Part shown: piece by piece, positions 1 to 64,000 of the stretch
How the letters are laid out: each line of letters starts with the position of its first letter
How positions within the stretch are numbered: the stretch's first letter is position 1
Program-made: the position numbers and the translations under genes
Notes under the pieces: model-generated
Told to the model about the DNA's origin: nothing
What the model saw: the letters and a program-made list of their open reading frames with translations, nothing else
Databases searched by the model: none
Assembly: GCF_000797465.1 (NCBI RefSeq)
Contig: NZ_JSWG01000009.1
Location: 558,001 to 622,000 of the forward strand
Reading direction: 5' to 3'
Length of the DNA: 64,000 nt
Source: Psychroserpens jangbogonensis
GTDB taxonomy: Bacteria; Bacteroidota; Bacteroidia; Flavobacteriales; Flavobacteriaceae

Positions 1-539
1 GGAAAGCTCAAATCGCTCTAGGTTTAAATAGTCCGTCGCAATCTGGTTTTGTGGAAGGATTCGAATCAAAGTCGATGAATTTCCCGACGATTAATGCTGG
101 ATTCCAAAGGATGTTTAAACCCCAATTTGGAGCTAAACTCGATTTTGGATACAATAGATTTTCAAGTGAAGACAATTCACCAGAGTTTAAAATTAATTAT
201 TCTAGAATAAATGTACAAGTTGTATATGATCCTACAGAGAAGCTTACTTTTTTGCCGGAGCAAATTGCTTTAGTAGTTCATGCTGGACCTGGTTATACTT
301 TTGTCAAACCATTAGGTGATTTTGCAAGTAATAAGGTATCGTTTTTAAATGTTATGGCTGGTCTTGAAGTACATTATGGTTTAAGTAAGTTCATGTCTTT
401 GTATACTGATGTGTCTTATATTTTGGGAATGGGAAAAGATTTTGACCCAGTAATTGATGGTTTTGGATCTTTTAACGGAAACCTGTTAACCATTTCCTTC
501 GGAATTACATTCTCGTTAAGTGGATGTCAATATTGTTAA
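1..539 (+). CDS. Outer-membrane beta-barrel protein, 3' part only
   Basis: The reading frame is open from the first bases of the window (reading KAQIALGLNSPSQSGF before the first in-frame GTG at 51), so the gene starts upstream and only about 179 C-terminal residues are present. The visible part alternates short amphipathic strands and turns rich in Gly, Tyr, Phe and Asn (for example LDFGYNRFSS, HAGPGYTFV, LLTISFGITFSL), as expected for a small porin-like or OmpA-type barrel domain. What stands before the barrel, such as a periplasmic or OmpA-C domain, cannot be seen. The stop lies 3 nt before ruvC, so the two are probably co-transcribed. The exact function is unknown; the barrel call is by pattern, not by recognised family motif. 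Confidence 0.6.
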   Translation, partial: KAQIALGLNSPSQSGFVEGFESKSMNFPTINAGFQRMFKPQFGAKLDFGYNRFSSEDNSPEFKINYSRINVQVVYDPTEKLTFLPEQIALVVHAGPGYTFVKPLGDFASNKVSFLNVMAGLEVHYGLSKFMSLYTDVSYILGMGKDFDPVIDGFGSFNGNLLTISFGITFSLSGCQYC

Positions 540-542
540 TCA

Positions 543-1097
543 ATGGCTAAAGAAAAAATCATATTAGGTATTGATCCTGGAACTACAATAATGGGTTTCG
601 GACTCATAAAAGTTGAAGGGAAGACAATGACATTCCTTCAACTCAATGAATTGGACCTAAAAAAATATAGTGATCATTATCTCAAATTAAAACTCATTTT
701 CGAACGTACTATCGAATTGATAGATACGCATCATCCTGATGAAATTGCAATTGAAGCGCCTTTCTTTGGAAAGAATGTTCAAAGTATGTTGAAACTAGGA
801 AGAGCTCAAGGGGTTGCTATGGCAGCAGGATTATCTCGCGAAATCCCAATTACAGAATATGCGCCTAAAAAAATAAAAATGGCGATTACCGGAAATGGAA
901 ATGCCAGTAAAGAGCAAGTGGCAAAAATGCTACAAAGTTTATTAGGGTTAAAAACCTTACCAAAAAATTTAGATTCAATGGATGGTTTAGCAGCTGCAGT
1001 TTGTCATTTTTATAATGAAGGTCGCATTGAAATTGGTAAAAGTTATTCTGGTTGGGGAAGTTTTGTAAAGCAGAATCAAGATCGTGTTAAGAAATAA
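543..1097 (+). CDS. ruvC: Crossover junction endodeoxyribonuclease RuvC
   Basis: RuvC is the dimeric Mg2+-dependent nuclease that resolves Holliday junctions made by RuvAB during recombinational repair. The 184-residue protein has the usual family length and the RNase H-like fold signature. The four acidic catalytic residues are visible: D11 in GIDPGTT, E71 in IEAPFFGK, and D144 and D147 in LDSMDGLAAAVCH. The ATG at 543 gives the expected short N-terminus directly before the first strand. It sits 3 nt after the preceding barrel gene and 21 nt before hemW. ruvA and ruvB are not in this window, so in this genome ruvC is apart from them. Confidence 0.96.
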   Translation: MAKEKIILGIDPGTTIMGFGLIKVEGKTMTFLQLNELDLKKYSDHYLKLKLIFERTIELIDTHHPDEIAIEAPFFGKNVQSMLKLGRAQGVAMAAGLSREIPITEYAPKKIKMAITGNGNASKEQVAKMLQSLLGLKTLPKNLDSMDGLAAAVCHFYNEGRIEIGKSYSGWGSFVKQNQDRVKK

Positions 1098-1118
1098 CTT
1101 TAGTTTATTACATTTTTA

Positions 1119-2279
1119 ATGTCAGGCATCTATATCCACATACCATTCTGCAAACAGGCTTGCCACTATTGCGACTTTCACTTTTCTACAAGTTTAAAGA
1201 AGAGAGATGAGATGGTCGTTGCATTGGCTAAAGAAATTCAACTTAGAAAGGATGAATTTGAGAACATCACAATTGAGACTATTTATTTTGGTGGCGGAAC
1301 TCCAAGTTTACTAACCATTAAAGAACTTAAGTTTTTAATAGACACTGTTTATGGTTCTTATGAAGTGGTATCAACTCCAGAAATTACCCTTGAAGCTAAT
1401 CCTGATGATCTGATTAAAGCAGAACAGTCAGTTCAAACAGAATCTAAGACTATTTTTGAAGACTATAGGAGCATTGGAATCAATCGACTATCAATTGGTA
1501 TTCAATCTTTTTTTGAAGAAGACCTTAAGCTCATGAATCGCGCTCACAATGCTGAAGAAGCAAAAGTATGTTTAGATGTAGCAACGCAATATTTCGATAA
1601 CATTTCAGTCGATTTAATTTATGGCATTCCTGGTTTGAGTAACAATCGTTGGAAGCAAAATATAGAAATAGCCTTATCTTATAACATTCCGCATATTTCA
1701 AGCTATGCATTAACTGTCGAGCCAAAAACGGCTTTAGCAAGTTTTATAAAAAAAGGAATTATTGATAATGTCGATGATGATAAAGCTCATGAGCAATTTC
1801 ATTTGCTTGTCGATACATTGGATCAAAATGGTTTTATTCACTACGAATTATCAAATTTTGGAAAGGAAGATTATTTCAGTAAAAATAATTCTGCCTATTG
1901 GCAAGGGAAATCTTATATAGGCATCGGACCTTCAGCACATTCGTTTAATGGAAAAGAACGTGGTTGGAATGTTCGTAATAATTCGAAATATATTAAGGCG
2001 ATTCAAAGTGAAACGCTTCCAATAGAAACAGAGACTTTAACAACTACAGATCAATACAACGAGTATGTTATGACTGGTTTGAGAACAATTTGGGGAGTGT
2101 CTCTTCATAAAGTTAAAAAAGACTTTGGCACAGTTTTTAAGGATTATCTAATAGAACAATCAGAAGTTTTTATAAATCAACATTTATTGTATATTGATGA
2201 TGAGCATTTACGAGTCACCAAAAAAGGACAATTTTTATGTGATGGAATAGCTTCAGATTTATTTAAAATTAATTTATAG
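1119..2279 (+). CDS. hemW: Radical SAM heme chaperone HemW
   Basis: HemW is the radical SAM protein related to oxygen-independent coproporphyrinogen III oxidase (HemN) that binds and delivers heme rather than oxidising coproporphyrinogen. The 386-residue protein has the cluster motif C11-x3-C15-x2-C18 followed by D19-F20 (FCKQACHYCDF), the CDF form typical of HemW, whereas HemN has CxC. A SAM-binding GGGTPS stretch lies at 58-63, and NRLSIGIQSF and the HemN C-terminal-type domain follow. The N-terminal extension of true HemN is absent, which also favours HemW. Its TAG stop shares its last base with the GTG start of the next gene, so translation is likely coupled. Confidence 0.93.
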   Translation: MSGIYIHIPFCKQACHYCDFHFSTSLKKRDEMVVALAKEIQLRKDEFENITIETIYFGGGTPSLLTIKELKFLIDTVYGSYEVVSTPEITLEANPDDLIKAEQSVQTESKTIFEDYRSIGINRLSIGIQSFFEEDLKLMNRAHNAEEAKVCLDVATQYFDNISVDLIYGIPGLSNNRWKQNIEIALSYNIPHISSYALTVEPKTALASFIKKGIIDNVDDDKAHEQFHLLVDTLDQNGFIHYELSNFGKEDYFSKNNSAYWQGKSYIGIGPSAHSFNGKERGWNVRNNSKYIKAIQSETLPIETETLTTTDQYNEYVMTGLRTIWGVSLHKVKKDFGTVFKDYLIEQSEVFINQHLLYIDDEHLRVTKKGQFLCDGIASDLFKINL

Positions 2280-3046
2280 TGTTAGCAACAATACAATACA
2301 ACTCAAGAAAACTACAAGTAGACTTATCACAACCTTTGGATATCTCAATACCAATGCGAGCCACAAAATCGAATGTGAATGCATGGTATATTGATGAGCC
2401 AAAAATAGAACCTGTAAAAACAGATGATTGGATTGGAAGTGTTGCAGAAGGTGCAGACGTGAATTTCAATAACATTCAGTTTAATCCGCACGCTCATGGA
2501 ACACATACTGAATGTGTAGGTCACATCACCAAAGAATTTCATTCTGTAAATAAAAATCTTAAACAGTTTTTCTTTTTAGCGGAAGTGATTACCGTTGCTC
2601 CTGAACAAGAAGGTGAAGATACTGTGATTTCAAAAAAACAATTCCAGTTCGCATTAGGCAATAAAAAGCGCGATGCTATTGTGATAAGAACAATTCCAAA
2701 TATGAAGGATAAATTGTCTAAACAATATTCAAAAACCAATTGGACGTATTTAAAAGAAGATGCTGTTGAATATTTAGTAAGCAAAGGGATAAAGCATTTG
2801 TTAATTGATTTGCCAAGTGTTGATAAAGAAGAAGATGGAGGCGAACTTAAAGCTCATAAAGCCTTTTGGAATTTTAATGGCAAACTTCGGAAAGATTGCA
2901 CAATAACCGAATTTATATACGTCTCAAATAAAATAGATGATGGTGAGTATATGCTAAATTTGCAAATTGCTCCTTTTGAAAATGATGCCTCACCAAGTAA
3001 ACCGGTTTTATTTAAAGTTCTTAATAATATAAAAGTGAATTTTTAG
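2279..3046 (+). CDS. Cyclase-family metal-dependent hydrolase (kynurenine formamidase-like)
   Basis: This 255-residue protein belongs to the cyclase family (PF04199), metal-dependent hydrolases that include bacterial kynurenine formamidase and isatin hydrolase. The metal motif is a variant: residues 71-82 read HAHGTHTECVGH where the family usually has HxGTHxDxPxH, so the ligand Asp is Glu78 and the first His is shifted. The start is GTG at 2279, overlapping the hemW stop by one base; the next ATG (codon 26) would cut off the first strand, so GTG is preferred. Without kynurenine-pathway neighbours the substrate is unknown. A formamidase or amidohydrolase acting in the cytoplasm is the most I can infer. 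Confidence 0.75.
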   Translation: MLATIQYNSRKLQVDLSQPLDISIPMRATKSNVNAWYIDEPKIEPVKTDDWIGSVAEGADVNFNNIQFNPHAHGTHTECVGHITKEFHSVNKNLKQFFFLAEVITVAPEQEGEDTVISKKQFQFALGNKKRDAIVIRTIPNMKDKLSKQYSKTNWTYLKEDAVEYLVSKGIKHLLIDLPSVDKEEDGGELKAHKAFWNFNGKLRKDCTITEFIYVSNKIDDGEYMLNLQIAPFENDASPSKPVLFKVLNNIKVNF

Positions 3047-3082
3047 TCTTTATTAAGAATCTTTAAAGCAATTACAATTAAT

Positions 3083-3694
3083 ATGGAAACATTTTTTATC
3101 ATTATCATAAGTATCTTAGTAACCTTAGCCATTGTTACTATAGTCAAACAATTCAGTATAAAAAAACGAACAAATTCTCAATCTGTTATCCTATTAGATA
3201 AGATTAAGAAAGTTTGTAAGTTTATTACTGTTGAAGGTGATTTCGCCGAGATATATCATTATGAAGACGTTAAAGAACGTTTTCTAAAACTAGTAACTAG
3301 TCGTAAAAAAGCATTGGTGATTATTAATGCCAAAGCACATGTTGGTTTTGATTTGTCTAAAATTCAATTAGAGTCTGATACTAAAACTAAAACAGTAAAA
3401 CTATTTCATTTTCCGCAGCCAGAAGTACTATCTATTGAAACCGATTTAAATTATTATGATAAGACTGATGGTATGTTTAATAAGTTTGAAGCTTCAGATT
3501 TAACCGAATTACACAACGAGGCTAAACTTCATATTATGAATAAAGTGCCAGAAAGTGGTTTGTATGAAATCGCAAAAAAAGAAGCGCTAGATTCAGTATT
3601 ACTTATAGAAACCATTGTTCATACTATAGGTTGGAAGCTAGATTATTCTGCTTTAAAAATTGAAGATAAAACACCAAAAAAAATTAAGGAGTGA
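3083..3694 (+). CDS. DUF4230 membrane-anchored protein
   Basis: This 203-residue protein starts with one hydrophobic helix (about residues 3-21, rich in Ile and Val) followed by a basic stretch KQFSIKKR, giving a single N-terminal membrane anchor. The rest is a soluble domain resembling DUF4230 (for example VCKFITVEGDFAEIYHYEDVKE and NAKAHVGFDLSKIQ). Members of this family are common in Bacteroidota and Firmicutes and have no established biochemical role. The stop overlaps the GTG start of the next gene by four bases (GTGA), pointing to translational coupling with a GNAT acetyltransferase. Confidence 0.7.
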   Translation: METFFIIIISILVTLAIVTIVKQFSIKKRTNSQSVILLDKIKKVCKFITVEGDFAEIYHYEDVKERFLKLVTSRKKALVIINAKAHVGFDLSKIQLESDTKTKTVKLFHFPQPEVLSIETDLNYYDKTDGMFNKFEASDLTELHNEAKLHIMNKVPESGLYEIAKKEALDSVLLIETIVHTIGWKLDYSALKIEDKTPKKIKE

Positions 3695-4092
3695 TAGAAA
3701 TATCCAAAGACAAATCACGTTTAGATATTAACCTGATTCATGAGTTTTTGACCGATACTTATTGGGCTAAAGGCAGAACAAAAGATGAAGTAAAAACATC
3801 AATTGAGCATTCTTTGTGTTTTGGCGTTTACATAGATAATAAACAAATAGGATTTGCTCGTATAGCTACCGATTATGTGGTTTTTGCCTACTTAATGGAT
3901 GTATTTATTCTTACTGAACACAGAGGGAAAGGTTATTCTAAGCAATTAATGAAAGTTGTAAATGAAGAACCTTTGCTTAAATCTTGCAAGGTTTGGATGT
4001 TAAAAACTTCAGATGCTCATAAGCTTTATAATCAGTTTGGATATAGTGAGCTGAAGTATCCTGAAAAAGTAATGGAACGCTTAATAAAATGA
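3691..4092 (+). CDS. GNAT-family N-acetyltransferase
   Basis: GNAT enzymes transfer an acetyl group from acetyl-CoA to an amine of a protein or small molecule. This 133-residue protein is a single compact GNAT domain. Strand 4 (VFAYLMDVFIL) is followed by the acetyl-CoA pyrophosphate-binding loop HRGKGYS at 77-83 (R/QxxGxG/A pattern), and a C-terminal YNQFGYSEL segment is typical of the family. The start is GTG at 3691 in a GTGA overlap with the upstream stop; there is no ATG early enough to keep the first strand. The stop in turn overlaps the next ATG as ATGA. The substrate cannot be predicted. Confidence 0.85.
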   Translation: MIEISKDKSRLDINLIHEFLTDTYWAKGRTKDEVKTSIEHSLCFGVYIDNKQIGFARIATDYVVFAYLMDVFILTEHRGKGYSKQLMKVVNEEPLLKSCKVWMLKTSDAHKLYNQFGYSELKYPEKVMERLIK

Positions 4093-4451
4093 ACATAGAA
4101 CAACTAAGAGAATACTGCCTCAAGAAAAAAGGAGTAACTGATGGATTTCCTTTCGATCAAGATACCCTTGTGTTTAAAGTATTAGGAAAAATGTTTGCTC
4201 TATTCCCATTAGAAAAATGGGAGAAAGGCGAAGGATCGGTCAATCTAAAATGTGATCCGGAATATTCAGAAGAGTTACGTGCCGAATATGAAAGTATTAC
4301 TGCTGGTTGGCATATGAGTAAAAAACATTGGAATTCAGTGTATATCTACAAAGGCGAATTGCAGCCTAAATTTATTTTGGAGTTAATTGATCATTCTTAT
4401 GATATGGTCGTTAAAGGCATGACTAAAAAAATGAGAGAAAGCTTAAAATAA
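4089..4451 (+). CDS. MmcQ/YjbR family protein
   Basis: This 120-residue protein matches the MmcQ/YjbR family, small cytoplasmic proteins with a CyaY-like fold that are often annotated as DNA-binding. Recognisable segments are LREYCLKKKGVTDGFPFD at the N-terminus, VFKVLGKMFALF, and GWHMSKKHWNSVYI, where the Trp and His-rich loop is the family hallmark. It fills nearly the whole family length. It starts in an ATGA overlap with the acetyltransferase stop, so it is the third coupled gene in a row. The physiological role of the family is not established. Confidence 0.85.
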   Translation: MNIEQLREYCLKKKGVTDGFPFDQDTLVFKVLGKMFALFPLEKWEKGEGSVNLKCDPEYSEELRAEYESITAGWHMSKKHWNSVYIYKGELQPKFILELIDHSYDMVVKGMTKKMRESLK

Positions 4452-4482
4452 TAACAGTACTTTTGAATCATAAAATATAACA

Positions 4483-5061
4483 ATGAGTTTAGAAAGAGAA
4501 TTAAATAAGAGAGCAGATAGTAAATGTGAATTATGTGGTAATGACGAACATTTAAAAGTCTATACACTTGCTCCTATAAAAGATGAAAGTTTAAATAAAT
4601 CGATTTTAGCATGTAAAATATGTGTTAGCCAAATTGAAGATCCAGAAACGACAGACCCAAACCATTGGAGATGTTTAAACGATAGTATGTGGAGCGAGCA
4701 TCAAGCTGTGCAAGTTACTGCTTGGAGAATGTTGTCTAGATTGAGAGAAGAAGGTTGGCCTAAAGATTTGCTAGATATGATGTATTTGGAAGATGAGGTT
4801 TTAGAATTTGCTAAATCTACAGGTGAAGGTGAGGCAGATCCAGAAAAGTTAATTCATAGAGATGTTAATGGTGTAGTACTTCAAGTAGGAGATTCTGTAG
4901 TACTTATAAAAGATTTAAAAGTGAAAGGTTCTAGCTTGGTTGCTAAACAAGGAACTGCCGTTAGAAACATTCGATTAGATCACGAAAACGAAAAGTATAT
5001 TGAAGGTAAAGTTGGTCCTACGCTAACTGTTATAATTACTGACTACGTGAAGAAAATATAG
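4483..5061 (+). CDS. PhnA domain-containing zinc-ribbon protein
   Basis: This 192-residue protein has an N-terminal zinc ribbon with C15-x2-C18 and C44-x2-C47, a middle region unique to the Bacteroidota form, and a C-terminal PhnA domain at about 125-190 (DVNGVVLQVGDSVVLIKDL and so on), an SH3-like barrel. E. coli YjdM/PhnA has the same ribbon plus barrel in a shorter form. The name came from the phosphonate operon, but no phosphonate genes are nearby here and the family's role is not settled. It is the last gene before the strong terminator at 5081-5111, so it closes the ruvC-hemW run. Confidence 0.85.
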   Translation: MSLERELNKRADSKCELCGNDEHLKVYTLAPIKDESLNKSILACKICVSQIEDPETTDPNHWRCLNDSMWSEHQAVQVTAWRMLSRLREEGWPKDLLDMMYLEDEVLEFAKSTGEGEADPEKLIHRDVNGVVLQVGDSVVLIKDLKVKGSSLVAKQGTAVRNIRLDHENEKYIEGKVGPTLTVIITDYVKKI

Positions 5062-5080
5062 TTCTATAAACACAAATACA

Positions 5081-5111
5081 AAAAGGCTTGCAAGAAATTG
5101 CAAGCCTTTTT
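5081..5111 (+). terminator. Rho-independent terminator after the PhnA gene
   Basis: A perfect 13-bp stem AAAAGGCTTGCAA / TTGCAAGCCTTTT encloses a 5-nt loop and ends in a run of five T. It begins 19 nt after the PhnA-domain stop and closes the plus-strand gene run. The A-rich upstream arm means it could also act on the minus strand. Confidence 0.9.
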
Positions 5112-5333
5112 CAGTTAATCAATAGTATTGTATTATGCAGTAAGCTTTGTTACTAAGGATTTTAAAAGATAATTATCCATTCTTTTTTTTGTATATTACA
5201 TTTTATTCATCTCCACACGAAAAAATAAATAGTATCCTATTTAAATTATTTATTTTCCCAGATTAAGGTTGTCCCAAATTAACATTAAGTATTTTATTAT
5301 TAATCAATTATACTAATCTTAATTTTTAAAATT

Positions 5334-6161
5334 ATGAAAACAACCATTAATTTTTTTGTTGCAATAGCTGTATTTGCATTGCTATTTTCTACCACAATGT
5401 CTGCACAAGATGCCAAAGCTGACCAAGCAGGACCTCAATATTATGTTATAACTACCATGCATTGGGATTTAGACTATGATACAGAAGACTCATGGGATGA
5501 GGTTGAGAAAGAATATCTTGATAAAGTCACTATGAAAAATGAGCATATTATGGGTTCTGGATTTTTTGTTCACCGCTGGACAAGTGATAATACCGAACTT
5601 AGGTATGTGCGAGTATTTGCGAATTGGGATGCAATTGAAAAAGCAGGAATACGAAACGCAGAACTTGAAAAAGAAGCGTGGCCTGATGAAGCAGCAAGAG
5701 ACGCTTTTTTAAAAAAACAAGGAGATTTTTATTCAATAGATCATTCTGATGAAATTTATGCAGTAATGCCTGGCTCAAAAATCATGGCAAACAAGCCTAC
5801 AGAAGATATGATTTTGTATCTACAAACAAGACATTTTGCCTATCCAGAAGATGGTTCTGCTGAAGAATTTAATAAACTTAGAATGGAGTACGTTGAAAAT
5901 GTAATTCACAAAAATGAAACGATAAAGGCATATTATCCACATAGTCATGCTTGGGGAGCAGATAGAACAGTATTTATGCAAGCTTATATATTAGATAATA
6001 TGGAAGATTTAGAAAACATGGGAGAAAAAAACGGAGAGCTTTTTAATGCACATTGGACAGATGAAGCTTCAAGAAATGCTTTTGGAAAGACAATGAGTAA
6101 ATATCTTGCTCCAAATCATGGAGATGAAATATTTACATCTATAGCTGGTCTAAGTAAATAA
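5334..6161 (+). CDS. Secreted protein with two tandem alpha/beta-barrel-like repeats
   Basis: The function is not recognised. The 275-residue protein has a clear Sec signal peptide (MKTTINFFVAIAVFALLFST, cleavage probably after TMSA-QD). The mature part is an internal duplication: residues about 35-147 and 160-273 each start with a strand (YYVITTMHW; MILYLQTRHF), contain a Glu-rich helix and a VFANWD / MQAYILDN strand, and end in the same closing motif, DHSDEIYAVMPG and NHGDEIFTSIAG. This layout resembles tandem dimeric alpha-beta barrel (NIPSNAP/EthD-like) domains. No metal or heme motif is obvious. It stands alone between two terminators, so it is probably monocistronic. Confidence 0.6.
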   Translation: MKTTINFFVAIAVFALLFSTTMSAQDAKADQAGPQYYVITTMHWDLDYDTEDSWDEVEKEYLDKVTMKNEHIMGSGFFVHRWTSDNTELRYVRVFANWDAIEKAGIRNAELEKEAWPDEAARDAFLKKQGDFYSIDHSDEIYAVMPGSKIMANKPTEDMILYLQTRHFAYPEDGSAEEFNKLRMEYVENVIHKNETIKAYYPHSHAWGADRTVFMQAYILDNMEDLENMGEKNGELFNAHWTDEASRNAFGKTMSKYLAPNHGDEIFTSIAGLSK

Positions 6162-6176
6162 AAAAATAATAGTTTT

Positions 6177-6208
6177 AAAAAGAGAGAGTTGAAAGACTCT
6201 CTCTTTTT
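6177..6208 (+). terminator. Rho-independent terminator of the secreted duplicated protein
   Basis: A 13-bp perfect stem AAAAAGAGAGAGT / ACTCTCTCTTTTT with a 6-nt loop and T-rich end lies 15 nt after the stop codon. Confidence 0.9.
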
Positions 6209-6285
6209 ATTTAGTAATGTTTTAAGTTAACAACGCCTTAATGAAATATAAATATTAATTTAGTGAAGAAATATAAAATTTCATA

Positions 6286-6552
6286 ATGTTAGAGACAAGA
6301 CCAACTTGTGAAAACTGTAATAAAGCATTGCCTTTCGATTCTTCTGAAGCGATGATTTGTACATTTGAATGTACGTTTTGTAAAGAATGTGTTGAAACAG
6401 TTTTAGAACATGTTTGTCCTAATTGTGGAGGTGGTTTTGAAAAACGTCCAACTCGCCCTAAAAATTTATTGAAAAAATATCCTGTTTCAACAACTATTGT
6501 GCATAAGCCTGTTGATCTAAAAAAACATCAAGAACGATTAAATAAAAATTAA
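6286..6552 (+). CDS. DUF1272 Cys-rich (zinc-finger-like) protein
   Basis: This 88-residue cytoplasmic protein belongs to DUF1272. Eight cysteines in four pairs (C8/C11, C25/C29, C32/C35, C44/C47) look like a RING-like two-zinc finger, and the segment CPNCGGGFEKRPTRP is characteristic of the family. The C-terminal 30 residues are Lys-rich. The family's function is unknown; by shape, nucleic-acid or protein binding is plausible, not shown. Its stop is 4 nt from the next ATG, so it is probably co-transcribed with the DUF885 gene. Confidence 0.85.
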   Translation: MLETRPTCENCNKALPFDSSEAMICTFECTFCKECVETVLEHVCPNCGGGFEKRPTRPKNLLKKYPVSTTIVHKPVDLKKHQERLNKN

Positions 6553-6556
6553 ATTC

Positions 6557-8290
6557 ATGTCCTATTTTAAATTTCTAATAGTTGCCTTATCTTTTAGTCT
6601 TCTTTCAGTTCAAGATGTGGTTAAATCAGATTCGAGTTCAAAAGATTTCAATGCTATAATTGAAAACTATCAAGATCACGAAGGTTATGACAGAAATGAA
6701 TATCCATTAGGACTTTTTACAAAAGATTATTATAAATCTGAAGCTGAATTTGCTAAAGTAAAATTAGTTGAGCTTTCTAAAATTAATCCAGAGACACTCA
6801 GTGGAACTGAACAAATTTCATTTACACTATTAAAGTTTGTGTTACAAGATCAAATTGATTTTTATGATTTTGAAGGCTATTTAAATCCGTTATTATCTGA
6901 TTCAGGGTTTCACTCCAATTTAACTTATGAAGTGCGACCACTAGCAAACTATTGGCAAGTTAGAGAATATCTGAAAAAGCTAAATGCTATTCCTGAATTT
7001 GTAAATCAAAATTTGGCGCACTTAAGAGAAGGTTTAGAAAAAGGTGTGTCGCAACCAAGAATTATTTTTGAAGGTTATGAGTCTACTTACGATACGCATA
7101 TCGTTGCTGATTTTGAAGACAGTTTTTACTATTCGCCATTTAAAAACCTTCCTAGTGATTTGAGTAAAAGCCAGAAAGATTCAGTTTTAACGGCTGCAAA
7201 AACAGCTATTAAAACCAACGTGACTCCTCAATTCAAAAGAATTAAGACGTTTTTTGAAACTGAATACTTACCAAAAACAAGAACAACCTTAGGAGTTTCT
7301 GAAACACCTAATGGAAACGCCTATTATCAAAACAGAATTAATTATTATACAACGAGTACACAGTATAGTGCTGATGATATTCATCAAATCGGACTCAAGG
7401 AAGTTTCTCGGATAAAATCTGAAATGGAAACGATTATCAGTGATTTAAACTTCAAGGGAAGCTTTGAAGATTTCTTTCATTTTTTAAGAACTGACAAACA
7501 GTTTTATGCAGATACACCAGAACAACTATTAATGATAGCTAGAGATATGGCAAAACGTGCAGATGCACAATTACCACGTTTCTTTAAAACTTTGCCTCGT
7601 AAACCTTATGGTGTGGCTCCAGTTCCGGATGCAATTGCACCAAAATATACAACAGGTCGTTATATTGGTACTACAAAAGAAAGTACAAATCCAGGTTATT
7701 ATTGGGTGAACACCTATAATTTACCAAGTAGAACTTTATATACTATGCCATCGTTAACAGTTCATGAAGCCGTTCCTGGTCATCATTTGCAAGGGAGTTT
7801 AAATAATGAATTAGGCGACAGCATTCCTAGATTTAGAAAAAACCTGTACTTATCTGCATATGGAGAGGGTTGGGGTTTGTACTGTGAGTTTTTAGCCGAA
7901 GAAATGGGAATGTACACTACACCTTACGAACAGTTTGGGAAGCTTACATATGAAATGTGGAGAGCTTGTAGATTGGTTGTTGATACTGGCATTCATGCTA
8001 AAGGCTGGACACGTGAACAAGTCGTGGATTATATGGCTTCAAATACAGCATTATCTCTTCATGAAATTAATACGGAAACAGATCGATATATTTCTTGGCC
8101 AGGACAAGCCTTATCGTACAAAATAGGCGAGCTTAAAATCAGAGAACTTCGCACAAAGGCTGAGACCACTTTAGGTTTAAAATTTGATATTAGAGAGTTT
8201 CATGATGTTATTTTAAATCAAGGAACAGTTACACTAGCTATTTTAGAGGATAGAATCAACGATTATATTTCAAAAGTAAATTCCGATTAA
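6557..8290 (+). CDS. DUF885 family secreted metallopeptidase-like protein
   Basis: The 577-residue protein has the typical length of DUF885 (PF05960). A hydrophobic N-terminus (FKFLIVALSFSLLS) suggests export to the periplasm. The family motif HEAVPGHH at residues 403-410 includes an HExxxHH-type zinc site, and GEGWGLYCEFLAEEMG downstream supplies the likely third ligand. Other family landmarks are ANYWQVREYL, YYWVNTYNLPSR and QALSYKIGELKI. Proteins of this family are thought to be peptidases, but substrates are mostly untested. It is likely expressed with the upstream DUF1272 gene. Confidence 0.85.
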   Translation: MSYFKFLIVALSFSLLSVQDVVKSDSSSKDFNAIIENYQDHEGYDRNEYPLGLFTKDYYKSEAEFAKVKLVELSKINPETLSGTEQISFTLLKFVLQDQIDFYDFEGYLNPLLSDSGFHSNLTYEVRPLANYWQVREYLKKLNAIPEFVNQNLAHLREGLEKGVSQPRIIFEGYESTYDTHIVADFEDSFYYSPFKNLPSDLSKSQKDSVLTAAKTAIKTNVTPQFKRIKTFFETEYLPKTRTTLGVSETPNGNAYYQNRINYYTTSTQYSADDIHQIGLKEVSRIKSEMETIISDLNFKGSFEDFFHFLRTDKQFYADTPEQLLMIARDMAKRADAQLPRFFKTLPRKPYGVAPVPDAIAPKYTTGRYIGTTKESTNPGYYWVNTYNLPSRTLYTMPSLTVHEAVPGHHLQGSLNNELGDSIPRFRKNLYLSAYGEGWGLYCEFLAEEMGMYTTPYEQFGKLTYEMWRACRLVVDTGIHAKGWTREQVVDYMASNTALSLHEINTETDRYISWPGQALSYKIGELKIRELRTKAETTLGLKFDIREFHDVILNQGTVTLAILEDRINDYISKVNSD

Positions 8291-8477
8291 GTCTTTTAAA
8301 ATACTGTGAGTGTGTATTTTATCGGATAAAAAATGCCATTCATGAACGAAATCTTACCAATTATACATTTAGTCGAGTAAATAGCATAAGCTGTTTAGAT
8401 TGTCGCATATTTATATCACAAATCATTGATTATAGCGCCAAAATTTACAGTAAAATTAACCTTATAATGCTATTATT

Positions 8478-8771
8478 ATGAACTTAGAAATTACACACTT
8501 CTCAAACAACTTTTTTAAAGTAAAAGGGTCTTTAGATAGGCACAACATTCACCTGTTTAAAAGTAAATTCAGAAACATTTTTGATAAAGCTAATGCAATT
8601 ACTATTAGTATTGAAGATTTAAAAAGTATAGATAGACATGGTGTTACTGCAATTGCACAATTACACAATGAATCGATTTTAAAACAAAAGCGTTTATCAA
8701 TAATTGGGTTAGGATGCCAAGAGGTGTTTAACCATTTTAAAAATAAAGAACAAGAAACAACAGCAGCTTAG
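8478..8771 (+). CDS. STAS-domain protein without the usual phospho-Ser
   Basis: This 97-residue protein has the size and pattern of a single STAS domain, the fold of anti-anti-sigma factors such as SpoIIAA (strand VKGSLDRHNI, helix, strand AITISIEDLKSID, helix, strand LSIIGLG). In phosphorylatable members the loop reads DSSG with Ser as the kinase target; here residues 52-55 read DRHG, so that Ser is missing and switching by a Ser kinase seems unlikely. No kinase or sigma factor gene is adjacent. It converges with the DUF4407 gene with only 3 nt between stops. A structural or partner-binding role is possible. Confidence 0.65.
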   Translation: MNLEITHFSNNFFKVKGSLDRHNIHLFKSKFRNIFDKANAITISIEDLKSIDRHGVTAIAQLHNESILKQKRLSIIGLGCQEVFNHFKNKEQETTAA

Positions 8772-8774
8772 TAA

Positions 8775-9875
8775 CTACAAAGCATTTTTTTGATGATTAA
8801 AAAAGGCATCTGCCTGCAGTTGCATTAATTCCCTAGCTTTTTTGCGTTTATAAGCATAGAGCTCATCCTCTTCAGCAATATCGTTGTAAATTTTATTATT
8901 GAGTGTTTGATCAGTTTTTAAAAGAACTTTACGCTCGTTTACTTTCTGCTCTACCCAAGTTTTAACAGCAGTTTCTGCATCTTCTAACTTATAATCATAT
9001 TCTCCCTTAGGAGATAAAAGTTTCGCGAATATAGGTGACGTTTCAATAGCCAAAAACAACAGTAAAATAAAAAGTGATGGTAACCAAGGTAATTCACCTA
9101 AAGCATTAACACGAGCCATTAAACCATCAAAACCATCAATAATAGGCTGTGACGTTACAACTTGAGTGTCATAATCTGTTTTTAATTGCACTATCTGATT
9201 TTCAACAGATGCAATTTTTGCTTTATTATCTGCTTTGAGTTGTTGTAATTCTGCTAAAGCGGCATCGTGTTTTTCTCGTTTTTCTTTGTACACAGGACCT
9301 TTTCCTAAAAGTTGCGTGCCTGCAGTTCCCTCAGCTTCTGAAATGTAAGTGTCGTAAAGTGCATTAACTTCAGTTTCTTTAGTGTTTATTTGAGATTGTA
9401 ATGCTTTTGCATCATCTTCAAGTGCTAGAACATTTGGAGTGAATTGTTGTGCGATTTGGGTCTTATTTGCTAGAGTTAAATCGTTCTTTTGTTCTAAAAG
9501 GACCTGATTGATTTCCTTCTCGAAAATCTTTAATTCTAAAGGTTTTGAAATCACAACAGCAATTATCACTGCTAAGATTAATCTTGGTGACGCTTGTATG
9601 ATTTCATCAATTATATTGTCACGTTTTTTAATTGTTGACACAATAAAACGATCTAAATTAAAGATTAATAATCCCCAAACAAAACCAAAACCTATAGCTG
9701 CATAAAGATTGTCAAAAACAGTATATAATGCATAGCTACAAGCAATAAATGCCATTACAGCAGTAAAAAATACTGTGGCGCCAATGCCAGCAAATTTGTT
9801 TTGTTCGCCAATAGAGCAATTTTCTAGAATGTCTGTATCAGAACCTGAACAGATGATGAAGAATTTTTTAAGCAT
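8775..9875 (-). CDS. DUF4407 membrane protein with long periplasmic coiled coil
   Basis: This 366-residue protein matches DUF4407, found mostly in Bacteroidota and Actinobacteria. Three hydrophobic segments occupy about residues 30-75 and 95-115, with GLLIFNLDRFIVST as the family signature between them. A Gln/Lys/Ala-rich coiled coil runs from about 145 to 245 (LQSQINTKETEVNALYDTYI and onward), followed by one more membrane helix near 258-275 and a charged C-terminal tail. The first residues (FFIICSGSDTDIL) are also typical. The function is unknown; a membrane scaffold is an inference from shape. It lies downstream of the blaI/M56 pair but beyond a terminator, so it probably has its own promoter. 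Confidence 0.8.
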   Translation of the reverse strand: MLKKFFIICSGSDTDILENCSIGEQNKFAGIGATVFFTAVMAFIACSYALYTVFDNLYAAIGFGFVWGLLIFNLDRFIVSTIKKRDNIIDEIIQASPRLILAVIIAVVISKPLELKIFEKEINQVLLEQKNDLTLANKTQIAQQFTPNVLALEDDAKALQSQINTKETEVNALYDTYISEAEGTAGTQLLGKGPVYKEKREKHDAALAELQQLKADNKAKIASVENQIVQLKTDYDTQVVTSQPIIDGFDGLMARVNALGELPWLPSLFILLLFLAIETSPIFAKLLSPKGEYDYKLEDAETAVKTWVEQKVNERKVLLKTDQTLNNKIYNDIAEEDELYAYKRKKARELMQLQADAFFNHQKNAL

Positions 9876-9949
9876 AATGATTTGATTTTGATTGATTGTC
9901 TATTAGAACGCAAAAAAGCCTCAGATGTTACACTTTTTATGAAGAAAAA

Positions 9950-9990
9950 GACCTTTCCAACTCAAATCTTCTGATTTTGTTAGAAAGGCC
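9950..9990 (-). terminator. Rho-independent terminator downstream of the M56 gene
   Basis: Read on the minus strand, GGCCTTTC pairs with GAAAGGTC (one G-U), with an inner AAATC/GATTT stem, and is followed by a T-rich tract (TCTTTTTCTT). It lies 80-120 nt after the M56 stop and 75 nt before the DUF4407 start, so it should separate the two minus-strand units. Confidence 0.75.
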
Positions 9991-10069
9991 TTACAATTTT
10001 TGTAATCTGACTAATGAAATTTTAATCAGAGATCCTTTTACCTAAAACACCAACTAATTTTGGTCTAGG
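9991..10069 (-). other. Hairpin-dense 3' region between M56 stop and terminator
   Basis: Besides the terminator, three more dyads follow the M56 stop. The first is CCTA..CCAA / TTGG..TAGG within 10041-10069. The second is TCTGA (10006-10010) with TCAGA (10026-10030). The third is TTACAA (9991-9996) with TTGTAA (10000-10005) around a 3-nt loop. Together they could form a chain of short stem-loops in the 3' untranslated RNA. I do not recognise a known RNA family. Confidence 0.4.
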
Positions 10070-12442
10070 TTAAATGATAACATTGTTAGATTCATATGAA
10101 GTTATTAAGTCTGAATCTTTGTTATGTCGTAGATGTTTTAAGGCGTCTTTAAAAGTCACCTCTTTTTGTTCTATAAAGAACTTTGCACCATGTCTATTCA
10201 TAACCTTTACATGACTTATAATATTTCCACGATTTGGTTTTGGAAGATCTTTTTGTACTCTATCATCGTTTATTTTGGGTCCTGTACTTAGAAAAACTTT
10301 GGGCTTATTTGTTTCATTATTTTTAGTAACAAAATTAAGCGTATTGTTTTTTTTATAAAGTCTGATGGCTCTATCTGAAGAAATGACTCTTCCTTGATAA
10401 TAAAACTCTGCATTTTTTTTAGCCATGTCTACAATATGATCTCCAGTTGAATTTGCTGTTGGTACAGGTGCTTTTTTATCTTGAATTGACTTGGTCTTTG
10501 TTTTCTTTTCAGTTTTTATTTTTTTCTTTTCTTTTGAACCTTTTTCGGTCTTCGGAGCTTTCTCAACTTTCGGAGCTTTCTCAACTTTCGGAGTTTTTGG
10601 TTCTTTCGGAGCTTTTGGTTCTTTTGGTTCTTTTGGAGGTGGTGGTATGTTTAATACTCCCTCTTGATTTTGTTTGTTTTTTTTAAACTCTACAACGACT
10701 TCGTCATTGGAATACACTTTAGTAATGTATTGACCAGGAATAACATCTGATGCGTTTATTTGTGAATCACTTAGAACCTTTCCGGATTTCGATACTTCAA
10801 AACCTTTTCGGTTATAATACTTAGTGCTGTTATCGTTCTTTACAAAATAGTGCGCAGCACCATTAATTTTAATAAATCCAGTTTTGGTATGATTATCCTT
10901 TTTTACTTTAGGTGGAGCAGGAGGTTGAGGTGGACATTCTGGAAAAGGTTGAGCGTTTTTCTTTTGTTCTACACTCATTAAACCATAAAGTGTTTCAAGA
11001 CGCTTGATGTCCTTAAGTTTTATAATACGTTTGTCTTTTGGTTGTGCATTGTACTGTTTTGCAAGTTTGTTGTACTCTGAAACTTCTTTAGAAGATGCTG
11101 TTTTTTGTGTGTCGTTTTGAATAATTGTAATAACAGTGTTTTTACTTAGATATGCTGCATTGTTTTTATGCTGCTCATTAAAGTACATGTTAGAATATAG
11201 GTTTACTTGATGGAAATATTTGCCGTAGTCTACAGCATTTTTTTCTAGTTTACTTTCGTTAAATAAACTAAAGTCAGATGGTGAGAATGTGTCTAGTGAA
11301 CTATTACTTATTTGTTTGTCGCCATACCAAACACCATAAGTTTTAGAATCTTTCCAACGGTTTAAATCAGATTGGGTAGGTGATTTTCTTTTAATTTGTC
11401 CATTAAGTGGAAGCAACCTGTCCTTCTCTTCTTGAGTTAATTCATAATAGCTTTTAGTTGCAATTACTTTTCCGTTTGTGTCCTTAAACATGAATGTGAC
11501 ATACTTATAATAAGCCGCTTTGTCCGTCTTTGCATTATTAACTGACTCTTCTAATGAATTTTCTAAAGTAGTTTCTTTTTCAATTTCTATTTTTTCGCTG
11601 AAACCGTATAGCGTGAATGCAATTAAAGGAAAAAGTAAAAGACTTCTAAACCAAACTGATGTTTTTGATGTTCTTGTGTTCATAACTGTAAATCGTTTTT
11701 TGATAGATGAATAATTAATGGCGTTTGCCAATTGATGATTAGTCGCTTTTGATGAGAAAGCCAATATGATATTTTGATAGGTTGACGGCTGAATGCCATT
11801 TTTTAAAACAGCAGAATCTGCTAGAAATTCGTGATTTAGTTTTATGTCTTTTTTGATGAAATAAATTAAAGGATTAAACCAGAATGCAATTTGTAGAAGT
11901 TCTAAAATAATGATATCAAGACTATGCTTTTGTTTTGCATGTGTCTGTTCATGTAAAATGACTTCAGTAGGAATGTCATTAGTTTCAAACTTATGTTTAT
12001 TCAAAAAGATGTAATTGAAAAACGTATGAGGTACTGCTAAGTTTTTTACTAAAACATTTATAAATGGATTAGAATTAAATTTAGGGCTGCGCTTAATTCT
12101 GGAAATGATTTGAGTTAAGTTGACACAAAACTTAATTAAAAAAAACAAAGCGCCTATAGCATAAATCAAATATAATATAATGGGTAAATAATTTACTTTT
12201 TCTTCTATTATAGCAGTATCACTAATCATTAAGTCATTAGTCGTCGATACCAATTGTAATTCTGAAATAACGGGTTCTACATACTCTATGAAAGTCATAA
12301 AAGGAATAACAAAGGCTAATCCTAGAGCGCTTAATAGATATAGGCGTTTGAGTTTATGAGCGCTTGTTTTTTCTAAGATCAATTTATAGAAGATCATAAA
12401 GATCGCAAGACAAGCGCTGGACTTTAAAAGATAAATCAACAT
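10070..12442 (-). CDS. M56 family (BlaR1-like) membrane metallopeptidase
   Basis: M56 proteins are membrane zinc proteases; BlaR1/MecR1 cleave or inactivate a BlaI/MecI repressor after sensing a signal. The 790-residue protein has membrane helices near 1-20, 35-55, 86-110 and 265-285, the zinc motif HEQTH at 164-168 and the third-ligand segment NHEFLAD around 203-209. The long C-terminal part (about 290-790) is periplasmic by topology and is not a penicillin-binding sensor: I see no SxxK/SxN/KTG set. It holds a low-complexity Pro/Lys/Glu stretch (KEPKAPKEPKTPK, then KVEKAPK repeats) around residues 590-640. The BlaI-type repressor gene is immediately upstream with a 2-nt gap, which strongly implies a sensor-repressor pair. 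The signal sensed is unknown. Confidence 0.88.
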   Translation of the reverse strand: MLIYLLKSSACLAIFMIFYKLILEKTSAHKLKRLYLLSALGLAFVIPFMTFIEYVEPVISELQLVSTTNDLMISDTAIIEEKVNYLPIILYLIYAIGALFFLIKFCVNLTQIISRIKRSPKFNSNPFINVLVKNLAVPHTFFNYIFLNKHKFETNDIPTEVILHEQTHAKQKHSLDIIILELLQIAFWFNPLIYFIKKDIKLNHEFLADSAVLKNGIQPSTYQNIILAFSSKATNHQLANAINYSSIKKRFTVMNTRTSKTSVWFRSLLLFPLIAFTLYGFSEKIEIEKETTLENSLEESVNNAKTDKAAYYKYVTFMFKDTNGKVIATKSYYELTQEEKDRLLPLNGQIKRKSPTQSDLNRWKDSKTYGVWYGDKQISNSSLDTFSPSDFSLFNESKLEKNAVDYGKYFHQVNLYSNMYFNEQHKNNAAYLSKNTVITIIQNDTQKTASSKEVSEYNKLAKQYNAQPKDKRIIKLKDIKRLETLYGLMSVEQKKNAQPFPECPPQPPAPPKVKKDNHTKTGFIKINGAAHYFVKNDNSTKYYNRKGFEVSKSGKVLSDSQINASDVIPGQYITKVYSNDEVVVEFKKNKQNQEGVLNIPPPPKEPKEPKAPKEPKTPKVEKAPKVEKAPKTEKGSKEKKKIKTEKKTKTKSIQDKKAPVPTANSTGDHIVDMAKKNAEFYYQGRVISSDRAIRLYKKNNTLNFVTKNNETNKPKVFLSTGPKINDDRVQKDLPKPNRGNIISHVKVMNRHGAKFFIEQKEVTFKDALKHLRHNKDSDLITSYESNNVII

Positions 12443-12444
12443 GA

Positions 12445-12810
12445 TTACTTATTTTTAATTTCGTTATCTATTAAGGCTTTTAAATCTTCTAATTCTTCTT
12501 TAGTCAAATTCGTTTCTTTAGTAAAGAATGATGCAAATTGACTTGCACTATCGTCAAAAAATGTCTTTATTAATGAATTCATATGCTTTGAGAAGTAATC
12601 TTTTTTCTTAACCAATGGTATGTATTCTCTAGATTTCCCGTAGAGTTTGTATGCTACAAAACCTTTATCTATCATGCGTTTTAAGAGCGTGGCCACAGTT
12701 GTTGTCGCTGGTTTTGGTTCTGGGTAGGCGACAAGTAAATCTTTCATGAATGCCTTTTCTAATTTCCACAAATGTTGCATGAGTTGTTCTTCCGTTTTTG
12801 ACAATTGCAT
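12445..12810 (-). CDS. BlaI/MecI/CopY-type transcriptional repressor
   Basis: This 121-residue protein is a typical BlaI/MecI-family winged-helix dimer. The N-terminal DNA-binding domain starts LSKTEEQLMQHLWKLEKAFM, the recognition helix lies at about 36-49 (TTTVATLLKRMIDKG), and the wing has YGKSREYIPLV. The C-terminal helices (about 75-118) would dimerise and carry the site cleaved or released on induction. It is the first gene of a two-gene unit with the M56 protease 2 nt downstream. Two BlaI-type dyads precede its start, one covering its predicted -7 element, so autorepression is likely. Confidence 0.93.
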   Translation of the reverse strand: MQLSKTEEQLMQHLWKLEKAFMKDLLVAYPEPKPATTTVATLLKRMIDKGFVAYKLYGKSREYIPLVKKKDYFSKHMNSLIKTFFDDSASQFASFFTKETNLTKEELEDLKALIDNEIKNK

Positions 12811-12812
12811 TC

Positions 12813-12848
12813 TTCTACATGTTTAGAGTTAATTCTACAAATGTAGAA
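12813..12848 (-). promoter_or_regulatory. Paired BlaI-type operators for blaI/M56
   Basis: TTCTACA-AA-TGTAGAA at 12833-12848 is a perfect 7-bp dyad with the TACA/TGTA core known for BlaI/MecI operators. A second, weaker copy (TTCTACA-TG-TTTAGAG) sits at 12813-12828, exactly 20 bp closer to the start codon, about two helical turns. The upstream copy covers the predicted -7 element and the downstream copy lies in the leader. Confidence 0.8.
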
Positions 12849-12867
12849 CAAAAAAGCTAATTTCCAA
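12838..12867 (-). promoter_or_regulatory. Bacteroidota-type promoter of the blaI/M56 unit
   Basis: On the minus strand TTG (12867-12865), a 19-nt spacer and TACATTTG (12845-12838) match the Bacteroidota -33/-7 consensus TTG/TAnnTTTG. Transcription would start near 12831, between the two operator copies, giving a leader of about 20 nt. Confidence 0.75.
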
Positions 12868-12899
12868 ATTACACCAACTCTTATTTTGTTAAAATCCAC

Positions 12900-12907
12900 T
12901 ATATTTG
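12900..12907 (+). promoter_or_regulatory. -7 element for the M28 peptidase gene
   Basis: TATATTTG matches TAnnTTTG; a start near 12914 would leave about 22 nt to the ATG at 12936. No TTG at the ideal distance was seen. Confidence 0.5.
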
Positions 12908-12935
12908 GTAAAAATTAAAAGAAAAATTGCCCACA

Positions 12936-14312
12936 ATGAATACTTTTAGATCTACTATTATATGCTTTTTTTTATGTGTGTTTAGTTCCTATGCGCAATC
13001 CATTCAAGATATTATTGATGCGGTTGATTTAGACAATTTATCACTTACACTAAGAGAATTTACTGGAGAAATAACAACTGTTGTTGATGAAAATACAGTT
13101 ACAATAACGAATAGACAACAAGCAAATAATGAATTAGCTGGTGACTATTTAGTTCAAAAGCTTGAGGAATTGGACAATATCACTATAAATGATCAACAGT
13201 TTGATTCTAATGGGAGAAATATAATTGCAACGCAACTAGGTAAGACCAATCCAAACAATATTTATATTATTTGTGCGCATTATGATTCTGTAGCAGATTA
13301 TTGCGCAGATGATAACGCAACAGGTACAGCTGCTGTTTTGGAAGCCGCAAGAATCCTTTCAACTCAGTGTTTAGATAATACAATAGTTTATGCTTTGTGG
13401 GATGAAGAAGAAACTGGACTAAATGGGTCATCATTTTATGCTGCACAAGCTGCTGGTAATGGTGACAATATTTTAGGTGTTTTAAATTTAGATATGATGG
13501 GATATGATGGTGATGCTCCAGGAACTGCAGGCGATAATCAATTTGATATTGATATTAGAGATTTTGCTGGTTCTATCGATATGAAAGACGATATTGTTGC
13601 AGTGTTAAATAGTTATACTTTCGACTTGAGTGTTATTGTGGTAAATCCCGGAACTTTTTCAAGTGATCATTCTAGTTTTTGGGCTAATGATTATTCTGCA
13701 GTTTTGTTAGGGGAATCATGGGAAACCAATGATCAAACTCCTTTTTATCATTCATCTGGAGATCGTTTTAGCACTATTGATTTACCTTATTTTCATGAGT
13801 TGACGAAGCTAACAACCGCTTATATGGCAACTGTTGGAGGATTAGTAAATGTTGATAATGGTGTTAGTCAGACGGTTACAACATTAACTGCAAATCAAGC
13901 TTCTGCATCATACCAATGGATAAATTGTGATACAAGTTCTTCGATTTCTGGTGCCACATCACAATCTTATATACCTTCGGTAAGTGGGAATTATGCTGTT
14001 GAAATTACTTCAGGGACTTGTACAGAATTAAGTGAATGTATCGTATTTGATACATTAGGTCTAGATGATTTCTTAGCGTCAGAAATTAAAGTCTTTCCTA
14101 ATCCTGTAAAGACAAATCTTAATATTGAAATCACTAATAATACCGAATCTATTGCTTTAGACTTATTTGATGTGTCTGGAAAATTAGTATTACAAAAGAG
14201 TATTACCAACGAAGTAATTTCATTAAATATGAAAAATTTACCTCGAGGTGTTTATTTCTTAAAAGTGTCATCTTCTGAAAAAACAGGAACCTATAAAATT
14301 GTAAAAGAATAG
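12936..14312 (+). CDS. Secreted M28 family aminopeptidase with T9SS sorting signal
   Basis: M28 enzymes are di-zinc aminopeptidases. From the ATG at 12936 (458 residues) there is a signal peptide (MNTFRSTIICFFLCVFSSYA), which decides this start over an in-frame TTG three codons upstream. Zinc and catalytic residues are visible: H115 and D117 (CAHYDS), DDN at 125-127, the EEE triplet at 157-159 (WDEEETG), LDMMGYD, and the late His in SSDHSSFW. The C-terminus carries a type IX secretion signal: KVFPNPVKTNLNIE, then DVSGKLV and LPRGVYFLKV. It is therefore expected to cross the outer membrane through the Por/T9SS system and to work outside the cell, supplying amino acids from peptides. Confidence 0.92.
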   Translation: MNTFRSTIICFFLCVFSSYAQSIQDIIDAVDLDNLSLTLREFTGEITTVVDENTVTITNRQQANNELAGDYLVQKLEELDNITINDQQFDSNGRNIIATQLGKTNPNNIYIICAHYDSVADYCADDNATGTAAVLEAARILSTQCLDNTIVYALWDEEETGLNGSSFYAAQAAGNGDNILGVLNLDMMGYDGDAPGTAGDNQFDIDIRDFAGSIDMKDDIVAVLNSYTFDLSVIVVNPGTFSSDHSSFWANDYSAVLLGESWETNDQTPFYHSSGDRFSTIDLPYFHELTKLTTAYMATVGGLVNVDNGVSQTVTTLTANQASASYQWINCDTSSSISGATSQSYIPSVSGNYAVEITSGTCTELSECIVFDTLGLDDFLASEIKVFPNPVKTNLNIEITNNTESIALDLFDVSGKLVLQKSITNEVISLNMKNLPRGVYFLKVSSSEKTGTYKIVKE

Positions 14313-14321
14313 TCTTACTAG

Positions 14322-15710
14322 CTATTTCTTTAACTCTGTAAAGTATTTATAAAATAACGGAATAGTTTCTATCCCTTTAAAATAGTTCCATACTCCAAAA
14401 TGTTCGTTAGGAGAATGAATGGCATCACTATTTAATCCGAATCCCATTAAAATGGTTTTACTTTTTAATTCTTGTTCAAAAAGTGATACTATAGGAATAC
14501 TTCCTCCACTACGTTGTGGGATTGGTGTTTTACCAAATGTATCTTGATAAGCCATTGATGCAGCTTTATATCCAATACTATCAATAGGAGTTACATAACC
14601 TTGTCCACCATGATGAGGCTTTACCTTGACTCGTACACCAGCGGGAGCAATGCTTTCAAAATGAACTGTAAATAATTCTGTAATCTCTTCCCATTCTTGA
14701 TTAGGTACTAATCGCATAGATATTTTTGCATAGGCCTTACTAGCAATAACGGTTTTTGCACCTTCACCTATATATCCTCCCCAAATTCCATTTACATCAA
14801 GTGTTGGTCTTATAGAATTTCGTTCGTTGGTTGTGTAACCTTTTTCGCCATAAACAGAATCAATGTCTATTGATTTTTGGTAACCTTCTAATGAGAAAGG
14901 AGCCTTAGCCATTTCTGCTCTTTCTTCATCAGAGAGATCTTCTACTTTATCATAAAAACCAGGAATTGTAATGTGATTGTTTTCATCATGTAGTGACGCA
15001 ATCATTTTTGTAAGAATATTTATTGGGTTTGCTACAGCGCCTCCATATAAACCAGAATGCAGGTCTCTATTTGGTCCTGTCACTTCAACTTCAACATAAC
15101 TTAAACCTCTTAACCCAGTGGTAATTGATGGTACATCTTGTGCAATCATTCCAGTGTCAGAAATTAAGATTACATCATTTTTAAGTTTTTCCTGGTTGTT
15201 TTTTACAAATTTAGAAAGGTTCACACTTCCAACTTCTTCCTCACCTTCAATCATAAACTTCACATTACAGGGCAATTGGTCAGTTTCAGTCATAAACTCC
15301 ATGGCTTTAACATGCATGTACATTTGTCCTTTGTCATCACACGCACCACGAGCAAAAATTGCGCCTTCCGGGTGAATATCAGTTTTTTTGATAACCGGTT
15401 CATAAGGTGGCGAATCCCATAATTCTAATGGATCGGCTGGTTGAACGTCATAATGTCCGTAAACCAATACAGTCGGAAGATTTTCATCAATCATTTTTTC
15501 ACCATAAACAATTGGGAAGCCATCCGTTTCGCAAATTTCCACATGATCACAGCCAGCTTTTAATAGACTTTCTTTAATGACATCTGCAGTTTTAAATACA
15601 TGATCTTTAAATGCTGGATCTGCACTAACTGAAGGTATTTTAAGGAGGTCGATTAGTTCATTTAGAAACCGGTCTTTATGGTCTTTTATATACGATTGAA
15701 TGTGTTGCAT
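14322..15710 (-). CDS. M20 family dipeptidase
   Basis: The 462-residue protein matches the M20 dipeptidase subgroup of di-zinc exopeptidases that cleave dipeptides in the cytoplasm. Metal-binding residues are visible: H86 and D88 (VYGHYDVQPAD), D125 (RGACDDKGQM), the catalytic and bridging Glu pair at about 157-158 (IEGEEEVGS), and a late His in DAIHSPNEHFG. The lid-domain segment VTGPNRDLHSGLYGG supplies the dimer-interface His. No signal peptide is present. It converges with the secreted M28 peptidase (9-nt gap), so the two peptidases may act in series, but they are on opposite strands and separately promoted. Confidence 0.92.
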   Translation of the reverse strand: MQHIQSYIKDHKDRFLNELIDLLKIPSVSADPAFKDHVFKTADVIKESLLKAGCDHVEICETDGFPIVYGEKMIDENLPTVLVYGHYDVQPADPLELWDSPPYEPVIKKTDIHPEGAIFARGACDDKGQMYMHVKAMEFMTETDQLPCNVKFMIEGEEEVGSVNLSKFVKNNQEKLKNDVILISDTGMIAQDVPSITTGLRGLSYVEVEVTGPNRDLHSGLYGGAVANPINILTKMIASLHDENNHITIPGFYDKVEDLSDEERAEMAKAPFSLEGYQKSIDIDSVYGEKGYTTNERNSIRPTLDVNGIWGGYIGEGAKTVIASKAYAKISMRLVPNQEWEEITELFTVHFESIAPAGVRVKVKPHHGGQGYVTPIDSIGYKAASMAYQDTFGKTPIPQRSGGSIPIVSLFEQELKSKTILMGFGLNSDAIHSPNEHFGVWNYFKGIETIPLFYKYFTELKK

Positions 15711-15777
15711 GGGTAACTATTTTTAGATTCTTTCAAAAATACGAAAATGAAGATGATTTTTTCGCAATTAAAGTTAT

Positions 15778-15806
15778 TTGAATATTGAAAGTATTGTTTA
15801 TATTTG
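15778..15806 (+). promoter_or_regulatory. Promoter of tRNA-Leu
   Basis: TTG (15778-15780), an 18-nt spacer and TATATTTG (15799-15806) form a full match to the Bacteroidota promoter pattern, 24 nt before the tRNA 5' end. Confidence 0.8.
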
Positions 15807-15830
15807 CATCCCAATATTAATTGGAAAGTT

Positions 15831-15912
15831 GCAGGCGTGGTGGAATTGGTAGACACGCTAGACTTAGGATCTAGTGCCGCGAGGTGTGAGAGTTCGAGTC
15901 TCTCCGCCTGTA
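15831..15912 (+). tRNA. tRNA-Leu (anticodon UAG)
   Basis: An 82-nt class II tRNA. The acceptor stem GCAGGCG pairs with CGCCTGT (first pair G-U), and the discriminator base is A. The anticodon stem CTAGA/TCTAG encloses loop CTTAGGA, with anticodon TAG at 15865-15867 reading CUA (Leu). A variable arm (TGCCGCGAGGTGT) and a T-arm GAGAG-TTCGAGT-CTCTC follow. CCA is not encoded. It has its own promoter and terminator. Confidence 0.97.
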
Positions 15913-15921
15913 CATAGTTTT

Positions 15922-15953
15922 AAAAGTCAACTCTTTAGAGTTGACTTTTTTTT
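15922..15953 (+). terminator. Terminator of tRNA-Leu
   Basis: A 12-bp stem AAAAGTCAACTC / GAGTTGACTTTT with a 4-nt loop and a run of T lies 9 nt after the tRNA. Confidence 0.9.
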
Positions 15954-15968
15954 GGATATTATTTAAAT

Positions 15969-16003
15969 AAAAAAGCTTTCCAATAAATATGGAAAGCTTT
16001 TTT
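15969..16003 (-). terminator. Terminator of the T9SS amylase gene
   Basis: A 13-bp stem AAAAAAGCTTTCC / GGAAAGCTTTTTT with a 9-nt loop lies about 30 nt after the minus-strand amylase stop. Being symmetric, it could also back up the tRNA terminator on the plus strand. Confidence 0.85.
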
Positions 16004-16033
16004 CAGGCTAATTCAAATTGCTATAAAATCAAT

Positions 16034-18901
16034 TTAAAGTTTTAAAATTTTTGAAGTCAAAGTTTGACCATTTTTATTTTCTATCTTAACTAGATAAAGA
16101 CTTGGCGTCAAATCTGAAATATCATAAGTATCGTTTCTAGTAAACTCACCATTAAATGATTTTACTAATTTTCCAGTGATATCAAATATTTGCAAGTTCT
16201 CTAAAGCTTTATTCGTTTTAAAAGAATCGTTTACTGGGTTAGGATAAATACTAAAAGATTCATCTGCAGTAAACCCTTCATTACCTAAGGTAGAAGGAAG
16301 ATTACCAAAGATTCTAAACTGACCAGCTGGAATATTAATTGTTGATGCACTAAAGGTTGTATTGCCTGTCTCATCCATTAAATCATACCAGTTACCTCCT
16401 GTAGGAAAGTTTGTGTTGATCGTTCGTGAAACAACATCAAAGTTAGCTAATACAATAACATTTTGTATTTCACCACTTGGAACACTAGCGTCGAAAATGT
16501 CAATTCTTGGAGTTAGACTACCTGAAGTAATAGCATAATCACCTTCAAAAACTGGTTCATTAATTTTTAGTTCAATTAATCTAGCCCAATCATCATAAAT
16601 TTGTTTTCTATTCGAATTGCCTAACCAGTTGTCTACCCATTGTGGTTGAGGTTTTGTATCTAGTTTACATCCATCATCATCAACACTTCCGTCGGGACAT
16701 GTAAATAATGAATTATCCATACCTAAAGGAGCAAAATGCCATAACATTTTTGGCCCTGGAACTGTTATAGAAACGGCACCTAATGCTGACATTCTTGAAA
16801 GTGCAGTATTTAAATCTCTAACATTATGAGACCCATTTGATTGGTTTCCGAATGTAACATTTTTATACATTAAACGTTCTTCATCATGACTTTCAGTGTA
16901 TCCCATAAGTCTTGGTCCTTGAAATTGAGAACGAGATTTGTGACCTACACCATTAATGTCATTGTTAGAATTAAAGCCCATTGTAAGTTGGTTGTATGGG
17001 TCAGTCATTTTTCCCCACATCATAACACCTTTTCCTTCACTATAACGATGGTTAGCCCATTCTTTTTCTTCATTTTCTGACCCTAAGTGTTCAAAAATCA
17101 CGTAATGATTGTTATCTAATGACCAAGAATAATCTGCATAAGCTTTTAATATATCTACACGATCTTGTTGGTAACTATTAGTACATCCTTCATTGTTTTC
17201 ACAATTTTGAGTAAACCCTTTAGTTAAATCCCAACGGAATCCATCAATTTTAAAGTCTTCAATCCAATGTTTAACGACACGTCTTGTGTATTCTTGAGTT
17301 AAACTACTTTGATGATTAAAATCAGATCCTACATTATAACTATGTTGTGGGACTTCATTAAAATAGGGGTTATCACTACTTGGTCCACCCCAACCATCAC
17401 CATCTGGATCGTCCATCCACATGCGTGCCATAGGATTTCTTCCGAAAGCATGATTTAAAGCAATATCAAGAATGACAGCTATTCCATTTTGGTGGCATAG
17501 GTCTACAAATTCTTTAAATTTATCTTCTGTACCATAGTATTTATCTAATGCCATGTGGAATGCTGTATTGTATCCCCAACTTTCATTGCCTTCATACTCC
17601 ATTACTGGCATTAATTGTATTGCATTAACATTAAGATTTTTAAAGTAGTCTATACGATCAATTAGGTTTTGATAATTTCTATCAGCATCAAAATCTCTTA
17701 TTAAAACTTCGTAAACTATTAAATCTTCCTTTTTTGGTTTTGTGAAATTTGTTACTTGCCAAGGGTAAGGGGTTTGACCTGTTTGCAAAACTGTTACCTC
17801 GCGTTCTTGACCAGCAGGATATACGGGTAAATTAGGGTAACTATTACTTGGAATATATGGATCATCAAAAGGCGATAATACTAAGGTAGAAAATGGGTCA
17901 GAAGTTTTTACTAATCCAGGAGAATCTGTAATAGGATTAGTGTCAAAAACCCAATATTGATAGGTTTCTATTTGACCCGATGTTAAACCAGTTAGTTCTA
18001 ACCAATATTTTCCTGTGCTAGGATCACGTTTCATAACGTCAGCATTAGTAGGTGTATAGTTATTAAAACTGCCAGCTATTTGTATAAATTCTTTTCCAGG
18101 AGCTGTTAATACTAAAGTTGCTCTTGTTGGATCTGAGCTATAATTAATACCATCTTCAACACCTGCAGGAAGCGCTTGTTCTGTAACTGTAGTTACTACA
18201 AAAACCTCAAAGCTAGCTTCTCCAGTATCGGTTGTACTAGTTGGAGATCCAACAACACGAACGATACCACTTTCAGTAATATTTTGAATAGTACTACTAC
18301 ATGTAGGAAAACCACAAGTTCCTGTGTCTACGGAGACATTATTATAGAATATTTCGAAACTTCCCATTACTGTAGTTGATCCTTGGAAAGCTATAAGTGC
18401 ATTAATAGTTAAATCATCTCCAGAGTTTATCACAACGGGAGAACTTGATGGTTGCATAATAGTTACATTTACCGTACCTACTGGAAATATAAAATCATTA
18501 CATCCATCATCTTTTAATTCTTGAGTGCCATCTTCATTTCTGAATACAATTCCTAATTGAGTTGCAGCATCTGCTTGCGGTTGAGTAATAGCATAATAGT
18601 TTTGAGGTGTAATCGTAATACTATATAGTCCACCACCTTCATTTGTCATTTGACCAACACCATCATCTTGTCCCCAATTACCTATAACATTAAAACCAAA
18701 AGCGTCTGCATTATCACCAATTCCGGAGTGCATATATACTTTGTTTGGATTAGTAAATCCATTACAGTTTGTGTCTGTGGTGTTGTTAATATCAAGTGTA
18801 ATGGTTACAGGTTGATCAACCTCAATTGCACCAACATTTAATGATACCTGTGCGTTTATATTAAAAGATATTAATAATAATAAGAGTAAAACTTTTTTCA
18901 T
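16034..18901 (-). CDS. Secreted GH13 alpha-amylase-family enzyme with T9SS sorting signal
   Basis: The 955-residue protein hydrolyses alpha-1,4-glucan. Order: signal peptide (MKKVLLLLLLISFNINA), an N-terminal region of about 360 residues with Ig-like/carbohydrate-binding character (including a segment around 250-340 resembling a GH13 N-terminal binding module, LVLTAPGKEFIQIAGSFNNY), the GH13 TIM barrel at about 385-790, and a C-terminal type IX signal (SIYPNPVNDSF, then ITGKLVKSF and LTPSLYLVKI). The four GH13 regions are visible: DIALNH (about 479), GFRWDLTKG with the nucleophile Asp (about 556), IFEHLG with the acid Glu (about 604), and TESHDEE (about 670). It should act at or outside the cell surface as the first polymer-cutting enzyme. 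It follows susE but is separated by a terminator. Confidence 0.92.
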   Translation of the reverse strand: MKKVLLLLLLISFNINAQVSLNVGAIEVDQPVTITLDINNTTDTNCNGFTNPNKVYMHSGIGDNADAFGFNVIGNWGQDDGVGQMTNEGGGLYSITITPQNYYAITQPQADAATQLGIVFRNEDGTQELKDDGCNDFIFPVGTVNVTIMQPSSSPVVINSGDDLTINALIAFQGSTTVMGSFEIFYNNVSVDTGTCGFPTCSSTIQNITESGIVRVVGSPTSTTDTGEASFEVFVVTTVTEQALPAGVEDGINYSSDPTRATLVLTAPGKEFIQIAGSFNNYTPTNADVMKRDPSTGKYWLELTGLTSGQIETYQYWVFDTNPITDSPGLVKTSDPFSTLVLSPFDDPYIPSNSYPNLPVYPAGQEREVTVLQTGQTPYPWQVTNFTKPKKEDLIVYEVLIRDFDADRNYQNLIDRIDYFKNLNVNAIQLMPVMEYEGNESWGYNTAFHMALDKYYGTEDKFKEFVDLCHQNGIAVILDIALNHAFGRNPMARMWMDDPDGDGWGGPSSDNPYFNEVPQHSYNVGSDFNHQSSLTQEYTRRVVKHWIEDFKIDGFRWDLTKGFTQNCENNEGCTNSYQQDRVDILKAYADYSWSLDNNHYVIFEHLGSENEEKEWANHRYSEGKGVMMWGKMTDPYNQLTMGFNSNNDINGVGHKSRSQFQGPRLMGYTESHDEERLMYKNVTFGNQSNGSHNVRDLNTALSRMSALGAVSITVPGPKMLWHFAPLGMDNSLFTCPDGSVDDDGCKLDTKPQPQWVDNWLGNSNRKQIYDDWARLIELKINEPVFEGDYAITSGSLTPRIDIFDASVPSGEIQNVIVLANFDVVSRTINTNFPTGGNWYDLMDETGNTTFSASTINIPAGQFRIFGNLPSTLGNEGFTADESFSIYPNPVNDSFKTNKALENLQIFDITGKLVKSFNGEFTRNDTYDISDLTPSLYLVKIENKNGQTLTSKILKL

Positions 18902-18915
18902 ACCTAGTATTTTAA

Positions 18916-18949
18916 AAAAGGCTATGTTGTAAAAACATCATAGCCTTTT
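18916..18949 (-). terminator. Terminator or attenuator between susE and the GH13 gene
   Basis: The 11-bp arms AAAAGGCTATG / CATAGCCTTTT, continued on the minus strand by six T, form a strong hairpin 32 nt after the susE stop. Reading through it would be needed for the amylase to share the susCDE transcript. Confidence 0.85.
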
Positions 18950-18980
18950 GTATTATTTATTATTAAAGCTAAATTGTGGA

Positions 18981-19841
18981 TTAGTCTAAAGTAATCTCTA
19001 GTGTATTTGTATTTATGGTTAAAAAATAGGTACCAGATGTCCCAATAAACTTGAAGTTAAAATCACCATCATCAGGATTATCATTCTGTATAAAATCACT
19101 ATCAATTGCATATCCTGCATCTACGTAATAAGGATAGTTTCTTCCAGTAGCCCAATCACCACTTACGGTAAAGAATCTGAAGTTAGCATCACCCTCAGAA
19201 GTGAATTCAACATTCCCAGACCAAACACCATCACTAGTACATGCAAGTTCAACAGGAGTTGCCCAATCCCATCCGGCAGTTGGTAAACCAGCACCAACAG
19301 CATAAAGGATATCAAATTCACAATCACCACCTTCTTCAACATCTGTTTGTTCTTGAAGTTCAACATTCAATGCTTGAACAGCAGATAATGTTGGTAAACC
19401 TTCATCACCTACTACAGCCATTAATCTGAAATAAACAGATCCAATATTAGATGCTTCCGTTGCTGGATTATTATCTAATCCTGCCGCTTCTGCTAGGTCA
19501 ATCATTTGACCTATGGTTACAGGCATTTCATTCCCAGTAGTGTTTCCTAAATTGTATAAAGCATCACCAGAGAGGTAATCGCTAAAATCTTCTAAAGTAG
19601 CAGCTTGTAAACTATATGTTATGTTAGTTTCAACACCAAAGTCTGCGTTGTTCCAAGTAAAACGTTCAGCTAGATTGCCACTCACAGAAGAGTTTAAAAC
19701 ATAGTTGCTTAAGAATGTTGTACTAAATACTAAGTCTGTTGCTTCCGTTGCTACAAACTCTAAATCGTCGTCTTCTTGACAAGCTGTGAAAGCAAATACA
19801 GCTATAAACGTTAATACTAAAAATTTTAAATTTTTCATCAT
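18981..19841 (-). CDS. SusE-like starch-binding outer-membrane lipoprotein
   Basis: The 286-residue protein starts with a lipoprotein signal (FLVLTFIAVFAFTAC, lipidated C21). After Cys come Q-E-D-D-D, close to the acidic surface-export signal (QKDDE-like) reported for Bacteroidota lipoproteins, so it is probably on the cell surface. A SusE-type Ig-like N-domain (TDLVFSTTFLSNYVLNSS, FTWNNADFG) is followed by a C-terminal carbohydrate-binding module (about 175-285) with aromatic positions in GWDWATPV and NFRFFTVSGDWATGRNY. SusE proteins bind starch and help hand it to SusCD. It is third in the susC-susD-susE unit, 11 nt after susD. Confidence 0.9.
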   Translation of the reverse strand: MMKNLKFLVLTFIAVFAFTACQEDDDLEFVATEATDLVFSTTFLSNYVLNSSVSGNLAERFTWNNADFGVETNITYSLQAATLEDFSDYLSGDALYNLGNTTGNEMPVTIGQMIDLAEAAGLDNNPATEASNIGSVYFRLMAVVGDEGLPTLSAVQALNVELQEQTDVEEGGDCEFDILYAVGAGLPTAGWDWATPVELACTSDGVWSGNVEFTSEGDANFRFFTVSGDWATGRNYPYYVDAGYAIDSDFIQNDNPDDGDFNFKFIGTSGTYFLTINTNTLEITLD

Positions 19842-19852
19842 GTTATTATTTA

Positions 19853-21409
19853 TTAAAATCCTGGGTTTTGTGTTAAATTAGGGTTTGCTTGTAAAGCAGT
19901 TGCTGGTATTGGAAATAGTTTATACGCATCTGGAATTGAGCTTCCATTTGCAGTTCCACCTTTCCAAGGCCAGTTGTAATTTCCGCCAGTAAATCTGTTG
20001 AAACGAATTAAATCTGATCTTCTGTGACCTTCTAGGTTTAATTCTCTTCCGCGTTCATCTATAATGAAATCTTCAGTTAAATCTCCCATAGAAATTAAAT
20101 CAGCATTTGATCTGTCCCTAACATCATTTACATATCCAAGAGCATCACTCATAGATGTTCCTTCTGCTCCATTAATGGCAAGTTCAGCGTACATTAGATA
20201 AACATCTGCAAATCTGTAAAAAGGAAAATCTGTACCAGAAAAAGCTACTGGATTACCTGAACCATCTGAAGATGTATTTCTAAATTTAGTAGCTGGATAT
20301 CCGTTAGTCCATTCTCTGTAATCAGTCATTTCATAACTGTGGCCGCTTGTCCAAAATAAACTAGCTCTTACGTCGTTAGATGCTGCTAAATCTGTTTCAT
20401 TAGCACCGAATAAACCATACCAAGCAGACGTTGCCCTGTGGCCAGTCCAACCTTCAGTTGCTCCAAACTGAGCCAGAGGCATCGTGTCAGAACTTAAATT
20501 TCCGTTTACAATATATGTTGTATTACCAAAACTTTGACTAGTAAGTGATTCTGCTAATAACGGAAAGATAATTTCTGAAGATCCTTCGTTATCAGAAGAA
20601 AATAATCTAATAAAGTTAGGTTCTAAAGCATATCCACCTTCATTAATAATTTTATTAACATAAACTGCAGCTTTATCCATTTCTGCAACACCAGTATAAA
20701 CTTCGGCATTCATGTATAATTTAGCTAATAACATGTCTACAACATATCTATTTGCTCTACCATAGCTAGACGTTGTAGATATAATAGGTTCGATTGCTAA
20801 TAATTCTGATTCTACGTAATCAAATAACTGCTGACGTGTTGCTTCTGGAAGTGCTTCAGACTGACCAAAGTTTTCTTCAGTAGCGAGTACTCCTTTACCA
20901 AATACATCTATAAGGTTGTAATAAGCTAAAGCTCTTAAAAATCGTGTTTCAGCAACAATGTTTTCTTCATCTGGAAAATCTGCAATTTCTAAAATCTGTA
21001 AGAAGTTATTACATTGTGGAATGGTGTAATAAGCTCTGTCATAAAATAATCTGAAGAACTTATTGTTCCTATCCCAATTAGATGTTGTTGTTAATTGGTC
21101 TAAACCATCATCTCCCCAACGGTTTTTCATGGCATCACTTGTGAAGTCTTGTAAGTTAATGATAGCTCTCAAAAACGCTCCTTCACCAGCATCTGGACTT
21201 ACAATATCAGAACTTCCTGGACCACTAGGTCCCGTTAATGCAAACGAAGCATATAGTCTAGAAACTAAACCTTCAACCGCATTAGGGTCTGAAGCTAAAA
21301 GCTCCTCTAAAGTAAGCTCAGTAATAGGAGCTGTATTTAGGTCATCAGTACAGGAATTAATACCTAGTGCTGAAATACATAATAGTAAAATTAAAACTGT
21401 TTTTTTCAT
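19853..21409 (-). CDS. SusD/RagB-family nutrient-binding lipoprotein
   Basis: The 518-residue protein is the surface lid of a SusCD transporter. The lipoprotein signal ends at C20 (GINSCTDDLN). The SusD-like N-terminal TPR region contains AETRFLRALAYYNLIDVFGKG, the hallmark of the family, and the C-terminal RagB/SusD domain ends ALGYVNDVRDRSNAD, RGRELNLEGHRRSDLIRFNRF and YKLFPIPATALQANPNLTQNPGF, all canonical. It lies 10 nt downstream of susC on the minus strand. By context the ligand is a maltooligosaccharide or starch; sequence alone cannot fix this. Confidence 0.96.
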   Translation of the reverse strand: MKKTVLILLLCISALGINSCTDDLNTAPITELTLEELLASDPNAVEGLVSRLYASFALTGPSGPGSSDIVSPDAGEGAFLRAIINLQDFTSDAMKNRWGDDGLDQLTTTSNWDRNNKFFRLFYDRAYYTIPQCNNFLQILEIADFPDEENIVAETRFLRALAYYNLIDVFGKGVLATEENFGQSEALPEATRQQLFDYVESELLAIEPIISTTSSYGRANRYVVDMLLAKLYMNAEVYTGVAEMDKAAVYVNKIINEGGYALEPNFIRLFSSDNEGSSEIIFPLLAESLTSQSFGNTTYIVNGNLSSDTMPLAQFGATEGWTGHRATSAWYGLFGANETDLAASNDVRASLFWTSGHSYEMTDYREWTNGYPATKFRNTSSDGSGNPVAFSGTDFPFYRFADVYLMYAELAINGAEGTSMSDALGYVNDVRDRSNADLISMGDLTEDFIIDERGRELNLEGHRRSDLIRFNRFTGGNYNWPWKGGTANGSSIPDAYKLFPIPATALQANPNLTQNPGF

Positions 21410-21419
21410 AGTTGTTTTT

Positions 21420-24400
21420 TTAAAAATCTAAGTTAATTCCTAAAGTATAAACAGTAGGTCTTGGATAGAAATTACGATCAATTCCTCCAAAGTTTTCAGG
21501 GTCTTGCCCTGAATAATCAGTTATAAGAAAAGGATTTGTTACGGCTGCGTAAAACCTAACAGTTCCCTTTTTTATCATATTATCAAATCTATGTCCTAAT
21601 GCAATATTATCACATCTTAAGAACGAAGCATCTTCTAAGTAGTGATCAGAAAACTGACCATTACCATTCACTACACCTACATCTCCAAAAACTGGATTTG
21701 CTGAGCCATCATAAAAGTTAAGTACATTAGTAAGACTATTTTGGCTATTAGCGATTGCACTATCTGTGAATCCATAATTCAATTGAGCAAAGTTATAGAC
21801 GTTACCTCCAATTTGCCCTCTAAAACTAGTGCTTAAATCCCAGTTCTTATAATCGAAATTTAAACTGAAACCATATGTCCAGTTTGGTGTGATTTGAGCA
21901 TAATAACGATCATCATCAGTAATTTGATTGTCACCATTAAGGTCAACAAAGGCATTTGGAATAGGATTGCCATTAGCGTCATAAACTTGTTTGAAAACAA
22001 AAGCACTTCCTGCTTGTTCTCCTACTGCATGACGTAATAAACTAGAACCAGTTCCTCTTAGACCTCCACCTGCATTAATATCAGTTAAACCATTTAAATC
22101 AGTTACTTCTGTTTTATTATATGAGATGTTTGCACCAATATTGAATCTGAAATTATCATTTCTAATTGGGTCTATATTTAAGTTTAATTCAAAACCTTCA
22201 CTTTCAGTTTCACCTACGTTATCAATAAATGCATTAGTAAGTGCTTGTCCTGGAGGCACAGGTGTTTGTGCTAATAAATCTGTTGTGTTTCTTTTGTATA
22301 TATCAAAAGATCCAGAAACAATTCTATTTTCAAAAAGCGTAAAGTCAAGTCCTAAGTTATAGGTTGTTGTTTTCTCCCAAGTTAAGTTAGGATTAAAAGG
22401 TTGTGCTGAATATAAAGAGGAATTAGGGAAATATTGACTATTTGCATCTCCAGCTAAGAATAATGGAATCGATGGATAAAAACCAACGGTGCCTGTAATA
22501 TCTTGTTGTCCAGTTTCACCCCATCCTAAACGTAACTTTAATGAATTTATGAATTTAGAGTTTTCTAAAAATGACTCCTCATTAATCTGCCATGCCAAAG
22601 CCGCAGATGGGAAATAACCCCAACGATTATCTTCTGTAAATAGTGAAGATCCATCAGCTCTAAATGAAACAGTAAATAAATATCTTTCTAAGATGCTAAC
22701 ATTAGCTCTAGCGAAATACGATTGTAAGTTTAATACATTATAATATCTATTATTTGGATTTGCTGGGTTAATAGCATCTTCCCTTACACCTGAATCTTGA
22801 TTGTATTGAAAACGATCTTGATTGCCATCGTTCTTGAAATTTTGGTATGAATAACCAGCTTGAACATCATATTTGTCAACAAAACCTTCATCTATATTTT
22901 TAGAATACTGTAAGTAGGCATCTAAAGTGGTATTTGTAATATGCTGACGTTCTCTATAGTTTACTCCCGGATTAAATAAATAGTTTGAGTTAATGTCACT
23001 GTTGTTGGCATCAAATCTATAAGTTTCAAAAGAATTCTCACTAAAACTTTCCTCAATTTTTGCTTGAGAAGCATCTAAGCCTAAATTCACTACAGCTTTC
23101 AATTCTGGAAGAAATGGCATTTTGTAATCAAATTCAACATTACCTAAAAAACGAAATACTTTTTCTGGACGATCACGTTGCTCTAATCTTGCTACCGGAT
23201 TTGATTGAACTATTCTACGGAAAGTGTTATTGTCATCAAAAGTAGTTAAATAGTATCCCCCAAATCTATTACCTGGTGAATTGTCATATACAGGTTTTGT
23301 AGGATCAAATTGAGCAGCTTCTCCAATTGCTCCACCTGCATCTATAGCATTCTTTTCAGCAAAGATTGCTTTAGCATTAAAATCTATTTTAAGATTGTCA
23401 TCCAATAATGTTGGAGTTAATTTTAAAGAAGCAGAGATTCTTTCGTAATCATCATTTTTAACTACACCTTCTGCATTTGTATAACCTATAGAAGCTCTAA
23501 AGGGGATTTTTTCAAATAAGTTAGCTCTTGCACTAAAGTTAGAATTTGATGTAAAAGCTGTTCTTACAATAGCATCATTCCAATCAGTATCATAGATTGC
23601 TCTTCCATTTATAATTTGAGCAATTGGTTCGTTTGTTACAACAGAGCCTAGAGGAACACCTAATTGGTCAGCACGAGTTGGATGGAATTCTTGAATAAAT
23701 CTAACATATTCATTTCCATTCATAAAGTCTAAGCCATCACCCACTTTACTTACTGATATATCAGAAGAAAAGTTGAATTTAACTTCTCCAGAAGTACCTT
23801 TTTTAGTGGTAATGATGATAACACCATTGGAAGCTCTAGATCCATATATTGCTGTTGCAGAGGCATCTTTCAATATAGAAAAACTTTCAATATCATTTGG
23901 ATTTACTAAGTTTAATGGGTTTGAAACTCCTGCAGGATTATCGTTCCCAATTGGAACACCATCAATTACAATTAATGGATTGTTTTGTGCGTTAAGAGAC
24001 GAGCCACCACGAATTCTAATGTTTGGTGCTGAATCAGGCGATCCACCGGAGTTCGTTATTCTTACACCTGCAGCTTTACCATTTAATAATTGGTCTGTAG
24101 ATACAATTGCTCCTTGGTTAAAGTCTTTTGAAGAAACTACGTCAACAGATCCTGTAGCATCTTCTTTTTTTACAGATCCATATCCAATAATTACAATTTC
24201 ATCAAGTTGAGCAGTATCTTCTAATAAAGATACATCTAATGGAGATTGACCTGAGTAAGTGATTTCCTGAGTAATATACCCTAAGTACGAGAATACTAGG
24301 ATATCTCCTTGATTAACTTTGATGCTGTAAAGACCATCAAAGTCTGTTGAAGCTCCAGTTGTTGTACCCTTGACTAGGATATTGACACCTGGCAGGGGAG

Positions 24401-24506
24401 ATGCATCAGCTTGGTCTATTACCGTTCCTGTTACCGTGGTTTGTGCCAATAAGGACATAGGTAACAAAAAAGCGAGTAATAGCAAGCTATTTAAAAATGT
24501 TTTCAT
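21420..24506 (-). CDS. SusC/RagA-family TonB-linked outer-membrane transporter
   Basis: The 1028-residue protein is the TonB-dependent pore of the SusCD pair. Signal peptide 1-21 (FLNSLLLLAFLLPMSLLAQ); CarboxypepD_reg-like domain about 22-105 (VTGTVIDQADASPLPGVN); plug domain about 115-225 with the SusC signature VVSSKDFNQGAIVSTDQLL, GVRITNSGGSPDS, RIRGGSSLNAQNNPL and SILKDASATAIYGSRASNG; then a 22-strand barrel to the end (LGINLDF). It imports oligosaccharides into the periplasm using TonB/ExbBD energy encoded elsewhere. It leads the minus arm and is divergent from the lacI-type regulator across a 339-nt control region containing a palindromic operator. Confidence 0.97.
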   Translation of the reverse strand: MKTFLNSLLLLAFLLPMSLLAQTTVTGTVIDQADASPLPGVNILVKGTTTGASTDFDGLYSIKVNQGDILVFSYLGYITQEITYSGQSPLDVSLLEDTAQLDEIVIIGYGSVKKEDATGSVDVVSSKDFNQGAIVSTDQLLNGKAAGVRITNSGGSPDSAPNIRIRGGSSLNAQNNPLIVIDGVPIGNDNPAGVSNPLNLVNPNDIESFSILKDASATAIYGSRASNGVIIITTKKGTSGEVKFNFSSDISVSKVGDGLDFMNGNEYVRFIQEFHPTRADQLGVPLGSVVTNEPIAQIINGRAIYDTDWNDAIVRTAFTSNSNFSARANLFEKIPFRASIGYTNAEGVVKNDDYERISASLKLTPTLLDDNLKIDFNAKAIFAEKNAIDAGGAIGEAAQFDPTKPVYDNSPGNRFGGYYLTTFDDNNTFRRIVQSNPVARLEQRDRPEKVFRFLGNVEFDYKMPFLPELKAVVNLGLDASQAKIEESFSENSFETYRFDANNSDINSNYLFNPGVNYRERQHITNTTLDAYLQYSKNIDEGFVDKYDVQAGYSYQNFKNDGNQDRFQYNQDSGVREDAINPANPNNRYYNVLNLQSYFARANVSILERYLFTVSFRADGSSLFTEDNRWGYFPSAALAWQINEESFLENSKFINSLKLRLGWGETGQQDITGTVGFYPSIPLFLAGDANSQYFPNSSLYSAQPFNPNLTWEKTTTYNLGLDFTLFENRIVSGSFDIYKRNTTDLLAQTPVPPGQALTNAFIDNVGETESEGFELNLNIDPIRNDNFRFNIGANISYNKTEVTDLNGLTDINAGGGLRGTGSSLLRHAVGEQAGSAFVFKQVYDANGNPIPNAFVDLNGDNQITDDDRYYAQITPNWTYGFSLNFDYKNWDLSTSFRGQIGGNVYNFAQLNYGFTDSAIANSQNSLTNVLNFYDGSANPVFGDVGVVNGNGQFSDHYLEDASFLRCDNIALGHRFDNMIKKGTVRFYAAVTNPFLITDYSGQDPENFGGIDRNFYPRPTVYTLGINLDF

Positions 24507-24542
24507 ACACTATTTTTAAGTTAATTTCAGTTAGTTTGTTGT

Positions 24543-24560
24543 TTATATTTTCACTTCTAC
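24543..24560. repeat. 18-nt repeat, copy 1 (in front of susC)
   Basis: TTATATTTTCACTTCTAC occurs here and, identically and in the same orientation, at 25954-25971 in front of the MFS transporter gene. After the core both copies continue with a weakly similar A/T-rich stretch. It lies 37-54 nt from the susC start codon. Confidence 0.7.
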
Positions 24561-24616
24561 GTTAAAATTATGTAAAATTTGAGTAAATACTGAATTATCA
24601 GATTGTATTTACCTAG

Positions 24617-24630
24617 CGAAAACGTTTTCG
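24617..24630. promoter_or_regulatory. LacI-family operator palindrome
   Basis: CGAAAACGTTTTCG is a perfect 14-bp palindrome with the central CG and A/T arms typical of LacI/GalR-family operators. It lies about 110 bp upstream of susC and 216 bp upstream of the LacI-type gene, the probable binding protein. Confidence 0.75.
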
Positions 24631-24845
24631 TGTTAAGAACTTTTTTTAAATTAACAGAAATCAATAATAAATGACCTATAATTATAGATTTTACAATAAA
24701 ATAATATCTTTATTGCCATATTAAGAAATATAGGAGCAAACTTTTTTCTTTAAAAATAAGAAAAAATACCCAAAAAGTCAACTCTAATCTTATTCTAAAA
24801 TTTGATGGTTTTTACAACATTGAATCTTGGTTATATCCCTTTAAC

Positions 24846-25898
24846 ATGAGAAGAAAAGTAACGCTAAAACAAATCGCTAAAGAATTAGATGTCTCTATAT
24901 CTACAGTTTCCAAAGCGCTTAGAAACAGTATTGAAATTAGTGAAGATACAAGACAAAAAGTACAGGCGTTCGCTAAACTATATAACTATAGACCGAATAA
25001 TATTGCATTAAGTCTTAAAAACAGAAAAACGAAAACTATTGGTATTATTATACCCGAAATTGTTCATCATTTCTTTTCAAAGGTAATTACAGGTATAGAA
25101 CTGGTGGCAAATAAGCGTGGATATAATGTTATTGTTGGGCTATCAAATGAGTCATTCGATAAAGAGGTGATTAACATGCAAATGTTAGCAAATGGCAGTA
25201 TAGATGGTTTTATTTTGTCTATTGCCAAAGAAACTTTGCAACAACAAGATTACCATCATTTTACAGAAACTATTAATCAAGGCATGCCAATCGTTATGTT
25301 TGATCGCGTTGTTAATGAAATACCTTGTGATAAAGTAATTGTAGATGATATTAATGGTGCAAAAAAAGCGGTAGAAAAATTAATATCGACTGGTTGTAAA
25401 AACATAGCGATTATTACAACTAAAGACTATGTGAGCGTTGGGAAACTTAGAACGCAAGGATATTTAGAAGCTCTAGAAGATCATAAAATCCACCCTAAAT
25501 CCTCTTTGATTTTAAAAATTGAAGATAAACTACTTTCAGATGATCATTTGGATATCCTAGAGAAGGAAATCGAACAATTGTTTAAATCAAACAAATCAAT
25601 TGACGGTGTTTTTGCTGTTAATGAACTGTATGCAGTAACAGCAATTAAAGTAGCAAGGAAACTCGGATTAGAGATCCCGAAATCTCTTCAAGTAGTTAGT
25701 TTTACTGATGGTGTGCTTTCTAAGCACTCAACTCCTAGTTTAACTACAGTGAGTCAACATGGACAACAAATTGGAGAAAAAGCTGCTGATTTATTAATCA
25801 ATAGATTAGAATTAGAAGAAACTGATGAAGAGGAAGAAGAAATCTACGAAACGGTTATTATTGAGACTGATTTGATCGAAAGAGAATCAACCAAATAA
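24846..25898 (+). CDS. LacI-family transcriptional regulator of the alpha-glucan locus
   Basis: The 350-residue protein has the LacI helix-turn-helix at residues 3-25 (VTLKQIAKELDVSISTVSKAL), the hinge region (YRPNNIALSLKNRKT) and a periplasmic-binding-protein-like effector domain (KTIGIIIPEIVHHFFSKVITGIE, then VDDINGAKKAVEKLI, FAVNELYAVTAIKVARKLGLEIP and VVSFTDG). It is divergent from susC and heads the plus arm, as in other Flavobacteriia alpha-glucan loci where a LacI-type protein replaces the membrane regulator SusR of Bacteroides. The effector is probably a maltooligosaccharide or a phosphorylated sugar; repressor or activator cannot be told from sequence. Confidence 0.93.
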   Translation: MRRKVTLKQIAKELDVSISTVSKALRNSIEISEDTRQKVQAFAKLYNYRPNNIALSLKNRKTKTIGIIIPEIVHHFFSKVITGIELVANKRGYNVIVGLSNESFDKEVINMQMLANGSIDGFILSIAKETLQQQDYHHFTETINQGMPIVMFDRVVNEIPCDKVIVDDINGAKKAVEKLISTGCKNIAIITTKDYVSVGKLRTQGYLEALEDHKIHPKSSLILKIEDKLLSDDHLDILEKEIEQLFKSNKSIDGVFAVNELYAVTAIKVARKLGLEIPKSLQVVSFTDGVLSKHSTPSLTTVSQHGQQIGEKAADLLINRLELEETDEEEEEIYETVIIETDLIERESTK

Positions 25899-25953
25899 TA
25901 GATTTAATATTGAATATTTAAAAACTTTACTATATTTACAACCAAATCAAAAC

Positions 25954-25971
25954 TTATATTTTCACTTCTAC
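25954..25971. repeat. 18-nt repeat, copy 2 (in front of the MFS gene)
   Basis: Identical to 24543-24560. This copy lies 58-75 nt from the MFS start codon, in the 130-nt gap after the regulator gene. Relative to its gene it has the opposite orientation to copy 1. Confidence 0.7.
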
Positions 25972-25982
25972 ATTTAAGTTTT

Positions 25983-26028
25983 GATAAGTTTTATCGCTTG
26001 TCAATAGTATTAATTTAAACATACTATT
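25983..26028 (+). promoter_or_regulatory. Two dyads just before the MFS start codon
   Basis: GATAA-GTT-TTATC (25983-25995) and AATAGTAT / ATACTATT (26003-26010 and 26021-26028, 10-nt loop) stand back to back; the second ends at the base before the ATG. They could be operators or leader hairpins affecting initiation. Confidence 0.45.
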
Positions 26029-27414
26029 ATGAAAAAGCGCGCCCTTAGTTTTTGGGAAATCTGGAACATGAGTTTTGGTTTCTTGGGAATACAATTCGGT
26101 TTTGCATTACAAGGAGGCTTTATGTCTCGAATATTTCAAACACTCGGAGCAGATGAACACTCTATTCCATTACTTTGGATTGCTGCACCTTTAACAGGTT
26201 TGCTTGTACAGCCTATTATTGGCTATATGAGTGACCGAACTTGGCATTCTAGATTAGGACGACGACGACCTTATTTTTTAATAGGAGCAATCTTGAGTTC
26301 GATAGCTCTATTTTTTGTTCCCTATTCTCCTGCACTATGGATTGCCGCAGGTTTCCTTTGGATCTTAGACGCGTCCATCAATATTTCTATGGAACCATTT
26401 AGGGCTTTGGTAGCAGATAAGCTTACTGAGTCTCAGAGAACATATGGTTTTGTGGTTCAAACATTAATTATAGGTATTGGTACATGGATCGCAAGTAATT
26501 TGCCTTGGATGGTATCTGAAATGGGAATTAGTGATTCTGCTGCTTCTGGAGTAATACCAGATTCGGTAAAAGTTGCTTTTGCTATTGGCGCATTTGTCTT
26601 TTTGATCAGTATTTTATATACCATTTTTACTACTTCGGAATACCCGCCAGAGGATATGGAAGAGTTTAAAAGAGAAAAAGCTAAGAAAAATCAATTCATT
26701 CCAGACATATTAAATAATATTGGAAATATGCCTCTCACGATGAAGAAATTGGGTGTTATTCAATTTTTCTCATGGTTTGCATTTTTCACAATGTGGAGTT
26801 TGGCTAATCCAGCATTAACAGAACATGTGTTTAATACACCTGCTCCAGTTCAATCAATTTATGATATGACTAATGTGGTTCAAGCTGAAGCGTTTGATGT
26901 GGCTAATACAGCATTTCAAAAATCTTCAAATTTGGTAGGTTCAGCAATGGGAGTTTACGGGTTGTCATCAATGGTTTTTGCGCTATTACTTGTATTGTAT
27001 ACTTCGAAAAGAAATGTCAATAGAAAGTATGTACACATGTTTTCATTAATGCTTGGAGGCCTTGGTTTCATACTGATGTATTTTGCTACTCCTGAAAATC
27101 TAAAATGGTGTTTTGTGCTTATTGGTTTTTCTTGGGGAAGTATACTTTCTATGCCTTATGCAATGTTGTCTAGTTCTGTAGATCCAAATAAAATGGGAAT
27201 GTTTATGGGAATCTTCAATATGTTCATTGTAATTCCTCAAATTATTGCAGCGCTTGGAGGTATTAATTTTGTTTCTAGTCTTTTGGGTGAAGAATCTATT
27301 AATGCTATGACTGTAGCAGGAATTAGTTTAATAATAGCAGGACTTTGTAATTTACTAATTACAAATAAAAATGCAATTTCTTATCAACCCGAATTATCTG
27401 AAAATAATGCATAA
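26029..27414 (+). CDS. MFS (GPH/SLC45-like) sugar transporter, probably maltose
   Basis: The 461-residue inner-membrane protein has about 12 hydrophobic segments and the GPH/SLC45-type loop signature GYMSDRTWHSRLGRRRPYF after the second helix, as in plant sucrose and bacterial maltose/sugar cation symporters. Other family landmarks are FWEIWNMSFGFLGIQFGFALQ at the N-terminus and WGSILSMPYAMLSS in the second half. Its gene is followed with an 8-nt overlap by pgmB and then by maltose phosphorylase, so import of maltose or a maltooligosaccharide into the cytoplasm is the natural inference. It begins the catabolic plus arm after a regulatory gap. Confidence 0.9.
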   Translation: MKKRALSFWEIWNMSFGFLGIQFGFALQGGFMSRIFQTLGADEHSIPLLWIAAPLTGLLVQPIIGYMSDRTWHSRLGRRRPYFLIGAILSSIALFFVPYSPALWIAAGFLWILDASINISMEPFRALVADKLTESQRTYGFVVQTLIIGIGTWIASNLPWMVSEMGISDSAASGVIPDSVKVAFAIGAFVFLISILYTIFTTSEYPPEDMEEFKREKAKKNQFIPDILNNIGNMPLTMKKLGVIQFFSWFAFFTMWSLANPALTEHVFNTPAPVQSIYDMTNVVQAEAFDVANTAFQKSSNLVGSAMGVYGLSSMVFALLLVLYTSKRNVNRKYVHMFSLMLGGLGFILMYFATPENLKWCFVLIGFSWGSILSMPYAMLSSSVDPNKMGMFMGIFNMFIVIPQIIAALGGINFVSSLLGEESINAMTVAGISLIIAGLCNLLITNKNAISYQPELSENNA

Positions 27415-28081
27415 AAAAGGATTCATATTTGACTTAGATGGAGTTATCGTTGATACTGCTAAGTATCACTTTTTAGCCTGGAAGAGACTAGCCAATAGCA
27501 TTGGTATAGATTTTTCCGAAGTTCAAAATGAACAACTTAAAGGTGTAAGCCGAGTTCGTTCATTGGAGAAAATTTTAGAATGGGGAAATAAAACCCTCTC
27601 AGATGAAGATTTTACAAATCTTATGTCTAAAAAAAATGAAAACTATTTAAGTTATATAAGTAAAATGGATGCTTCGGAAATACTTCCAGATGTAACAAAA
27701 GTTTTAGACTTTCTTATTAATAGTAAACAAGGTATCGCGTTGGGTTCTGCAAGTAAAAATGCAACGCCAATTTTAAAAAAGGTTCACCTTTTAGAGAAAT
27801 TTGATGCTATTGTTGATGGAAATGATGTGTCGAAAGCTAAGCCAGATCCAGAAGTGTTTTTAATAGGAGCAAAGCTTCTAGAAATGAATCCCGAAGACTG
27901 TATCGTTTTTGAAGATTCAGTTGCTGGAGTTCAGGCTGCAAATATTGCCAATATGATATCAATAGGTATTGGTGAAAAATCAGTATTACATGAAGCTGAT
28001 TTTATTTTTAAAGATTTCACTGAAATGTCTCAAGAATTTATAGAGCAAATTATTTCAGGACAAATAAATAAACAACAATAA
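27407..28081 (+). CDS. pgmB: Beta-phosphoglucomutase
   Basis: The enzyme converts beta-D-glucose-1-phosphate to glucose-6-phosphate. From the ATG at 27407 (224 residues) the HAD motif I is D9-L-D11-G-V at the usual distance from the N-terminus, followed by DTAKYHFLAWKRLA, the cap-domain signature of beta-PGM. Also visible are motif II LGSAS, KAKPDPEVF with the HAD Lys, and FEDSVAGVQAA. An in-frame ATG 12 codons upstream lies inside the transporter gene and would add a tail without family support, so 27407 is chosen; it overlaps the transporter stop by 8 nt. It partners directly with the maltose phosphorylase 29 nt downstream. Confidence 0.95.
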   Translation: MHKKGFIFDLDGVIVDTAKYHFLAWKRLANSIGIDFSEVQNEQLKGVSRVRSLEKILEWGNKTLSDEDFTNLMSKKNENYLSYISKMDASEILPDVTKVLDFLINSKQGIALGSASKNATPILKKVHLLEKFDAIVDGNDVSKAKPDPEVFLIGAKLLEMNPEDCIVFEDSVAGVQAANIANMISIGIGEKSVLHEADFIFKDFTEMSQEFIEQIISGQINKQQ

Positions 28082-28110
28082 GTGATTCATCAATCAACAA
28101 CTGATTCATA

Positions 28111-30417
28111 ATGAATAATAATTATATACAACCAGATAACTGGTCAATCATAGAAGAGGGTTTCGATCCAAAACATGTAAAGTCCTCAGAAAGCTTAATG
28201 AGTTTAGGAAATGGAGCAATGGGACAACGTGCTAATTTTGAAGAGCATTACTCAGGTGAAACATTTCAAGGAAGTTATGTGGCAGGAGTGTACTATCCAG
28301 ATAAAACCAGAGTAGGTTGGTGGAAAAACGGATATCCAGAATATTTTGCAAAAGTATTAAATGCTCCAAATTGGATTGGAATTAACGTTTCAATAAATGG
28401 AGAAATATTAGACTTAGCTAAATGTAATAAAGTAGAAAACTTCAGAAGAGAACTCAACATGAAAGAAGGTTGGCTGTCTAGAAGTTTTATTGCCACGCTT
28501 CAAAATTTTATCGAAGTCAAAGTGGAGACCAAACGTTTTTTAAGTTTAGACCTCGATGAGATTGGTGCTATAGAATACAATGTAACACCTTTAAATAATG
28601 ATACTCAAATTGATTTTTCTCCTTATTTAGATAATGAGATTACCAATGAAGATTCAAATTGGGATGATAAATTTTGGAATGTACTTAGTGTAAATCATGA
28701 GCATGAGCAGGCATTTATCGTCTCTAAAACAATGAAAACACATTTTTATGTGTGTACATCCATGCAAACTCAAGTGTCATTAAATGGAACTGTTTTAAAA
28801 CAAGACAAAACAGTTAATGATTCTATAGATAAAATTTCGTTTACCTATCAAAATCATGTAAAAAAAGGAGATACTATCACACTAACAAAATTTGGTGGTT
28901 ATATTTCAGATAGAAACCATGACAAAAATGAGTTGGTTTCGGAAGCTAAGAAAACATTAAATAAAGTTTCAGAACTTGGTTTTGATGCTTTATTAGACAA
29001 GCAAAAACAAGCTTGGGCAAAAATTTGGGATATGGCAGATATCACAATTGAAGGTGATGTCGCTGCTCAACAAGGGATACGCTTTAATATCTTTCACTTA
29101 AACCAAACTTATCTTGGTACTGATGCTAGATTGAATATTGGTCCGAAAGGATTCACAGGTGAGAAATATGGAGGAAGTACCTATTGGGATACCGAAGCGT
29201 ATTGCATACCTTTTTATATGGCAACAAAAGATCAGAATGTTGCAAAAAGCCTTTTGGAATATAGATTTCACCACCTAGAAAAAGCAATTGAAAATGCAGA
29301 GAAATTAGGTTTTTCAAATGGAGCAGCTTTGTATCCAATGGTAACAATGAATGGTGAGGAATGTCATAATGAATGGGAAATTACATTTGAAGAAATTCAT
29401 CGTAATGGAGCTATAGCATTTGCTATTTATAATTACCATCGTTATACAGGAGATTACAGTTATATTCCACAAAAAGGACTAGAAGTTTTAATTGGTATTG
29501 CGAGATTTTGGCATCAACGTGCTAATTATTCTATAGCAAAAAAACAATATGTAATTCTTGGTGTTACTGGTCCGAACGAATATGAAAATAATGTGAACAA
29601 TAACTGGTATACAAATTACATCGCAAAATGGTGTATTGATTATGCCTTAGAGAACATTGAGAAAATTGAAAAGGAGTATAGTTCTGATTATATAAGAATT
29701 ATGAATAAAGCTAAATTATCTAAAGCAGAATTGTCACAATGGAAAGACGTTGCAGATAAAATGTATTTTCCTTTTGATGACGAGCAAAATATTTATTTAC
29801 AGCAAGATGGTTTCTTAGATAAAGAATTGATTTCAGTTTCTGATTTACCAAAATCACAGCGACCAATCAACCAAAAATGGTCTTGGGATCGCATTTTACG
29901 TTCGCCTTATATTAAGCAAGCAGATATATTGCAAGGATTCTACTTCTTTGAGGATCATTTTTCTACGGAAGAATTAGAACGTCATTTCGATTTTTATGAA
30001 CCGTTTACAGTTCATGAAAGTTCATTGTCACCTTGTGTACATAGTATTCAAGCAGCGAAACTAGATCGAATGGAACAAGCTTACGAGTTTTATTTACGTA
30101 CGTCTCGTCTTGACTTAGATGATTATAATCATGAAGTTGAAGAAGGTTTACACATTACTTCTATGGCAGGAACATGGATGAGTATCGTTGAAGGATTTGG
30201 AGGAATGCGTGTTGTAAATGATAAACTATCATTCGAACCTAAAATCCCAGAACAATGGGAAGGGTTTTCATTTAAAGTGAATTTCAGAAACCAAATCATA
30301 AAAGTAAATGCTAGTAAAGATCAGACGCATTTTGAACTTGAAGGTGATCAAGATTTAGAAATTTTAGTTAATGGTAAAACAATAGCTATTAGTCCATATA
30401 ATTTGGTAACCGTATAA
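28111..30417 (+). CDS. GH65 maltose phosphorylase
   Basis: Maltose phosphorylase splits maltose with phosphate into glucose and beta-glucose-1-phosphate, saving one ATP. The 768-residue protein has the family length. Domains: N-terminal beta-sandwich (about 10-270, starting WSIIEEGFDPKHVKSSESLM), linker, (alpha/alpha)6 barrel (about 320-690) and a small C-terminal sheet. The catalytic-acid region GEECHNEWEITFEEIHRNG (about 415-433) is that of maltose phosphorylases, and KYGGSTYWDTEAYCIPFY is the barrel-entry signature. No signal peptide, so cytoplasmic. The adjacent pgmB removes its product. Trehalose or kojibiose phosphorylase is possible within GH65 but less likely given the starch context. 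Confidence 0.94.
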   Translation: MNNNYIQPDNWSIIEEGFDPKHVKSSESLMSLGNGAMGQRANFEEHYSGETFQGSYVAGVYYPDKTRVGWWKNGYPEYFAKVLNAPNWIGINVSINGEILDLAKCNKVENFRRELNMKEGWLSRSFIATLQNFIEVKVETKRFLSLDLDEIGAIEYNVTPLNNDTQIDFSPYLDNEITNEDSNWDDKFWNVLSVNHEHEQAFIVSKTMKTHFYVCTSMQTQVSLNGTVLKQDKTVNDSIDKISFTYQNHVKKGDTITLTKFGGYISDRNHDKNELVSEAKKTLNKVSELGFDALLDKQKQAWAKIWDMADITIEGDVAAQQGIRFNIFHLNQTYLGTDARLNIGPKGFTGEKYGGSTYWDTEAYCIPFYMATKDQNVAKSLLEYRFHHLEKAIENAEKLGFSNGAALYPMVTMNGEECHNEWEITFEEIHRNGAIAFAIYNYHRYTGDYSYIPQKGLEVLIGIARFWHQRANYSIAKKQYVILGVTGPNEYENNVNNNWYTNYIAKWCIDYALENIEKIEKEYSSDYIRIMNKAKLSKAELSQWKDVADKMYFPFDDEQNIYLQQDGFLDKELISVSDLPKSQRPINQKWSWDRILRSPYIKQADILQGFYFFEDHFSTEELERHFDFYEPFTVHESSLSPCVHSIQAAKLDRMEQAYEFYLRTSRLDLDDYNHEVEEGLHITSMAGTWMSIVEGFGGMRVVNDKLSFEPKIPEQWEGFSFKVNFRNQIIKVNASKDQTHFELEGDQDLEILVNGKTIAISPYNLVTV

Positions 30418-30444
30418 ATATAGAACACACTTAAACTAGTTATT

Positions 30445-32412
30445 ATGAATAAACTTATCTATTTATGTTTCTCATGTCTTGTCGTTTTAAGTGTGTCTTG
30501 TAAAGAGAATACTTCAGAAAATTCTAGTATTGAAAAACAACAATCTGAATTCATAAATCAAAGTAATATTGAGCGTATTGAACCACCAAATTGGTGGACA
30601 GGTTTTCAAAATGATAAACTTCAGCTTTTAGTAAAACATAATAACATTGGAGACTATACACCTAGTATTTCATACCATGGTATTTCAATTGAGAACGTTA
30701 GTAAAGGCGATAATAGTAACAACTACTTATTTATTGATTTAAAAATTTCTGAAAGTGCCTCAGTTGGTAAATTCAATATTTTTTTCAAAAGTGATAGTGG
30801 AGAGGAATTAATTGATGTTTATGAATTAAAAGAACGGCTAAAGCCAGCTGAAGATTATGTTGGTTTTAATAGTACAGATGCACTGTATCTTATCACTCCA
30901 GATCGTTTTGCAAATGCAAATACTAATAATGATTCACCTTTAGCAATAGAAGGTCAACCAGAATTACTAGAACGTACAATTGATAGAACTAATAATTACG
31001 CTCGTCATGGAGGCGATATTGAAGGCATAACTCTGCATCTTGATTATATTCATGACCTTGGCTTTACTGCAGTTTGGCCACAGCCAATGCTAACAAACAA
31101 TATGAAGGAAGGATCGTATCATGGTTATGCTATTACAGATTTGTATCAAATAGATCCTCGTTTTGGAACTTTAAAAGAGTATCAAAACTTATCTCTAAAG
31201 TTAAAAGAAAAAGGGATGAAACTTGTGATGGATCAAGTAGCTAATCACTGCGGATTAGAACACTGGTGGATGAAAGATTTACCCTTTAAAAATTGGGTAA
31301 ACCTTCAAGATAACTATGAAAAAAATATTGATAATTGGGATTGGACGACGACTATAAATTCTAATCATAGACGTACGACGAATCAGGATACTTATGCTTC
31401 AAAATATGATAGCGATGGTAATTCTCAAGGATGGTTTGTGGCTTCAATGCCAGATTTAAATCAGAGGAATACTTTTATGGCTATGTATATTATACAAAAT
31501 AGCATTTGGTGGATTGAGACTGCTCAATTAAATGGAATCCGTCAAGATACTTATCCATATCCTGATAAAGATTTTATGAGTGATTGGGCTGGAGCAATAA
31601 TGACCGAATATCCTAATTTCAGTATCGTTGGCGAAGAATGGAGTTATAATCCATTACTTATTGGGTATTGGCAAGATGGTGCTAATAACAAAGACGGCTA
31701 CGATTCTAATTTAAAATCAACAATGGATTTTGCGATGCAGGTTAAAGTTGCTGAAGCCCTTAATGAAGATGAATCTTGGGATAAAGGATTGGTTAAAATA
31801 TACGAAGGATTGGCAAATGATTTCCATTATGCTAGTCCGAAAGATATCATGGTATTTCCAGACAATCATGATATGAGTCGCATTTTCACACAATTAAAAG
31901 GTGATATTTCAAACACAAAAATGGCTTTAGCGACCTATGCGACTATGCCTAGGATTTTACAGATGTATTATGGTACAGAAATCTTGATGAACGATTTTGA
32001 AAAACCTGGTGACCATGGATTGATTCGAACAGATTATCCAGGGGGTTGGCAAGGAGATACTAAAAGTGCATTTACAGGAGAAGGTTTATCTACTGATGAA
32101 AAAGACATGCAGTCTTTTATGAGTAAACTGCTTAATTACCGAAAAAACAGTAAAGCCATTCACGAAGGGAAAACCATTCATTTTGCACCATTTAATGGTA
32201 CCTATGTATTAGCACGTTCTTTCGAAGATGAAATGGTAGTGCTCATACTAAATAAAAACGATAAGCCTATAACTCTTGATTTAGAGCGCTATACTGAAAT
32301 AGATTTAGATGGTAAGACACTAAAAAATGTTATTTCTGGAGAAACTATTATTTGGAATAATACATTAGAATTAAACACTAAAGGAGTTACTCTTTTGTCC
32401 ACTAAACAATAA
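30445..32412 (+). CDS. GH13 lipoprotein, neopullulanase/cyclomaltodextrinase-like (SusA-type)
   Basis: The 655-residue protein starts with a lipoprotein signal (LIYLCFSCLVVLSVSC, lipidated Cys followed by KEN). A cyclomaltodextrinase-type N-terminal domain (about 35-130, IEPPNWWTGFQNDKLQLLV) precedes the GH13 barrel. Catalytic regions: DQVANH (about 262-267), GIRQDTYPYP with nucleophile Asp (about 363-372), VGEEWS with acid Glu (about 394-399), and PDNHDM (about 471-476). The WWTG N-terminus and ARHGGDIEGI are typical of neopullulanase-like SusA relatives, which cut maltooligosaccharides or pullulan in the periplasm. It follows the GH65 gene by 27 nt and precedes the GH31 fusion by 3 nt. Confidence 0.92.
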   Translation: MNKLIYLCFSCLVVLSVSCKENTSENSSIEKQQSEFINQSNIERIEPPNWWTGFQNDKLQLLVKHNNIGDYTPSISYHGISIENVSKGDNSNNYLFIDLKISESASVGKFNIFFKSDSGEELIDVYELKERLKPAEDYVGFNSTDALYLITPDRFANANTNNDSPLAIEGQPELLERTIDRTNNYARHGGDIEGITLHLDYIHDLGFTAVWPQPMLTNNMKEGSYHGYAITDLYQIDPRFGTLKEYQNLSLKLKEKGMKLVMDQVANHCGLEHWWMKDLPFKNWVNLQDNYEKNIDNWDWTTTINSNHRRTTNQDTYASKYDSDGNSQGWFVASMPDLNQRNTFMAMYIIQNSIWWIETAQLNGIRQDTYPYPDKDFMSDWAGAIMTEYPNFSIVGEEWSYNPLLIGYWQDGANNKDGYDSNLKSTMDFAMQVKVAEALNEDESWDKGLVKIYEGLANDFHYASPKDIMVFPDNHDMSRIFTQLKGDISNTKMALATYATMPRILQMYYGTEILMNDFEKPGDHGLIRTDYPGGWQGDTKSAFTGEGLSTDEKDMQSFMSKLLNYRKNSKAIHEGKTIHFAPFNGTYVLARSFEDEMVVLILNKNDKPITLDLERYTEIDLDGKTLKNVISGETIIWNNTLELNTKGVTLLSTKQ

Positions 32413-32415
32413 TTA

Positions 32416-35400
32416 ATGAAAGTATTTACGTTCATATTAAGTTTTCTTTTTGGGTTCAACCTTATGGCACAGGTCACAATTGTGGTCGATGAATTGCCTG
32501 ATGAAACGCCAAAAGATGCTTCTATCTATATTTCTGGTAGTTTTGAAGATTGGACTGGAGGACAAGATCAATACAAACTCGAACAAAAGGATGGGACATA
32601 CCAAATTACCTTTCCAATATCTGAAAACTTGCTGTTTAAATTCACTCAAGGAACATGGCAATCTGCAGAGTGTAATAATAATGGAGAAGCTATTGATAAT
32701 CGTAATTATGTATTTGACAAAGCAAACGACACCTTACATGTGAAAATAGCTGGTTGGTCAAATTCTTTTGATATTGAAAAAGCATCTACAGCATCTAATA
32801 ATGTGTCCTTCATTTCCGAAAATTTTGAAATGCCAGAGCTAAATCGAAACCGTCGTATTTGGTTGTATTTGCCACCAGATTATCACTCGTCTAACAAATC
32901 TTATCCAGTAGTTTATATGCATGATGGTCAAAATCTGTTTGACAATAAGACTTCGTATTCGGGTGAGTGGAGAGCTGATGAAACGATGAATAGATTGTTT
33001 AGAGATAAAAATCTAAAGCTAATTATTGTTGGTATCGATAATGGAGGCGACAAACGATTAGATGAATATTCACCATGGATTAACGATAAATATGGCGGAG
33101 GTGAAGGAAAAGCATATGTTGAGTTTATTACTAATACACTAAAACCGTACATAGACCATAATTATAATACCTTAACAGATAAAGCTAATACAGCCATTGT
33201 TGGTAGCTCGATGGGAGGATTAATATCGCATTATGCAGCATTAGAATACCCAAATGTCTTCGGGAAAGGTGCTGTGTTCTCACCATCATTTTGGTTCGCT
33301 CCAGATGAGGTCTTTAAATTTTCTAAAGACAATGCTAAGAATAGTGATTCAAAATTGTATTTCCTTGCTGGTGGACAAGAAGGTATTAATGCTGGTTTTG
33401 AAGAAATAAACAACACAGAAAACGATTTGAATTTAATGGTGAGTTTGCTGAAAAGTGAAGGGTTTACTGCTAAAAATATTCAGTCTAAAGTAGTACCAGA
33501 AGGTGAACATAACGAAAAGTTTTGGAAAGAAGAGTTTGAAGAAGCCATACTATGGTTGTTTCCAGATGCTGTAAATAAACGTCAGTTCGTTTCTGCAAAA
33601 CAAAATAATGCGCAATTAGAAGTTCAAGTTTCCGACGGAAGCTATACCATACAATTTTATTCGAAAGACATTGTCGAGACAACATTTATTCCTACTGGTG
33701 AAACTGTTTTAAATACATCACATGCAGTGATTTTGAGCCCTTCCAAAATAGAAACAAGTTTTAAAGACAATACTGAGGGACTTCATTTTTCTTCCGAAGG
33801 GATTTCAGTAAGTGTCCAGAAGCAACCCTTTAAAATTTCTTACGAATACAATGGGAAACCAATCATTTCAGAAAGAAATGGCTATCAAAAAAATGATGAA
33901 TTTGAAACCATTCAATTTAACCTAACGAAAGACGAAACCTTATATGGAGGAGGAGCAAGAGCTCTAGGAATGAACCGTCGTGGAAACCGTTTGAGGTTGT
34001 ACAATAGAGCTCATTATGGTTACGAAACCGAGTCAAAGCTTATGAATTTCACAATGCCCATTGTAATGTCATCAAACAAATACATGTTGCATTTTGATAA
34101 TGCACCAATCGGTTTTTTAGACTTAGATAGTAGAGGAGATAATACGGTCACTTACGAAACCATTTCGGGTCGTAAAACATATCAAATTATTGTTGGAGAT
34201 ACATGGTATGATATCATTGATAATTATACCGATTTAACAGGGAAACAATCTATGCTTCCACGTTGGGCTATGGGTAATTTTTCAAGCCGATTTGGTTATC
34301 ATTCACAAGAAGAAGTCGAAATGACCATTGCTAAGTTTAAAGAAGAAGAAATTCCTGTTGATGCCATTATATTAGATTTATACTGGTTTGGTAAAGAACT
34401 CAAAGGAACCATGGGAAATCTAGAAGTTTTTAGAGATTCCTTTCCAGATTTTGAAGGTATGGTAAAACGGTTAAATGATAAAGGTGTGAAAACAATTACT
34501 ATTACCGAACCTTTCATTTTAACCACGTCCAAAAAATGGGATGAAGCAGTTGAGAAAGATGTATTAGCAAAAGATTCTATTGGCAATCCTGCTAGGTATG
34601 ATTTTTACTTTGGTAATACTGGAATTGTAGACATTTACAAACCAGAAGCAGAACAATGGTTTTGGAACATTTATAAGGATTTAGCCAATATGGGAGTTGC
34701 CGGAATTTGGGGAGACTTAGGTGAACCAGAAGTGCATCCAAATTGGGTACAACACCATACAGGAAGTGCCGATGAGGTTCATAATATTTATGGACATGAT
34801 TGGGCAAGACTTATTCATGAAGGTTATAAACGAGATTTCCCAGACATAAGACCATTTATTTTAATGCGAGCGGGTTATTCAGGTTCTCAGCGGTATGGCA
34901 TGGTTCCATGGTCTGGTGACGTAAACCGAACTTGGGGAGGATTGCAATCACAACCCGAAATTGCACTTCAAATGGGAATGCAAGGTTTAGGATATATGCA
35001 TAGTGATTTAGGCGGTTTTGCAGGAGCAAATCTTGATGATGAATTATACGTTAGATGGTTGCAATACGGCGTTTTTCAACCTATTTTTAGACCTCATGCA
35101 CAAGAAGAAGTTGCTAGTGAACCTGTGTTTAGAAGTGATAAGGCAAAAGGCTTAGCAAAACAAGCAATTGAATTACGTTATAAATTATTGCCTTATAATT
35201 ATAATTTAGTCTATGAGAATAACCGATTTGGTAAACCTTTAATGCGACCTCTATTCTTCGAGGATCCAAATAATGAAGATTTATTCAATTACTCAAAAAC
35301 CTATTTATGGGGAAATAATATTCTGGTGTCACCTGTTTTAGAAGCTGGGAAAACTGAACAAGAAATGTATTTTCCAAAGGATAATGTTTGGTTTGATTTT

Positions 35401-35925
35401 TATACAGGACAAAAGATTACTGGTGGTCAAACTAAGACCGTTCAATTAAATGAAAGCTCAATTCCAACTTATGTGAGAGCTGGTTCTTTTATCCCGATGG
35501 CTAAACCCATGCAATCAACTTCAGAATATACAGATGACGATTTAGAGGTTCACTATTATTTTGATAAATCAGCTCCCGATAATGAAGAAGAATTCTATAC
35601 AGATGAAGGAAATGTAACTGACGCCATACAAAAACAGGCCTACGAAATTTTAGAATTTGAATCCATACTAAAAGGAATAAATCTTCAATTTGAATTCGAA
35701 TTTGAACATGAGTTTAAGCAAAGAATTGGTGATATAATTACTATAGTTTCTGGTGAGAAATCGATTGATTTGGTGGTTCACAATATTCAAAAAGAACCGA
35801 AATACATAAAAGTAAACGGAAAGCGAGTCACTACGAATTGGGATTCTAAATCAAAAAAGGCTGTAGTGTCTTTTGTTGTAAAACCATCTAAAAAAACAAA
35901 AATTAAAATAAAACTAAAAAGATAA
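32416..35925 (+). CDS. Carbohydrate-binding / esterase / GH31 alpha-glucosidase fusion
   Basis: The 1169-residue exported protein joins three units. After a signal peptide (MKVFTFILSFLFGFNLMA), residues about 20-118 look like a starch/glycogen-binding beta-sandwich (ASIYISGSFEDWTGG, FKFTQGTW). Residues about 125-385 form an esterase-D-like alpha/beta hydrolase (RRIWLYLPPDY, YMHDGQNLFD) with nucleophile S265 in GSSMGG and a likely catalytic His365 in PEGEHNEKFW. From about 400 onward is GH31: N-terminal sandwich (LYGGGARALGMNRRG), TIM barrel with nucleophile D767 in GIWGDLGEPE and acid/base D835 in WSGDV, and C-terminal beta domains. GH31 should remove glucose from oligosaccharide ends; the esterase could deacylate decorated glucans. 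It is within the operon (3 nt and 6 nt gaps). Confidence 0.9.
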   Translation: MKVFTFILSFLFGFNLMAQVTIVVDELPDETPKDASIYISGSFEDWTGGQDQYKLEQKDGTYQITFPISENLLFKFTQGTWQSAECNNNGEAIDNRNYVFDKANDTLHVKIAGWSNSFDIEKASTASNNVSFISENFEMPELNRNRRIWLYLPPDYHSSNKSYPVVYMHDGQNLFDNKTSYSGEWRADETMNRLFRDKNLKLIIVGIDNGGDKRLDEYSPWINDKYGGGEGKAYVEFITNTLKPYIDHNYNTLTDKANTAIVGSSMGGLISHYAALEYPNVFGKGAVFSPSFWFAPDEVFKFSKDNAKNSDSKLYFLAGGQEGINAGFEEINNTENDLNLMVSLLKSEGFTAKNIQSKVVPEGEHNEKFWKEEFEEAILWLFPDAVNKRQFVSAKQNNAQLEVQVSDGSYTIQFYSKDIVETTFIPTGETVLNTSHAVILSPSKIETSFKDNTEGLHFSSEGISVSVQKQPFKISYEYNGKPIISERNGYQKNDEFETIQFNLTKDETLYGGGARALGMNRRGNRLRLYNRAHYGYETESKLMNFTMPIVMSSNKYMLHFDNAPIGFLDLDSRGDNTVTYETISGRKTYQIIVGDTWYDIIDNYTDLTGKQSMLPRWAMGNFSSRFGYHSQEEVEMTIAKFKEEEIPVDAIILDLYWFGKELKGTMGNLEVFRDSFPDFEGMVKRLNDKGVKTITITEPFILTTSKKWDEAVEKDVLAKDSIGNPARYDFYFGNTGIVDIYKPEAEQWFWNIYKDLANMGVAGIWGDLGEPEVHPNWVQHHTGSADEVHNIYGHDWARLIHEGYKRDFPDIRPFILMRAGYSGSQRYGMVPWSGDVNRTWGGLQSQPEIALQMGMQGLGYMHSDLGGFAGANLDDELYVRWLQYGVFQPIFRPHAQEEVASEPVFRSDKAKGLAKQAIELRYKLLPYNYNLVYENNRFGKPLMRPLFFEDPNNEDLFNYSKTYLWGNNILVSPVLEAGKTEQEMYFPKDNVWFDFYTGQKITGGQTKTVQLNESSIPTYVRAGSFIPMAKPMQSTSEYTDDDLEVHYYFDKSAPDNEEEFYTDEGNVTDAIQKQAYEILEFESILKGINLQFEFEFEHEFKQRIGDIITIVSGEKSIDLVVHNIQKEPKYIKVNGKRVTTNWDSKSKKAVVSFVVKPSKKTKIKIKLKR

Positions 35926-35931
35926 AATAGA

Positions 35932-37350
35932 ATGAAAAACTATGCATTAATAGCCTGTGTTTTGTTTGCATTTATTGCTTGTAAAACAGAAAAAAAAGAA
36001 GAAGCCGAAGTCGCTATAAAGGACACAAAAGTAATATTAGATCCAATTTCCTCTTCAGATTTGGAAACTGCTGTGATTTATGAAGCTAACATTCGCCAAT
36101 ATTCACCAGAAGGGACATTTAAAGAATTCATAAAAGATATTCCTCAATTAAAAGAACTAGGCGTTAAGGTGATATGGTTAATGCCAGTATTTCCAATTTC
36201 TAAAACAAAACGAAAAGCTACAGGAGGATCAGACAGCAAATTTGCATCAGAATTCCCAGAAGAAGAACAAGGGAAATATCTAGGTAGTTATTATGCTGTT
36301 ACAGATTTCACTGAGATTAATCCAGAATTTGGTACAAAGGAAGATTTTAGAGAATTAATAGAAATGGCTCATAAAAATAGTATTTATGTCATTTTAGATT
36401 GGGTACCGAATCACACAGGTTGGGATCACGAATGGTTAAAAACAAACCCAGATTATTATACGCAAAATGAAAAGGGAGAGGTTGTTCATCCAGAAGGTAC
36501 AGATTGGACAGATGTTGCTGATTTAAATTATGAGAATCAGGACATGCGCAAAGCAATGATTGATGATATGACATATTGGATTACTGAAGAAGGAGTCGAC
36601 GGATTTAGATGCGATGTTGCAGGATCAGTACCAACAGATTTTTGGCAACAAGCCGTTCCTGAACTAAGAGGAAATAAAGACATCTTTATGCTGGCTGAAG
36701 CCTGGGAGCCAGAGTTGTTAGATGATAATTTATTTGACATGGCTTACGCATGGGATGGTCATCATTTATTGAATGGTTTAGCAAAAGGAGAGAAGACTTT
36801 GGCTGATTATGAAGCTTACATTCAAAAAATGAATAAAGATTATGCTTCTGACGATATCTTAATGAATTTTGTGACGAATCACGATGAAAATTCATGGAAT
36901 GGATCTCTAAAAGAGCGAATGGGAGACGCTTCAGAATTAATGACGGCTTTAAGTTTTATGCTAAAAGGAATGCCGCTAATCTATTCTGGTCAAGAATACG
37001 ATTTAAACCATAGATTAAAGTTTTTTGAGAAAGATTCATTCCCTAAAACAAAAGGAGATAGTTGGAAATTACTTCAAAAACTAGGGCAACTTAAAAACTT
37101 AAATTCAGCACTAAATGGTGGGAAAAACGCAGCTGCTTATGAGCGATTAGATTCTGAAAATAATATTTTAATGTTTGAACGTTCAAAGAATGGTGAAGCC
37201 ATTTTGTTTGTTGGAAATTTTTCTGATGAAGGAAATAAAATATCTATTCCAGAAGGCAATTATTTGGATTATATGGTAAATAAAAAAATAGAGTTGAAAG
37301 GAGATGCTTTTGAAATTGGTCCTTGGGAGTATAAAATTTTAGTAAAATAA
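35932..37350 (+). CDS. GH13 alpha-amylase-family lipoprotein
   Basis: The 472-residue protein has a lipoprotein signal (NYALIACVLFAFIAC, then KTEKKEE). The GH13 barrel fills the remainder without extra binding modules. Catalytic regions: DWVPNHTGW (about 157-165), GFRCDVAG with nucleophile Asp (about 224-231), LAEAWEP with acid Glu (about 254-260), and TNHDENSW (about 314-321). The short size and the WVPNHT form point to an alpha-glucosidase- or oligosaccharide-active GH13 rather than a large endo-amylase. It is probably attached to the outer membrane facing the periplasm, though surface display cannot be excluded. It sits 3 nt before the next GH13 gene. Confidence 0.9.
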   Translation: MKNYALIACVLFAFIACKTEKKEEAEVAIKDTKVILDPISSSDLETAVIYEANIRQYSPEGTFKEFIKDIPQLKELGVKVIWLMPVFPISKTKRKATGGSDSKFASEFPEEEQGKYLGSYYAVTDFTEINPEFGTKEDFRELIEMAHKNSIYVILDWVPNHTGWDHEWLKTNPDYYTQNEKGEVVHPEGTDWTDVADLNYENQDMRKAMIDDMTYWITEEGVDGFRCDVAGSVPTDFWQQAVPELRGNKDIFMLAEAWEPELLDDNLFDMAYAWDGHHLLNGLAKGEKTLADYEAYIQKMNKDYASDDILMNFVTNHDENSWNGSLKERMGDASELMTALSFMLKGMPLIYSGQEYDLNHRLKFFEKDSFPKTKGDSWKLLQKLGQLKNLNSALNGGKNAAAYERLDSENNILMFERSKNGEAILFVGNFSDEGNKISIPEGNYLDYMVNKKIELKGDAFEIGPWEYKILVK

Positions 37351-37353
37351 CGT

Positions 37354-39018
37354 ATGCAGAAGTTTCTAATTGTATTAATAATTGTTTTCACTGCTTTTTC
37401 CTGTAAAGAAAAGCATGCTGAAATTGTTGAACCTACAGAAAATGATATGCCTTTTGTTTGGGAAGGTGCTAATCTGTATTTCTTGTTAACAGATCGTTTC
37501 AATAATGGAGATACATCTAACGATGTTAATTTTGATAGAACAAAAAAGGCTGGAAAGTTAAGAGGTTTTAAAGGTGGCGATCTCAAAGGAATTACTCAAA
37601 AAGTGAAGGAAGGCTATTTTTCAGATTTAGGAATCAATGCTATTTGGATGACTCCTATTGTTGAACAAATTCATGGAGGAACTGATGAAGGTACAGGAGT
37701 GTCTTATGGCTTTCATGGGTATTGGACAAAAGATTGGACGAAAATTGATCCTAATTTTGGAACAAAAGAAGATTTACATGAGTTAGTGAAAGAAGCTCAT
37801 GCAAAAGGTATTCGTATCGTTTTGGATGCAGTAATTAATCATATAGGACCAGTTACGGAAAAAGATCCAGTTTGGCCAGATGAATGGGTAAGAACTGATA
37901 AACAATGTACATATGATAATTATGAAAACACTGTCACTTGTACATTAGTCGCTAACCTTCCAGATATTAGAACAGAAAGTAACGAAAACGTAGAGTTACC
38001 TCCTCAACTTGTTGATAAATGGAAAGCGGAAGGACGTTATGAACAAGAAGTTGCCGAATTAGACGCATTTTTTGAACGTACAGACTATCCAAGAGCGCCA
38101 CGCTTTTATATTATGAAATGGCTTACAGATTATATTACCGAATTTGGTATCGATGGCTACAGAGCAGATACTGTAAAACATATTGAAGAATATGTTTGGC
38201 AAGAATTTAAAACAGAGTGTGATTATGCATTTGATGAGTTTAAGAAGAATAATTCAGATAAAATTTTGGATAACAACAATTTTTATATTGTTGGTGAAGT
38301 CTATAATTATGGTGTGAGTACAGGTCAGATATTCGATTTTGGAGATAAAAAAGTGAATTATTTTGATCCTGAAGGTTTCCATAGCTTAATTAATTTTGAG
38401 TTTAAATGGAATTCTAAAGAGTTAGATTATGAGCCATTATTTAGTAAATATTATAATGTCTTGAATGGGGAATTAAAAGAATTTGGAACACTCAATTATT
38501 TAAGTTCACACGATGATGGAAGTCCGTTTGATGCCAATAGAGAAAAACCAATTGAAACTGCTAATAAACTATTATTATCTCCTGGTACATCACAAGTATA
38601 TTATGGTGATGAATCTGCGAGATTACTCGTGGTTAATGGAGCAAATGGTGATGCCAATTTACGTTCGTTTATGAATTGGGATGCAATTGAGAATAAAGCT
38701 GAGACTAAACAAGTTTTAACTCATTGGCAAAAATTAGGCAAATTTAGAGCGAGTCATCCTTCCATTGGAGCAGGATTGCACCAAATGATTACACAACAAC
38801 CTTATGTGTTTTATAGAAGTTTCACTAAAGATAATTATGAGGATTTAGTTGTCGTTGGTTTGAGCTTACAAAAAGGTAAAAAGACCTTAGATGTTTCAAA
38901 AGTTTTTGAAGATGGAACAATGCTTTATGATGCATATTCAAATCAAGATATTAAGGTAATTAAAGGAAAAGCTATGTTAGATTCACAATTCGACATAGTC
39001 TTACTAGAAAAAAAATAA
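37354..39018 (+). CDS. GH13 alpha-amylase-family lipoprotein
   Basis: The 554-residue protein has a lipoprotein signal (FLIVLIIVFTAFSC, then KEKHAE). The GH13 catalytic regions are DAVINHIGP (about 158-166), GYRADTVKH with nucleophile Asp (about 267-275), VGEVYNYG with acid Glu (about 312-319), and LSSHDDGSPF (about 382-391). An insertion with two Cys (QCTYDNYENTVTCT, about 188-201) before region II may form a disulfide, consistent with an extracytoplasmic location. It differs clearly from the neighbouring GH13, so this is not a recent tandem copy; the two probably act on different chain lengths or branch types. Gaps of 3 nt and 9 nt to neighbours indicate co-transcription. Confidence 0.9.
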   Translation: MQKFLIVLIIVFTAFSCKEKHAEIVEPTENDMPFVWEGANLYFLLTDRFNNGDTSNDVNFDRTKKAGKLRGFKGGDLKGITQKVKEGYFSDLGINAIWMTPIVEQIHGGTDEGTGVSYGFHGYWTKDWTKIDPNFGTKEDLHELVKEAHAKGIRIVLDAVINHIGPVTEKDPVWPDEWVRTDKQCTYDNYENTVTCTLVANLPDIRTESNENVELPPQLVDKWKAEGRYEQEVAELDAFFERTDYPRAPRFYIMKWLTDYITEFGIDGYRADTVKHIEEYVWQEFKTECDYAFDEFKKNNSDKILDNNNFYIVGEVYNYGVSTGQIFDFGDKKVNYFDPEGFHSLINFEFKWNSKELDYEPLFSKYYNVLNGELKEFGTLNYLSSHDDGSPFDANREKPIETANKLLLSPGTSQVYYGDESARLLVVNGANGDANLRSFMNWDAIENKAETKQVLTHWQKLGKFRASHPSIGAGLHQMITQQPYVFYRSFTKDNYEDLVVVGLSLQKGKKTLDVSKVFEDGTMLYDAYSNQDIKVIKGKAMLDSQFDIVLLEKK

Positions 39019-39027
39019 AGTTAAACA

Positions 39028-41145
39028 ATGAAAGCTATATTGATAGTCATATTTGCCCTTTTAATAGTGTCTTGCAACTCTTCCGAAGTAAAATCATTGG
39101 AGCTTAGTTCGCCAAACAATGCTATTAAAGTTGGTTTTAATCTTTCACAAAGTGGTAAGCCATATTATATGGTTACTAAAGAGGATAAGGTGATTATTGA
39201 CACATCATATTTAGGATTTGAATTTAAAAATGCACCTGCATTTGATAAAAACTTCATTATTAAAAACTCTGAAATAAGAACCTTCAATGAAACTTGGCAC
39301 TTGCCTTGGGGAGAACAATTAGATGTTATTAATAACTATAAAGAACTGAAAGTAGAACTTCAAGAAAAAGTATCTCCTGAACGATTTTTAAATATCGTTT
39401 TTAGAATTTATGATGATGGTGTTGGATTTAGATATGAATTTCCAGAACAAAGTAGATTAAAAGAAGTAGAGATTATTGAAGAGCAAACACAATTCAATTT
39501 AACTCAAGATTATAAAACATTTTGGATTCCAGGAGATTGGGATATTTATGAGCATTTATATACGACCTCAAGACTTTCGGAAATTGATGCTTTAAAATAT
39601 GTTGGTCATGTCAATTTAGCTCAAACCTATATCCCTGAAAATGCTGTAAATACACCTGTAACCATGGTTGGAGACGATGGTCTGCATTTAAGTTTTCATG
39701 AAGCTGCATTAGTTGATTATTCTGGTATGACTTTGAAAGTAGATACCGAAAATCTAAATCTTAAAAGTCATCTTGTTGGTTCAGAAAATACAGATTATAA
39801 AGTCAAAAGAAGCCTGCCATTCAATACACCATGGAGAACAATCCAAATTACTGATAACGCTCCAGATTTAATAAATTCCAATCTCATTTTAAACCTCAAT
39901 GAGCCTAATAAAATAGGAGATGTCTCTTGGTTTAAACCTATGAAGTATACTGGAGTTTGGTGGGAAATGCATTTAGGGAAATCATCTTGGGATTATGGAA
40001 TGGAAATGGTGGGCGGTCATTGGACAGATACCGGAAAGGCGCATGGTAGACATGGAGCAACAACCGAAAATGTAAAACGTTTTATTGATTTTTCAGCCAA
40101 AAATAATATTGGTGGCGTTTTAGTTGAAGGTTGGAATACGGGTTGGGAACATTGGATTGGTTTTGAGGACAGAGAAGGTGTTTTTGATTTTGTAACAACG
40201 TATCCAGATTATGATATAGCTGAAGTGGTTCGTTATGGAAAAGAAAAAGGGGTAGACATAATCATGCATCATGAAACATCATCTGCAACAGATACTTATG
40301 AAATACAACAAGATGCTGCTTATGCATTAATGCAGAAATATAATATGCATGCAGTAAAATCTGGTTACGTTGGAAAGATATTGCCAAAAGGGGAATATCA
40401 TCATGGGCAACATATGGTTAATAAATATAATAATGCAGCAATTAAAGCCGCTAAGTATAAAGTTGCTGTTAATGCACACGAACCTATAAAACCTACAGGA
40501 TTACGAAGAACTTATCCGAATATAATTTCTAGAGAAGGTCTTCGTGGACAAGAATTTAATGCTTGGGCTGAAGATGGTGGGAACCCTCCAGAGCATTTAC
40601 CAATTGTTGCATTTACTAGAATGTTAGCTGGACCTATAGACTACACACCAGGAATATTCAATATTAAATTTGATGAATTCAAAAAAAACAATCAAGTTAA
40701 TACTACATTGGCTCAGCAACTTGCATTGTATGTTGTAATTTATAGTCCGATACAAATGGCAGCAGATTTAGTAGAACATTATGAAGCGAATCCTGAACCA
40801 TTTCAATTTATAAAAGATGTTGGTGTAGATTGGGAAACGACTAAAGTTTTAAATGGTGAAGTGGGAGGCTATGTTACAATAGCTAGAAAAGAGCGTGAAA
40901 CTGGTAATTGGTTTTTAGGTAGTATTACTGATGAAAATGGAAGAACATTTGATGTGAATTTTGATTTTTTAGATGATAACCAAGAATACATCGCTACGGT
41001 TTATAAAGACGGAAAAGAAGCACATTGGGACAAAAACCCTTTAGATATAAAAATTGAAATTTTAACTGTTAGTAACCGCTCCAAATTAACCTTAGAGCTT
41101 GCTGAAGGTGGTGGTGTCGCGATTAGTATAATTAAAAAGGATTGA
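39028..41145 (+). CDS. GH97 alpha-glucosidase (SusB-like) lipoprotein
   Basis: GH97 enzymes remove terminal alpha-glucose (inverting, SusB type) or alpha-galactose (retaining type) and need Ca2+. The 705-residue protein has a lipoprotein signal (AILIVIFALLIVSC), an N-terminal beta-super-sandwich (about 25-290), a TIM barrel (about 300-600) and a C-terminal sheet. Glu residues at the expected catalytic places are visible: HHETSSA (about 413-419), NAHEPIKPTG (about 482-491) and REGLRGQEFNAW (about 501-512). This Glu-rich set resembles the inverting glucosidases, which fits the starch context, though the exact type is an inference. It is the last glycosidase of the plus arm. Confidence 0.92.
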   Translation: MKAILIVIFALLIVSCNSSEVKSLELSSPNNAIKVGFNLSQSGKPYYMVTKEDKVIIDTSYLGFEFKNAPAFDKNFIIKNSEIRTFNETWHLPWGEQLDVINNYKELKVELQEKVSPERFLNIVFRIYDDGVGFRYEFPEQSRLKEVEIIEEQTQFNLTQDYKTFWIPGDWDIYEHLYTTSRLSEIDALKYVGHVNLAQTYIPENAVNTPVTMVGDDGLHLSFHEAALVDYSGMTLKVDTENLNLKSHLVGSENTDYKVKRSLPFNTPWRTIQITDNAPDLINSNLILNLNEPNKIGDVSWFKPMKYTGVWWEMHLGKSSWDYGMEMVGGHWTDTGKAHGRHGATTENVKRFIDFSAKNNIGGVLVEGWNTGWEHWIGFEDREGVFDFVTTYPDYDIAEVVRYGKEKGVDIIMHHETSSATDTYEIQQDAAYALMQKYNMHAVKSGYVGKILPKGEYHHGQHMVNKYNNAAIKAAKYKVAVNAHEPIKPTGLRRTYPNIISREGLRGQEFNAWAEDGGNPPEHLPIVAFTRMLAGPIDYTPGIFNIKFDEFKKNNQVNTTLAQQLALYVVIYSPIQMAADLVEHYEANPEPFQFIKDVGVDWETTKVLNGEVGGYVTIARKERETGNWFLGSITDENGRTFDVNFDFLDDNQEYIATVYKDGKEAHWDKNPLDIKIEILTVSNRSKLTLELAEGGGVAISIIKKD

Positions 41146-41147
41146 TT

Positions 41148-41609
41148 ATGAAGAGATTTTTAATAGTAATAATTCTATTGAGCAGTTTATGCTCATTTGC
41201 TCAGGTAGGTATTGGAACGACAACACCACTTAGTACCTTGGATGTTAATGGTAATTTGTCTGTTAAACATGTTGTCCTAGTTGGTGGTGCTACTCCAACT
41301 CTTATTGACGATGGTGTATACATTTCTGTGAGTCCAGCGGCAAATGACCAAGATTTTCAATTGCCAAGTGCTAGTGCATTTCCGGGAAGAGTATACATCA
41401 TAAGAAATGTTCAAGATACAATTAATGCAGACATTGTTTTGTCTCCTGCAGATGTACTTGCTGGAGTATTGTTTTTTGCAGGTGATAGTAGTACTGGATT
41501 TCCTGGCCCAGTAAATATGGATTCTGGTCTTGGTGGAGGTCATCGTAATAAAACACTAATTTTTATTAGTGATGGTTCTAATTGGACCTATGGTATCTTA
41601 GGATTTTAA
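41148..41609 (+). CDS. Small secreted VGIGTTTP-motif protein
   Basis: From the ATG at 41148 the protein is 153 residues with a clear signal peptide (MKRFLIVIILLSSLCSFA). The mature N-terminus QVGIGTTTPLSTLDVNGNL is the motif found at the head of many Bacteroidota extracellular beta-structured proteins, often long tail-fibre-like ones; here only a short beta-rich, Gly-rich remainder follows (VVLVGGATPTLIDDGVYIS, NKTLIFISDGSNWTYGILGF). It starts 2 nt after the GH97 stop, so it is the last gene of the sugar operon. An in-frame TTG two codons earlier overlaps the GH97 stop and is not preferred. The function is unknown; a surface or matrix-binding role is only a guess. Confidence 0.7.
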   Translation: MKRFLIVIILLSSLCSFAQVGIGTTTPLSTLDVNGNLSVKHVVLVGGATPTLIDDGVYISVSPAANDQDFQLPSASAFPGRVYIIRNVQDTINADIVLSPADVLAGVLFFAGDSSTGFPGPVNMDSGLGGGHRNKTLIFISDGSNWTYGILGF

Positions 41610-41700
41610 ACCACAAAAATTTATAAAGTTAAAAAACTGTTTTCTTGTAACATTTTCACCGTAAGAATGTCTAAATAATAGCGACCAAACTATTAATTTG

Positions 41701-41708
41701 TAACTTTG
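41701..41708 (+). promoter_or_regulatory. -7 element before the GAF-domain gene
   Basis: TAACTTTG fits TAnnTTTG. A start near 41714 would lie downstream of the ATG at 41710, which favours the ATG at 41728 as the true start. No ideal TTG at -33 was seen. Confidence 0.5.
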
Positions 41709-41727
41709 TATGTTCCAAAATGTTATT

Positions 41728-44103
41728 ATGAAAGATATCAATGACAATCTAGAGTCACCTTTTAAGCTCTTAGTAAGTTTTAATAAACTATTGAAGCATT
41801 ATGAGGCTTTGGCTGAAAATGACGACGAGTTTATTGCTGCTAAAGCAAGACGAGTTTTAAAGACTGCAGATGCTTTTCCAGTATTACGAGAAGGCTTTAG
41901 TGACATTTCTGTTCTGAAAGAACGCGAAAAAGAAATTGGAATTATTCTTCAAGATTCTTTTAGTCCTGTATTGTCTAAAAATGAAATTAAAACAGCATCT
42001 GTTCCTTTTCACAATCTTATTTTTAATTCTTCAGATCGTTTCAAAAGTATTATTCAAGAAGCTGGAGATGATTTTGAACTGAAAATTAAGAATATGCCAG
42101 AAGATGATAAGTACATTATTGCTTGTACTATTGTTCTAGCATTTTGTTATGGATTCGATATGAATTTCAAACGTCCTTTTTATTATGAAATTCCAGATGC
42201 AAAAGGAATTATGCAATTCTATAAAATCTTGTATAATGCCGATTTCACTGAAATTGTACCTACTGAAAATGCACCAAAAATCACTCAAAGTGATTTCGAT
42301 GAACTTCTAGATAATTTTGAAAATATCGAATTATGGAAAGAGAAGTTCCCTAAAGATAGCTATACGTTTAAGGGGTTTGTGATTTCTAATATTTTTAATG
42401 TTACTGACGATCAGTCTATTTCAAATATTAAAACGGCTTTAATAGGTGAAGAGAAAAGACAGGATAAAGGGTTTATGGATGATTTTCATGAAATCTTTCG
42501 TTCTCTTTTAGGCTTAAAAAATATTAAAGTAGGGTTTTCAATTTACAATGAAGGAGAGGATAGATTCGAACGTGTTTATGGAGCTGAAATGAATAGCTTT
42601 TTGCTACATGATTTAGAATCTAACTCATGTTCAGGAACCTTATGTAGTATGTCATATAAAACCTTGCTCAAAGACAAGAGTTTCTATAGCATATCAGATG
42701 TCGACAAATATTATGAATTGTCTAAAGGTAAGGCACCTCAATATAAAACACTAAAAGAACAAAATATAAAAAGTGCGATTTTAGCGCCTATTGCTAATGA
42801 AAAAGGATTAATGGGAATTCTTGAAATTGTTTCAGAAGAACCAAAAGTCCTTAATAGCATTAATGCGAATAAGCTAAATGATGTGATGCCGTTTATTGTA
42901 TCTGCTGTTGAGCGTTCTAAGAAAGAGGAAGAAAACTTAATTGAAGCCATTATTCAAACCGAATGTACTTCTATACACCCAAGTGTGCATTGGAAGTTTG
43001 AAAAAGAAGCGAAAAACTTTATTAAAGACCAGCTTAATGGTAAAGAACCAAGTTTTAATAAAATTGCCTTCGAAAATATTTATCCTTTATATGGTCAAAT
43101 AGATATTAAAGGGTCTTCAGAAGCTAGAAATTCTGCAACCAGAGAAGATTTAACGATTCAGTTAAATTCTATAAAATCTATTGTGGAAAGTGCATTTCAA
43201 ATAGAAAATTTGCCAATTTATGAGCAGTTCCTATATCAGATAAACAATTATTTAGAAGGATTAGAAGCCCATTTTCAGGTGGATAGTGAACAACAAATAT
43301 CAGCATTTATAAAACATGATATTGACCCTGTTTTACAACATCTACAATCTATAGATTCTTTAAAAGGTCAATTAGATTCTTATTTTAATAGTATCGATGA
43401 TAAAGTTGAGGTGCTATACCACCATAGAAGAAACTACGATGATACTATTGCGTTAATTAATAAAGAAATGGCTGCGCTTTTAGATAAAAAGCAAGTAGAA
43501 GCTCAAGCAATGTATCCTCATTATTTTGAACGCTTTAAAACTGATGGAGTTGAACATAACATGTACATTGGTGAGTCCATAACCAAAGATGATAGTTTCA
43601 ATCCTATTTATTTATATAACTTAAGATTGTGGCAATTACAAGTAATGGTTGAAATGGAAAACACATTTTATTTAATGCAATCTGACTTTCCAGTAAAACT
43701 AGATGTTGCCTCAATGATTTTGGTGTTTAATCAACCACTATCAATAAGTTTTAGAATGGACGAAAAACAATTTGATGTTGATGGGACTTATAATGCCAGG
43801 TACGAAATTGTTAAAAAGCGAGTTGATAAAGCTTACATAAAAGGGACTACTGAAAGAGTTACTCAAAAAGGTAAAATAAGCATCGTATATTCTCAAAAAC
43901 AAGATGAAATTGAATATATGAGATATATCAAATTCTTGCAATCTAAGAAATATTTAGATGATGATATGGAAATCGTTGAGTTACAAGATTTACAGGCTGT
44001 TACTGGATTGAAAGCGATAAGAGTAAGCGTGTTGTATCATAAAGAAAACAACGATAAAGAGTTTTACACGTACGATGATTTAATGAAAGAGATTAATATA
44101 TAG
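41728..44103 (+). CDS. Large GAF-domain protein of unknown output
   Basis: From the ATG at 41728 the protein has 791 residues, with no signal peptide or membrane segment. One GAF domain is recognisable at about 250-410 (FHEIFRSLLGLKNIKVGFSI, ILAPIANEKGLMGILEIVS). The N-terminal 245 residues and the C-terminal 380 residues are mostly helical with no family I recognise, and no kinase, cyclase, GGDEF or DNA-binding output is visible. The promoter-like TAACTTTG overlapping the region before 41710 supports the shorter start. The gene converges on the HD-PycTM gene. A cytoplasmic sensor or scaffold is likely; the ligand is unknown. Confidence 0.7.
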   Translation: MKDINDNLESPFKLLVSFNKLLKHYEALAENDDEFIAAKARRVLKTADAFPVLREGFSDISVLKEREKEIGIILQDSFSPVLSKNEIKTASVPFHNLIFNSSDRFKSIIQEAGDDFELKIKNMPEDDKYIIACTIVLAFCYGFDMNFKRPFYYEIPDAKGIMQFYKILYNADFTEIVPTENAPKITQSDFDELLDNFENIELWKEKFPKDSYTFKGFVISNIFNVTDDQSISNIKTALIGEEKRQDKGFMDDFHEIFRSLLGLKNIKVGFSIYNEGEDRFERVYGAEMNSFLLHDLESNSCSGTLCSMSYKTLLKDKSFYSISDVDKYYELSKGKAPQYKTLKEQNIKSAILAPIANEKGLMGILEIVSEEPKVLNSINANKLNDVMPFIVSAVERSKKEEENLIEAIIQTECTSIHPSVHWKFEKEAKNFIKDQLNGKEPSFNKIAFENIYPLYGQIDIKGSSEARNSATREDLTIQLNSIKSIVESAFQIENLPIYEQFLYQINNYLEGLEAHFQVDSEQQISAFIKHDIDPVLQHLQSIDSLKGQLDSYFNSIDDKVEVLYHHRRNYDDTIALINKEMAALLDKKQVEAQAMYPHYFERFKTDGVEHNMYIGESITKDDSFNPIYLYNLRLWQLQVMVEMENTFYLMQSDFPVKLDVASMILVFNQPLSISFRMDEKQFDVDGTYNARYEIVKKRVDKAYIKGTTERVTQKGKISIVYSQKQDEIEYMRYIKFLQSKKYLDDDMEIVELQDLQAVTGLKAIRVSVLYHKENNDKEFYTYDDLMKEINI

Positions 44104-44111
44104 AACTTATA

Positions 44112-45317
44112 TTAAAACAAAACATTTGTTCCAGCAATTTGAAATGCTACAGCAAAGCAAATAACACTTACAATAATACCTACCATAAATACAGTATAGG
44201 TCGTACGAAGTAAGCCATATTTTCTGTTTAAAACTAATCCAAGAAAGTATAAATCTTTAGTAAGTGAGCTGTAAAGATAATCTCTGTCTTGCATCATTTT
44301 TGTCATTGCCCATTCAAATTCATCGAGTTTCATTTGGTGAAAATTTCCGAAGAATAAAAGATTTACTTTTTTATTGGCAACATCTTTTTTAGTGAATTTA
44401 CCCTGAGTTACATTTGGTCGTGTAGCTAAAACGGATAATACAATTGAAGCAACTGTAAACAGTGCAAAAACAGCAGTTGGCCATACTAAATAGTAATTTG
44501 AAGGATTATCTAGTTTTGAGACTAAATTTGAAAGTACTAAAGAGATAATAATAGCATTGACAGATAATAAAATGTTAGCTTTTGTATCTGCAATATCACT
44601 CAGGGTAATATGGTTACGAAGTGCAACTCTAAACATGGTTTCAATACCTCGTTCAGGTAGATCTAATTTGTGTTTCTTAAATTTTAACTCATCCTTTTTT
44701 TGCTTTAACTTCTCTGTACTTTCTTTAATTTTATTTTGATCTAATAAAAGATTCGCTAAGTTTTTGCCTTTACGGTTTTCCCATTTTCCAGAAGCTAATG
44801 CCGAATAAAAAGTGTGGTTAGTTAAAAACGCAATATTTTCATTTAACCACTCAGATTTAGAAAGTTTTTTTTCTAATGTCAATTCCCATTCTTTTCGCAA
44901 CAGTGAAGAATAATTTTCATAATTTTTACTAGAAACATGAGCGCAATCGGCATCTTTAATAAGTCCTTCTAAATTGTTTTTGGGTACATGTTTCATTTGA
45001 GTAGCCAAAATGATTTCTGAAACACTTTTTATAACCTCATCAGGAACGTTTTCCGATTTTAAAAAAGCTGTTGCAATTTTCACACTTTCTTTTTCATGAC
45101 CATCAATGGTTTTTGTAAATCCAGTATCATGAAACCATGCTGCTAGTAATAATTGCTCCTTCTCGTTATCACTTAATTCTACCTCTTCAAGCAGTTCAGT
45201 TGCTTTGGCAACTACTCTTTGAGTATGAGCAATATTATGGTATACAAAAGTCGTGTCAAGATTTTCATTTAGATAATTTGTGACAAATTGCTCAGCTTTA
45301 GAAATAAGAGGACTCAT
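44112..45317 (-). CDS. HD-domain protein fused to a Pycsar-effector-like (PycTM) membrane domain
   Basis: The 401-residue protein has two parts. Residues about 10-200 form an HD phosphohydrolase domain with intact metal ligands: H27/H31 (YHNIAHTQRV), H63-D64 (WFHDTGF) and D122/D124 (IKDADCAHV). Residues about 220-400 match the membrane domain of Pycsar effectors: MFRVALRNHITLSDIADTKAN, helices at about 248-268, 278-298 and 374-396, and ATRPNVTQGKF between. In Pycsar anti-phage systems a cyclic-pyrimidine signal opens a PycTM effector that damages the membrane. No pyrimidine cyclase gene is visible in this window. The HD-PycTM form is common in Flavobacteriia, so a housekeeping nucleotide-responsive role is equally possible. 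Confidence 0.8.
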   Translation of the reverse strand: MSPLISKAEQFVTNYLNENLDTTFVYHNIAHTQRVVAKATELLEEVELSDNEKEQLLLAAWFHDTGFTKTIDGHEKESVKIATAFLKSENVPDEVIKSVSEIILATQMKHVPKNNLEGLIKDADCAHVSSKNYENYSSLLRKEWELTLEKKLSKSEWLNENIAFLTNHTFYSALASGKWENRKGKNLANLLLDQNKIKESTEKLKQKKDELKFKKHKLDLPERGIETMFRVALRNHITLSDIADTKANILLSVNAIIISLVLSNLVSKLDNPSNYYLVWPTAVFALFTVASIVLSVLATRPNVTQGKFTKKDVANKKVNLLFFGNFHQMKLDEFEWAMTKMMQDRDYLYSSLTKDLYFLGLVLNRKYGLLRTTYTVFMVGIIVSVICFAVAFQIAGTNVLF

Positions 45318-45505
45318 AATAATGATTTTCAGTAAAAATACTAAACTTTAGTTAATGTAAAACATGCACTTTTATTTGTCGTAAATTTATAGAATGCTTT
45401 CATGGATATTGAACGGAATACAATTGTAAGTAATTAAACTCTATTTCGACTATTATTAAGTTGAAAGCATACTAATATTAACTAAAAAAAGAAAGGACCC
45501 ATTTT

Positions 45506-45967
45506 ATGCTTACTTGGAAAGAAGTGATCAACTTTTCCGTAAAAGGAAATCCTACTCCAGACAATCGAGTAGAAAAATCAGAAGCCGAATGGCAAGCTCA
45601 ATTAACTCCAGAGCAATTTAGGATTACAAGACAAAAAGGGACAGAACGTGCACATAGTGGCGCTTTATGTAGCATTTATGATGAAGGGCAATACAACTGT
45701 ATTTGTTGTAACACTCCTTTATTCGATTCTACTATTAAGTTTAGTTCTGGTTCTGGTTGGCCTAGTTTTACGCAGCCTATTAAAGAAAATGCAATTAAAT
45801 ACGAAAAGGATAATGCTTTTGGTATCATTCGCGTTGAAGTTATGTGTAATACTTGTGATGCGCACTTAGGACATGTTTTTCCTGATGGCCCAGAACCAAG
45901 TGGTTTGCGTTACTGTATCAATTCAGAATCTATGAAGCTCGAAAAGGAGGTGACTAATGACAACTAA
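45506..45967 (+). CDS. msrB: Peptide-methionine (R)-S-oxide reductase MsrB
   Basis: MsrB reduces the R-epimer of methionine sulfoxide in proteins. The 153-residue protein has the zinc cysteines C65/C68 and C114/C117 (NCICCNT, MCNTCDAH), the substrate-binding region SSGSGWPSFTQP, and the catalytic Cys137 in RYCINS. No signal peptide is seen, so it acts in the cytoplasm. It overlaps the msrA start by 11 nt, so the two epimer-specific reductases are made together, as in many bacteria where they are even fused. Confidence 0.97.
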   Translation: MLTWKEVINFSVKGNPTPDNRVEKSEAEWQAQLTPEQFRITRQKGTERAHSGALCSIYDEGQYNCICCNTPLFDSTIKFSSGSGWPSFTQPIKENAIKYEKDNAFGIIRVEVMCNTCDAHLGHVFPDGPEPSGLRYCINSESMKLEKEVTNDN

Positions 45968-46496
45968 AAATTTAAAAGTTGCCACTTTTGGTGGTGGTTG
46001 TTTTTGGTGTACAGAAGCCGTGTTTCAAGAGGTAAAAGGCGTTGAAAAGGTAGTTTCTGGATATTCTGGTGGAATTGTTCCTGGATCTCCGACATATCGT
46101 GAGATTTGTTCCGGATTAACAGGACATGCCGAAGTTATTCAAGTGACTTTTGATCCTGATATTATTTCATTTGAAGATGTAGTAGTCATTTTTATGACAA
46201 CTCATGATCCGACAACCTTGAATCGCCAAGGTGCAGATCGTGGAACGCAATATCGATCAGTGATTTTTTATAATGATGAGGTTCAAAAGGAAATTTCAGA
46301 AGTAGTAGTTAAGGAACTACAACCATATTATGAAAATCCTATTGTTACTGAAATTTCACCTTTAGATATCTTTTATGAAGCTACAAAAGAGCATCAAGAT
46401 TATTATAAAAATAATCAAAACAATGGCTACTGTAGTTTCGTGATTAATCCTAAATTAACAAAGCTTAGAAAGCTTCATGCTGATAAACTTAAGTAA
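45957..46496 (+). CDS. msrA: Peptide-methionine (S)-S-oxide reductase MsrA
   Basis: MsrA reduces the S-epimer of free and protein-bound methionine sulfoxide. The 179-residue protein has the catalytic motif GGGCFWC (nucleophile C15), GYSGG, the GLTGHAEVIQVTFDP strand and the TQYRSVIFY and EHQDYY segments that shape the active site. The start ATG lies inside the end of msrB. It is followed after 26 nt by a glutaredoxin-like gene that could supply electrons. Confidence 0.97.
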   Translation: MTTKNLKVATFGGGCFWCTEAVFQEVKGVEKVVSGYSGGIVPGSPTYREICSGLTGHAEVIQVTFDPDIISFEDVVVIFMTTHDPTTLNRQGADRGTQYRSVIFYNDEVQKEISEVVVKELQPYYENPIVTEISPLDIFYEATKEHQDYYKNNQNNGYCSFVINPKLTKLRKLHADKLK

Positions 46497-46522
46497 TTTT
46501 CTGAAACTTAAAGAGTCAAGAG

Positions 46523-46765
46523 ATGACAAGAGCAATTAAACTTTATGGCGCCGAAAGGTGCCATAAAACTCAATACTATAAGAGGTTTTTTGAGCAAAGA
46601 AACCTTAATTATAAATTTCTTGATGTTGAAGAAAACTCAGATTCTGCTAATGAATTACGTAACTTATACAGCAATAGGAAACTGAACTTTCCGACCATCA
46701 CCATAAACACTAAGAAATTAAGAAATCCATCTGAAAAAGAGCTTTTAAAATGGCTAGATAAATAA
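46523..46765 (+). CDS. Glutaredoxin-like small protein
   Basis: The 80-residue protein shows a thioredoxin-fold N-terminus (AIKLYGAERCHKTQYYKRFF, strand, active site, helix) with a single Cys13 in CHKT where dithiol glutaredoxins have CPYC, then NYKFLDVEENSD and the cis-Pro region NFPTITI. It is therefore a monothiol-type or divergent glutaredoxin. It lies between msrA and selO (gaps 26 nt and 2 nt), in an apparent protein-oxidation-repair run, and may reduce MsrA/MsrB or SelO disulfides. Divergence is large, so activity is unproven. Confidence 0.7.
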   Translation: MTRAIKLYGAERCHKTQYYKRFFEQRNLNYKFLDVEENSDSANELRNLYSNRKLNFPTITINTKKLRNPSEKELLKWLDK

Positions 46766-46767
46766 GA

Positions 46768-48330
46768 ATGAAACTAAATTTAAAACAAACATTCACTGAA
46801 GAATTACCAGCAGATTCTGTTTTAGAGAATTCGAGAAGACAAGTAAAAGAAGCTTGTTTTTCGTTCGTAAACCCTAAGCAAACAAAGAATCCGGAAACAC
46901 TGCATGTTTCAAAAGAAATGGCTACAGCTTTAGGTATTTCAGAAAGTGATTTATCTAGTGAATTATTTACTAAAGTATTCACTGGAAACGAACTTTTACC
47001 TAAGACTAGACCATATGCTATGTGTTATGGCGGACACCAATTTGGAAATTGGGCAGGACAATTAGGAGATGGAAGAGCTATTAATCTGTTCGATGTTGAG
47101 AATAATAATAAGCAATGGACAGTACAACTTAAAGGCGCAGGAGAAACGCCTTATTCAAGAAGTGCCGATGGTTTGGCTGTTCTTCGTTCGTCTATTCGAG
47201 AGTATTTGTGTAGTGAAGCCATGTTTCATTTAAATGTGCCAACAACTAGAGCATTGTCTTTAGCGATTTCAGGTGATGAGGTTTTAAGAGATATGCTTTA
47301 CGATGGAAATTCTGCCAACGAAAAAGGAGCGATAGTTTCTCGTGTTTCACCATCGTTTTTGCGTTTTGGTAGTTACGAGATTTTTGCCGCTAGACAAGAT
47401 CATAAGACATTAAAAACCTTAGTTGATTTTACCATAAAACATCATTTTTCACATTTAGGAGCACCTTCAAAAGAAAACTATATTAAGTTTTTTGCTGAAG
47501 TTTCAGAACGCACATTAGAAATGATTATTCATTGGCAACGTGTTGGTTTTGTACATGGCGTAATGAATACAGATAATATGTCTATCCTAGGTTTGACCAT
47601 AGATTATGGACCTTACGGTTGGCTAGAAGGTTTCGATTTTGGATGGACGCCAAATACAACTGATATCCAACACAAGAGATACAGATATGGTAATCAACCA
47701 AATATCGGACTTTGGAACTTATACCAACTTGCTAATGCTTTATATCCATTAATTGAAGAAACGGAACCTTTAGAAACTATTTTGGATCGTTATAAAACTG
47801 ATTTTGAATTGAAATCTTTGGAGATGATGAAATCAAAATTAGGTTTAGAAACTATTGATGATAAAGATCATTTGCTAATTGAGGCTTTAGAAAATGCTTT
47901 AATTCTAACCGAAACAGATATGACAATCTTCTTCAGGAATTTAAGTAATCATAAAAAGGGTGGCGCAAAACAAGGTGTAAATACTGTTAAAGATGCGTTT
48001 TACACACCGAATGAGGTTTCTGATAAGATTGCTCAACAATGGCAAGACTGGTTTGAACGCTATGATTTTAGACTAGAAAAAGAATCATTATCAGATAAAG
48101 ACCGACAATCAAAAATGAAAACTGTAAACCCTAAATATGTCCTTCGGAATTATATGGCGCAATTAGCGATTGATGATGCTAATAAAGGAGATTATAAACT
48201 AATCGATGAGTTATATCAATTACTTAAGCAGCCTTATGAAGAACAACTAAATATGGAAAAATGGTTTGCTAAACGTCCTGATTGGGCAAGACATAAAGTG
48301 GGTTGTTCAATGTTGTCATGCAGTTCATAA
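46768..48330 (+). CDS. selO: Protein adenylyltransferase SelO (YdiU family)
   Basis: SelO is a pseudokinase-fold enzyme that transfers AMP to Ser, Thr or Tyr of proteins and helps protect cells from oxidative stress. The 520-residue protein has the family segments RPYAMCYGGHQFGNWAGQLG, VQLKGAGETPYSRSADG, VLRSSIREYL, VHGVMNTDNMSILGLTIDYG and the Trp-rich GWLEGFDFGW. The C-terminus ends SCSS: Cys518, third from the end, sits exactly where animal SelO has selenocysteine. It is two nt downstream of the glutaredoxin-like gene, matching the known link between SelO and glutaredoxin or glutathionylation. Confidence 0.95.
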   Translation: MKLNLKQTFTEELPADSVLENSRRQVKEACFSFVNPKQTKNPETLHVSKEMATALGISESDLSSELFTKVFTGNELLPKTRPYAMCYGGHQFGNWAGQLGDGRAINLFDVENNNKQWTVQLKGAGETPYSRSADGLAVLRSSIREYLCSEAMFHLNVPTTRALSLAISGDEVLRDMLYDGNSANEKGAIVSRVSPSFLRFGSYEIFAARQDHKTLKTLVDFTIKHHFSHLGAPSKENYIKFFAEVSERTLEMIIHWQRVGFVHGVMNTDNMSILGLTIDYGPYGWLEGFDFGWTPNTTDIQHKRYRYGNQPNIGLWNLYQLANALYPLIEETEPLETILDRYKTDFELKSLEMMKSKLGLETIDDKDHLLIEALENALILTETDMTIFFRNLSNHKKGGAKQGVNTVKDAFYTPNEVSDKIAQQWQDWFERYDFRLEKESLSDKDRQSKMKTVNPKYVLRNYMAQLAIDDANKGDYKLIDELYQLLKQPYEEQLNMEKWFAKRPDWARHKVGCSMLSCSS

Positions 48331-48412
48331 TAACAATTAAGGTTTTTAATAAAGAACCGACCAACTAATGGAATTAATAATTTTATAGCCAAGCATTGAA
48401 CCATTCAATATC

Positions 48413-49630
48413 ATGAAAAACCAAAAATTACAAATAGTTAATAAAAAAGGAATTAAGCTTCAAGCATATTTAGAATTGCCTGCCAACCAAAAGCCAAACT
48501 ATTTTGCCATTTTCGCACATTGTTTTACTTGTAGCAGTACGTTAAGTGCAGTTAAAAATATTAGTCGATCACTTACAAATTATGGTTTTGGAGTTTTAAG
48601 ATTTGATTTTACTGGTTTAGGAAGGAGTGAAGGTGAGTTTGCTGATAGTCATTTTTCTGCAAATGTTGATGACCTCATCGCTGTAAATGATTTTTTGAAA
48701 GAGAATTATCAAGCAGCATCATTATTGGTTGGTCATTCATTAGGAGGAGCAGCAGTATTAGTTGCGGCTTCTAAATTAGACAATATTAAAGCTGTAGCAA
48801 CTATTGGAGCACCAGCAAATGTTGATCATGTGAAGCATTTGTTTTCTCATGGGATTGATAAGGTAAGTGAAAAAGGTAAAGTTGAAGTGAACATTGGTGG
48901 TCGACCTTTTAAAATAGACGAAGATTTTGTTTCAGATTTTGATAAAACAGATTTACCAGCAATAGTGAAAACTTTGAGAAAGCCATTATTGATTTTACAT
49001 TCTCCAGTTGATACCATTGTGGGAATTAAAAATGCAGAACAATTGTATCACAATGCTCACCATCCAAAAAGTTTTGTATCACTAGATAATGCAGATCATT
49101 TATTATCAAAGTCAGAAGACAGTAAATACGTTGGTAATGTTATTGCAACTTGGGTTGAGCGTTATTTTGAAACAAAGGAAAATATAATGCTAGAGACCAA
49201 TGGAGAACAGTTAGTTGGTCATTTAAATCTAATTGAAGATAACTTTACAACTTCTATTCAAACTAAAACCCATTCAATGATTGCAGACGAGCCTGCTTCA
49301 ATTGGTGGTGATGACTTTGGACCTTCTCCATATGAATATCTTAATGCTGGATTGGTGGCTTGCACTGCAATGACCTTAAAGTTATATGCGCAACGTAAAC
49401 AATGGGATTTACAGGAAGTCTTTGTCTATGTAACGCATTCAAGAAAACATAGTGACGATTTAGGCATTGAAACTAATAAACCTAAGTATTTGGACCATAT
49501 TACTAAGAAGTTGAAATTTGTTGGTGATTTGGATGATATTCAAAAAGAGCGATTGAAAGAAATTGCTTCTAGATGTCCTGTACATAAAACAATTGCAAGT
49601 GAAGTCATTTTTGAGACGACAATTTTATAA
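48413..49630 (+). CDS. Alpha/beta hydrolase-OsmC fusion protein
   Basis: The 405-residue protein joins an alpha/beta hydrolase (about 1-245) with nucleophile S109 in GHSLGG, a dienelactone-hydrolase-like [14 protein letters not shown] oxyanion region and a late catalytic His in NADHLL, to an OsmC/Ohr-like domain (about 265-405). The OsmC domain has the two redox Cys in [13 protein letters not shown] and SRCPVHK, typical of hydroperoxide-reducing OsmC proteins. This fusion is recurrent in bacteria. The pairing suggests peroxide or peroxide-ester detoxification; the substrate is not established. Its position after msrBA-selO fits an oxidative-stress neighbourhood, although an 82-nt gap may hold a separate promoter. 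Confidence 0.92.
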
Positions 49631-49648
49631 CTATAACCCTTTTAAAAG

Positions 49649-49912
49649 ATGAATATTTTTGAAAATGTAAAAGCTTATTTTTTAGCTAAGTCAAATAATG
49701 AAGGTTCAAGAAAAGCACCAGTTGGTGTTTGTCCTAATTGTTGGGGAAAACAAGAATGGGAAGGTGAGTTTTATAAAAAAATTAAAGCAAATAATATTAC
49801 TCCAGAATCAAACACTTACTCAAGTTTTATTTATGATATAGCAGAGAAATTAGATAAAATAGTTCTTAAAGAAGACGCCTACGAATGTCAGACTTGTAAA
49901 GGCTCATTTTAA
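49649..49912 (+). CDS. Small zinc-ribbon-like protein of unknown function
   Basis: The 87-residue protein has two CxxC pairs, C28/C31 (GVCPNCWGKQEWEGEFY) and C80/C83 (YECQTCKGSF), that could hold one zinc ion between an N- and a C-terminal knuckle, with a helix in the middle. The pattern CPNCWGKQEW looks conserved-protein-like, but I do not know a named family. It lies 18 nt after the hydrolase-OsmC fusion gene and is probably in the same transcript. Confidence 0.65.
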   Translation: MNIFENVKAYFLAKSNNEGSRKAPVGVCPNCWGKQEWEGEFYKKIKANNITPESNTYSSFIYDIAEKLDKIVLKEDAYECQTCKGSF

Positions 49913-49971
49913 TAAATAGGATTTTTCCTAAACATTTTAGTATCTTTAAAAACCGACTAAAACCAATCAAA

Positions 49972-52900
49972 ATGAAAAATCCGTTAAAGGTAGTAGCATT
50001 ATTTGCTATTATTTTACTTCTTAATGCGTGCGCAACATATAAAGCGCAATATCAGAAAAACATTACAGATTCAATTTTTCCAGATAAAACAGTTTCACAT
50101 TCCTTTTATTTATTAGGAGATGGAGGTAACTCAGAAATGGGTTCATCATCCGAGGCAATTCAAGCGTTTGAAGAAGCCTTAAGACAAGCTCCTGAAAATA
50201 GTACTGCAATTTTTTTAGGTGATAATATATACCCAAGCGGATTAACTTCAAACAATTCAGAGCAAGAATTAGCTGAACATAGACTTCAAGTTCAAATAGA
50301 TGCTGCTAAAAATTTTAAAGGAGAAACAATTTTTATTCCAGGTAATCACGATTGGTATGGAGGTATAAATGATCTAAAACGACAAGAAAAGTTTGTTGAA
50401 GATGCTCTAGGAAAGAATACATTTTTACCAGAAAATGGATGTCCAATCGAACGTGTAAATATTTCTGAAGATATCGTGTTAATCATTGTTGATTCTCAAT
50501 GGTATATTACAGATTGGGATAAGCATCCAAAAATAAATGATGGATGTGAATTTAAAACAAGAGCACGTTTTATCGATGAATTTGAGAGCGAAGTAAAAAA
50601 GGCAAGAGGAAAAACCACAATCATTGCAATACATCATCCTATGTTTACCAATGGTCCTCACGGAGGACAATATAGTTTGGGTTCACATATGACACCAATT
50701 CCAGTATTGGGAACTTTAAAAAACGTAATTCGTAAAACAAGTGGAGCGTCACATGCAGATTTAAACAATAAGAGATACCGAGAGTTAAAGGAAATGTTAG
50801 TTACACTAGCACAAGAAAATGATAAAGCGCTTTTTGTTTCTGGACATGAACATAGTTTGCAATATATTATTGAAAATAATTTACCGCAAATTGTTAGTGG
50901 TTCAGGATCAAAAACAAGTGCAACTAGAAATGTTGGAGGAGGAAAGTTTTCTTATGGACATCAAGGTTATGCAAGGTTGGATGTTTTTAATGATGGGTCA
51001 TCATATGTTCGCTTTTATGCTGCAGGTACTTCTGAACCTGTTTTTGAAACCGAAGTAATAAAGGCTAATGAAAGTGTCGAAACTGATTTTAGTGAAACAA
51101 TGCCTAAAACAGTAAAGGCGTCAATTTATTCTAAGGAAGAAACAGATAAAGGTAAATCTTATCAAAAAGCTTGGGGACAACGCTATAGAAAATATTTCAG
51201 TACTGAAGTTGAGTTGCCTACAGTAAATCTAGATACGCTTTATGGAGGTTTAACTCCTGTTAGAAAAGGCGGAGGTCATCAGTCTAAATCTTTGCGTTTT
51301 AAAGATCCACAAGGAAGAGAATACGTAATGCGTGCATTAAGAAAGAATGGTGTGCAGTACTTACAAGCGGTACTTTTTAAAGATCAATATATCACTCCTG
51401 AACTTGAAGGAACAAAAACAGAAGCGTTATTGCTTGATGCATTTACTGCTTCACATCCTTATGCGCCTTTTACAATTGCTGAATTATCTAAAGCAGTAGA
51501 TGTATATTATTCAGAGCCAAAATTGTTTTACGTTCCTAAACAAAAAGCTATAGGAAAATTTAATGATGAGTTTGGTGACGAAATTTATATGATTGAAGAA
51601 CGTGCAGCCGATGGTCATGGTGATAAAGCTGGTTTTGGTTTTTCTGATAAATTGATTAGCACATACGATATGCTAGAAGAACTTAGAGAAAAAGAAGATC
51701 ATGTAGTAGATGAAGCAGCATATATAAGAGCCAGATTATTTGATATGGTTATTGGAGATTGGGATAGACATCAAGATCAATGGAGATGGGCTGTTTTTAA
51801 AGAAGATGGAAAAACAATATACAGACCAGTTCCTAGAGATAGAGATCAAGCTTTCTCTCTTATGGATGATGGATATTTAATGAAAACAGCTACGTTTTTA
51901 ATACCACCAATTAGATTATTGCGCTCTTATGAAGGCGAATTAAAAGATCCAAAATGGTTTAATGTAGAACCTTTTCCATTAGATGTAGCTTTACTAACAA
52001 AATCAACTAAAGCAGATTGGGACAAGCAGGTTGCACTTATTCAAAGTAATTTAACTGAAGAAGTAATCGATAGAGCCTTTTTAAAATTCCCTATAGAAGT
52101 AAGGGATGAAACCATTCAAACAATTAAAGAAAAATTAATTCAGAGACGTGAAAGCCTGAAAGGTACATCAGATGAATATTTCAATATTGTAAACAAATAT
52201 GCAACTGTAAGAGGTACAGATAAGGATGATTGGTTCGAAATTGAAAGGATGACAAATGGTATTGTTTCCATAAAAATTTACCGAATTAAGCAAGGTAAAA
52301 AAACAGATTTATTCCATGAACGCTTATATTATCCAGAAGAGAATAAAGAAATTTGGGTTTTTGGTTTAGATGATGACGATTATTTTGAAGTGTCAGGAGA
52401 TGGTGCTGCTGAAATAAGGTTGCGTATCGTTGGAGGTCAAAATAAGGATAAATATAATATTGTAAATGGAAAGAAAGTCCATATTTACGATTATAAATCC
52501 AAAGAAAGTGAATTCATTACAAACAAGGGAAATCGTCATCTTAAAGATGATTATTATTCTAACCTTTACGACTTCAAAAAAATAAAATATAACTCTAAAG
52601 TAATTTTACCGGTATTTGGGTTTAATCCAGATGATGGTTTTAAATTAGGAGTGGGAGGCATGTTTGTTAAAAACGGATATGATAATGAAAAGTTCTCATC
52701 TCAACATTTTGTAAGTGGCCATGTGTTTTTTGCTACTGGTGGTGTGGATTTTAATTATAATGGTGAGTTTGCAGAGATTTTTAATGATATAAATCTTGGT
52801 GTGAAAGCAAGATTTGCTAGTCCTAGTTTCGCAATTAATTTTTTCGGATTTGGTAACTCTACACCAAATTTAAGCGTTGATAATCCAAATGGCGATGAAG

Positions 52901-53667
52901 AAGATTTTGATTACAATAGAGTAAGACAGTCAACTTATGCCGTTGGGACATCATTTATTAAAAGAGGAGAATATGGTAGTAAATGGTCTTTTGGATTAAA
53001 TTTTGAATCCATAGAAATTGAAAATACTGATGACCGATTTATTAGTGGTTTATATCCTATGGATTTTCAGCCTGATAGAGACAATTTTATAAATACCGAA
53101 TTATCATACGCATTTACAAACGTAGATGAAAAGGCATTCCCTACCTTAGGGATTGACTTCAAAGTTGCTATAGGATATACTAACAATCTTAAAAACTCAA
53201 ATAACTATAGTTATGTAATCCCATCTCTAGGAATTGATTACAAACTAAACGCCAGCGGCAATTTTGTATTGGCTACTAAAATAAAAGGCCAGATTAATTT
53301 TGGAGATGAATTTGAGTTTTATCAAGCAGCAACTTTAGGTGCCAATAATGGTTTGAGAGGTTACAGAAATGAAAGATTCTCTGGTAAACGTTCATTCTTT
53401 CACAGTACAGATTTAAGGTATAATCTTAAACGAGTTAGTACTTCAATTGTGCCAATTGAATATGGTCTTTTTGGCGGCTTTGATTATGGTCGTGTTTGGG
53501 TTGATGATGATTTTGTAAGCGATCCTGATTTTAATGAAGATGCGTTAAATACTTCAGTAGGAGGTGGGTTATTTGTGAATATGGTAGACTTGCTATCCTT
53601 TAATGCTGGAGTATTTACCTCAGATGACAGTATGAGATTTAGCTTTGGTTTTGGTTTTCAATTTTAA
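49972..53667 (+). CDS. Metallophosphoesterase / kinase-like / outer-membrane beta-barrel lipoprotein
   Basis: The 1231-residue protein begins with a lipoprotein signal (LLLNAC, Cys20). Residues about 40-365 are a calcineurin-like metallophosphoesterase: D50 (LLGDGG), GDNIYP (83-88), GNHDW (124-128), H221/H222 and GHEH (291-294). Residues about 430-740 contain motifs like atypical (Fam20/HipA-type) kinases: REYVMRALRK (449-458), a loop GDWDRHQDQW (595-604) and PRDRDQAF (621-628). From about 865 to the end is a 16-strand Omp85/BamA-like barrel (VFGFNPDDGFKLGVGG, GLRGYRNERFSGK, terminal FGFGFQF). The phosphatase would be periplasmic or surface-exposed next to the barrel. The kinase-like reading is my inference from motifs; the other two domains are firm. 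Confidence 0.85.
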   Translation: MKNPLKVVALFAIILLLNACATYKAQYQKNITDSIFPDKTVSHSFYLLGDGGNSEMGSSSEAIQAFEEALRQAPENSTAIFLGDNIYPSGLTSNNSEQELAEHRLQVQIDAAKNFKGETIFIPGNHDWYGGINDLKRQEKFVEDALGKNTFLPENGCPIERVNISEDIVLIIVDSQWYITDWDKHPKINDGCEFKTRARFIDEFESEVKKARGKTTIIAIHHPMFTNGPHGGQYSLGSHMTPIPVLGTLKNVIRKTSGASHADLNNKRYRELKEMLVTLAQENDKALFVSGHEHSLQYIIENNLPQIVSGSGSKTSATRNVGGGKFSYGHQGYARLDVFNDGSSYVRFYAAGTSEPVFETEVIKANESVETDFSETMPKTVKASIYSKEETDKGKSYQKAWGQRYRKYFSTEVELPTVNLDTLYGGLTPVRKGGGHQSKSLRFKDPQGREYVMRALRKNGVQYLQAVLFKDQYITPELEGTKTEALLLDAFTASHPYAPFTIAELSKAVDVYYSEPKLFYVPKQKAIGKFNDEFGDEIYMIEERAADGHGDKAGFGFSDKLISTYDMLEELREKEDHVVDEAAYIRARLFDMVIGDWDRHQDQWRWAVFKEDGKTIYRPVPRDRDQAFSLMDDGYLMKTATFLIPPIRLLRSYEGELKDPKWFNVEPFPLDVALLTKSTKADWDKQVALIQSNLTEEVIDRAFLKFPIEVRDETIQTIKEKLIQRRESLKGTSDEYFNIVNKYATVRGTDKDDWFEIERMTNGIVSIKIYRIKQGKKTDLFHERLYYPEENKEIWVFGLDDDDYFEVSGDGAAEIRLRIVGGQNKDKYNIVNGKKVHIYDYKSKESEFITNKGNRHLKDDYYSNLYDFKKIKYNSKVILPVFGFNPDDGFKLGVGGMFVKNGYDNEKFSSQHFVSGHVFFATGGVDFNYNGEFAEIFNDINLGVKARFASPSFAINFFGFGNSTPNLSVDNPNGDEEDFDYNRVRQSTYAVGTSFIKRGEYGSKWSFGLNFESIEIENTDDRFISGLYPMDFQPDRDNFINTELSYAFTNVDEKAFPTLGIDFKVAIGYTNNLKNSNNYSYVIPSLGIDYKLNASGNFVLATKIKGQINFGDEFEFYQAATLGANNGLRGYRNERFSGKRSFFHSTDLRYNLKRVSTSIVPIEYGLFGGFDYGRVWVDDDFVSDPDFNEDALNTSVGGGLFVNMVDLLSFNAGVFTSDDSMRFSFGFGFQF

Positions 53668-53675
53668 AAGTCTGA

Positions 53676-54482
53676 CTATTCTAAGATAAAACGGTATATA
53701 TTTCCGCCATTAAATTTTCCAAACTCATCTGTGATGAGAACTTGATTGTCATTAATTAGATTAACACCTTCTTTTTGGGAGTTGTGTTTAAACTCTAATG
53801 CATCAATTTCTCCATTAAAGAAGTCATCACCAGTGTAATCTGTTAATTTCCAAAGCTTGCTATGATTTAGTAAAACAACAGTTTTACCATCATCACTAAT
53901 ATCTGCCGAAGTAACCTTAGAATGTTTGCCCTTTAGTTTGGTTTTTGAAATGTAACTAGCTACATGATTGCCCATTTTATTTGGGACTTTGATAAGTTCA
54001 CATTTTTTGTGGTCTTTACTAAAAACATAAAAAAACCCATTGTGTAAAAAGAACGATTCAAAATCTATTGAATTCATTCCATCTGGAAGTGTAAAATTAA
54101 TGATGCTTGCATTTACTGATGACTTTGCGTTTTCAGCATTAGGAACTATATAAATAGTAAAACTTGTCCTGTTTTCAGCGTTGTTTCCGAAATCACCTAT
54201 ATAAATATTTCCTTTAGAATCAGAGGTCAAATCCTCCCAGTCAATATTTTCTGCATTATTAATTGTAATGTCCTTAAGGATATCTCCGTTTAGGTTTAAT
54301 CCATATAAGTGATTCGTATTTCCAGAATCTTGAATAACCCATAATATATTTGAATCATTTATTTTTTCTATTGCAGACGTCTCCTTTAAGCTAGACGGTA
54401 TGTCAGCTAAAATTTCGACATTTCCTGTGCCGCAAGAAATAAAAAATAGAGCAACCGTAATAGTTTTGATAAATGCTTTCAT
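53676..54482 (-). CDS. Beta-propeller-like lipoprotein of unknown function
   Basis: The 268-residue protein has a lipoprotein signal (ITVALFFISC, Cys17). The mature part shows repeated strand-turn units with Asp/Gly/Asn turns: SNILWVIQDSGNTNHLYGLN, DWEDLTSDSKGNIYIGDFGNN, FFYVFSKDHKKCELIKV, ADISDDGKTVVLLNHSKLW and EGVNLINDNQVLITDEFG. These match an SMP-30/SdiA-regulated-type six-bladed propeller, shorter than usual. Such proteins bind metal and may hydrolyse lactones or phosphate esters, but no catalytic site is certain here. It converges with the phosphoesterase-barrel gene (8-nt gap) and is transcribed separately. Confidence 0.65.
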   Translation of the reverse strand: MKAFIKTITVALFFISCGTGNVEILADIPSSLKETSAIEKINDSNILWVIQDSGNTNHLYGLNLNGDILKDITINNAENIDWEDLTSDSKGNIYIGDFGNNAENRTSFTIYIVPNAENAKSSVNASIINFTLPDGMNSIDFESFFLHNGFFYVFSKDHKKCELIKVPNKMGNHVASYISKTKLKGKHSKVTSADISDDGKTVVLLNHSKLWKLTDYTGDDFFNGEIDALEFKHNSQKEGVNLINDNQVLITDEFGKFNGGNIYRFILE

Positions 54483-54553
54483 AAAATGAAATATAAAATT
54501 TTTCCAGTAAAACTAAAATTTTAAATCTTAAACTAATTATAAAATTCATTTTT

Positions 54554-54587
54554 TTGGTCTAATAGATTAACCATTTATTTAGCTTTG
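54554..54587 (+). promoter_or_regulatory. Promoter of tesB
   Basis: TTG (54554-54556), a 23-nt spacer and TAGCTTTG (54580-54587) match the Bacteroidota pattern; the start codon is 19 nt further on. Confidence 0.65.
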
Positions 54588-54606
54588 AAAAAATAACCCT
54601 TAAGGT

Positions 54607-55467
54607 ATGAATTCAACTCAAGATCTATTACAATTAATTCAGTTAAAACAAATTGAAGACACTAAGTTTCAAGGTTTCAGTAAAACCGTTGGGAGTCCGA
54701 ATGTTTTTGGTGGTCAAGTCTTAGCTCAGGCTATAAATGCTGCTGCGCGAACTATTACTACTGGTAGAATATTACATTCATTACATTCCTATTTTTTAGA
54801 GCCAGGTAATTTGGAGATTCCAATCGTTTACGATGTAAGTGTTGTAAGAGATGGAGGAAGTTTTTCAGTAAGAAGAGTTACTGCTCAGCAAAACGAGAAG
54901 ATCATCTTTATTTTGTCAGCCTCATTTCACAAACAAGAAGAAGGTTATGAGCATCAAATTGAGATGAAAAGTAATATCAAATTACCTGAAGAGTTAATGA
55001 GTTGGACAGATTTGTTAGAAACGTATCGTGATGTGCTTCCGAGTAGAGTTAAAGGGTTTTTTGAAATCGAACGTCCAATAGAATTTAAACCCACTCAAAT
55101 TGCGAATCCATTAAACAAAAAGGATTTACCGCCTTTTACAGATGTTTGGGTAAAACTTAAAGGGGATGTTTCAAGCTTGAATAGAAGTGACAAACAACAA
55201 ATTCTTACTTATATTTCAGATTATAATATTCTTACTTCAGCCATGAATAGACATGCAAGTAAAGCCAATTGGAATAATACACAAACAGCAAGTTTAGATC
55301 ATTCTATGTGGTTTTTTAGAGATTTTGACTATGACGATTGGTTGCTCTATTCTATAGAGTCTCCAAACACTTCTAGTGCCAGAGGTTTTGCTAAAGGGAA
55401 TTTATTTACTAGAGATGGTGTTTTAATTGCTTCTGTTGCTCAAGAAGGATTAATGCGTCCAAAATAA
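54607..55467 (+). CDS. tesB: Acyl-CoA thioesterase II (TesB)
   Basis: TesB hydrolyses medium- and long-chain acyl-CoA to fatty acid and CoA. The 286-residue protein is a double hot-dog of the usual length: first hot-dog with FQGFSKTVGSPNVFGGQVLAQAINAA and HSLHSYFLEPGN, RDGGSFSVRRVTAQQ; second with NILTSAMNRHAS, SLDHSMWFFRDF and the catalytic-type C-terminus SPNTSSARGFAKGNLFTRDGVL. No signal peptide; cytoplasmic. A TTG/TAnnTTTG promoter is visible just upstream, so it is probably transcribed alone or with the next gene 111 nt away. Confidence 0.94.
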   Translation: MNSTQDLLQLIQLKQIEDTKFQGFSKTVGSPNVFGGQVLAQAINAAARTITTGRILHSLHSYFLEPGNLEIPIVYDVSVVRDGGSFSVRRVTAQQNEKIIFILSASFHKQEEGYEHQIEMKSNIKLPEELMSWTDLLETYRDVLPSRVKGFFEIERPIEFKPTQIANPLNKKDLPPFTDVWVKLKGDVSSLNRSDKQQILTYISDYNILTSAMNRHASKANWNNTQTASLDHSMWFFRDFDYDDWLLYSIESPNTSSARGFAKGNLFTRDGVLIASVAQEGLMRPK

Positions 55468-55578
55468 TTGAAGATTACCTTAGAACTAATAACTGGACTT
55501 CAACGTATTTAACCAATAAATAATCTTTAATTTACCATGATTTTGAAATCCATTAAAAATCTATAATTTTTTTCTTGA

Positions 55579-56793
55579 ATGAATGAATATGATGTAATCA
55601 TTGTTGGAGGAGGAGCAGCAGGCTTTTTTGCAGCTATTAATATTGCTGAGCAAAATTCAACCTTAAAGGTTGCCATTCTTGAACGTGGAAAAGAAGGGCT
55701 TCAAAAGGTGAAAATCTCAGGTGGCGGACGCTGTAATGTGACACATGCCGAATTTATACCTTCTGAATTAGTTTTAAACTATCCTAGAGGTGAAAAAGAA
55801 TTGTTAGGACCATTTCATCAATTCATGACTGGAGATACTATTGAATGGTTTGAACAACGAGGAGTCGAATTGAAAATTGAAGAAGATGGCAGAATGTTTC
55901 CTATTACAGATTCGTCTCAAACCATTATAAATTGCTTCCTACACGAAGTAGAAAAGCACCAAGTAGATGTTTTATATAATCATGCGTTGAGATCTATTTC
56001 TAAATCTGATGAATCTTGGTTATTGGAAACAACTCAAGGCGACTTATTAGCAAAAAAAGTAATGATTGCAACTGGAAGCAATCCTAAAATTTGGAAATTA
56101 TTAGAGCAATTGGGTCATACCATTTCTCAACCTGTTCCATCGTTATTTACGTTTGATATTAAAGATGAACGAATTAATGATATTCCAGGAGTTGTTGCAA
56201 AAAATGTTGAGGTTACTGTGGTTGATACTAATTTATATAGCGAAGGCCCACTTTTAATTACTCATGTAGGTATGAGTGCTCCAGCGATTTTAAAATTATC
56301 TGCGTTTGGTGCTATTGAACTTGCAAAATGTGACTATAAATTTGAAATAGAAATTAATTTTATCAAACAATCTTATGATGATTGTTTGGAGCATTTAAAA
56401 GATTTAAAACAAGATTTCGCAAAGAAAACAGTCTTTAAATTGGCGCAGTTTGAATTACCAAAACGCTTATGGCATAAATTGGTGTTAGCTTCAGATATGA
56501 CCAATGAAACAAGATGGGCAGACTTAAACAAATCGCAATTAGAACAATTGGCAGCCCAACTTACAATGGCAGTATTTATGGTGACAGGAAAGAGTACTTT
56601 TAAGGAAGAATTTGTAACGGCAGGAGGAATCAACCTGAAAGAAGTTAATTTTAAAACCTTTGAAAGCAAGCTTCATGAAAACTTGTACTTTGCTGGAGAA
56701 ATATTGAATATTGATGCAGTTACAGGTGGTTTTAATTTTCAGAATGCATGGTCTGGTGCTTATATTGCCTCAAAATCTATGTCTCAATCATGA
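55579..56793 (+). CDS. BaiN/HI0933-like FAD-dependent oxidoreductase
   Basis: The 404-residue protein has the FAD-binding dinucleotide fold at its N-terminus (DVIIVGGGAAGFFAAINIAE), the family signature KISGGGRCNVTHAE, GEKELLGPFHQFM, EEDGRMFPITDSSQT, MIATGSNPKIW and the C-terminal FAGEILNIDAVTGGFNFQNAW. This HI0933/BaiN (RdsA) family is widespread and mostly of unknown physiological substrate; the BaiN name comes from a proposed bile-acid dehydrogenation role in gut clostridia that should not be transferred here. The stop overlaps the next gene as ATGA. Confidence 0.92.
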   Translation: MNEYDVIIVGGGAAGFFAAINIAEQNSTLKVAILERGKEGLQKVKISGGGRCNVTHAEFIPSELVLNYPRGEKELLGPFHQFMTGDTIEWFEQRGVELKIEEDGRMFPITDSSQTIINCFLHEVEKHQVDVLYNHALRSISKSDESWLLETTQGDLLAKKVMIATGSNPKIWKLLEQLGHTISQPVPSLFTFDIKDERINDIPGVVAKNVEVTVVDTNLYSEGPLLITHVGMSAPAILKLSAFGAIELAKCDYKFEIEINFIKQSYDDCLEHLKDLKQDFAKKTVFKLAQFELPKRLWHKLVLASDMTNETRWADLNKSQLEQLAAQLTMAVFMVTGKSTFKEEFVTAGGINLKEVNFKTFESKLHENLYFAGEILNIDAVTGGFNFQNAWSGAYIASKSMSQS

Positions 56794-57326
56794 ACACGTA
56801 TATAATACTTTTAAGAGGAATCAACGTTGGTGGACATAAAAAAACACCTATGGCTGAGCTAAGAGAATTGCTTTCTAAATCTGGATTTGAAAATGTGACA
56901 ACTTATATTCAAAGTGGAAACATTGTACTTCAATCTTCAGAAAACAATATCTCTAAAATAGAAAATACAATCCAGCAATTAATTCAATCCCATTTTGGTT
57001 TTGAAGTTCCCGTGATTGCCAAAACAAGAAAAGAGTTAGAAGTCATATTCGATACATGTCCGTTTACAGGTGAAAAAAAAGAAAACAGCTATTTCGTTAT
57101 GTTAAGTGAAATCCCTAAAACTGAATTGGTTAAAGCGGTTACTGATATTGCTTTTGAAAATGAAGAGTTTGTGATTATAAAAGATTGTATTTACTTTCAT
57201 TCTTCAGTAGGTTATGGTCGAACTAAATTTAATATGAACTCATTCGAAAAGAAATTGAACGTTAAAGCGACATCAAGAAACTACAAAACAACAGTAAAGC
57301 TATTAGCAATGTCTAATGATTCTTAA
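56790..57326 (+). CDS. DUF1697 family protein
   Basis: From the ATG at 56790 the protein has 178 residues and begins with the DUF1697 signature YIILLRGINVGGHKKTPMAEL, followed by GFENVTTYIQSGNIVLQSSE and VGYGRTKFNMNSFEKKLNVKATSRNYKT, which also fit. Earlier in-frame starts would lie inside the flavoprotein gene and have no family support; the chosen ATG forms an ATGA overlap with its stop. The function of the family is unknown; members are soluble and often in oxidoreductase or regulator neighbourhoods. Confidence 0.92.
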   Translation: MNTYIILLRGINVGGHKKTPMAELRELLSKSGFENVTTYIQSGNIVLQSSENNISKIENTIQQLIQSHFGFEVPVIAKTRKELEVIFDTCPFTGEKKENSYFVMLSEIPKTELVKAVTDIAFENEEFVIIKDCIYFHSSVGYGRTKFNMNSFEKKLNVKATSRNYKTTVKLLAMSNDS

Positions 57327-57346
57327 AATTACCAATAGATATTTCT

Positions 57347-57354
57347 TATTTTTG
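57347..57354 (+). promoter_or_regulatory. -7 element of the mevalonate operon
   Basis: TATTTTTG fits TAnnTTTG, 42 nt before the mvaD start. The leader then holds a short dyad (ATTGAA..TTCAAT). The -33 region has TTA rather than TTG. Confidence 0.55.
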
Positions 57355-57396
57355 TACAACATAATTGAACTAGCTTTTTCAATTCAAGACTAATAC

Positions 57397-58482
57397 ATGA
57401 CTGAACAAGATTTTATTCCTGAAACATATTCTAAAACTAAAGATAGTGGAAGTGTTACGTGGTCATCGCCAAGTAATATTGCACTTGTCAAATATTGGGG
57501 AAAAAAGGCAGATCAAATTCCAGAAAATCCATCTATAAGTTTTACACTAGATCATTGTAAAACAACAACAATACTTAGCTTTTCAAAAAAGGAAAGTAGC
57601 GATATATTTTCATTTGAAGTGTTTTTAGATGGCGAACAAAAAGATAGTTTTAAATCAAAAATTGAAACATTCTTTAAACGAATAGAAAGCTATTTGCCAT
57701 TTTTAAGAGACTATCATTTCAAAATAGAAACGTCTAATACATTTCCTCATAGTTCTGGGATTGCTTCATCAGCTTCAGGTATGAGTGCTTTAGCATTATG
57801 TTTAATGAGCATTGAGAAAGAACTTTCGGGTGAAGTTTCAGAAACTTATTTCAATCAGAAAGCATCGTTTTTGGCACGATTGGGTTCAGGAAGTGCTTGC
57901 AGAAGTATTGAAGGTGATTTAATTGTTTGGGGAACACATAAAGGAATTGATGGAAGTTCAGATTTGTTTGGAGTAAAATATCCTTTTCAAGTTCATCAGA
58001 ATTTTAAAAATTATCAAGACACAATTTTATTAGTTGACAAAGGTGAGAAACAGGTCAGTAGCACAGTTGGGCATAATCTAATGCATAACCATCCATTTGC
58101 TGCTCGACGTTTTGAACAAGCTCATGAAAACATGTCGGAGCTTATTGAAATTTTTAAAAATGGTGATGTAGATGCCTTTTTAAAAATTGTTGAAAGTGAA
58201 GCCTTGACACTTCATGCTATGATGATGACAAGCATGCCTTATTTTATTTTAATGAAACCAAACACAATGGGAATCATCAATAAAATATGGACGTTTCGCA
58301 AAGAAACTAACTCAAAAGTATGTTTTACTTTAGACGCAGGAGCCAATGTTCATGTGCTATATCCTGAAAGCGAAAAAGATGCCGTTTTAGAATTCATAAA
58401 ATCTGAATTGGCAATATTTTGTCAAAACGGACATTATATTACTGATCAAATTGGTTTTGGCGCGCAACAGATTTCAGATTAA
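57397..58482 (+). CDS. mvaD: Diphosphomevalonate decarboxylase
   Basis: MvaD makes isopentenyl diphosphate from mevalonate diphosphate with ATP. The 361-residue GHMP-fold protein shows the family N-terminus WSSPSNIALVKYWGKK, the substrate loop NPSISFTLDHCKTTT, the ATP-binding SSGIASSASGMSALALCLM and ARLGSGSACRSIEGDLIVWG. The C-terminal segment KVCFTLDAGANVHVLYPE closes the domain. It begins a mevalonate/prenyl gene run. Phosphomevalonate kinase and HMG-CoA reductase are not in this window, so they must be elsewhere or partly replaced. Confidence 0.95.
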   Translation: MTEQDFIPETYSKTKDSGSVTWSSPSNIALVKYWGKKADQIPENPSISFTLDHCKTTTILSFSKKESSDIFSFEVFLDGEQKDSFKSKIETFFKRIESYLPFLRDYHFKIETSNTFPHSSGIASSASGMSALALCLMSIEKELSGEVSETYFNQKASFLARLGSGSACRSIEGDLIVWGTHKGIDGSSDLFGVKYPFQVHQNFKNYQDTILLVDKGEKQVSSTVGHNLMHNHPFAARRFEQAHENMSELIEIFKNGDVDAFLKIVESEALTLHAMMMTSMPYFILMKPNTMGIINKIWTFRKETNSKVCFTLDAGANVHVLYPESEKDAVLEFIKSELAIFCQNGHYITDQIGFGAQQISD

Positions 58483-58542
58483 ACATCAGTAAATTATAGT
58501 GGACTTAACGGTTCATCGTAAACCAAATAGTAGAATTATACG

Positions 58543-58550
58543 TATATTTG
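58543..58550 (+). promoter_or_regulatory. -7 element before the mevalonate-kinase-like gene
   Basis: TATATTTG fits TAnnTTTG, 23 nt before the ATG at 58574; no TTG is seen at the right spacing, so this may be a secondary promoter. Confidence 0.5.
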
Positions 58551-58573
58551 TTAAAGCAAATGGTTAACAATAC

Positions 58574-59503
58574 ATGAAAGGACCTCTTTTTTACTCAAAA
58601 ATCTTACTCTTTGGTGAGTATGGAATCATAAAAGATTCTAAAGGTTTGTCTATCCCTTACAACTTTTTTAATGGTGCATTGAAGACTGAAGAAAATCCGT
58701 CTCAAGAAGCTATAGAATCTAATGAAAGTTTAAAGCGATTTGTGTCTTATATAAAAGATATAAAGGCTGAGTTGGTGATTTTCGATATTGAGAAATTAAC
58801 GAATGATGTTGAAGCAGGAATGTATTTTGATTCTTCTATACCACAAGGTTATGGTGTTGGAAGTAGTGGTGCTTTAGTTGCTGCTATTTATGATAAATAT
58901 GCTCATGATAAAATTACAGTTTTAGAAAACTTAACAAGAGAAAAATTATTAAAACTAAAAATGATTTTTTCTGAAATGGAATCTTTTTTCCACGGAAAGT
59001 CTTCAGGATTAGATCCTTTAAATAGCTATTTAAGCATTCCTATTTTAATTAATTCTCAAGATAATATTGAGGCAACTGGAATACCAGCGCAACAAACCGA
59101 TGGTAAAGGCGCAGTTTTCTTATTAGATTCTGGTATAATTGGTGAAACAGCTCCAATGGTTCGAATTTTCATGGAAAATATGAAGCAGGAAGGATTTAGA
59201 AGTATGCTGAAAGATCAGTTTATCAAACATACAGATGCCTGTGTTGACGATTTCTTAAAAGGAGATGTAAAGTCGCTTTTCAAAAACACAAAGCAATTAT
59301 CTAAAGTGGTATTGAACCACTTTAAGCCTATGATTCCACAACAGTTTCATGAACTTTGGAGAAAAGGAATTGAAACTAACGAGTACTACTTGAAATTATG
59401 TGGCTCTGGTGGAGGTGGTTATATCTTAGGATTTACTGAAGATTTTGATACTGCTAAACAATCACTTAAAGACTACAAATTAGAAGTGGTTTACAACTTC
59501 TAA
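58574..59503 (+). CDS. Mevalonate kinase-like GHMP kinase
   Basis: The 309-residue protein is a GHMP kinase: N-terminal YSKILLFGEYGII (mevalonate-kinase-type start), ATP loop IPQGYGVGSSGALVAAIYD, ESFFHGKSSGLDPLNSYLSIP with the catalytic Asp, and KLCGSGGGGYILGF as motif 3. The pattern FFHGKSSGLDPL and the position between mvaD and a prenyltransferase make mevalonate kinase by far the likeliest call; phosphomevalonate kinase is the alternative. It would phosphorylate mevalonate in the isoprenoid pathway. Confidence 0.88.
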   Translation: MKGPLFYSKILLFGEYGIIKDSKGLSIPYNFFNGALKTEENPSQEAIESNESLKRFVSYIKDIKAELVIFDIEKLTNDVEAGMYFDSSIPQGYGVGSSGALVAAIYDKYAHDKITVLENLTREKLLKLKMIFSEMESFFHGKSSGLDPLNSYLSIPILINSQDNIEATGIPAQQTDGKGAVFLLDSGIIGETAPMVRIFMENMKQEGFRSMLKDQFIKHTDACVDDFLKGDVKSLFKNTKQLSKVVLNHFKPMIPQQFHELWRKGIETNEYYLKLCGSGGGGYILGFTEDFDTAKQSLKDYKLEVVYNF

Positions 59504-59513
59504 AAGTACCCTT

Positions 59514-60416
59514 ATGCTTTCTCGCAAACAAAAACATATCCTTCTGAAATTTTTCAGTATGTTTTCTGTTGTGCGTGGTTATAACATTCTAGTCATTGTT
59601 ATTGCACAATATTTAGCCTCTATTTACATTCTTGCGCACGACAAACCTTTAAAAGCTGTTCTGCTTGATTTGAATCTATTAATGTTGGTATTAGCTTCGG
59701 CAGCGACTATTGCAGCAGGTTATATCATTAATAACTTTTATGATTCGGAAAAAGATCTAATTAACCGCCCAAATAAATCTCAAATAGACCGATTAGTAAG
59801 CCAGAATACAAAGTTGTCCTTTTATTTTGTGCTTAATTTTTCTGCAGTAGTTATGGCTAGTTACGTGTCATTTAATGCAGTTCTGTTTTTCTCTGTGTAT
59901 ATCTTCGGAATCTGGTTTTACTCGCACAAACTAAAGAAACTTCCATTTATAGGAAATCTTACGTCTGCAATACTCACAACAACACCATTCTTTGCTATTT
60001 TTCTGTATTATAAAAACTTTGAATCGGTCATTTTTGTTCATGCTATTTTCTTGTTCTTAATAATTTCAATGCGAGAGCTCACAAAAGATTTGGAAAATAT
60101 GAAAGGCGATCTTTTATTAAATTATAAAACGATTCCAGTAGTTTATGGAGAGAAAGCATCGAAAATAATGTTGACTATATTAGTGTTATTGACAAGTGTT
60201 CCTGTGTATCTCCTTTTAAATCAATTTGATGTAGGACACATGTATCTTTTCTTTTACCTGTCTGTAATTTTGTTGCTTATTTTTCTACTATTACTATGGA
60301 AATCAAACACAAAACCTCATTATTTAATATTACATAATATATTGAAATTTATCATTTTAGCTGGTATATTTGGTATTGTTCTCATTAATGTGGATGTTGT
60401 TTTAAATCGAATCTAA
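59514..60416 (+). CDS. UbiA-family prenyltransferase (GGGP geranylgeranyltransferase-like)
   Basis: The 300-residue integral membrane protein has about eight or nine hydrophobic helices and the two Asp-rich Mg/diphosphate motifs of UbiA enzymes: NNFYDSEKD at 73-81 and RELTKDLENMKGD at about 186-198. Homologues in Flavobacteriia are generally named geranylgeranylglycerol-phosphate geranylgeranyltransferase because they resemble the archaeal enzyme, but the real acceptor in bacteria is not settled. Adjacent mevalonate genes supply isoprenyl diphosphates, consistent with prenyl transfer. Its TAA shares one base with the ATG of the nitrilase gene. Confidence 0.88.
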   Translation: MLSRKQKHILLKFFSMFSVVRGYNILVIVIAQYLASIYILAHDKPLKAVLLDLNLLMLVLASAATIAAGYIINNFYDSEKDLINRPNKSQIDRLVSQNTKLSFYFVLNFSAVVMASYVSFNAVLFFSVYIFGIWFYSHKLKKLPFIGNLTSAILTTTPFFAIFLYYKNFESVIFVHAIFLFLIISMRELTKDLENMKGDLLLNYKTIPVVYGEKASKIMLTILVLLTSVPVYLLLNQFDVGHMYLFFYLSVILLLIFLLLLWKSNTKPHYLILHNILKFIILAGIFGIVLINVDVVLNRI

Positions 60417-61369
60417 TGAATCATATTCTTAAAGTTGCTCTGGCTCAAATTTCACCAGTATGGTTAAATAAAAAGGAAACCCTTAAAAAGGTTGAGCATT
60501 CAATTATTGAAGCTTCAAAAGAGCACGCAGAACTTATCGTATTTGGTGAAGGTTTAATTCCTGGCTACCCATTTTGGTTGGCTTTAACAGGAGGAGCAGA
60601 ATGGAATAAGACTGTTAATAAGGAGCTTCATGCACATTATGTTAAGAACTCGATAACTATTGAAAAAGGTGATTTGGATGATATTTGTGGTTTAGCCAAA
60701 GAACATAAATTGGCTGTCTATTTAGGTGTGATTGAGCGACCTACAGATCGAGGTGGTCATAGCGTATATGCTTCTTTAGTTTATATCAATAATGAAGGTG
60801 TAATTCAATCTGTTCACAGAAAACTGCAACCAACTTATGACGAACGATTAACTTGGTCTCCAGGTGATGGAAACGGACTTAGAGTTCATCCACTAAAAGA
60901 CTTTACTGTTGGTGGATTGAACTGTTGGGAAAATTGGATGCCATTGCCTAGAGCTGCGCTTTATGGTTTAGGTGAAAATTTGCATATTGCAGTATGGCCA
61001 GGAAGCGATCACAATACTAAAGACATAACACGATTTATAGCGAGAGAATCACGCTCTTATGTGATTTCAGTATCGAGTTTAATGTCGAAAAAGGACTTTC
61101 CGAAGAATACACCACATATTGAAAGTCTTCTAGAAAAGGCTCCAGATACACTTGCAAATGGTGGAAGCTGCGTTGCTGGACCTGATGGTGAATGGATTAT
61201 TGAACCCGTTTTACATAAAGAAGGATTGATTTTCACAAGCTTAGACTTTAATCGTGTATTAGAAGAACGTCAAAATTTTGATCCAGTTGGTCATTATTCA
61301 AGGCCAGACGTGACAAAACTATCTGTAAATCGTGAGCGTCAATCTACTACAGAATATTTCGATTCATAA
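60416..61369 (+). CDS. Nitrilase-superfamily carbon-nitrogen hydrolase
   Basis: The 317-residue cytoplasmic protein has the Glu-Lys-Cys triad of nitrilases: E45 in VFGEGLIPGYPFW, K136 in HRKLQPTYDERLTWSPGDG and C170 in GGLNCWENWMPLPR. The Pro-Thr-Tyr/Glu-Arg segment and Cys-Trp-Glu motif resemble branch 1 (true nitrilases and cyanide-hydrating relatives) more than amidase or NAD-synthetase branches. It starts with a one-base overlap with the prenyltransferase stop, so it belongs to the isoprenoid run, though no nitrile-linked pathway is obvious. The substrate is unknown. Confidence 0.9.
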   Translation: MNHILKVALAQISPVWLNKKETLKKVEHSIIEASKEHAELIVFGEGLIPGYPFWLALTGGAEWNKTVNKELHAHYVKNSITIEKGDLDDICGLAKEHKLAVYLGVIERPTDRGGHSVYASLVYINNEGVIQSVHRKLQPTYDERLTWSPGDGNGLRVHPLKDFTVGGLNCWENWMPLPRAALYGLGENLHIAVWPGSDHNTKDITRFIARESRSYVISVSSLMSKKDFPKNTPHIESLLEKAPDTLANGGSCVAGPDGEWIIEPVLHKEGLIFTSLDFNRVLEERQNFDPVGHYSRPDVTKLSVNRERQSTTEYFDS

Positions 61370-61381
61370 AGAGTAATATAT

Positions 61382-61389
61382 TACCTTTG
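61382..61389 (+). promoter_or_regulatory. -7 element of the RluB-like gene
   Basis: TACCTTTG fits TAnnTTTG and is followed by GC, 17 nt before the ATG at 61406, giving a leader of about 10 nt. Confidence 0.55.
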
Positions 61390-61405
61390 CGCAAAATTAG
61401 TAACC

Positions 61406-62305
61406 ATGAGCAGAAATCAAGGCGGAAGCGGAAAAGGGAAACCTTCAGGAAGAGGAACCAATAAACCTACCAATAAAAAATCAAGTAAATCAAAAGAAAA
61501 GGATAATCCTAAAAGTAAGAGTTATTCTAGAGATAATGCTCCTGTTAGAAGTAAGACACCTATTAAGAAAAAACAAACACCTTCTAAACCGTCAAATTCG
61601 GATGAGATTAGGTTAAATAAATACATTTCGAATTCTGGAATTTGTTCTAGACGTGATGCAGATATGCATATTGCTGTAGGTAGTGTTACCGTCAATGGTA
61701 AAATTATCAACGAAATGGGTTACAAAGTGAAGTTTGAAGATGAAGTTCGATTTGATGGCGCACGTATTAATCCTGAAAAGAAAACTTACGTTTTATTAAA
61801 TAAACCTAAAGGTTTTGCGACTACTACAAGTGAAAGCAAAGGGAAAACTGTCATGGATTTGGTTGCTAATTCAACATCTGCAAGAATAAAACCAATAGGT
61901 CGCTTAGGACGTAATTCTACTGGGTTATTATTGTTTACAAATGATGATGTTATAGTTAAAAAGTTTACGAATTCTAAAAATGGTGTTGAACGCTTATTCG
62001 AAATAGAATTGGATAAGAATTTAAAATTTGAGGATCTAAAAAAGATTCAAGATGGTTTAAAGATCGAAGGAAAACTAGTTCCTGTTGAAGAAATTAGTTA
62101 CATCGAAGGTGCTGCAAAATCGCAAATTGGACTTAAGATTAAAAATACAGGGAATACGATACTTCATACTATTTTTGACCATTTAAAATATGATATAATT
62201 CGAGTAGATTGTGTAGCAATTGCTCATCTTACTAAAAAAGATCTACCTCGTGGTCATTGGAAGCATCTGACAGAACAAGAACTCAATACCTTGAAGATGG
62301 TGTAG
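61406..62305 (+). CDS. RluB/RsuA-family pseudouridine synthase-like protein with altered catalytic site
   Basis: The 299-residue protein begins with about 65 residues of Lys/Ser/Asn/Gly-rich, disordered basic sequence (an RNA-contact tail seen in Bacteroidota homologues), then an S4 domain (about 67-120, IRLNKYISNSGICSRRDAD) and a RsuA/RluB catalytic domain (YVLLNKPKGFATTTSE, TVMDLV). In active enzymes the key motif is GRLDxxTxGLLLxTND with catalytic Asp; here it reads GRLGRNSTGLLLFTND, so position 168 is Gly (codon GGA, 61907-61909). The rest of the fold is intact. It may be catalytically inactive or may use another residue, while still binding rRNA during ribosome assembly. Confidence 0.85.
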   Translation: MSRNQGGSGKGKPSGRGTNKPTNKKSSKSKEKDNPKSKSYSRDNAPVRSKTPIKKKQTPSKPSNSDEIRLNKYISNSGICSRRDADMHIAVGSVTVNGKIINEMGYKVKFEDEVRFDGARINPEKKTYVLLNKPKGFATTTSESKGKTVMDLVANSTSARIKPIGRLGRNSTGLLLFTNDDVIVKKFTNSKNGVERLFEIELDKNLKFEDLKKIQDGLKIEGKLVPVEEISYIEGAAKSQIGLKIKNTGNTILHTIFDHLKYDIIRVDCVAIAHLTKKDLPRGHWKHLTEQELNTLKMV

Positions 62306-62315
62306 ATTGAAGTTC

Positions 62316-63329
62316 TCAATTTTCAACTTTAAACGTATACGAGACAATCAAATCGTCACCAATTAAAAAGTGCGTATCATAATAACCAGTGTTGTCAAAT
62401 TGGTATTCTAATGTCAAAGACAGTTCATCCAAAATAATAGATGAAGGCTTAGCGGTTATGGTTTTAAAACCATTGTCAATAATAAACGAGATTTTATTTA
62501 GATCAATAGGCTCTAACAATTCATATTTGAAAGTTATCGTTTCGTTTTTCTGAATGGTATTGTTTAATTTATTTGGAGTTTGATGAATTGTTAAGTGTTT
62601 ATATGCATTGCCATACAAAATGGGATTTTCTAAAAATGATTGAAATGAAGGTAGGTCACCTTCTAAAAGCATCCATTTAGGTTCAATAGGATAATGCGTA
62701 AGCACAAAAAATTCTGGATTAGTGAGAAAGAGACCGTTGTTGTAATTAAACTTAAATCCGTAATTATTAGGATGTACAATTCCACTTGCCCAAGTAGGAT
62801 CACTCAAATACCATTTATCATTCAGTTTTACGGCGTTCCAAGAATGATTTGGTGCATTAAAATTATCAATTGCAGTAGAACTCGTTCTGCCAAAACCATT
62901 AACCATTCTACAATTAATATTTGCCAATCTTGAAAGTTCACTAACTAGGTAAGCATAGCCAGAACAAATGGTTTTTTTTCGTTTTCTAAGTTTGCTAAAT
63001 AGTTTTTTCTTGAAACTTTCATTCCAAGCGTCAAGTTTTAGGCTATCATTTTCAAACTTCTCACGTTTTTTCTTATTCTTTAAGTAAAGCCCATAATCAT
63101 TAGACACATTAGTACAGACCCATTTGTAAATCGCTCTAAAACGTTCTACATCAGTTTCTAAATTTGACGTTAGATTATGGGATAATTCAGGCAAGTTTTT
63201 GAGTCCAGCACCTTTGTAAACCAATGCCATACTATCTGCTTTTTTAAAATCAATATGATTAAAATCAGATACTTGCGCATGAGCTTGGAATGCAAATAGG
63301 AAACTTAATAAAAGTCCTAATGTTTTCAT
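62316..63329 (-). CDS. Secreted transglutaminase-like protein
   Basis: The 337-residue protein has a signal peptide (LGLLLSFLFAFQAHA) and a transglutaminase-like domain with the papain-type triad C122 (KKTICSGYAYLV), H162 (APNHSWNAVKL) and D177 (WYLSDPTWASG). Bacterial members act as proteases or cross-link/deamidate proteins, or are structural. A C-terminal beta-rich region (about 235-337) follows. It is in the periplasm or secreted. It converges with the pseudouridine synthase-like gene (10-nt gap) and lies 21 nt downstream of the next minus-strand gene, with which it is probably co-transcribed. Confidence 0.85.
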   Translation of the reverse strand: MKTLGLLLSFLFAFQAHAQVSDFNHIDFKKADSMALVYKGAGLKNLPELSHNLTSNLETDVERFRAIYKWVCTNVSNDYGLYLKNKKKREKFENDSLKLDAWNESFKKKLFSKLRKRKKTICSGYAYLVSELSRLANINCRMVNGFGRTSSTAIDNFNAPNHSWNAVKLNDKWYLSDPTWASGIVHPNNYGFKFNYNNGLFLTNPEFFVLTHYPIEPKWMLLEGDLPSFQSFLENPILYGNAYKHLTIHQTPNKLNNTIQKNETITFKYELLEPIDLNKISFIIDNGFKTITAKPSSIILDELSLTLEYQFDNTGYYDTHFLIGDDLIVSYTFKVEN

Positions 63330-63350
63330 ATAAACAAGACTATTGTACAG

Positions 63351-63788
63351 TTAAAACGAGCGTTTTGATTTGTATGGTTTATCTGAAGCTAAAGCGCCTA
63401 CAATGTCTATAGCTTCTGATACTAATTGTAGGTTTATAAAATTGGTGTCCGCTTTAATTTTAACTCTTCTCGTTTCATAGCCTAAATAGCTAAATATTAA
63501 AACATCATTAGGTTTTAATGCTTGTGGAAAAATAAATGTGCCATCAGAATCCGTTATGGCACCAACATTACTGCCTTTAAGCGCAATATTTACACCTGTT
63601 AATGGTCCGTATTCATCACTAACCATTCCTTTGACATTTATTTCAGTATTTGATGAAGTTTGCGTTTGAGCAGACAGTGAATTGAAAGTTAGCGTTGCAA
63701 TCATAAATAATCCGAATATTAGGTGTTGAATCATTCTAGACGTAATTAAGTTTGCTCTATTTTGTGTAAGTGTTACGTGTGTTTTCAT
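63351..63788 (-). CDS. Exported carboxypeptidase-regulatory-like domain protein
   Basis: From the ATG at 63788 the protein has 145 residues: basic N-terminus, hydrophobic signal segment (HLIFGLFMIATLTFNSLSA), then one CarboxypepD_reg-like beta-sandwich (NVKGMVSDEYGPLTGVNIAL, VGAITDSDGTFIFP, DVLIFSYLGYETRRVKI), the domain that opens SusC proteins but here stands alone. An ATG at 63812 and a TTG before it lie at or upstream of the expected transcription start of the promoter at 63843-63813, so 63788 is preferred. It is the first gene of a unit with the transglutaminase-like gene. Its role is unknown; it may bind or stabilise an outer-membrane partner. Confidence 0.8.
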   Translation of the reverse strand: MKTHVTLTQNRANLITSRMIQHLIFGLFMIATLTFNSLSAQTQTSSNTEINVKGMVSDEYGPLTGVNIALKGSNVGAITDSDGTFIFPQALKPNDVLIFSYLGYETRRVKIKADTNFINLQLVSEAIDIVGALASDKPYKSKRSF

Positions 63789-63812
63789 AATTTTAAAGAT
63801 TATTGTTTCCAT

Positions 63813-63843
63813 CAAATCTATGCAATGTATCTTTTGATATCAA
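63813..63843 (-). promoter_or_regulatory. Promoter of the regulatory-domain/transglutaminase unit
   Basis: On the minus strand TTG (63843-63841), a 20-nt spacer and TAGATTTG (63820-63813) match the Bacteroidota consensus. Transcription would start near 63807, which excludes the ATG at 63812 and supports the ATG at 63788. Confidence 0.75.
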
Positions 63844-63910
63844 CATACTTTTAGTCATCTTATTGTTCCACTTAGTGAAACCCTCTTTTCAATGAGCCTA
63901 AGATACATTG
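63823..63910. repeat. 11-bp inverted repeat around the promoter
   Basis: CAATGTATCTT (63823-63833) and AAGATACATTG (63900-63910) are perfect reverse complements separated by 66 nt. The first arm sits in the spacer between the -33 and -7 elements, so a looping operator or a transcript stem is possible. Confidence 0.5.
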
Positions 63911-64000
63911 AAATTGTAAAAACTTAATAGATTCATTGTTAATTTTATTATAATAGAATTGCTTTTTTATTGCTGTCATCTTAATAGGAAGCTGATCTGT

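Follow-up and report, generated by a model that had tools for sequence, protein, structure and literature searches.

HipA is a cytoplasmic toxin-antitoxin kinase and Fam20C an exported kinase of the secretory pathway with a DRH motif; SelO and SidJ are kinase folds with other chemistry. To our knowledge, kinases are hardly known in the periplasm or the envelope compartment, and no ATP is known to be present in the periplasm. CotH (PF08757) has a catalytic loop of the form G-x-W-D-x-[YH]-x-x-[NQ] and a metal motif of the form IP-x-D-x-D-x-x-F, and its D228Q variant is termed catalytically inactive in one report (PMC7821199). Enzyme domains are also found on outer-membrane barrels. The Omp85 'Metallo' subfamily combines a PF00149 domain with an Omp85 barrel, and Omp85 kinds without POTRA domains are described in the same source, which calls PF00149 a metalloprotease and does not mention a middle domain in the relevant text (Heinz and Lithgow, 2014; PMC4104836). 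The patatin-Omp85 protein PlpD carries a periplasmic, lipase-type enzyme N-terminal to its barrel, and the Omp85 proteins treated with it have at least one POTRA (PMC11116518).

Domain layout and topology of the lipoprotein

The window, a stretch of 64,000 nucleotides from Psychroserpens jangbogonensis, encodes a protein that resembles PlpD in having an N-terminal enzyme on an Omp85 barrel and differs from it in the type of enzyme and in the lack of a POTRA. The 'Metallo' proteins (PMC4104836) share its PF00149 domain and barrel and are, very probably, either identical with this family or closely related to it. The features of the locus are as follows.

49972..53667, + strand: whole gene for a phosphoesterase, kinase-fold, beta-domain and Omp85-barrel lipoprotein of 1231 aa (open reading frame, homologues)
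49972..50031, + strand: lipoprotein signal peptide, residues 1-20, Cys20 (sequence by eye, Cys20 conservation)
50089..51081, + strand: purple-acid-phosphatase-type metallophosphoesterase, about residues 40-370 (Pfam Metallophos, conservation, fold match to GAP50)
51154..52206, + strand: kinase-fold domain, about residues 395-745 (AlphaFold2 model, Foldseek, profile comparisons)
51244..51282, + strand: glycine-rich loop GGLTPVRKGGGHQ, residues 425-437 (conservation; adjoins strands in the AlphaFold2 model)
51331..51345, + strand: R454 to K458 at a strand end, with basic residues that may bind the nucleotide (conservation)
51754..51786, + strand: catalytic loop GDWDRHQDQWR, residues 595-605, with D598 and Q603 (conservation, hhalign, spacing)
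51832..51855, + strand: metal motif PRDRDQAF, residues 621-628, with D623 and D625 (conservation, hhalign, spacing)
52207..52593, + strand: all-beta domain, about residues 746-874, at the POTRA position (predicted models, no Pfam match)
52594..53664, + strand: Omp85-type barrel of 16 strands, about residues 875-1231, LRGYR at 1128-1132 (model, NCBIfam, fold match)
53676..54482, - strand: SdiA-regulated-like gene, convergent neighbour (Pfam match below cut-off, 18.6 vs 21)
44115..45347, - strand: HD domain and PycTM membrane protein, an open frame whose start codon is not fixed (domain and neighbour comparison)

The lipobox LNAC ends at Cys20, which is present in all 79 aligned rows that reach this position, the query included. 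Both terminal domains named in the original prediction were borne out, and its motifs lie at the residues claimed (GNHDW 124-128, GHEH 291-294, REYVMRALRK 449-458, GDWDRHQDQW 595-604, PRDRDQAF 621-628). The N-terminal metallophosphoesterase is matched by Pfam Metallophos over residues 63-295 (32.5 bits; cut-off 21.5), and GAP50 is the best full-length fold match for this part. D50, D84, Y87, N125, H126, H222, H292 and H294 presumably form a dinuclear metal site of the purple-acid-phosphatase type, and the site is intact in 47 of 50 sequences. Two paralogues (L177 and L178) keep intact kinase motifs beside a broken phosphatase site, implying that the phosphatase and the kinase need not share a substrate.

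The C-terminal BamA-like barrel is matched by Pfam ShlB (1046-1177; 22.8 bits, cut-off 22.7) and by NCBIfam Omp85_fam (1088-1231; E 3e-14, 53 bits, under its cut-off of 200), with a fold match as further evidence. The predicted barrel has 16 strands, counted by eye on the model, and contains LRGYR, which we take to be the RG[FY] motif of the Omp85 superfamily. Between the kinase fold and the barrel no POTRA domain was found, the predicted model having essentially only beta strands there. Because the number of strands is even, both ends of the barrel would lie in the periplasm. Members of every architecture carry export signals, as read by eye, and together these features suggest that the protein is exported with its soluble part on the periplasmic side. 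To call the barrel a pore is an assumption.

The kinase-fold domain

The middle part had been predicted to be an unnamed, kinase-like domain, with motifs in the order and spacing of Fam20/HipA-like kinases. It is indeed named by no Pfam or NCBIfam model, and no description of it was found in the literature searched, which lay largely outside subscription journals. The fold itself is supported by structure prediction. Modelled with AlphaFold2 together with the following beta domain, the kinase-fold domain reaches a pLDDT of 90.9 and a pTM of 0.91, and a Foldseek search of the PDB with this two-lobed, kinase-like model gave 526 matches at E up to 10, 12 of them at E up to 0.001. The best 50 of the 526 are kinases by title or, in 11 rows (MSMEG_1954, Rv3197, YihE and pre-40S chains), kinase-like proteins. 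The top match is the HipA-like kinase CtkA (PF07804; PDB 3akl; E 7.8e-5, prob 1.00, TM 0.56 by target), a family with a similar D-x-H-x-x-N motif, followed at greater distance by PI4KIIalpha (E 2.4e-4) and a chain of the Fam20C-Fam20A complex (E 6.9e-3). On the predicted model, the middle domain is best placed among the atypical protein-kinase folds, in the group that comprises CotH, HipA-CtkA, Fam20 and PI4K.

Conservation gives the same picture. K458, D598, R599, H600, Q603, D623 and D625 are identical in all 81 close sequences. In a set of 62 divergent domains, from which the short rows L148 and L149 were removed, K458 is retained 61 times, D598 58 times, and D623 and D625 60 times each; the four are jointly intact in 57, leaving five degenerate domains, and R454 is conserved in 60. 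Position 603, five residues after D598, is Gln in 59 and Asn in three. The catalytic Asp, the Asn/Gln at +5 and a second Asp after a beta hairpin are thus all present, and such a conserved motif set in the aligned sequences is not chance. Neither outcome that the original prediction named as counting against it, a confident model lacking a two-lobed kinase-like fold or variable Lys and Asp positions among homologues, was observed. In both predicted models the strand before K458 stops at residue 455, so that R454 lies within it and K458 sits three residues beyond its end; both are candidates for the nucleotide-binding base.

The order and spacing of the motifs are kinase-like, as predicted, although the nearest motif match found was CotH, not Fam20C. 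The CotH motifs GNWDNY..N / IPYDYDNTF are closest in look, and the domain shares both the loop form and the metal-motif form of CotH given above. The distance from D598 to D623 is 25 in the window protein and +25 to +27 in 58 of the 62 divergent domains; the corresponding distance is +26 in CotH, where seven out of 25 fetched sequences fit the pattern, and +22/23 in HipA, where 17 of 25 fit. Fam20C (PF06702) shares the DRH motif and differs in belonging to the animal secretory pathway and in having no barrel.

Taken singly, each sequence-profile score is weak. The Pfam models of CotH, HipA and Fam20C do not match the domain of the window protein, nor does the CotH model match the relatives tested; HipA_C reaches at best E 0.19, in just two of 50 members, and residues 400-760, alone or with 24 and 50 relatives, give only chance-level Pfam matches (best E 0.0014, DUF1598). 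When the Fam20C model was run over 296 Bacteroidota genomes, just two matches had an E of 0.001 or less, and these fell within the kinase-fold domain of two relatives, at 20.4 bits (cut-off 26.8). Sequence searches of the PDB with the window protein or a 24-relative profile gave chance matches only; a 50-domain profile placed CtkA first at E 0.061, with an unrelated chain next at 0.069. By hhalign the middle domain scores 36.1 against CotH (probability 16%), in an alignment that brings the catalytic loop and the metal motif into register, and 29.7 against HipA (6%). Among the controls, none of 11 neighbour families exceeds 23.5 (one cluster that is the kinase-fold family itself being excluded), and the scores are 22.8 for the phosphatase part, 17.5 for SelO and 15.7 for the barrel part; the beta-domain part scored 56, with its first 15 columns overlapping the query, and is not usable as a control.

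Distribution and gene neighbourhood

The family was found in 112 of 296 sampled genomes of the single phylum scanned, Bacteroidota, and appears from its sequences to be exported; Flavobacterium pectinovorum (L074) is among the species with a homologue. Three arrangements of the domain are seen. It may be fused to the other parts, it may stand by itself, as in L112, with what by eye looks like an N-terminal membrane segment as anchor, or the parts may be encoded by neighbouring genes; in L119 and L120, of one genus, separate kinase, phosphatase and barrel genes adjoin.

In part of the phylum the gene is linked to that of PPK1. Of 79 genomes outside Flavobacteriales (the 112 less 33 from that order), 34 have PPK1 within 20 kb of the gene, and in 16 of them the distance is no more than 5 kb. 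These 34 cover 10 of 23 families, 18 of them belonging to one family at a distance of 8-16 kb. In the other 45, two of which have no PPK1 match at all, PPK1 is farther than 50 kb or off-contig, and in the window's own genome it is on another contig. Adenylosuccinate synthetase, the one gene family used as control (80 listed places vs 113 for PPK1), is within 20 kb in 0/79 and within 50 kb in 1/79.

Among 80 close loci, 46 have a relative of the convergent SdiA-regulated-like gene near the kinase-fold gene; among 80 divergent loci the number is 26, and in 22 of these 26 the relative is directly upstream on the same strand; the copies of L130 and L139 exceed the Pfam cut-off. HD relatives recur adjoining the gene in distant Bacteroidota, and the order HD, PPK1, SdiA-regulated, kinase-fold gene is found in five of 80 chosen loci. 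SelO, itself kinase-like, lies two genes upstream in the window and near in 21 of 80 close loci; with one of 80 divergent loci and a profile score like those of the controls, it was rejected as a functional partner and taken as synteny.

CotH genes are near the family in three of 80 loci (L125, L129, L130), and no CotH match was found in the window's genome. As a separate lead only, CotH and a VTC polyphosphate polymerase were seen by eye as a pair within 7 kb in at least six of 59 genomes.

Proposed function and alternatives

Building on the domains, the predicted fold, their conservation and a gene linkage that holds for part of the phylum, we consider it probable that the protein is a periplasm-facing phosphotransferase and phosphatase, held on an outer-membrane lipoprotein, that acts in phosphate or polyphosphate handling. 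The kinase-fold domain is most likely an active, metal-dependent phosphotransferase, judging from the motifs and the model. Phosphate handling outside the cytoplasm is suggested because the gene lies near that of PPK1 in many relatives. The barrel would anchor both enzyme domains to the outer membrane on its inner side, with the soluble part facing the periplasm. D598 would be catalytic, Q603, D623 and D625 would be metal ligands, and R454 or K458 would bind the donor phosphates. The kinase-fold domain may phosphorylate a protein, glycan or lipid of the envelope, and the phosphatase domain, presumably a phosphohydrolase of the purple-acid-phosphatase type, may reverse this step or free phosphate, both working alongside PPK1 and the SdiA-regulated partner. 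We infer catalysis as such; the donor could be ATP, another nucleotide or polyphosphate, and the two domains may or may not act on the same substrate.

The most serious rival, rather unlikely in our view, is a pseudokinase. It would transfer no phosphate but bind a nucleotide, polyphosphate or a phosphorylated sugar and thereby regulate the phosphatase or supply it with substrate. This reading would suit a periplasm that, so far as is known, lacks ATP, the non-standard geometry of R454/K458 in the predicted model and the loss of K458, D598, D623 or D625 in five of 62 domains; such loss is, however, exceptional, the catalytic Asp is retained in 58 of 62 though dispensable for mere binding, and the two paralogues with a broken phosphatase retain their kinase motifs. 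Less probable is a type Vd-like passenger, whose soluble part would cross the barrel and act at the cell surface on extracellular nucleotides or phosphoesters, both of which are known to exist. The even number of modelled strands, with both barrel ends periplasmic, and the apparent N-terminal membrane anchor of kinase-only relatives (by eye) argue against this, and PlpD, once believed to work so, has its domain exclusively in the periplasm (PMC11116518). We give little credence to a different chemistry on an envelope substrate, such as nucleotidyl or AMP transfer or glutamylation: reuse of kinase folds is known, with SelO two genes upstream as a case, yet the motifs and their spacing follow CotH and HipA, both phosphorylating, and the SelO profile scores no higher than controls. 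An unrelated fold with motifs common by chance, which the weak sequence-only scores might allow, is strongly disfavoured by the confident model, the kinase or kinase-like nature of the best 50 of 526 matches and the conserved key residues.

Within the phosphotransferase reading, a bolder and doubtful version is that these form a new Bacteroidota family of extracytoplasmic kinases which phosphorylate envelope targets with polyphosphate, in place of ATP, as donor. PPK1 would then supply the polymer, and the fused domain would act as phosphatase or polyphosphatase. If true, phosphorylation at the outer membrane would proceed by a system independent of ATP. The finding adds an unnamed, apparently exported family of kinase folds, common within a single phylum, offers a testable function for the Omp85 'Metallo' class and, through the link to the PPK1 gene, makes the source of phosphate in the envelope compartment directly testable.

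A kinase-like domain between phosphatase and barrel

The reading frame at 49972-53667 (+) encodes an outer-membrane lipoprotein of 1231 residues. Pfam matched Metallophos in it, and ShlB barely over its cut-off; the Omp85_fam score was under that model's cut-off in NCBIfam.

Parts of the lipoprotein, in residues
Cys20: lipoprotein signal
~40-370: metallophosphoesterase (Pfam Metallophos)
~395-745: middle domain, no named family from Pfam or NCBIfam
~746-874: all-beta domain
~875-1231: barrel (Pfam ShlB; NCBIfam Omp85_fam)

The original prediction of a Fam20/HipA-like kinase fold in the middle domain is supported by a confident AlphaFold2 model of residues 375-880 built from 81 sequences (pLDDT 90.9, pTM 0.91). 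A Foldseek search of this model against the PDB gave 12 matches at E ≤0.001, and the best 50 of 526 matches are kinases by title, including CtkA, PI4KII, ADCK3/COQ8A, Rio2 and Fam20, except for 11 that we take to be kinase-like. The best match has a TM by target of 0.56 and an rmsd of 7.7, and the relation to kinases is therefore one of shared fold, not of closeness.

Sequence comparisons suggest the same kinship, weakly when taken singly, yet in the same direction throughout. The profile of 50 divergent middle domains retrieved CtkA first from the PDB (E 0.061), with an unrelated chain close behind (0.069). By hhalign, CotH (36.1) and HipA (29.7) scored above unrelated controls (≤23.5), with low probabilities of 16% and 6%, and SelO (17.5) did not stand out. 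The CotH alignment pairs GxWD with GDWDRH and IPyDyDntF with PRDRDQAF. Over 296 Bacteroidota genomes, the Fam20C model matched two places, both inside the middle domain and under the cut-off. These sole matches, L177 and L178, represent a fusion paralogue in which the phosphatase site is broken and the kinase motifs are intact.

In a search of genome contigs, 555 stretches proved to encode a relative; the best 80 of them, titled Flavobacteriales or other Bacteroidota, were retained and aligned with the query (n = 81). As the original prediction would require, K458, D598, D623 and D625 are each kept in 81/81 of these sequences. Among 62 divergent domains (after removal of two short rows) they are kept in 61, 58, 60 and 60, respectively, and all four are intact in 57. 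K458 is possibly the ATP-lysine, as first proposed; it is held at this strength because in both models the preceding strand stops at 455, with R454 inside it. One relative, L128:6549-9128, has K458, D598 and D625 all altered and is probably a natural pseudokinase. The phosphatase site is nearly invariant in close relatives (D50 77/79; D84, N125 and H126 78/79; H292 81/81), and it is intact in 47/50 of the wider set, the exceptions being L142 and the L177/L178 pair.

Architecture and topology

Profiles of the four parts were run on 40 loci, hand-chosen from the matches to the family in the 296 Bacteroidota genomes.

Architectures among the 40 chosen loci
phosphatase-kinase-beta-barrel: frames of 1204-1395 aa
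kinase-beta-barrel: frames of 855-1031 aa
kinase-beta: frames of 502-586 aa
kinase alone: frames of 426-433 aa
outliers L148 and L149: partial kinase part and barrel

Members of each architecture begin with a lipobox, signal peptide or membrane anchor, judged by eye with start codons unfixed. In L112-L116, the lone kinase-fold domain has an apparent single N-terminal membrane anchor, and the same genomes also have the fusion. In two genomes of one genus, kinase-beta, phosphatase and barrel are adjacent separate genes (L119:2344-7829, L120:5949-11586; phosphatase and barrel Pfam-confirmed in L119), and the next gene in both clusters codes for an MgtE-type magnesium transporter (assigned by Pfam in L119 and by eye in L120).

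The model of residues 32-1231 (pLDDT 87.2, pTM 0.83) has GAP50, a phosphatase-type fold, and TamA/BamA as its top fold matches (best 50 of 786). It shows 16 barrel strands by our own count and no POTRA-like helices ahead of them. The strand number is even, and the soluble part would therefore lie on the periplasmic side unless exported. PlpD, described in passages of PMC11116518 as an enzyme on an Omp85 barrel staying in the periplasm, is a precedent for such an arrangement. The passages of Heinz and Lithgow (2014; PMC4104836) on the Omp85 'Metallo' class with PF00149, there termed metalloprotease, do not mention the middle domain, and searches of an open-access library gave no description of it. 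We regard it as a new family that belongs to an already known fold group and occurs in a novel arrangement.

Gene neighbourhood and linkage to PPK1

Genes near the kinase-fold gene in the window
41704-44100 (+): 799-residue open frame, no Pfam match; related frames in 31/80 close loci
44115-45347 (-): HD-PycTM fusion, PycTM being the transmembrane domain of Pycsar effectors
46768-48330 (+): kinase-like SelO protein adenylyltransferase, two genes upstream of the kinase-fold gene

SelO is nearby in 21/80 close but 1/80 divergent loci, and its presence is therefore taken as synteny. At 80 hand-chosen divergent loci, the neighbours include HD relatives (34, some frames being the HD part only), SdiA-regulated (26), PPK1 (17), SixA (14), PAP2 (4), CotH (3) and porin O/P (3); at 80 close loci, HD (47), SdiA-regulated (46) and PPK1 (1). 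SdiA-regulated lies immediately upstream on the same strand at 22/80 divergent loci, and the run HD-PycTM, PPK1, SdiA-regulated, kinase-fold gene occurs at 5/80 (L139, L144, L145, L204, L211).

A selection-free test covered every sampled genome outside Flavobacteriales that bears the kinase domain (n = 79). PPK1 lies ≤5 kb from the kinase-fold gene in 16/79 genomes (9/23 families) and ≤20 kb in 34/79 (10/23 families), the family counts being safer because 18 of the 34 linked genomes belong to one family (f23, 8-16 kb); the link is absent in 45/79. The single control, adenylosuccinate synthetase, lies ≤20 kb in 0/79 and ≤50 kb in 1/79. PPK1 is common generally (78/99 genomes of the class). In the window's genome it is on a different contig, beside SixA-like and Ppx-like genes (named by eye), and HD-PycTM and SdiA-regulated-like genes are near the kinase-fold gene. 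Since an HD-PycTM-type gene adjoins PPK1 and SixA in distant Bacteroidota, the HD-PycTM gene of the window may be a polyphosphate partner, beyond a mere defence part.

The kinase-fold gene at L125, L129 and L130 is flanked by a cluster of genes for a CotH kinase, a porin O/P-like protein and PAP2, with the Pfam names taken from L130. Among the matches listed, CotH genes lie ≤~7 kb from the polyphosphate polymerase VTC in 6/59 genomes, by eye; exported kinases and polyphosphate may be linked here a second time. The analysis shows the predicted fold, the conservation and the gene linkage, and we infer activity, donor, substrate and topology. The lipoprotein most likely couples a phosphotransferase of the envelope with a phosphatase, and it would act in phosphate or polyphosphate handling.
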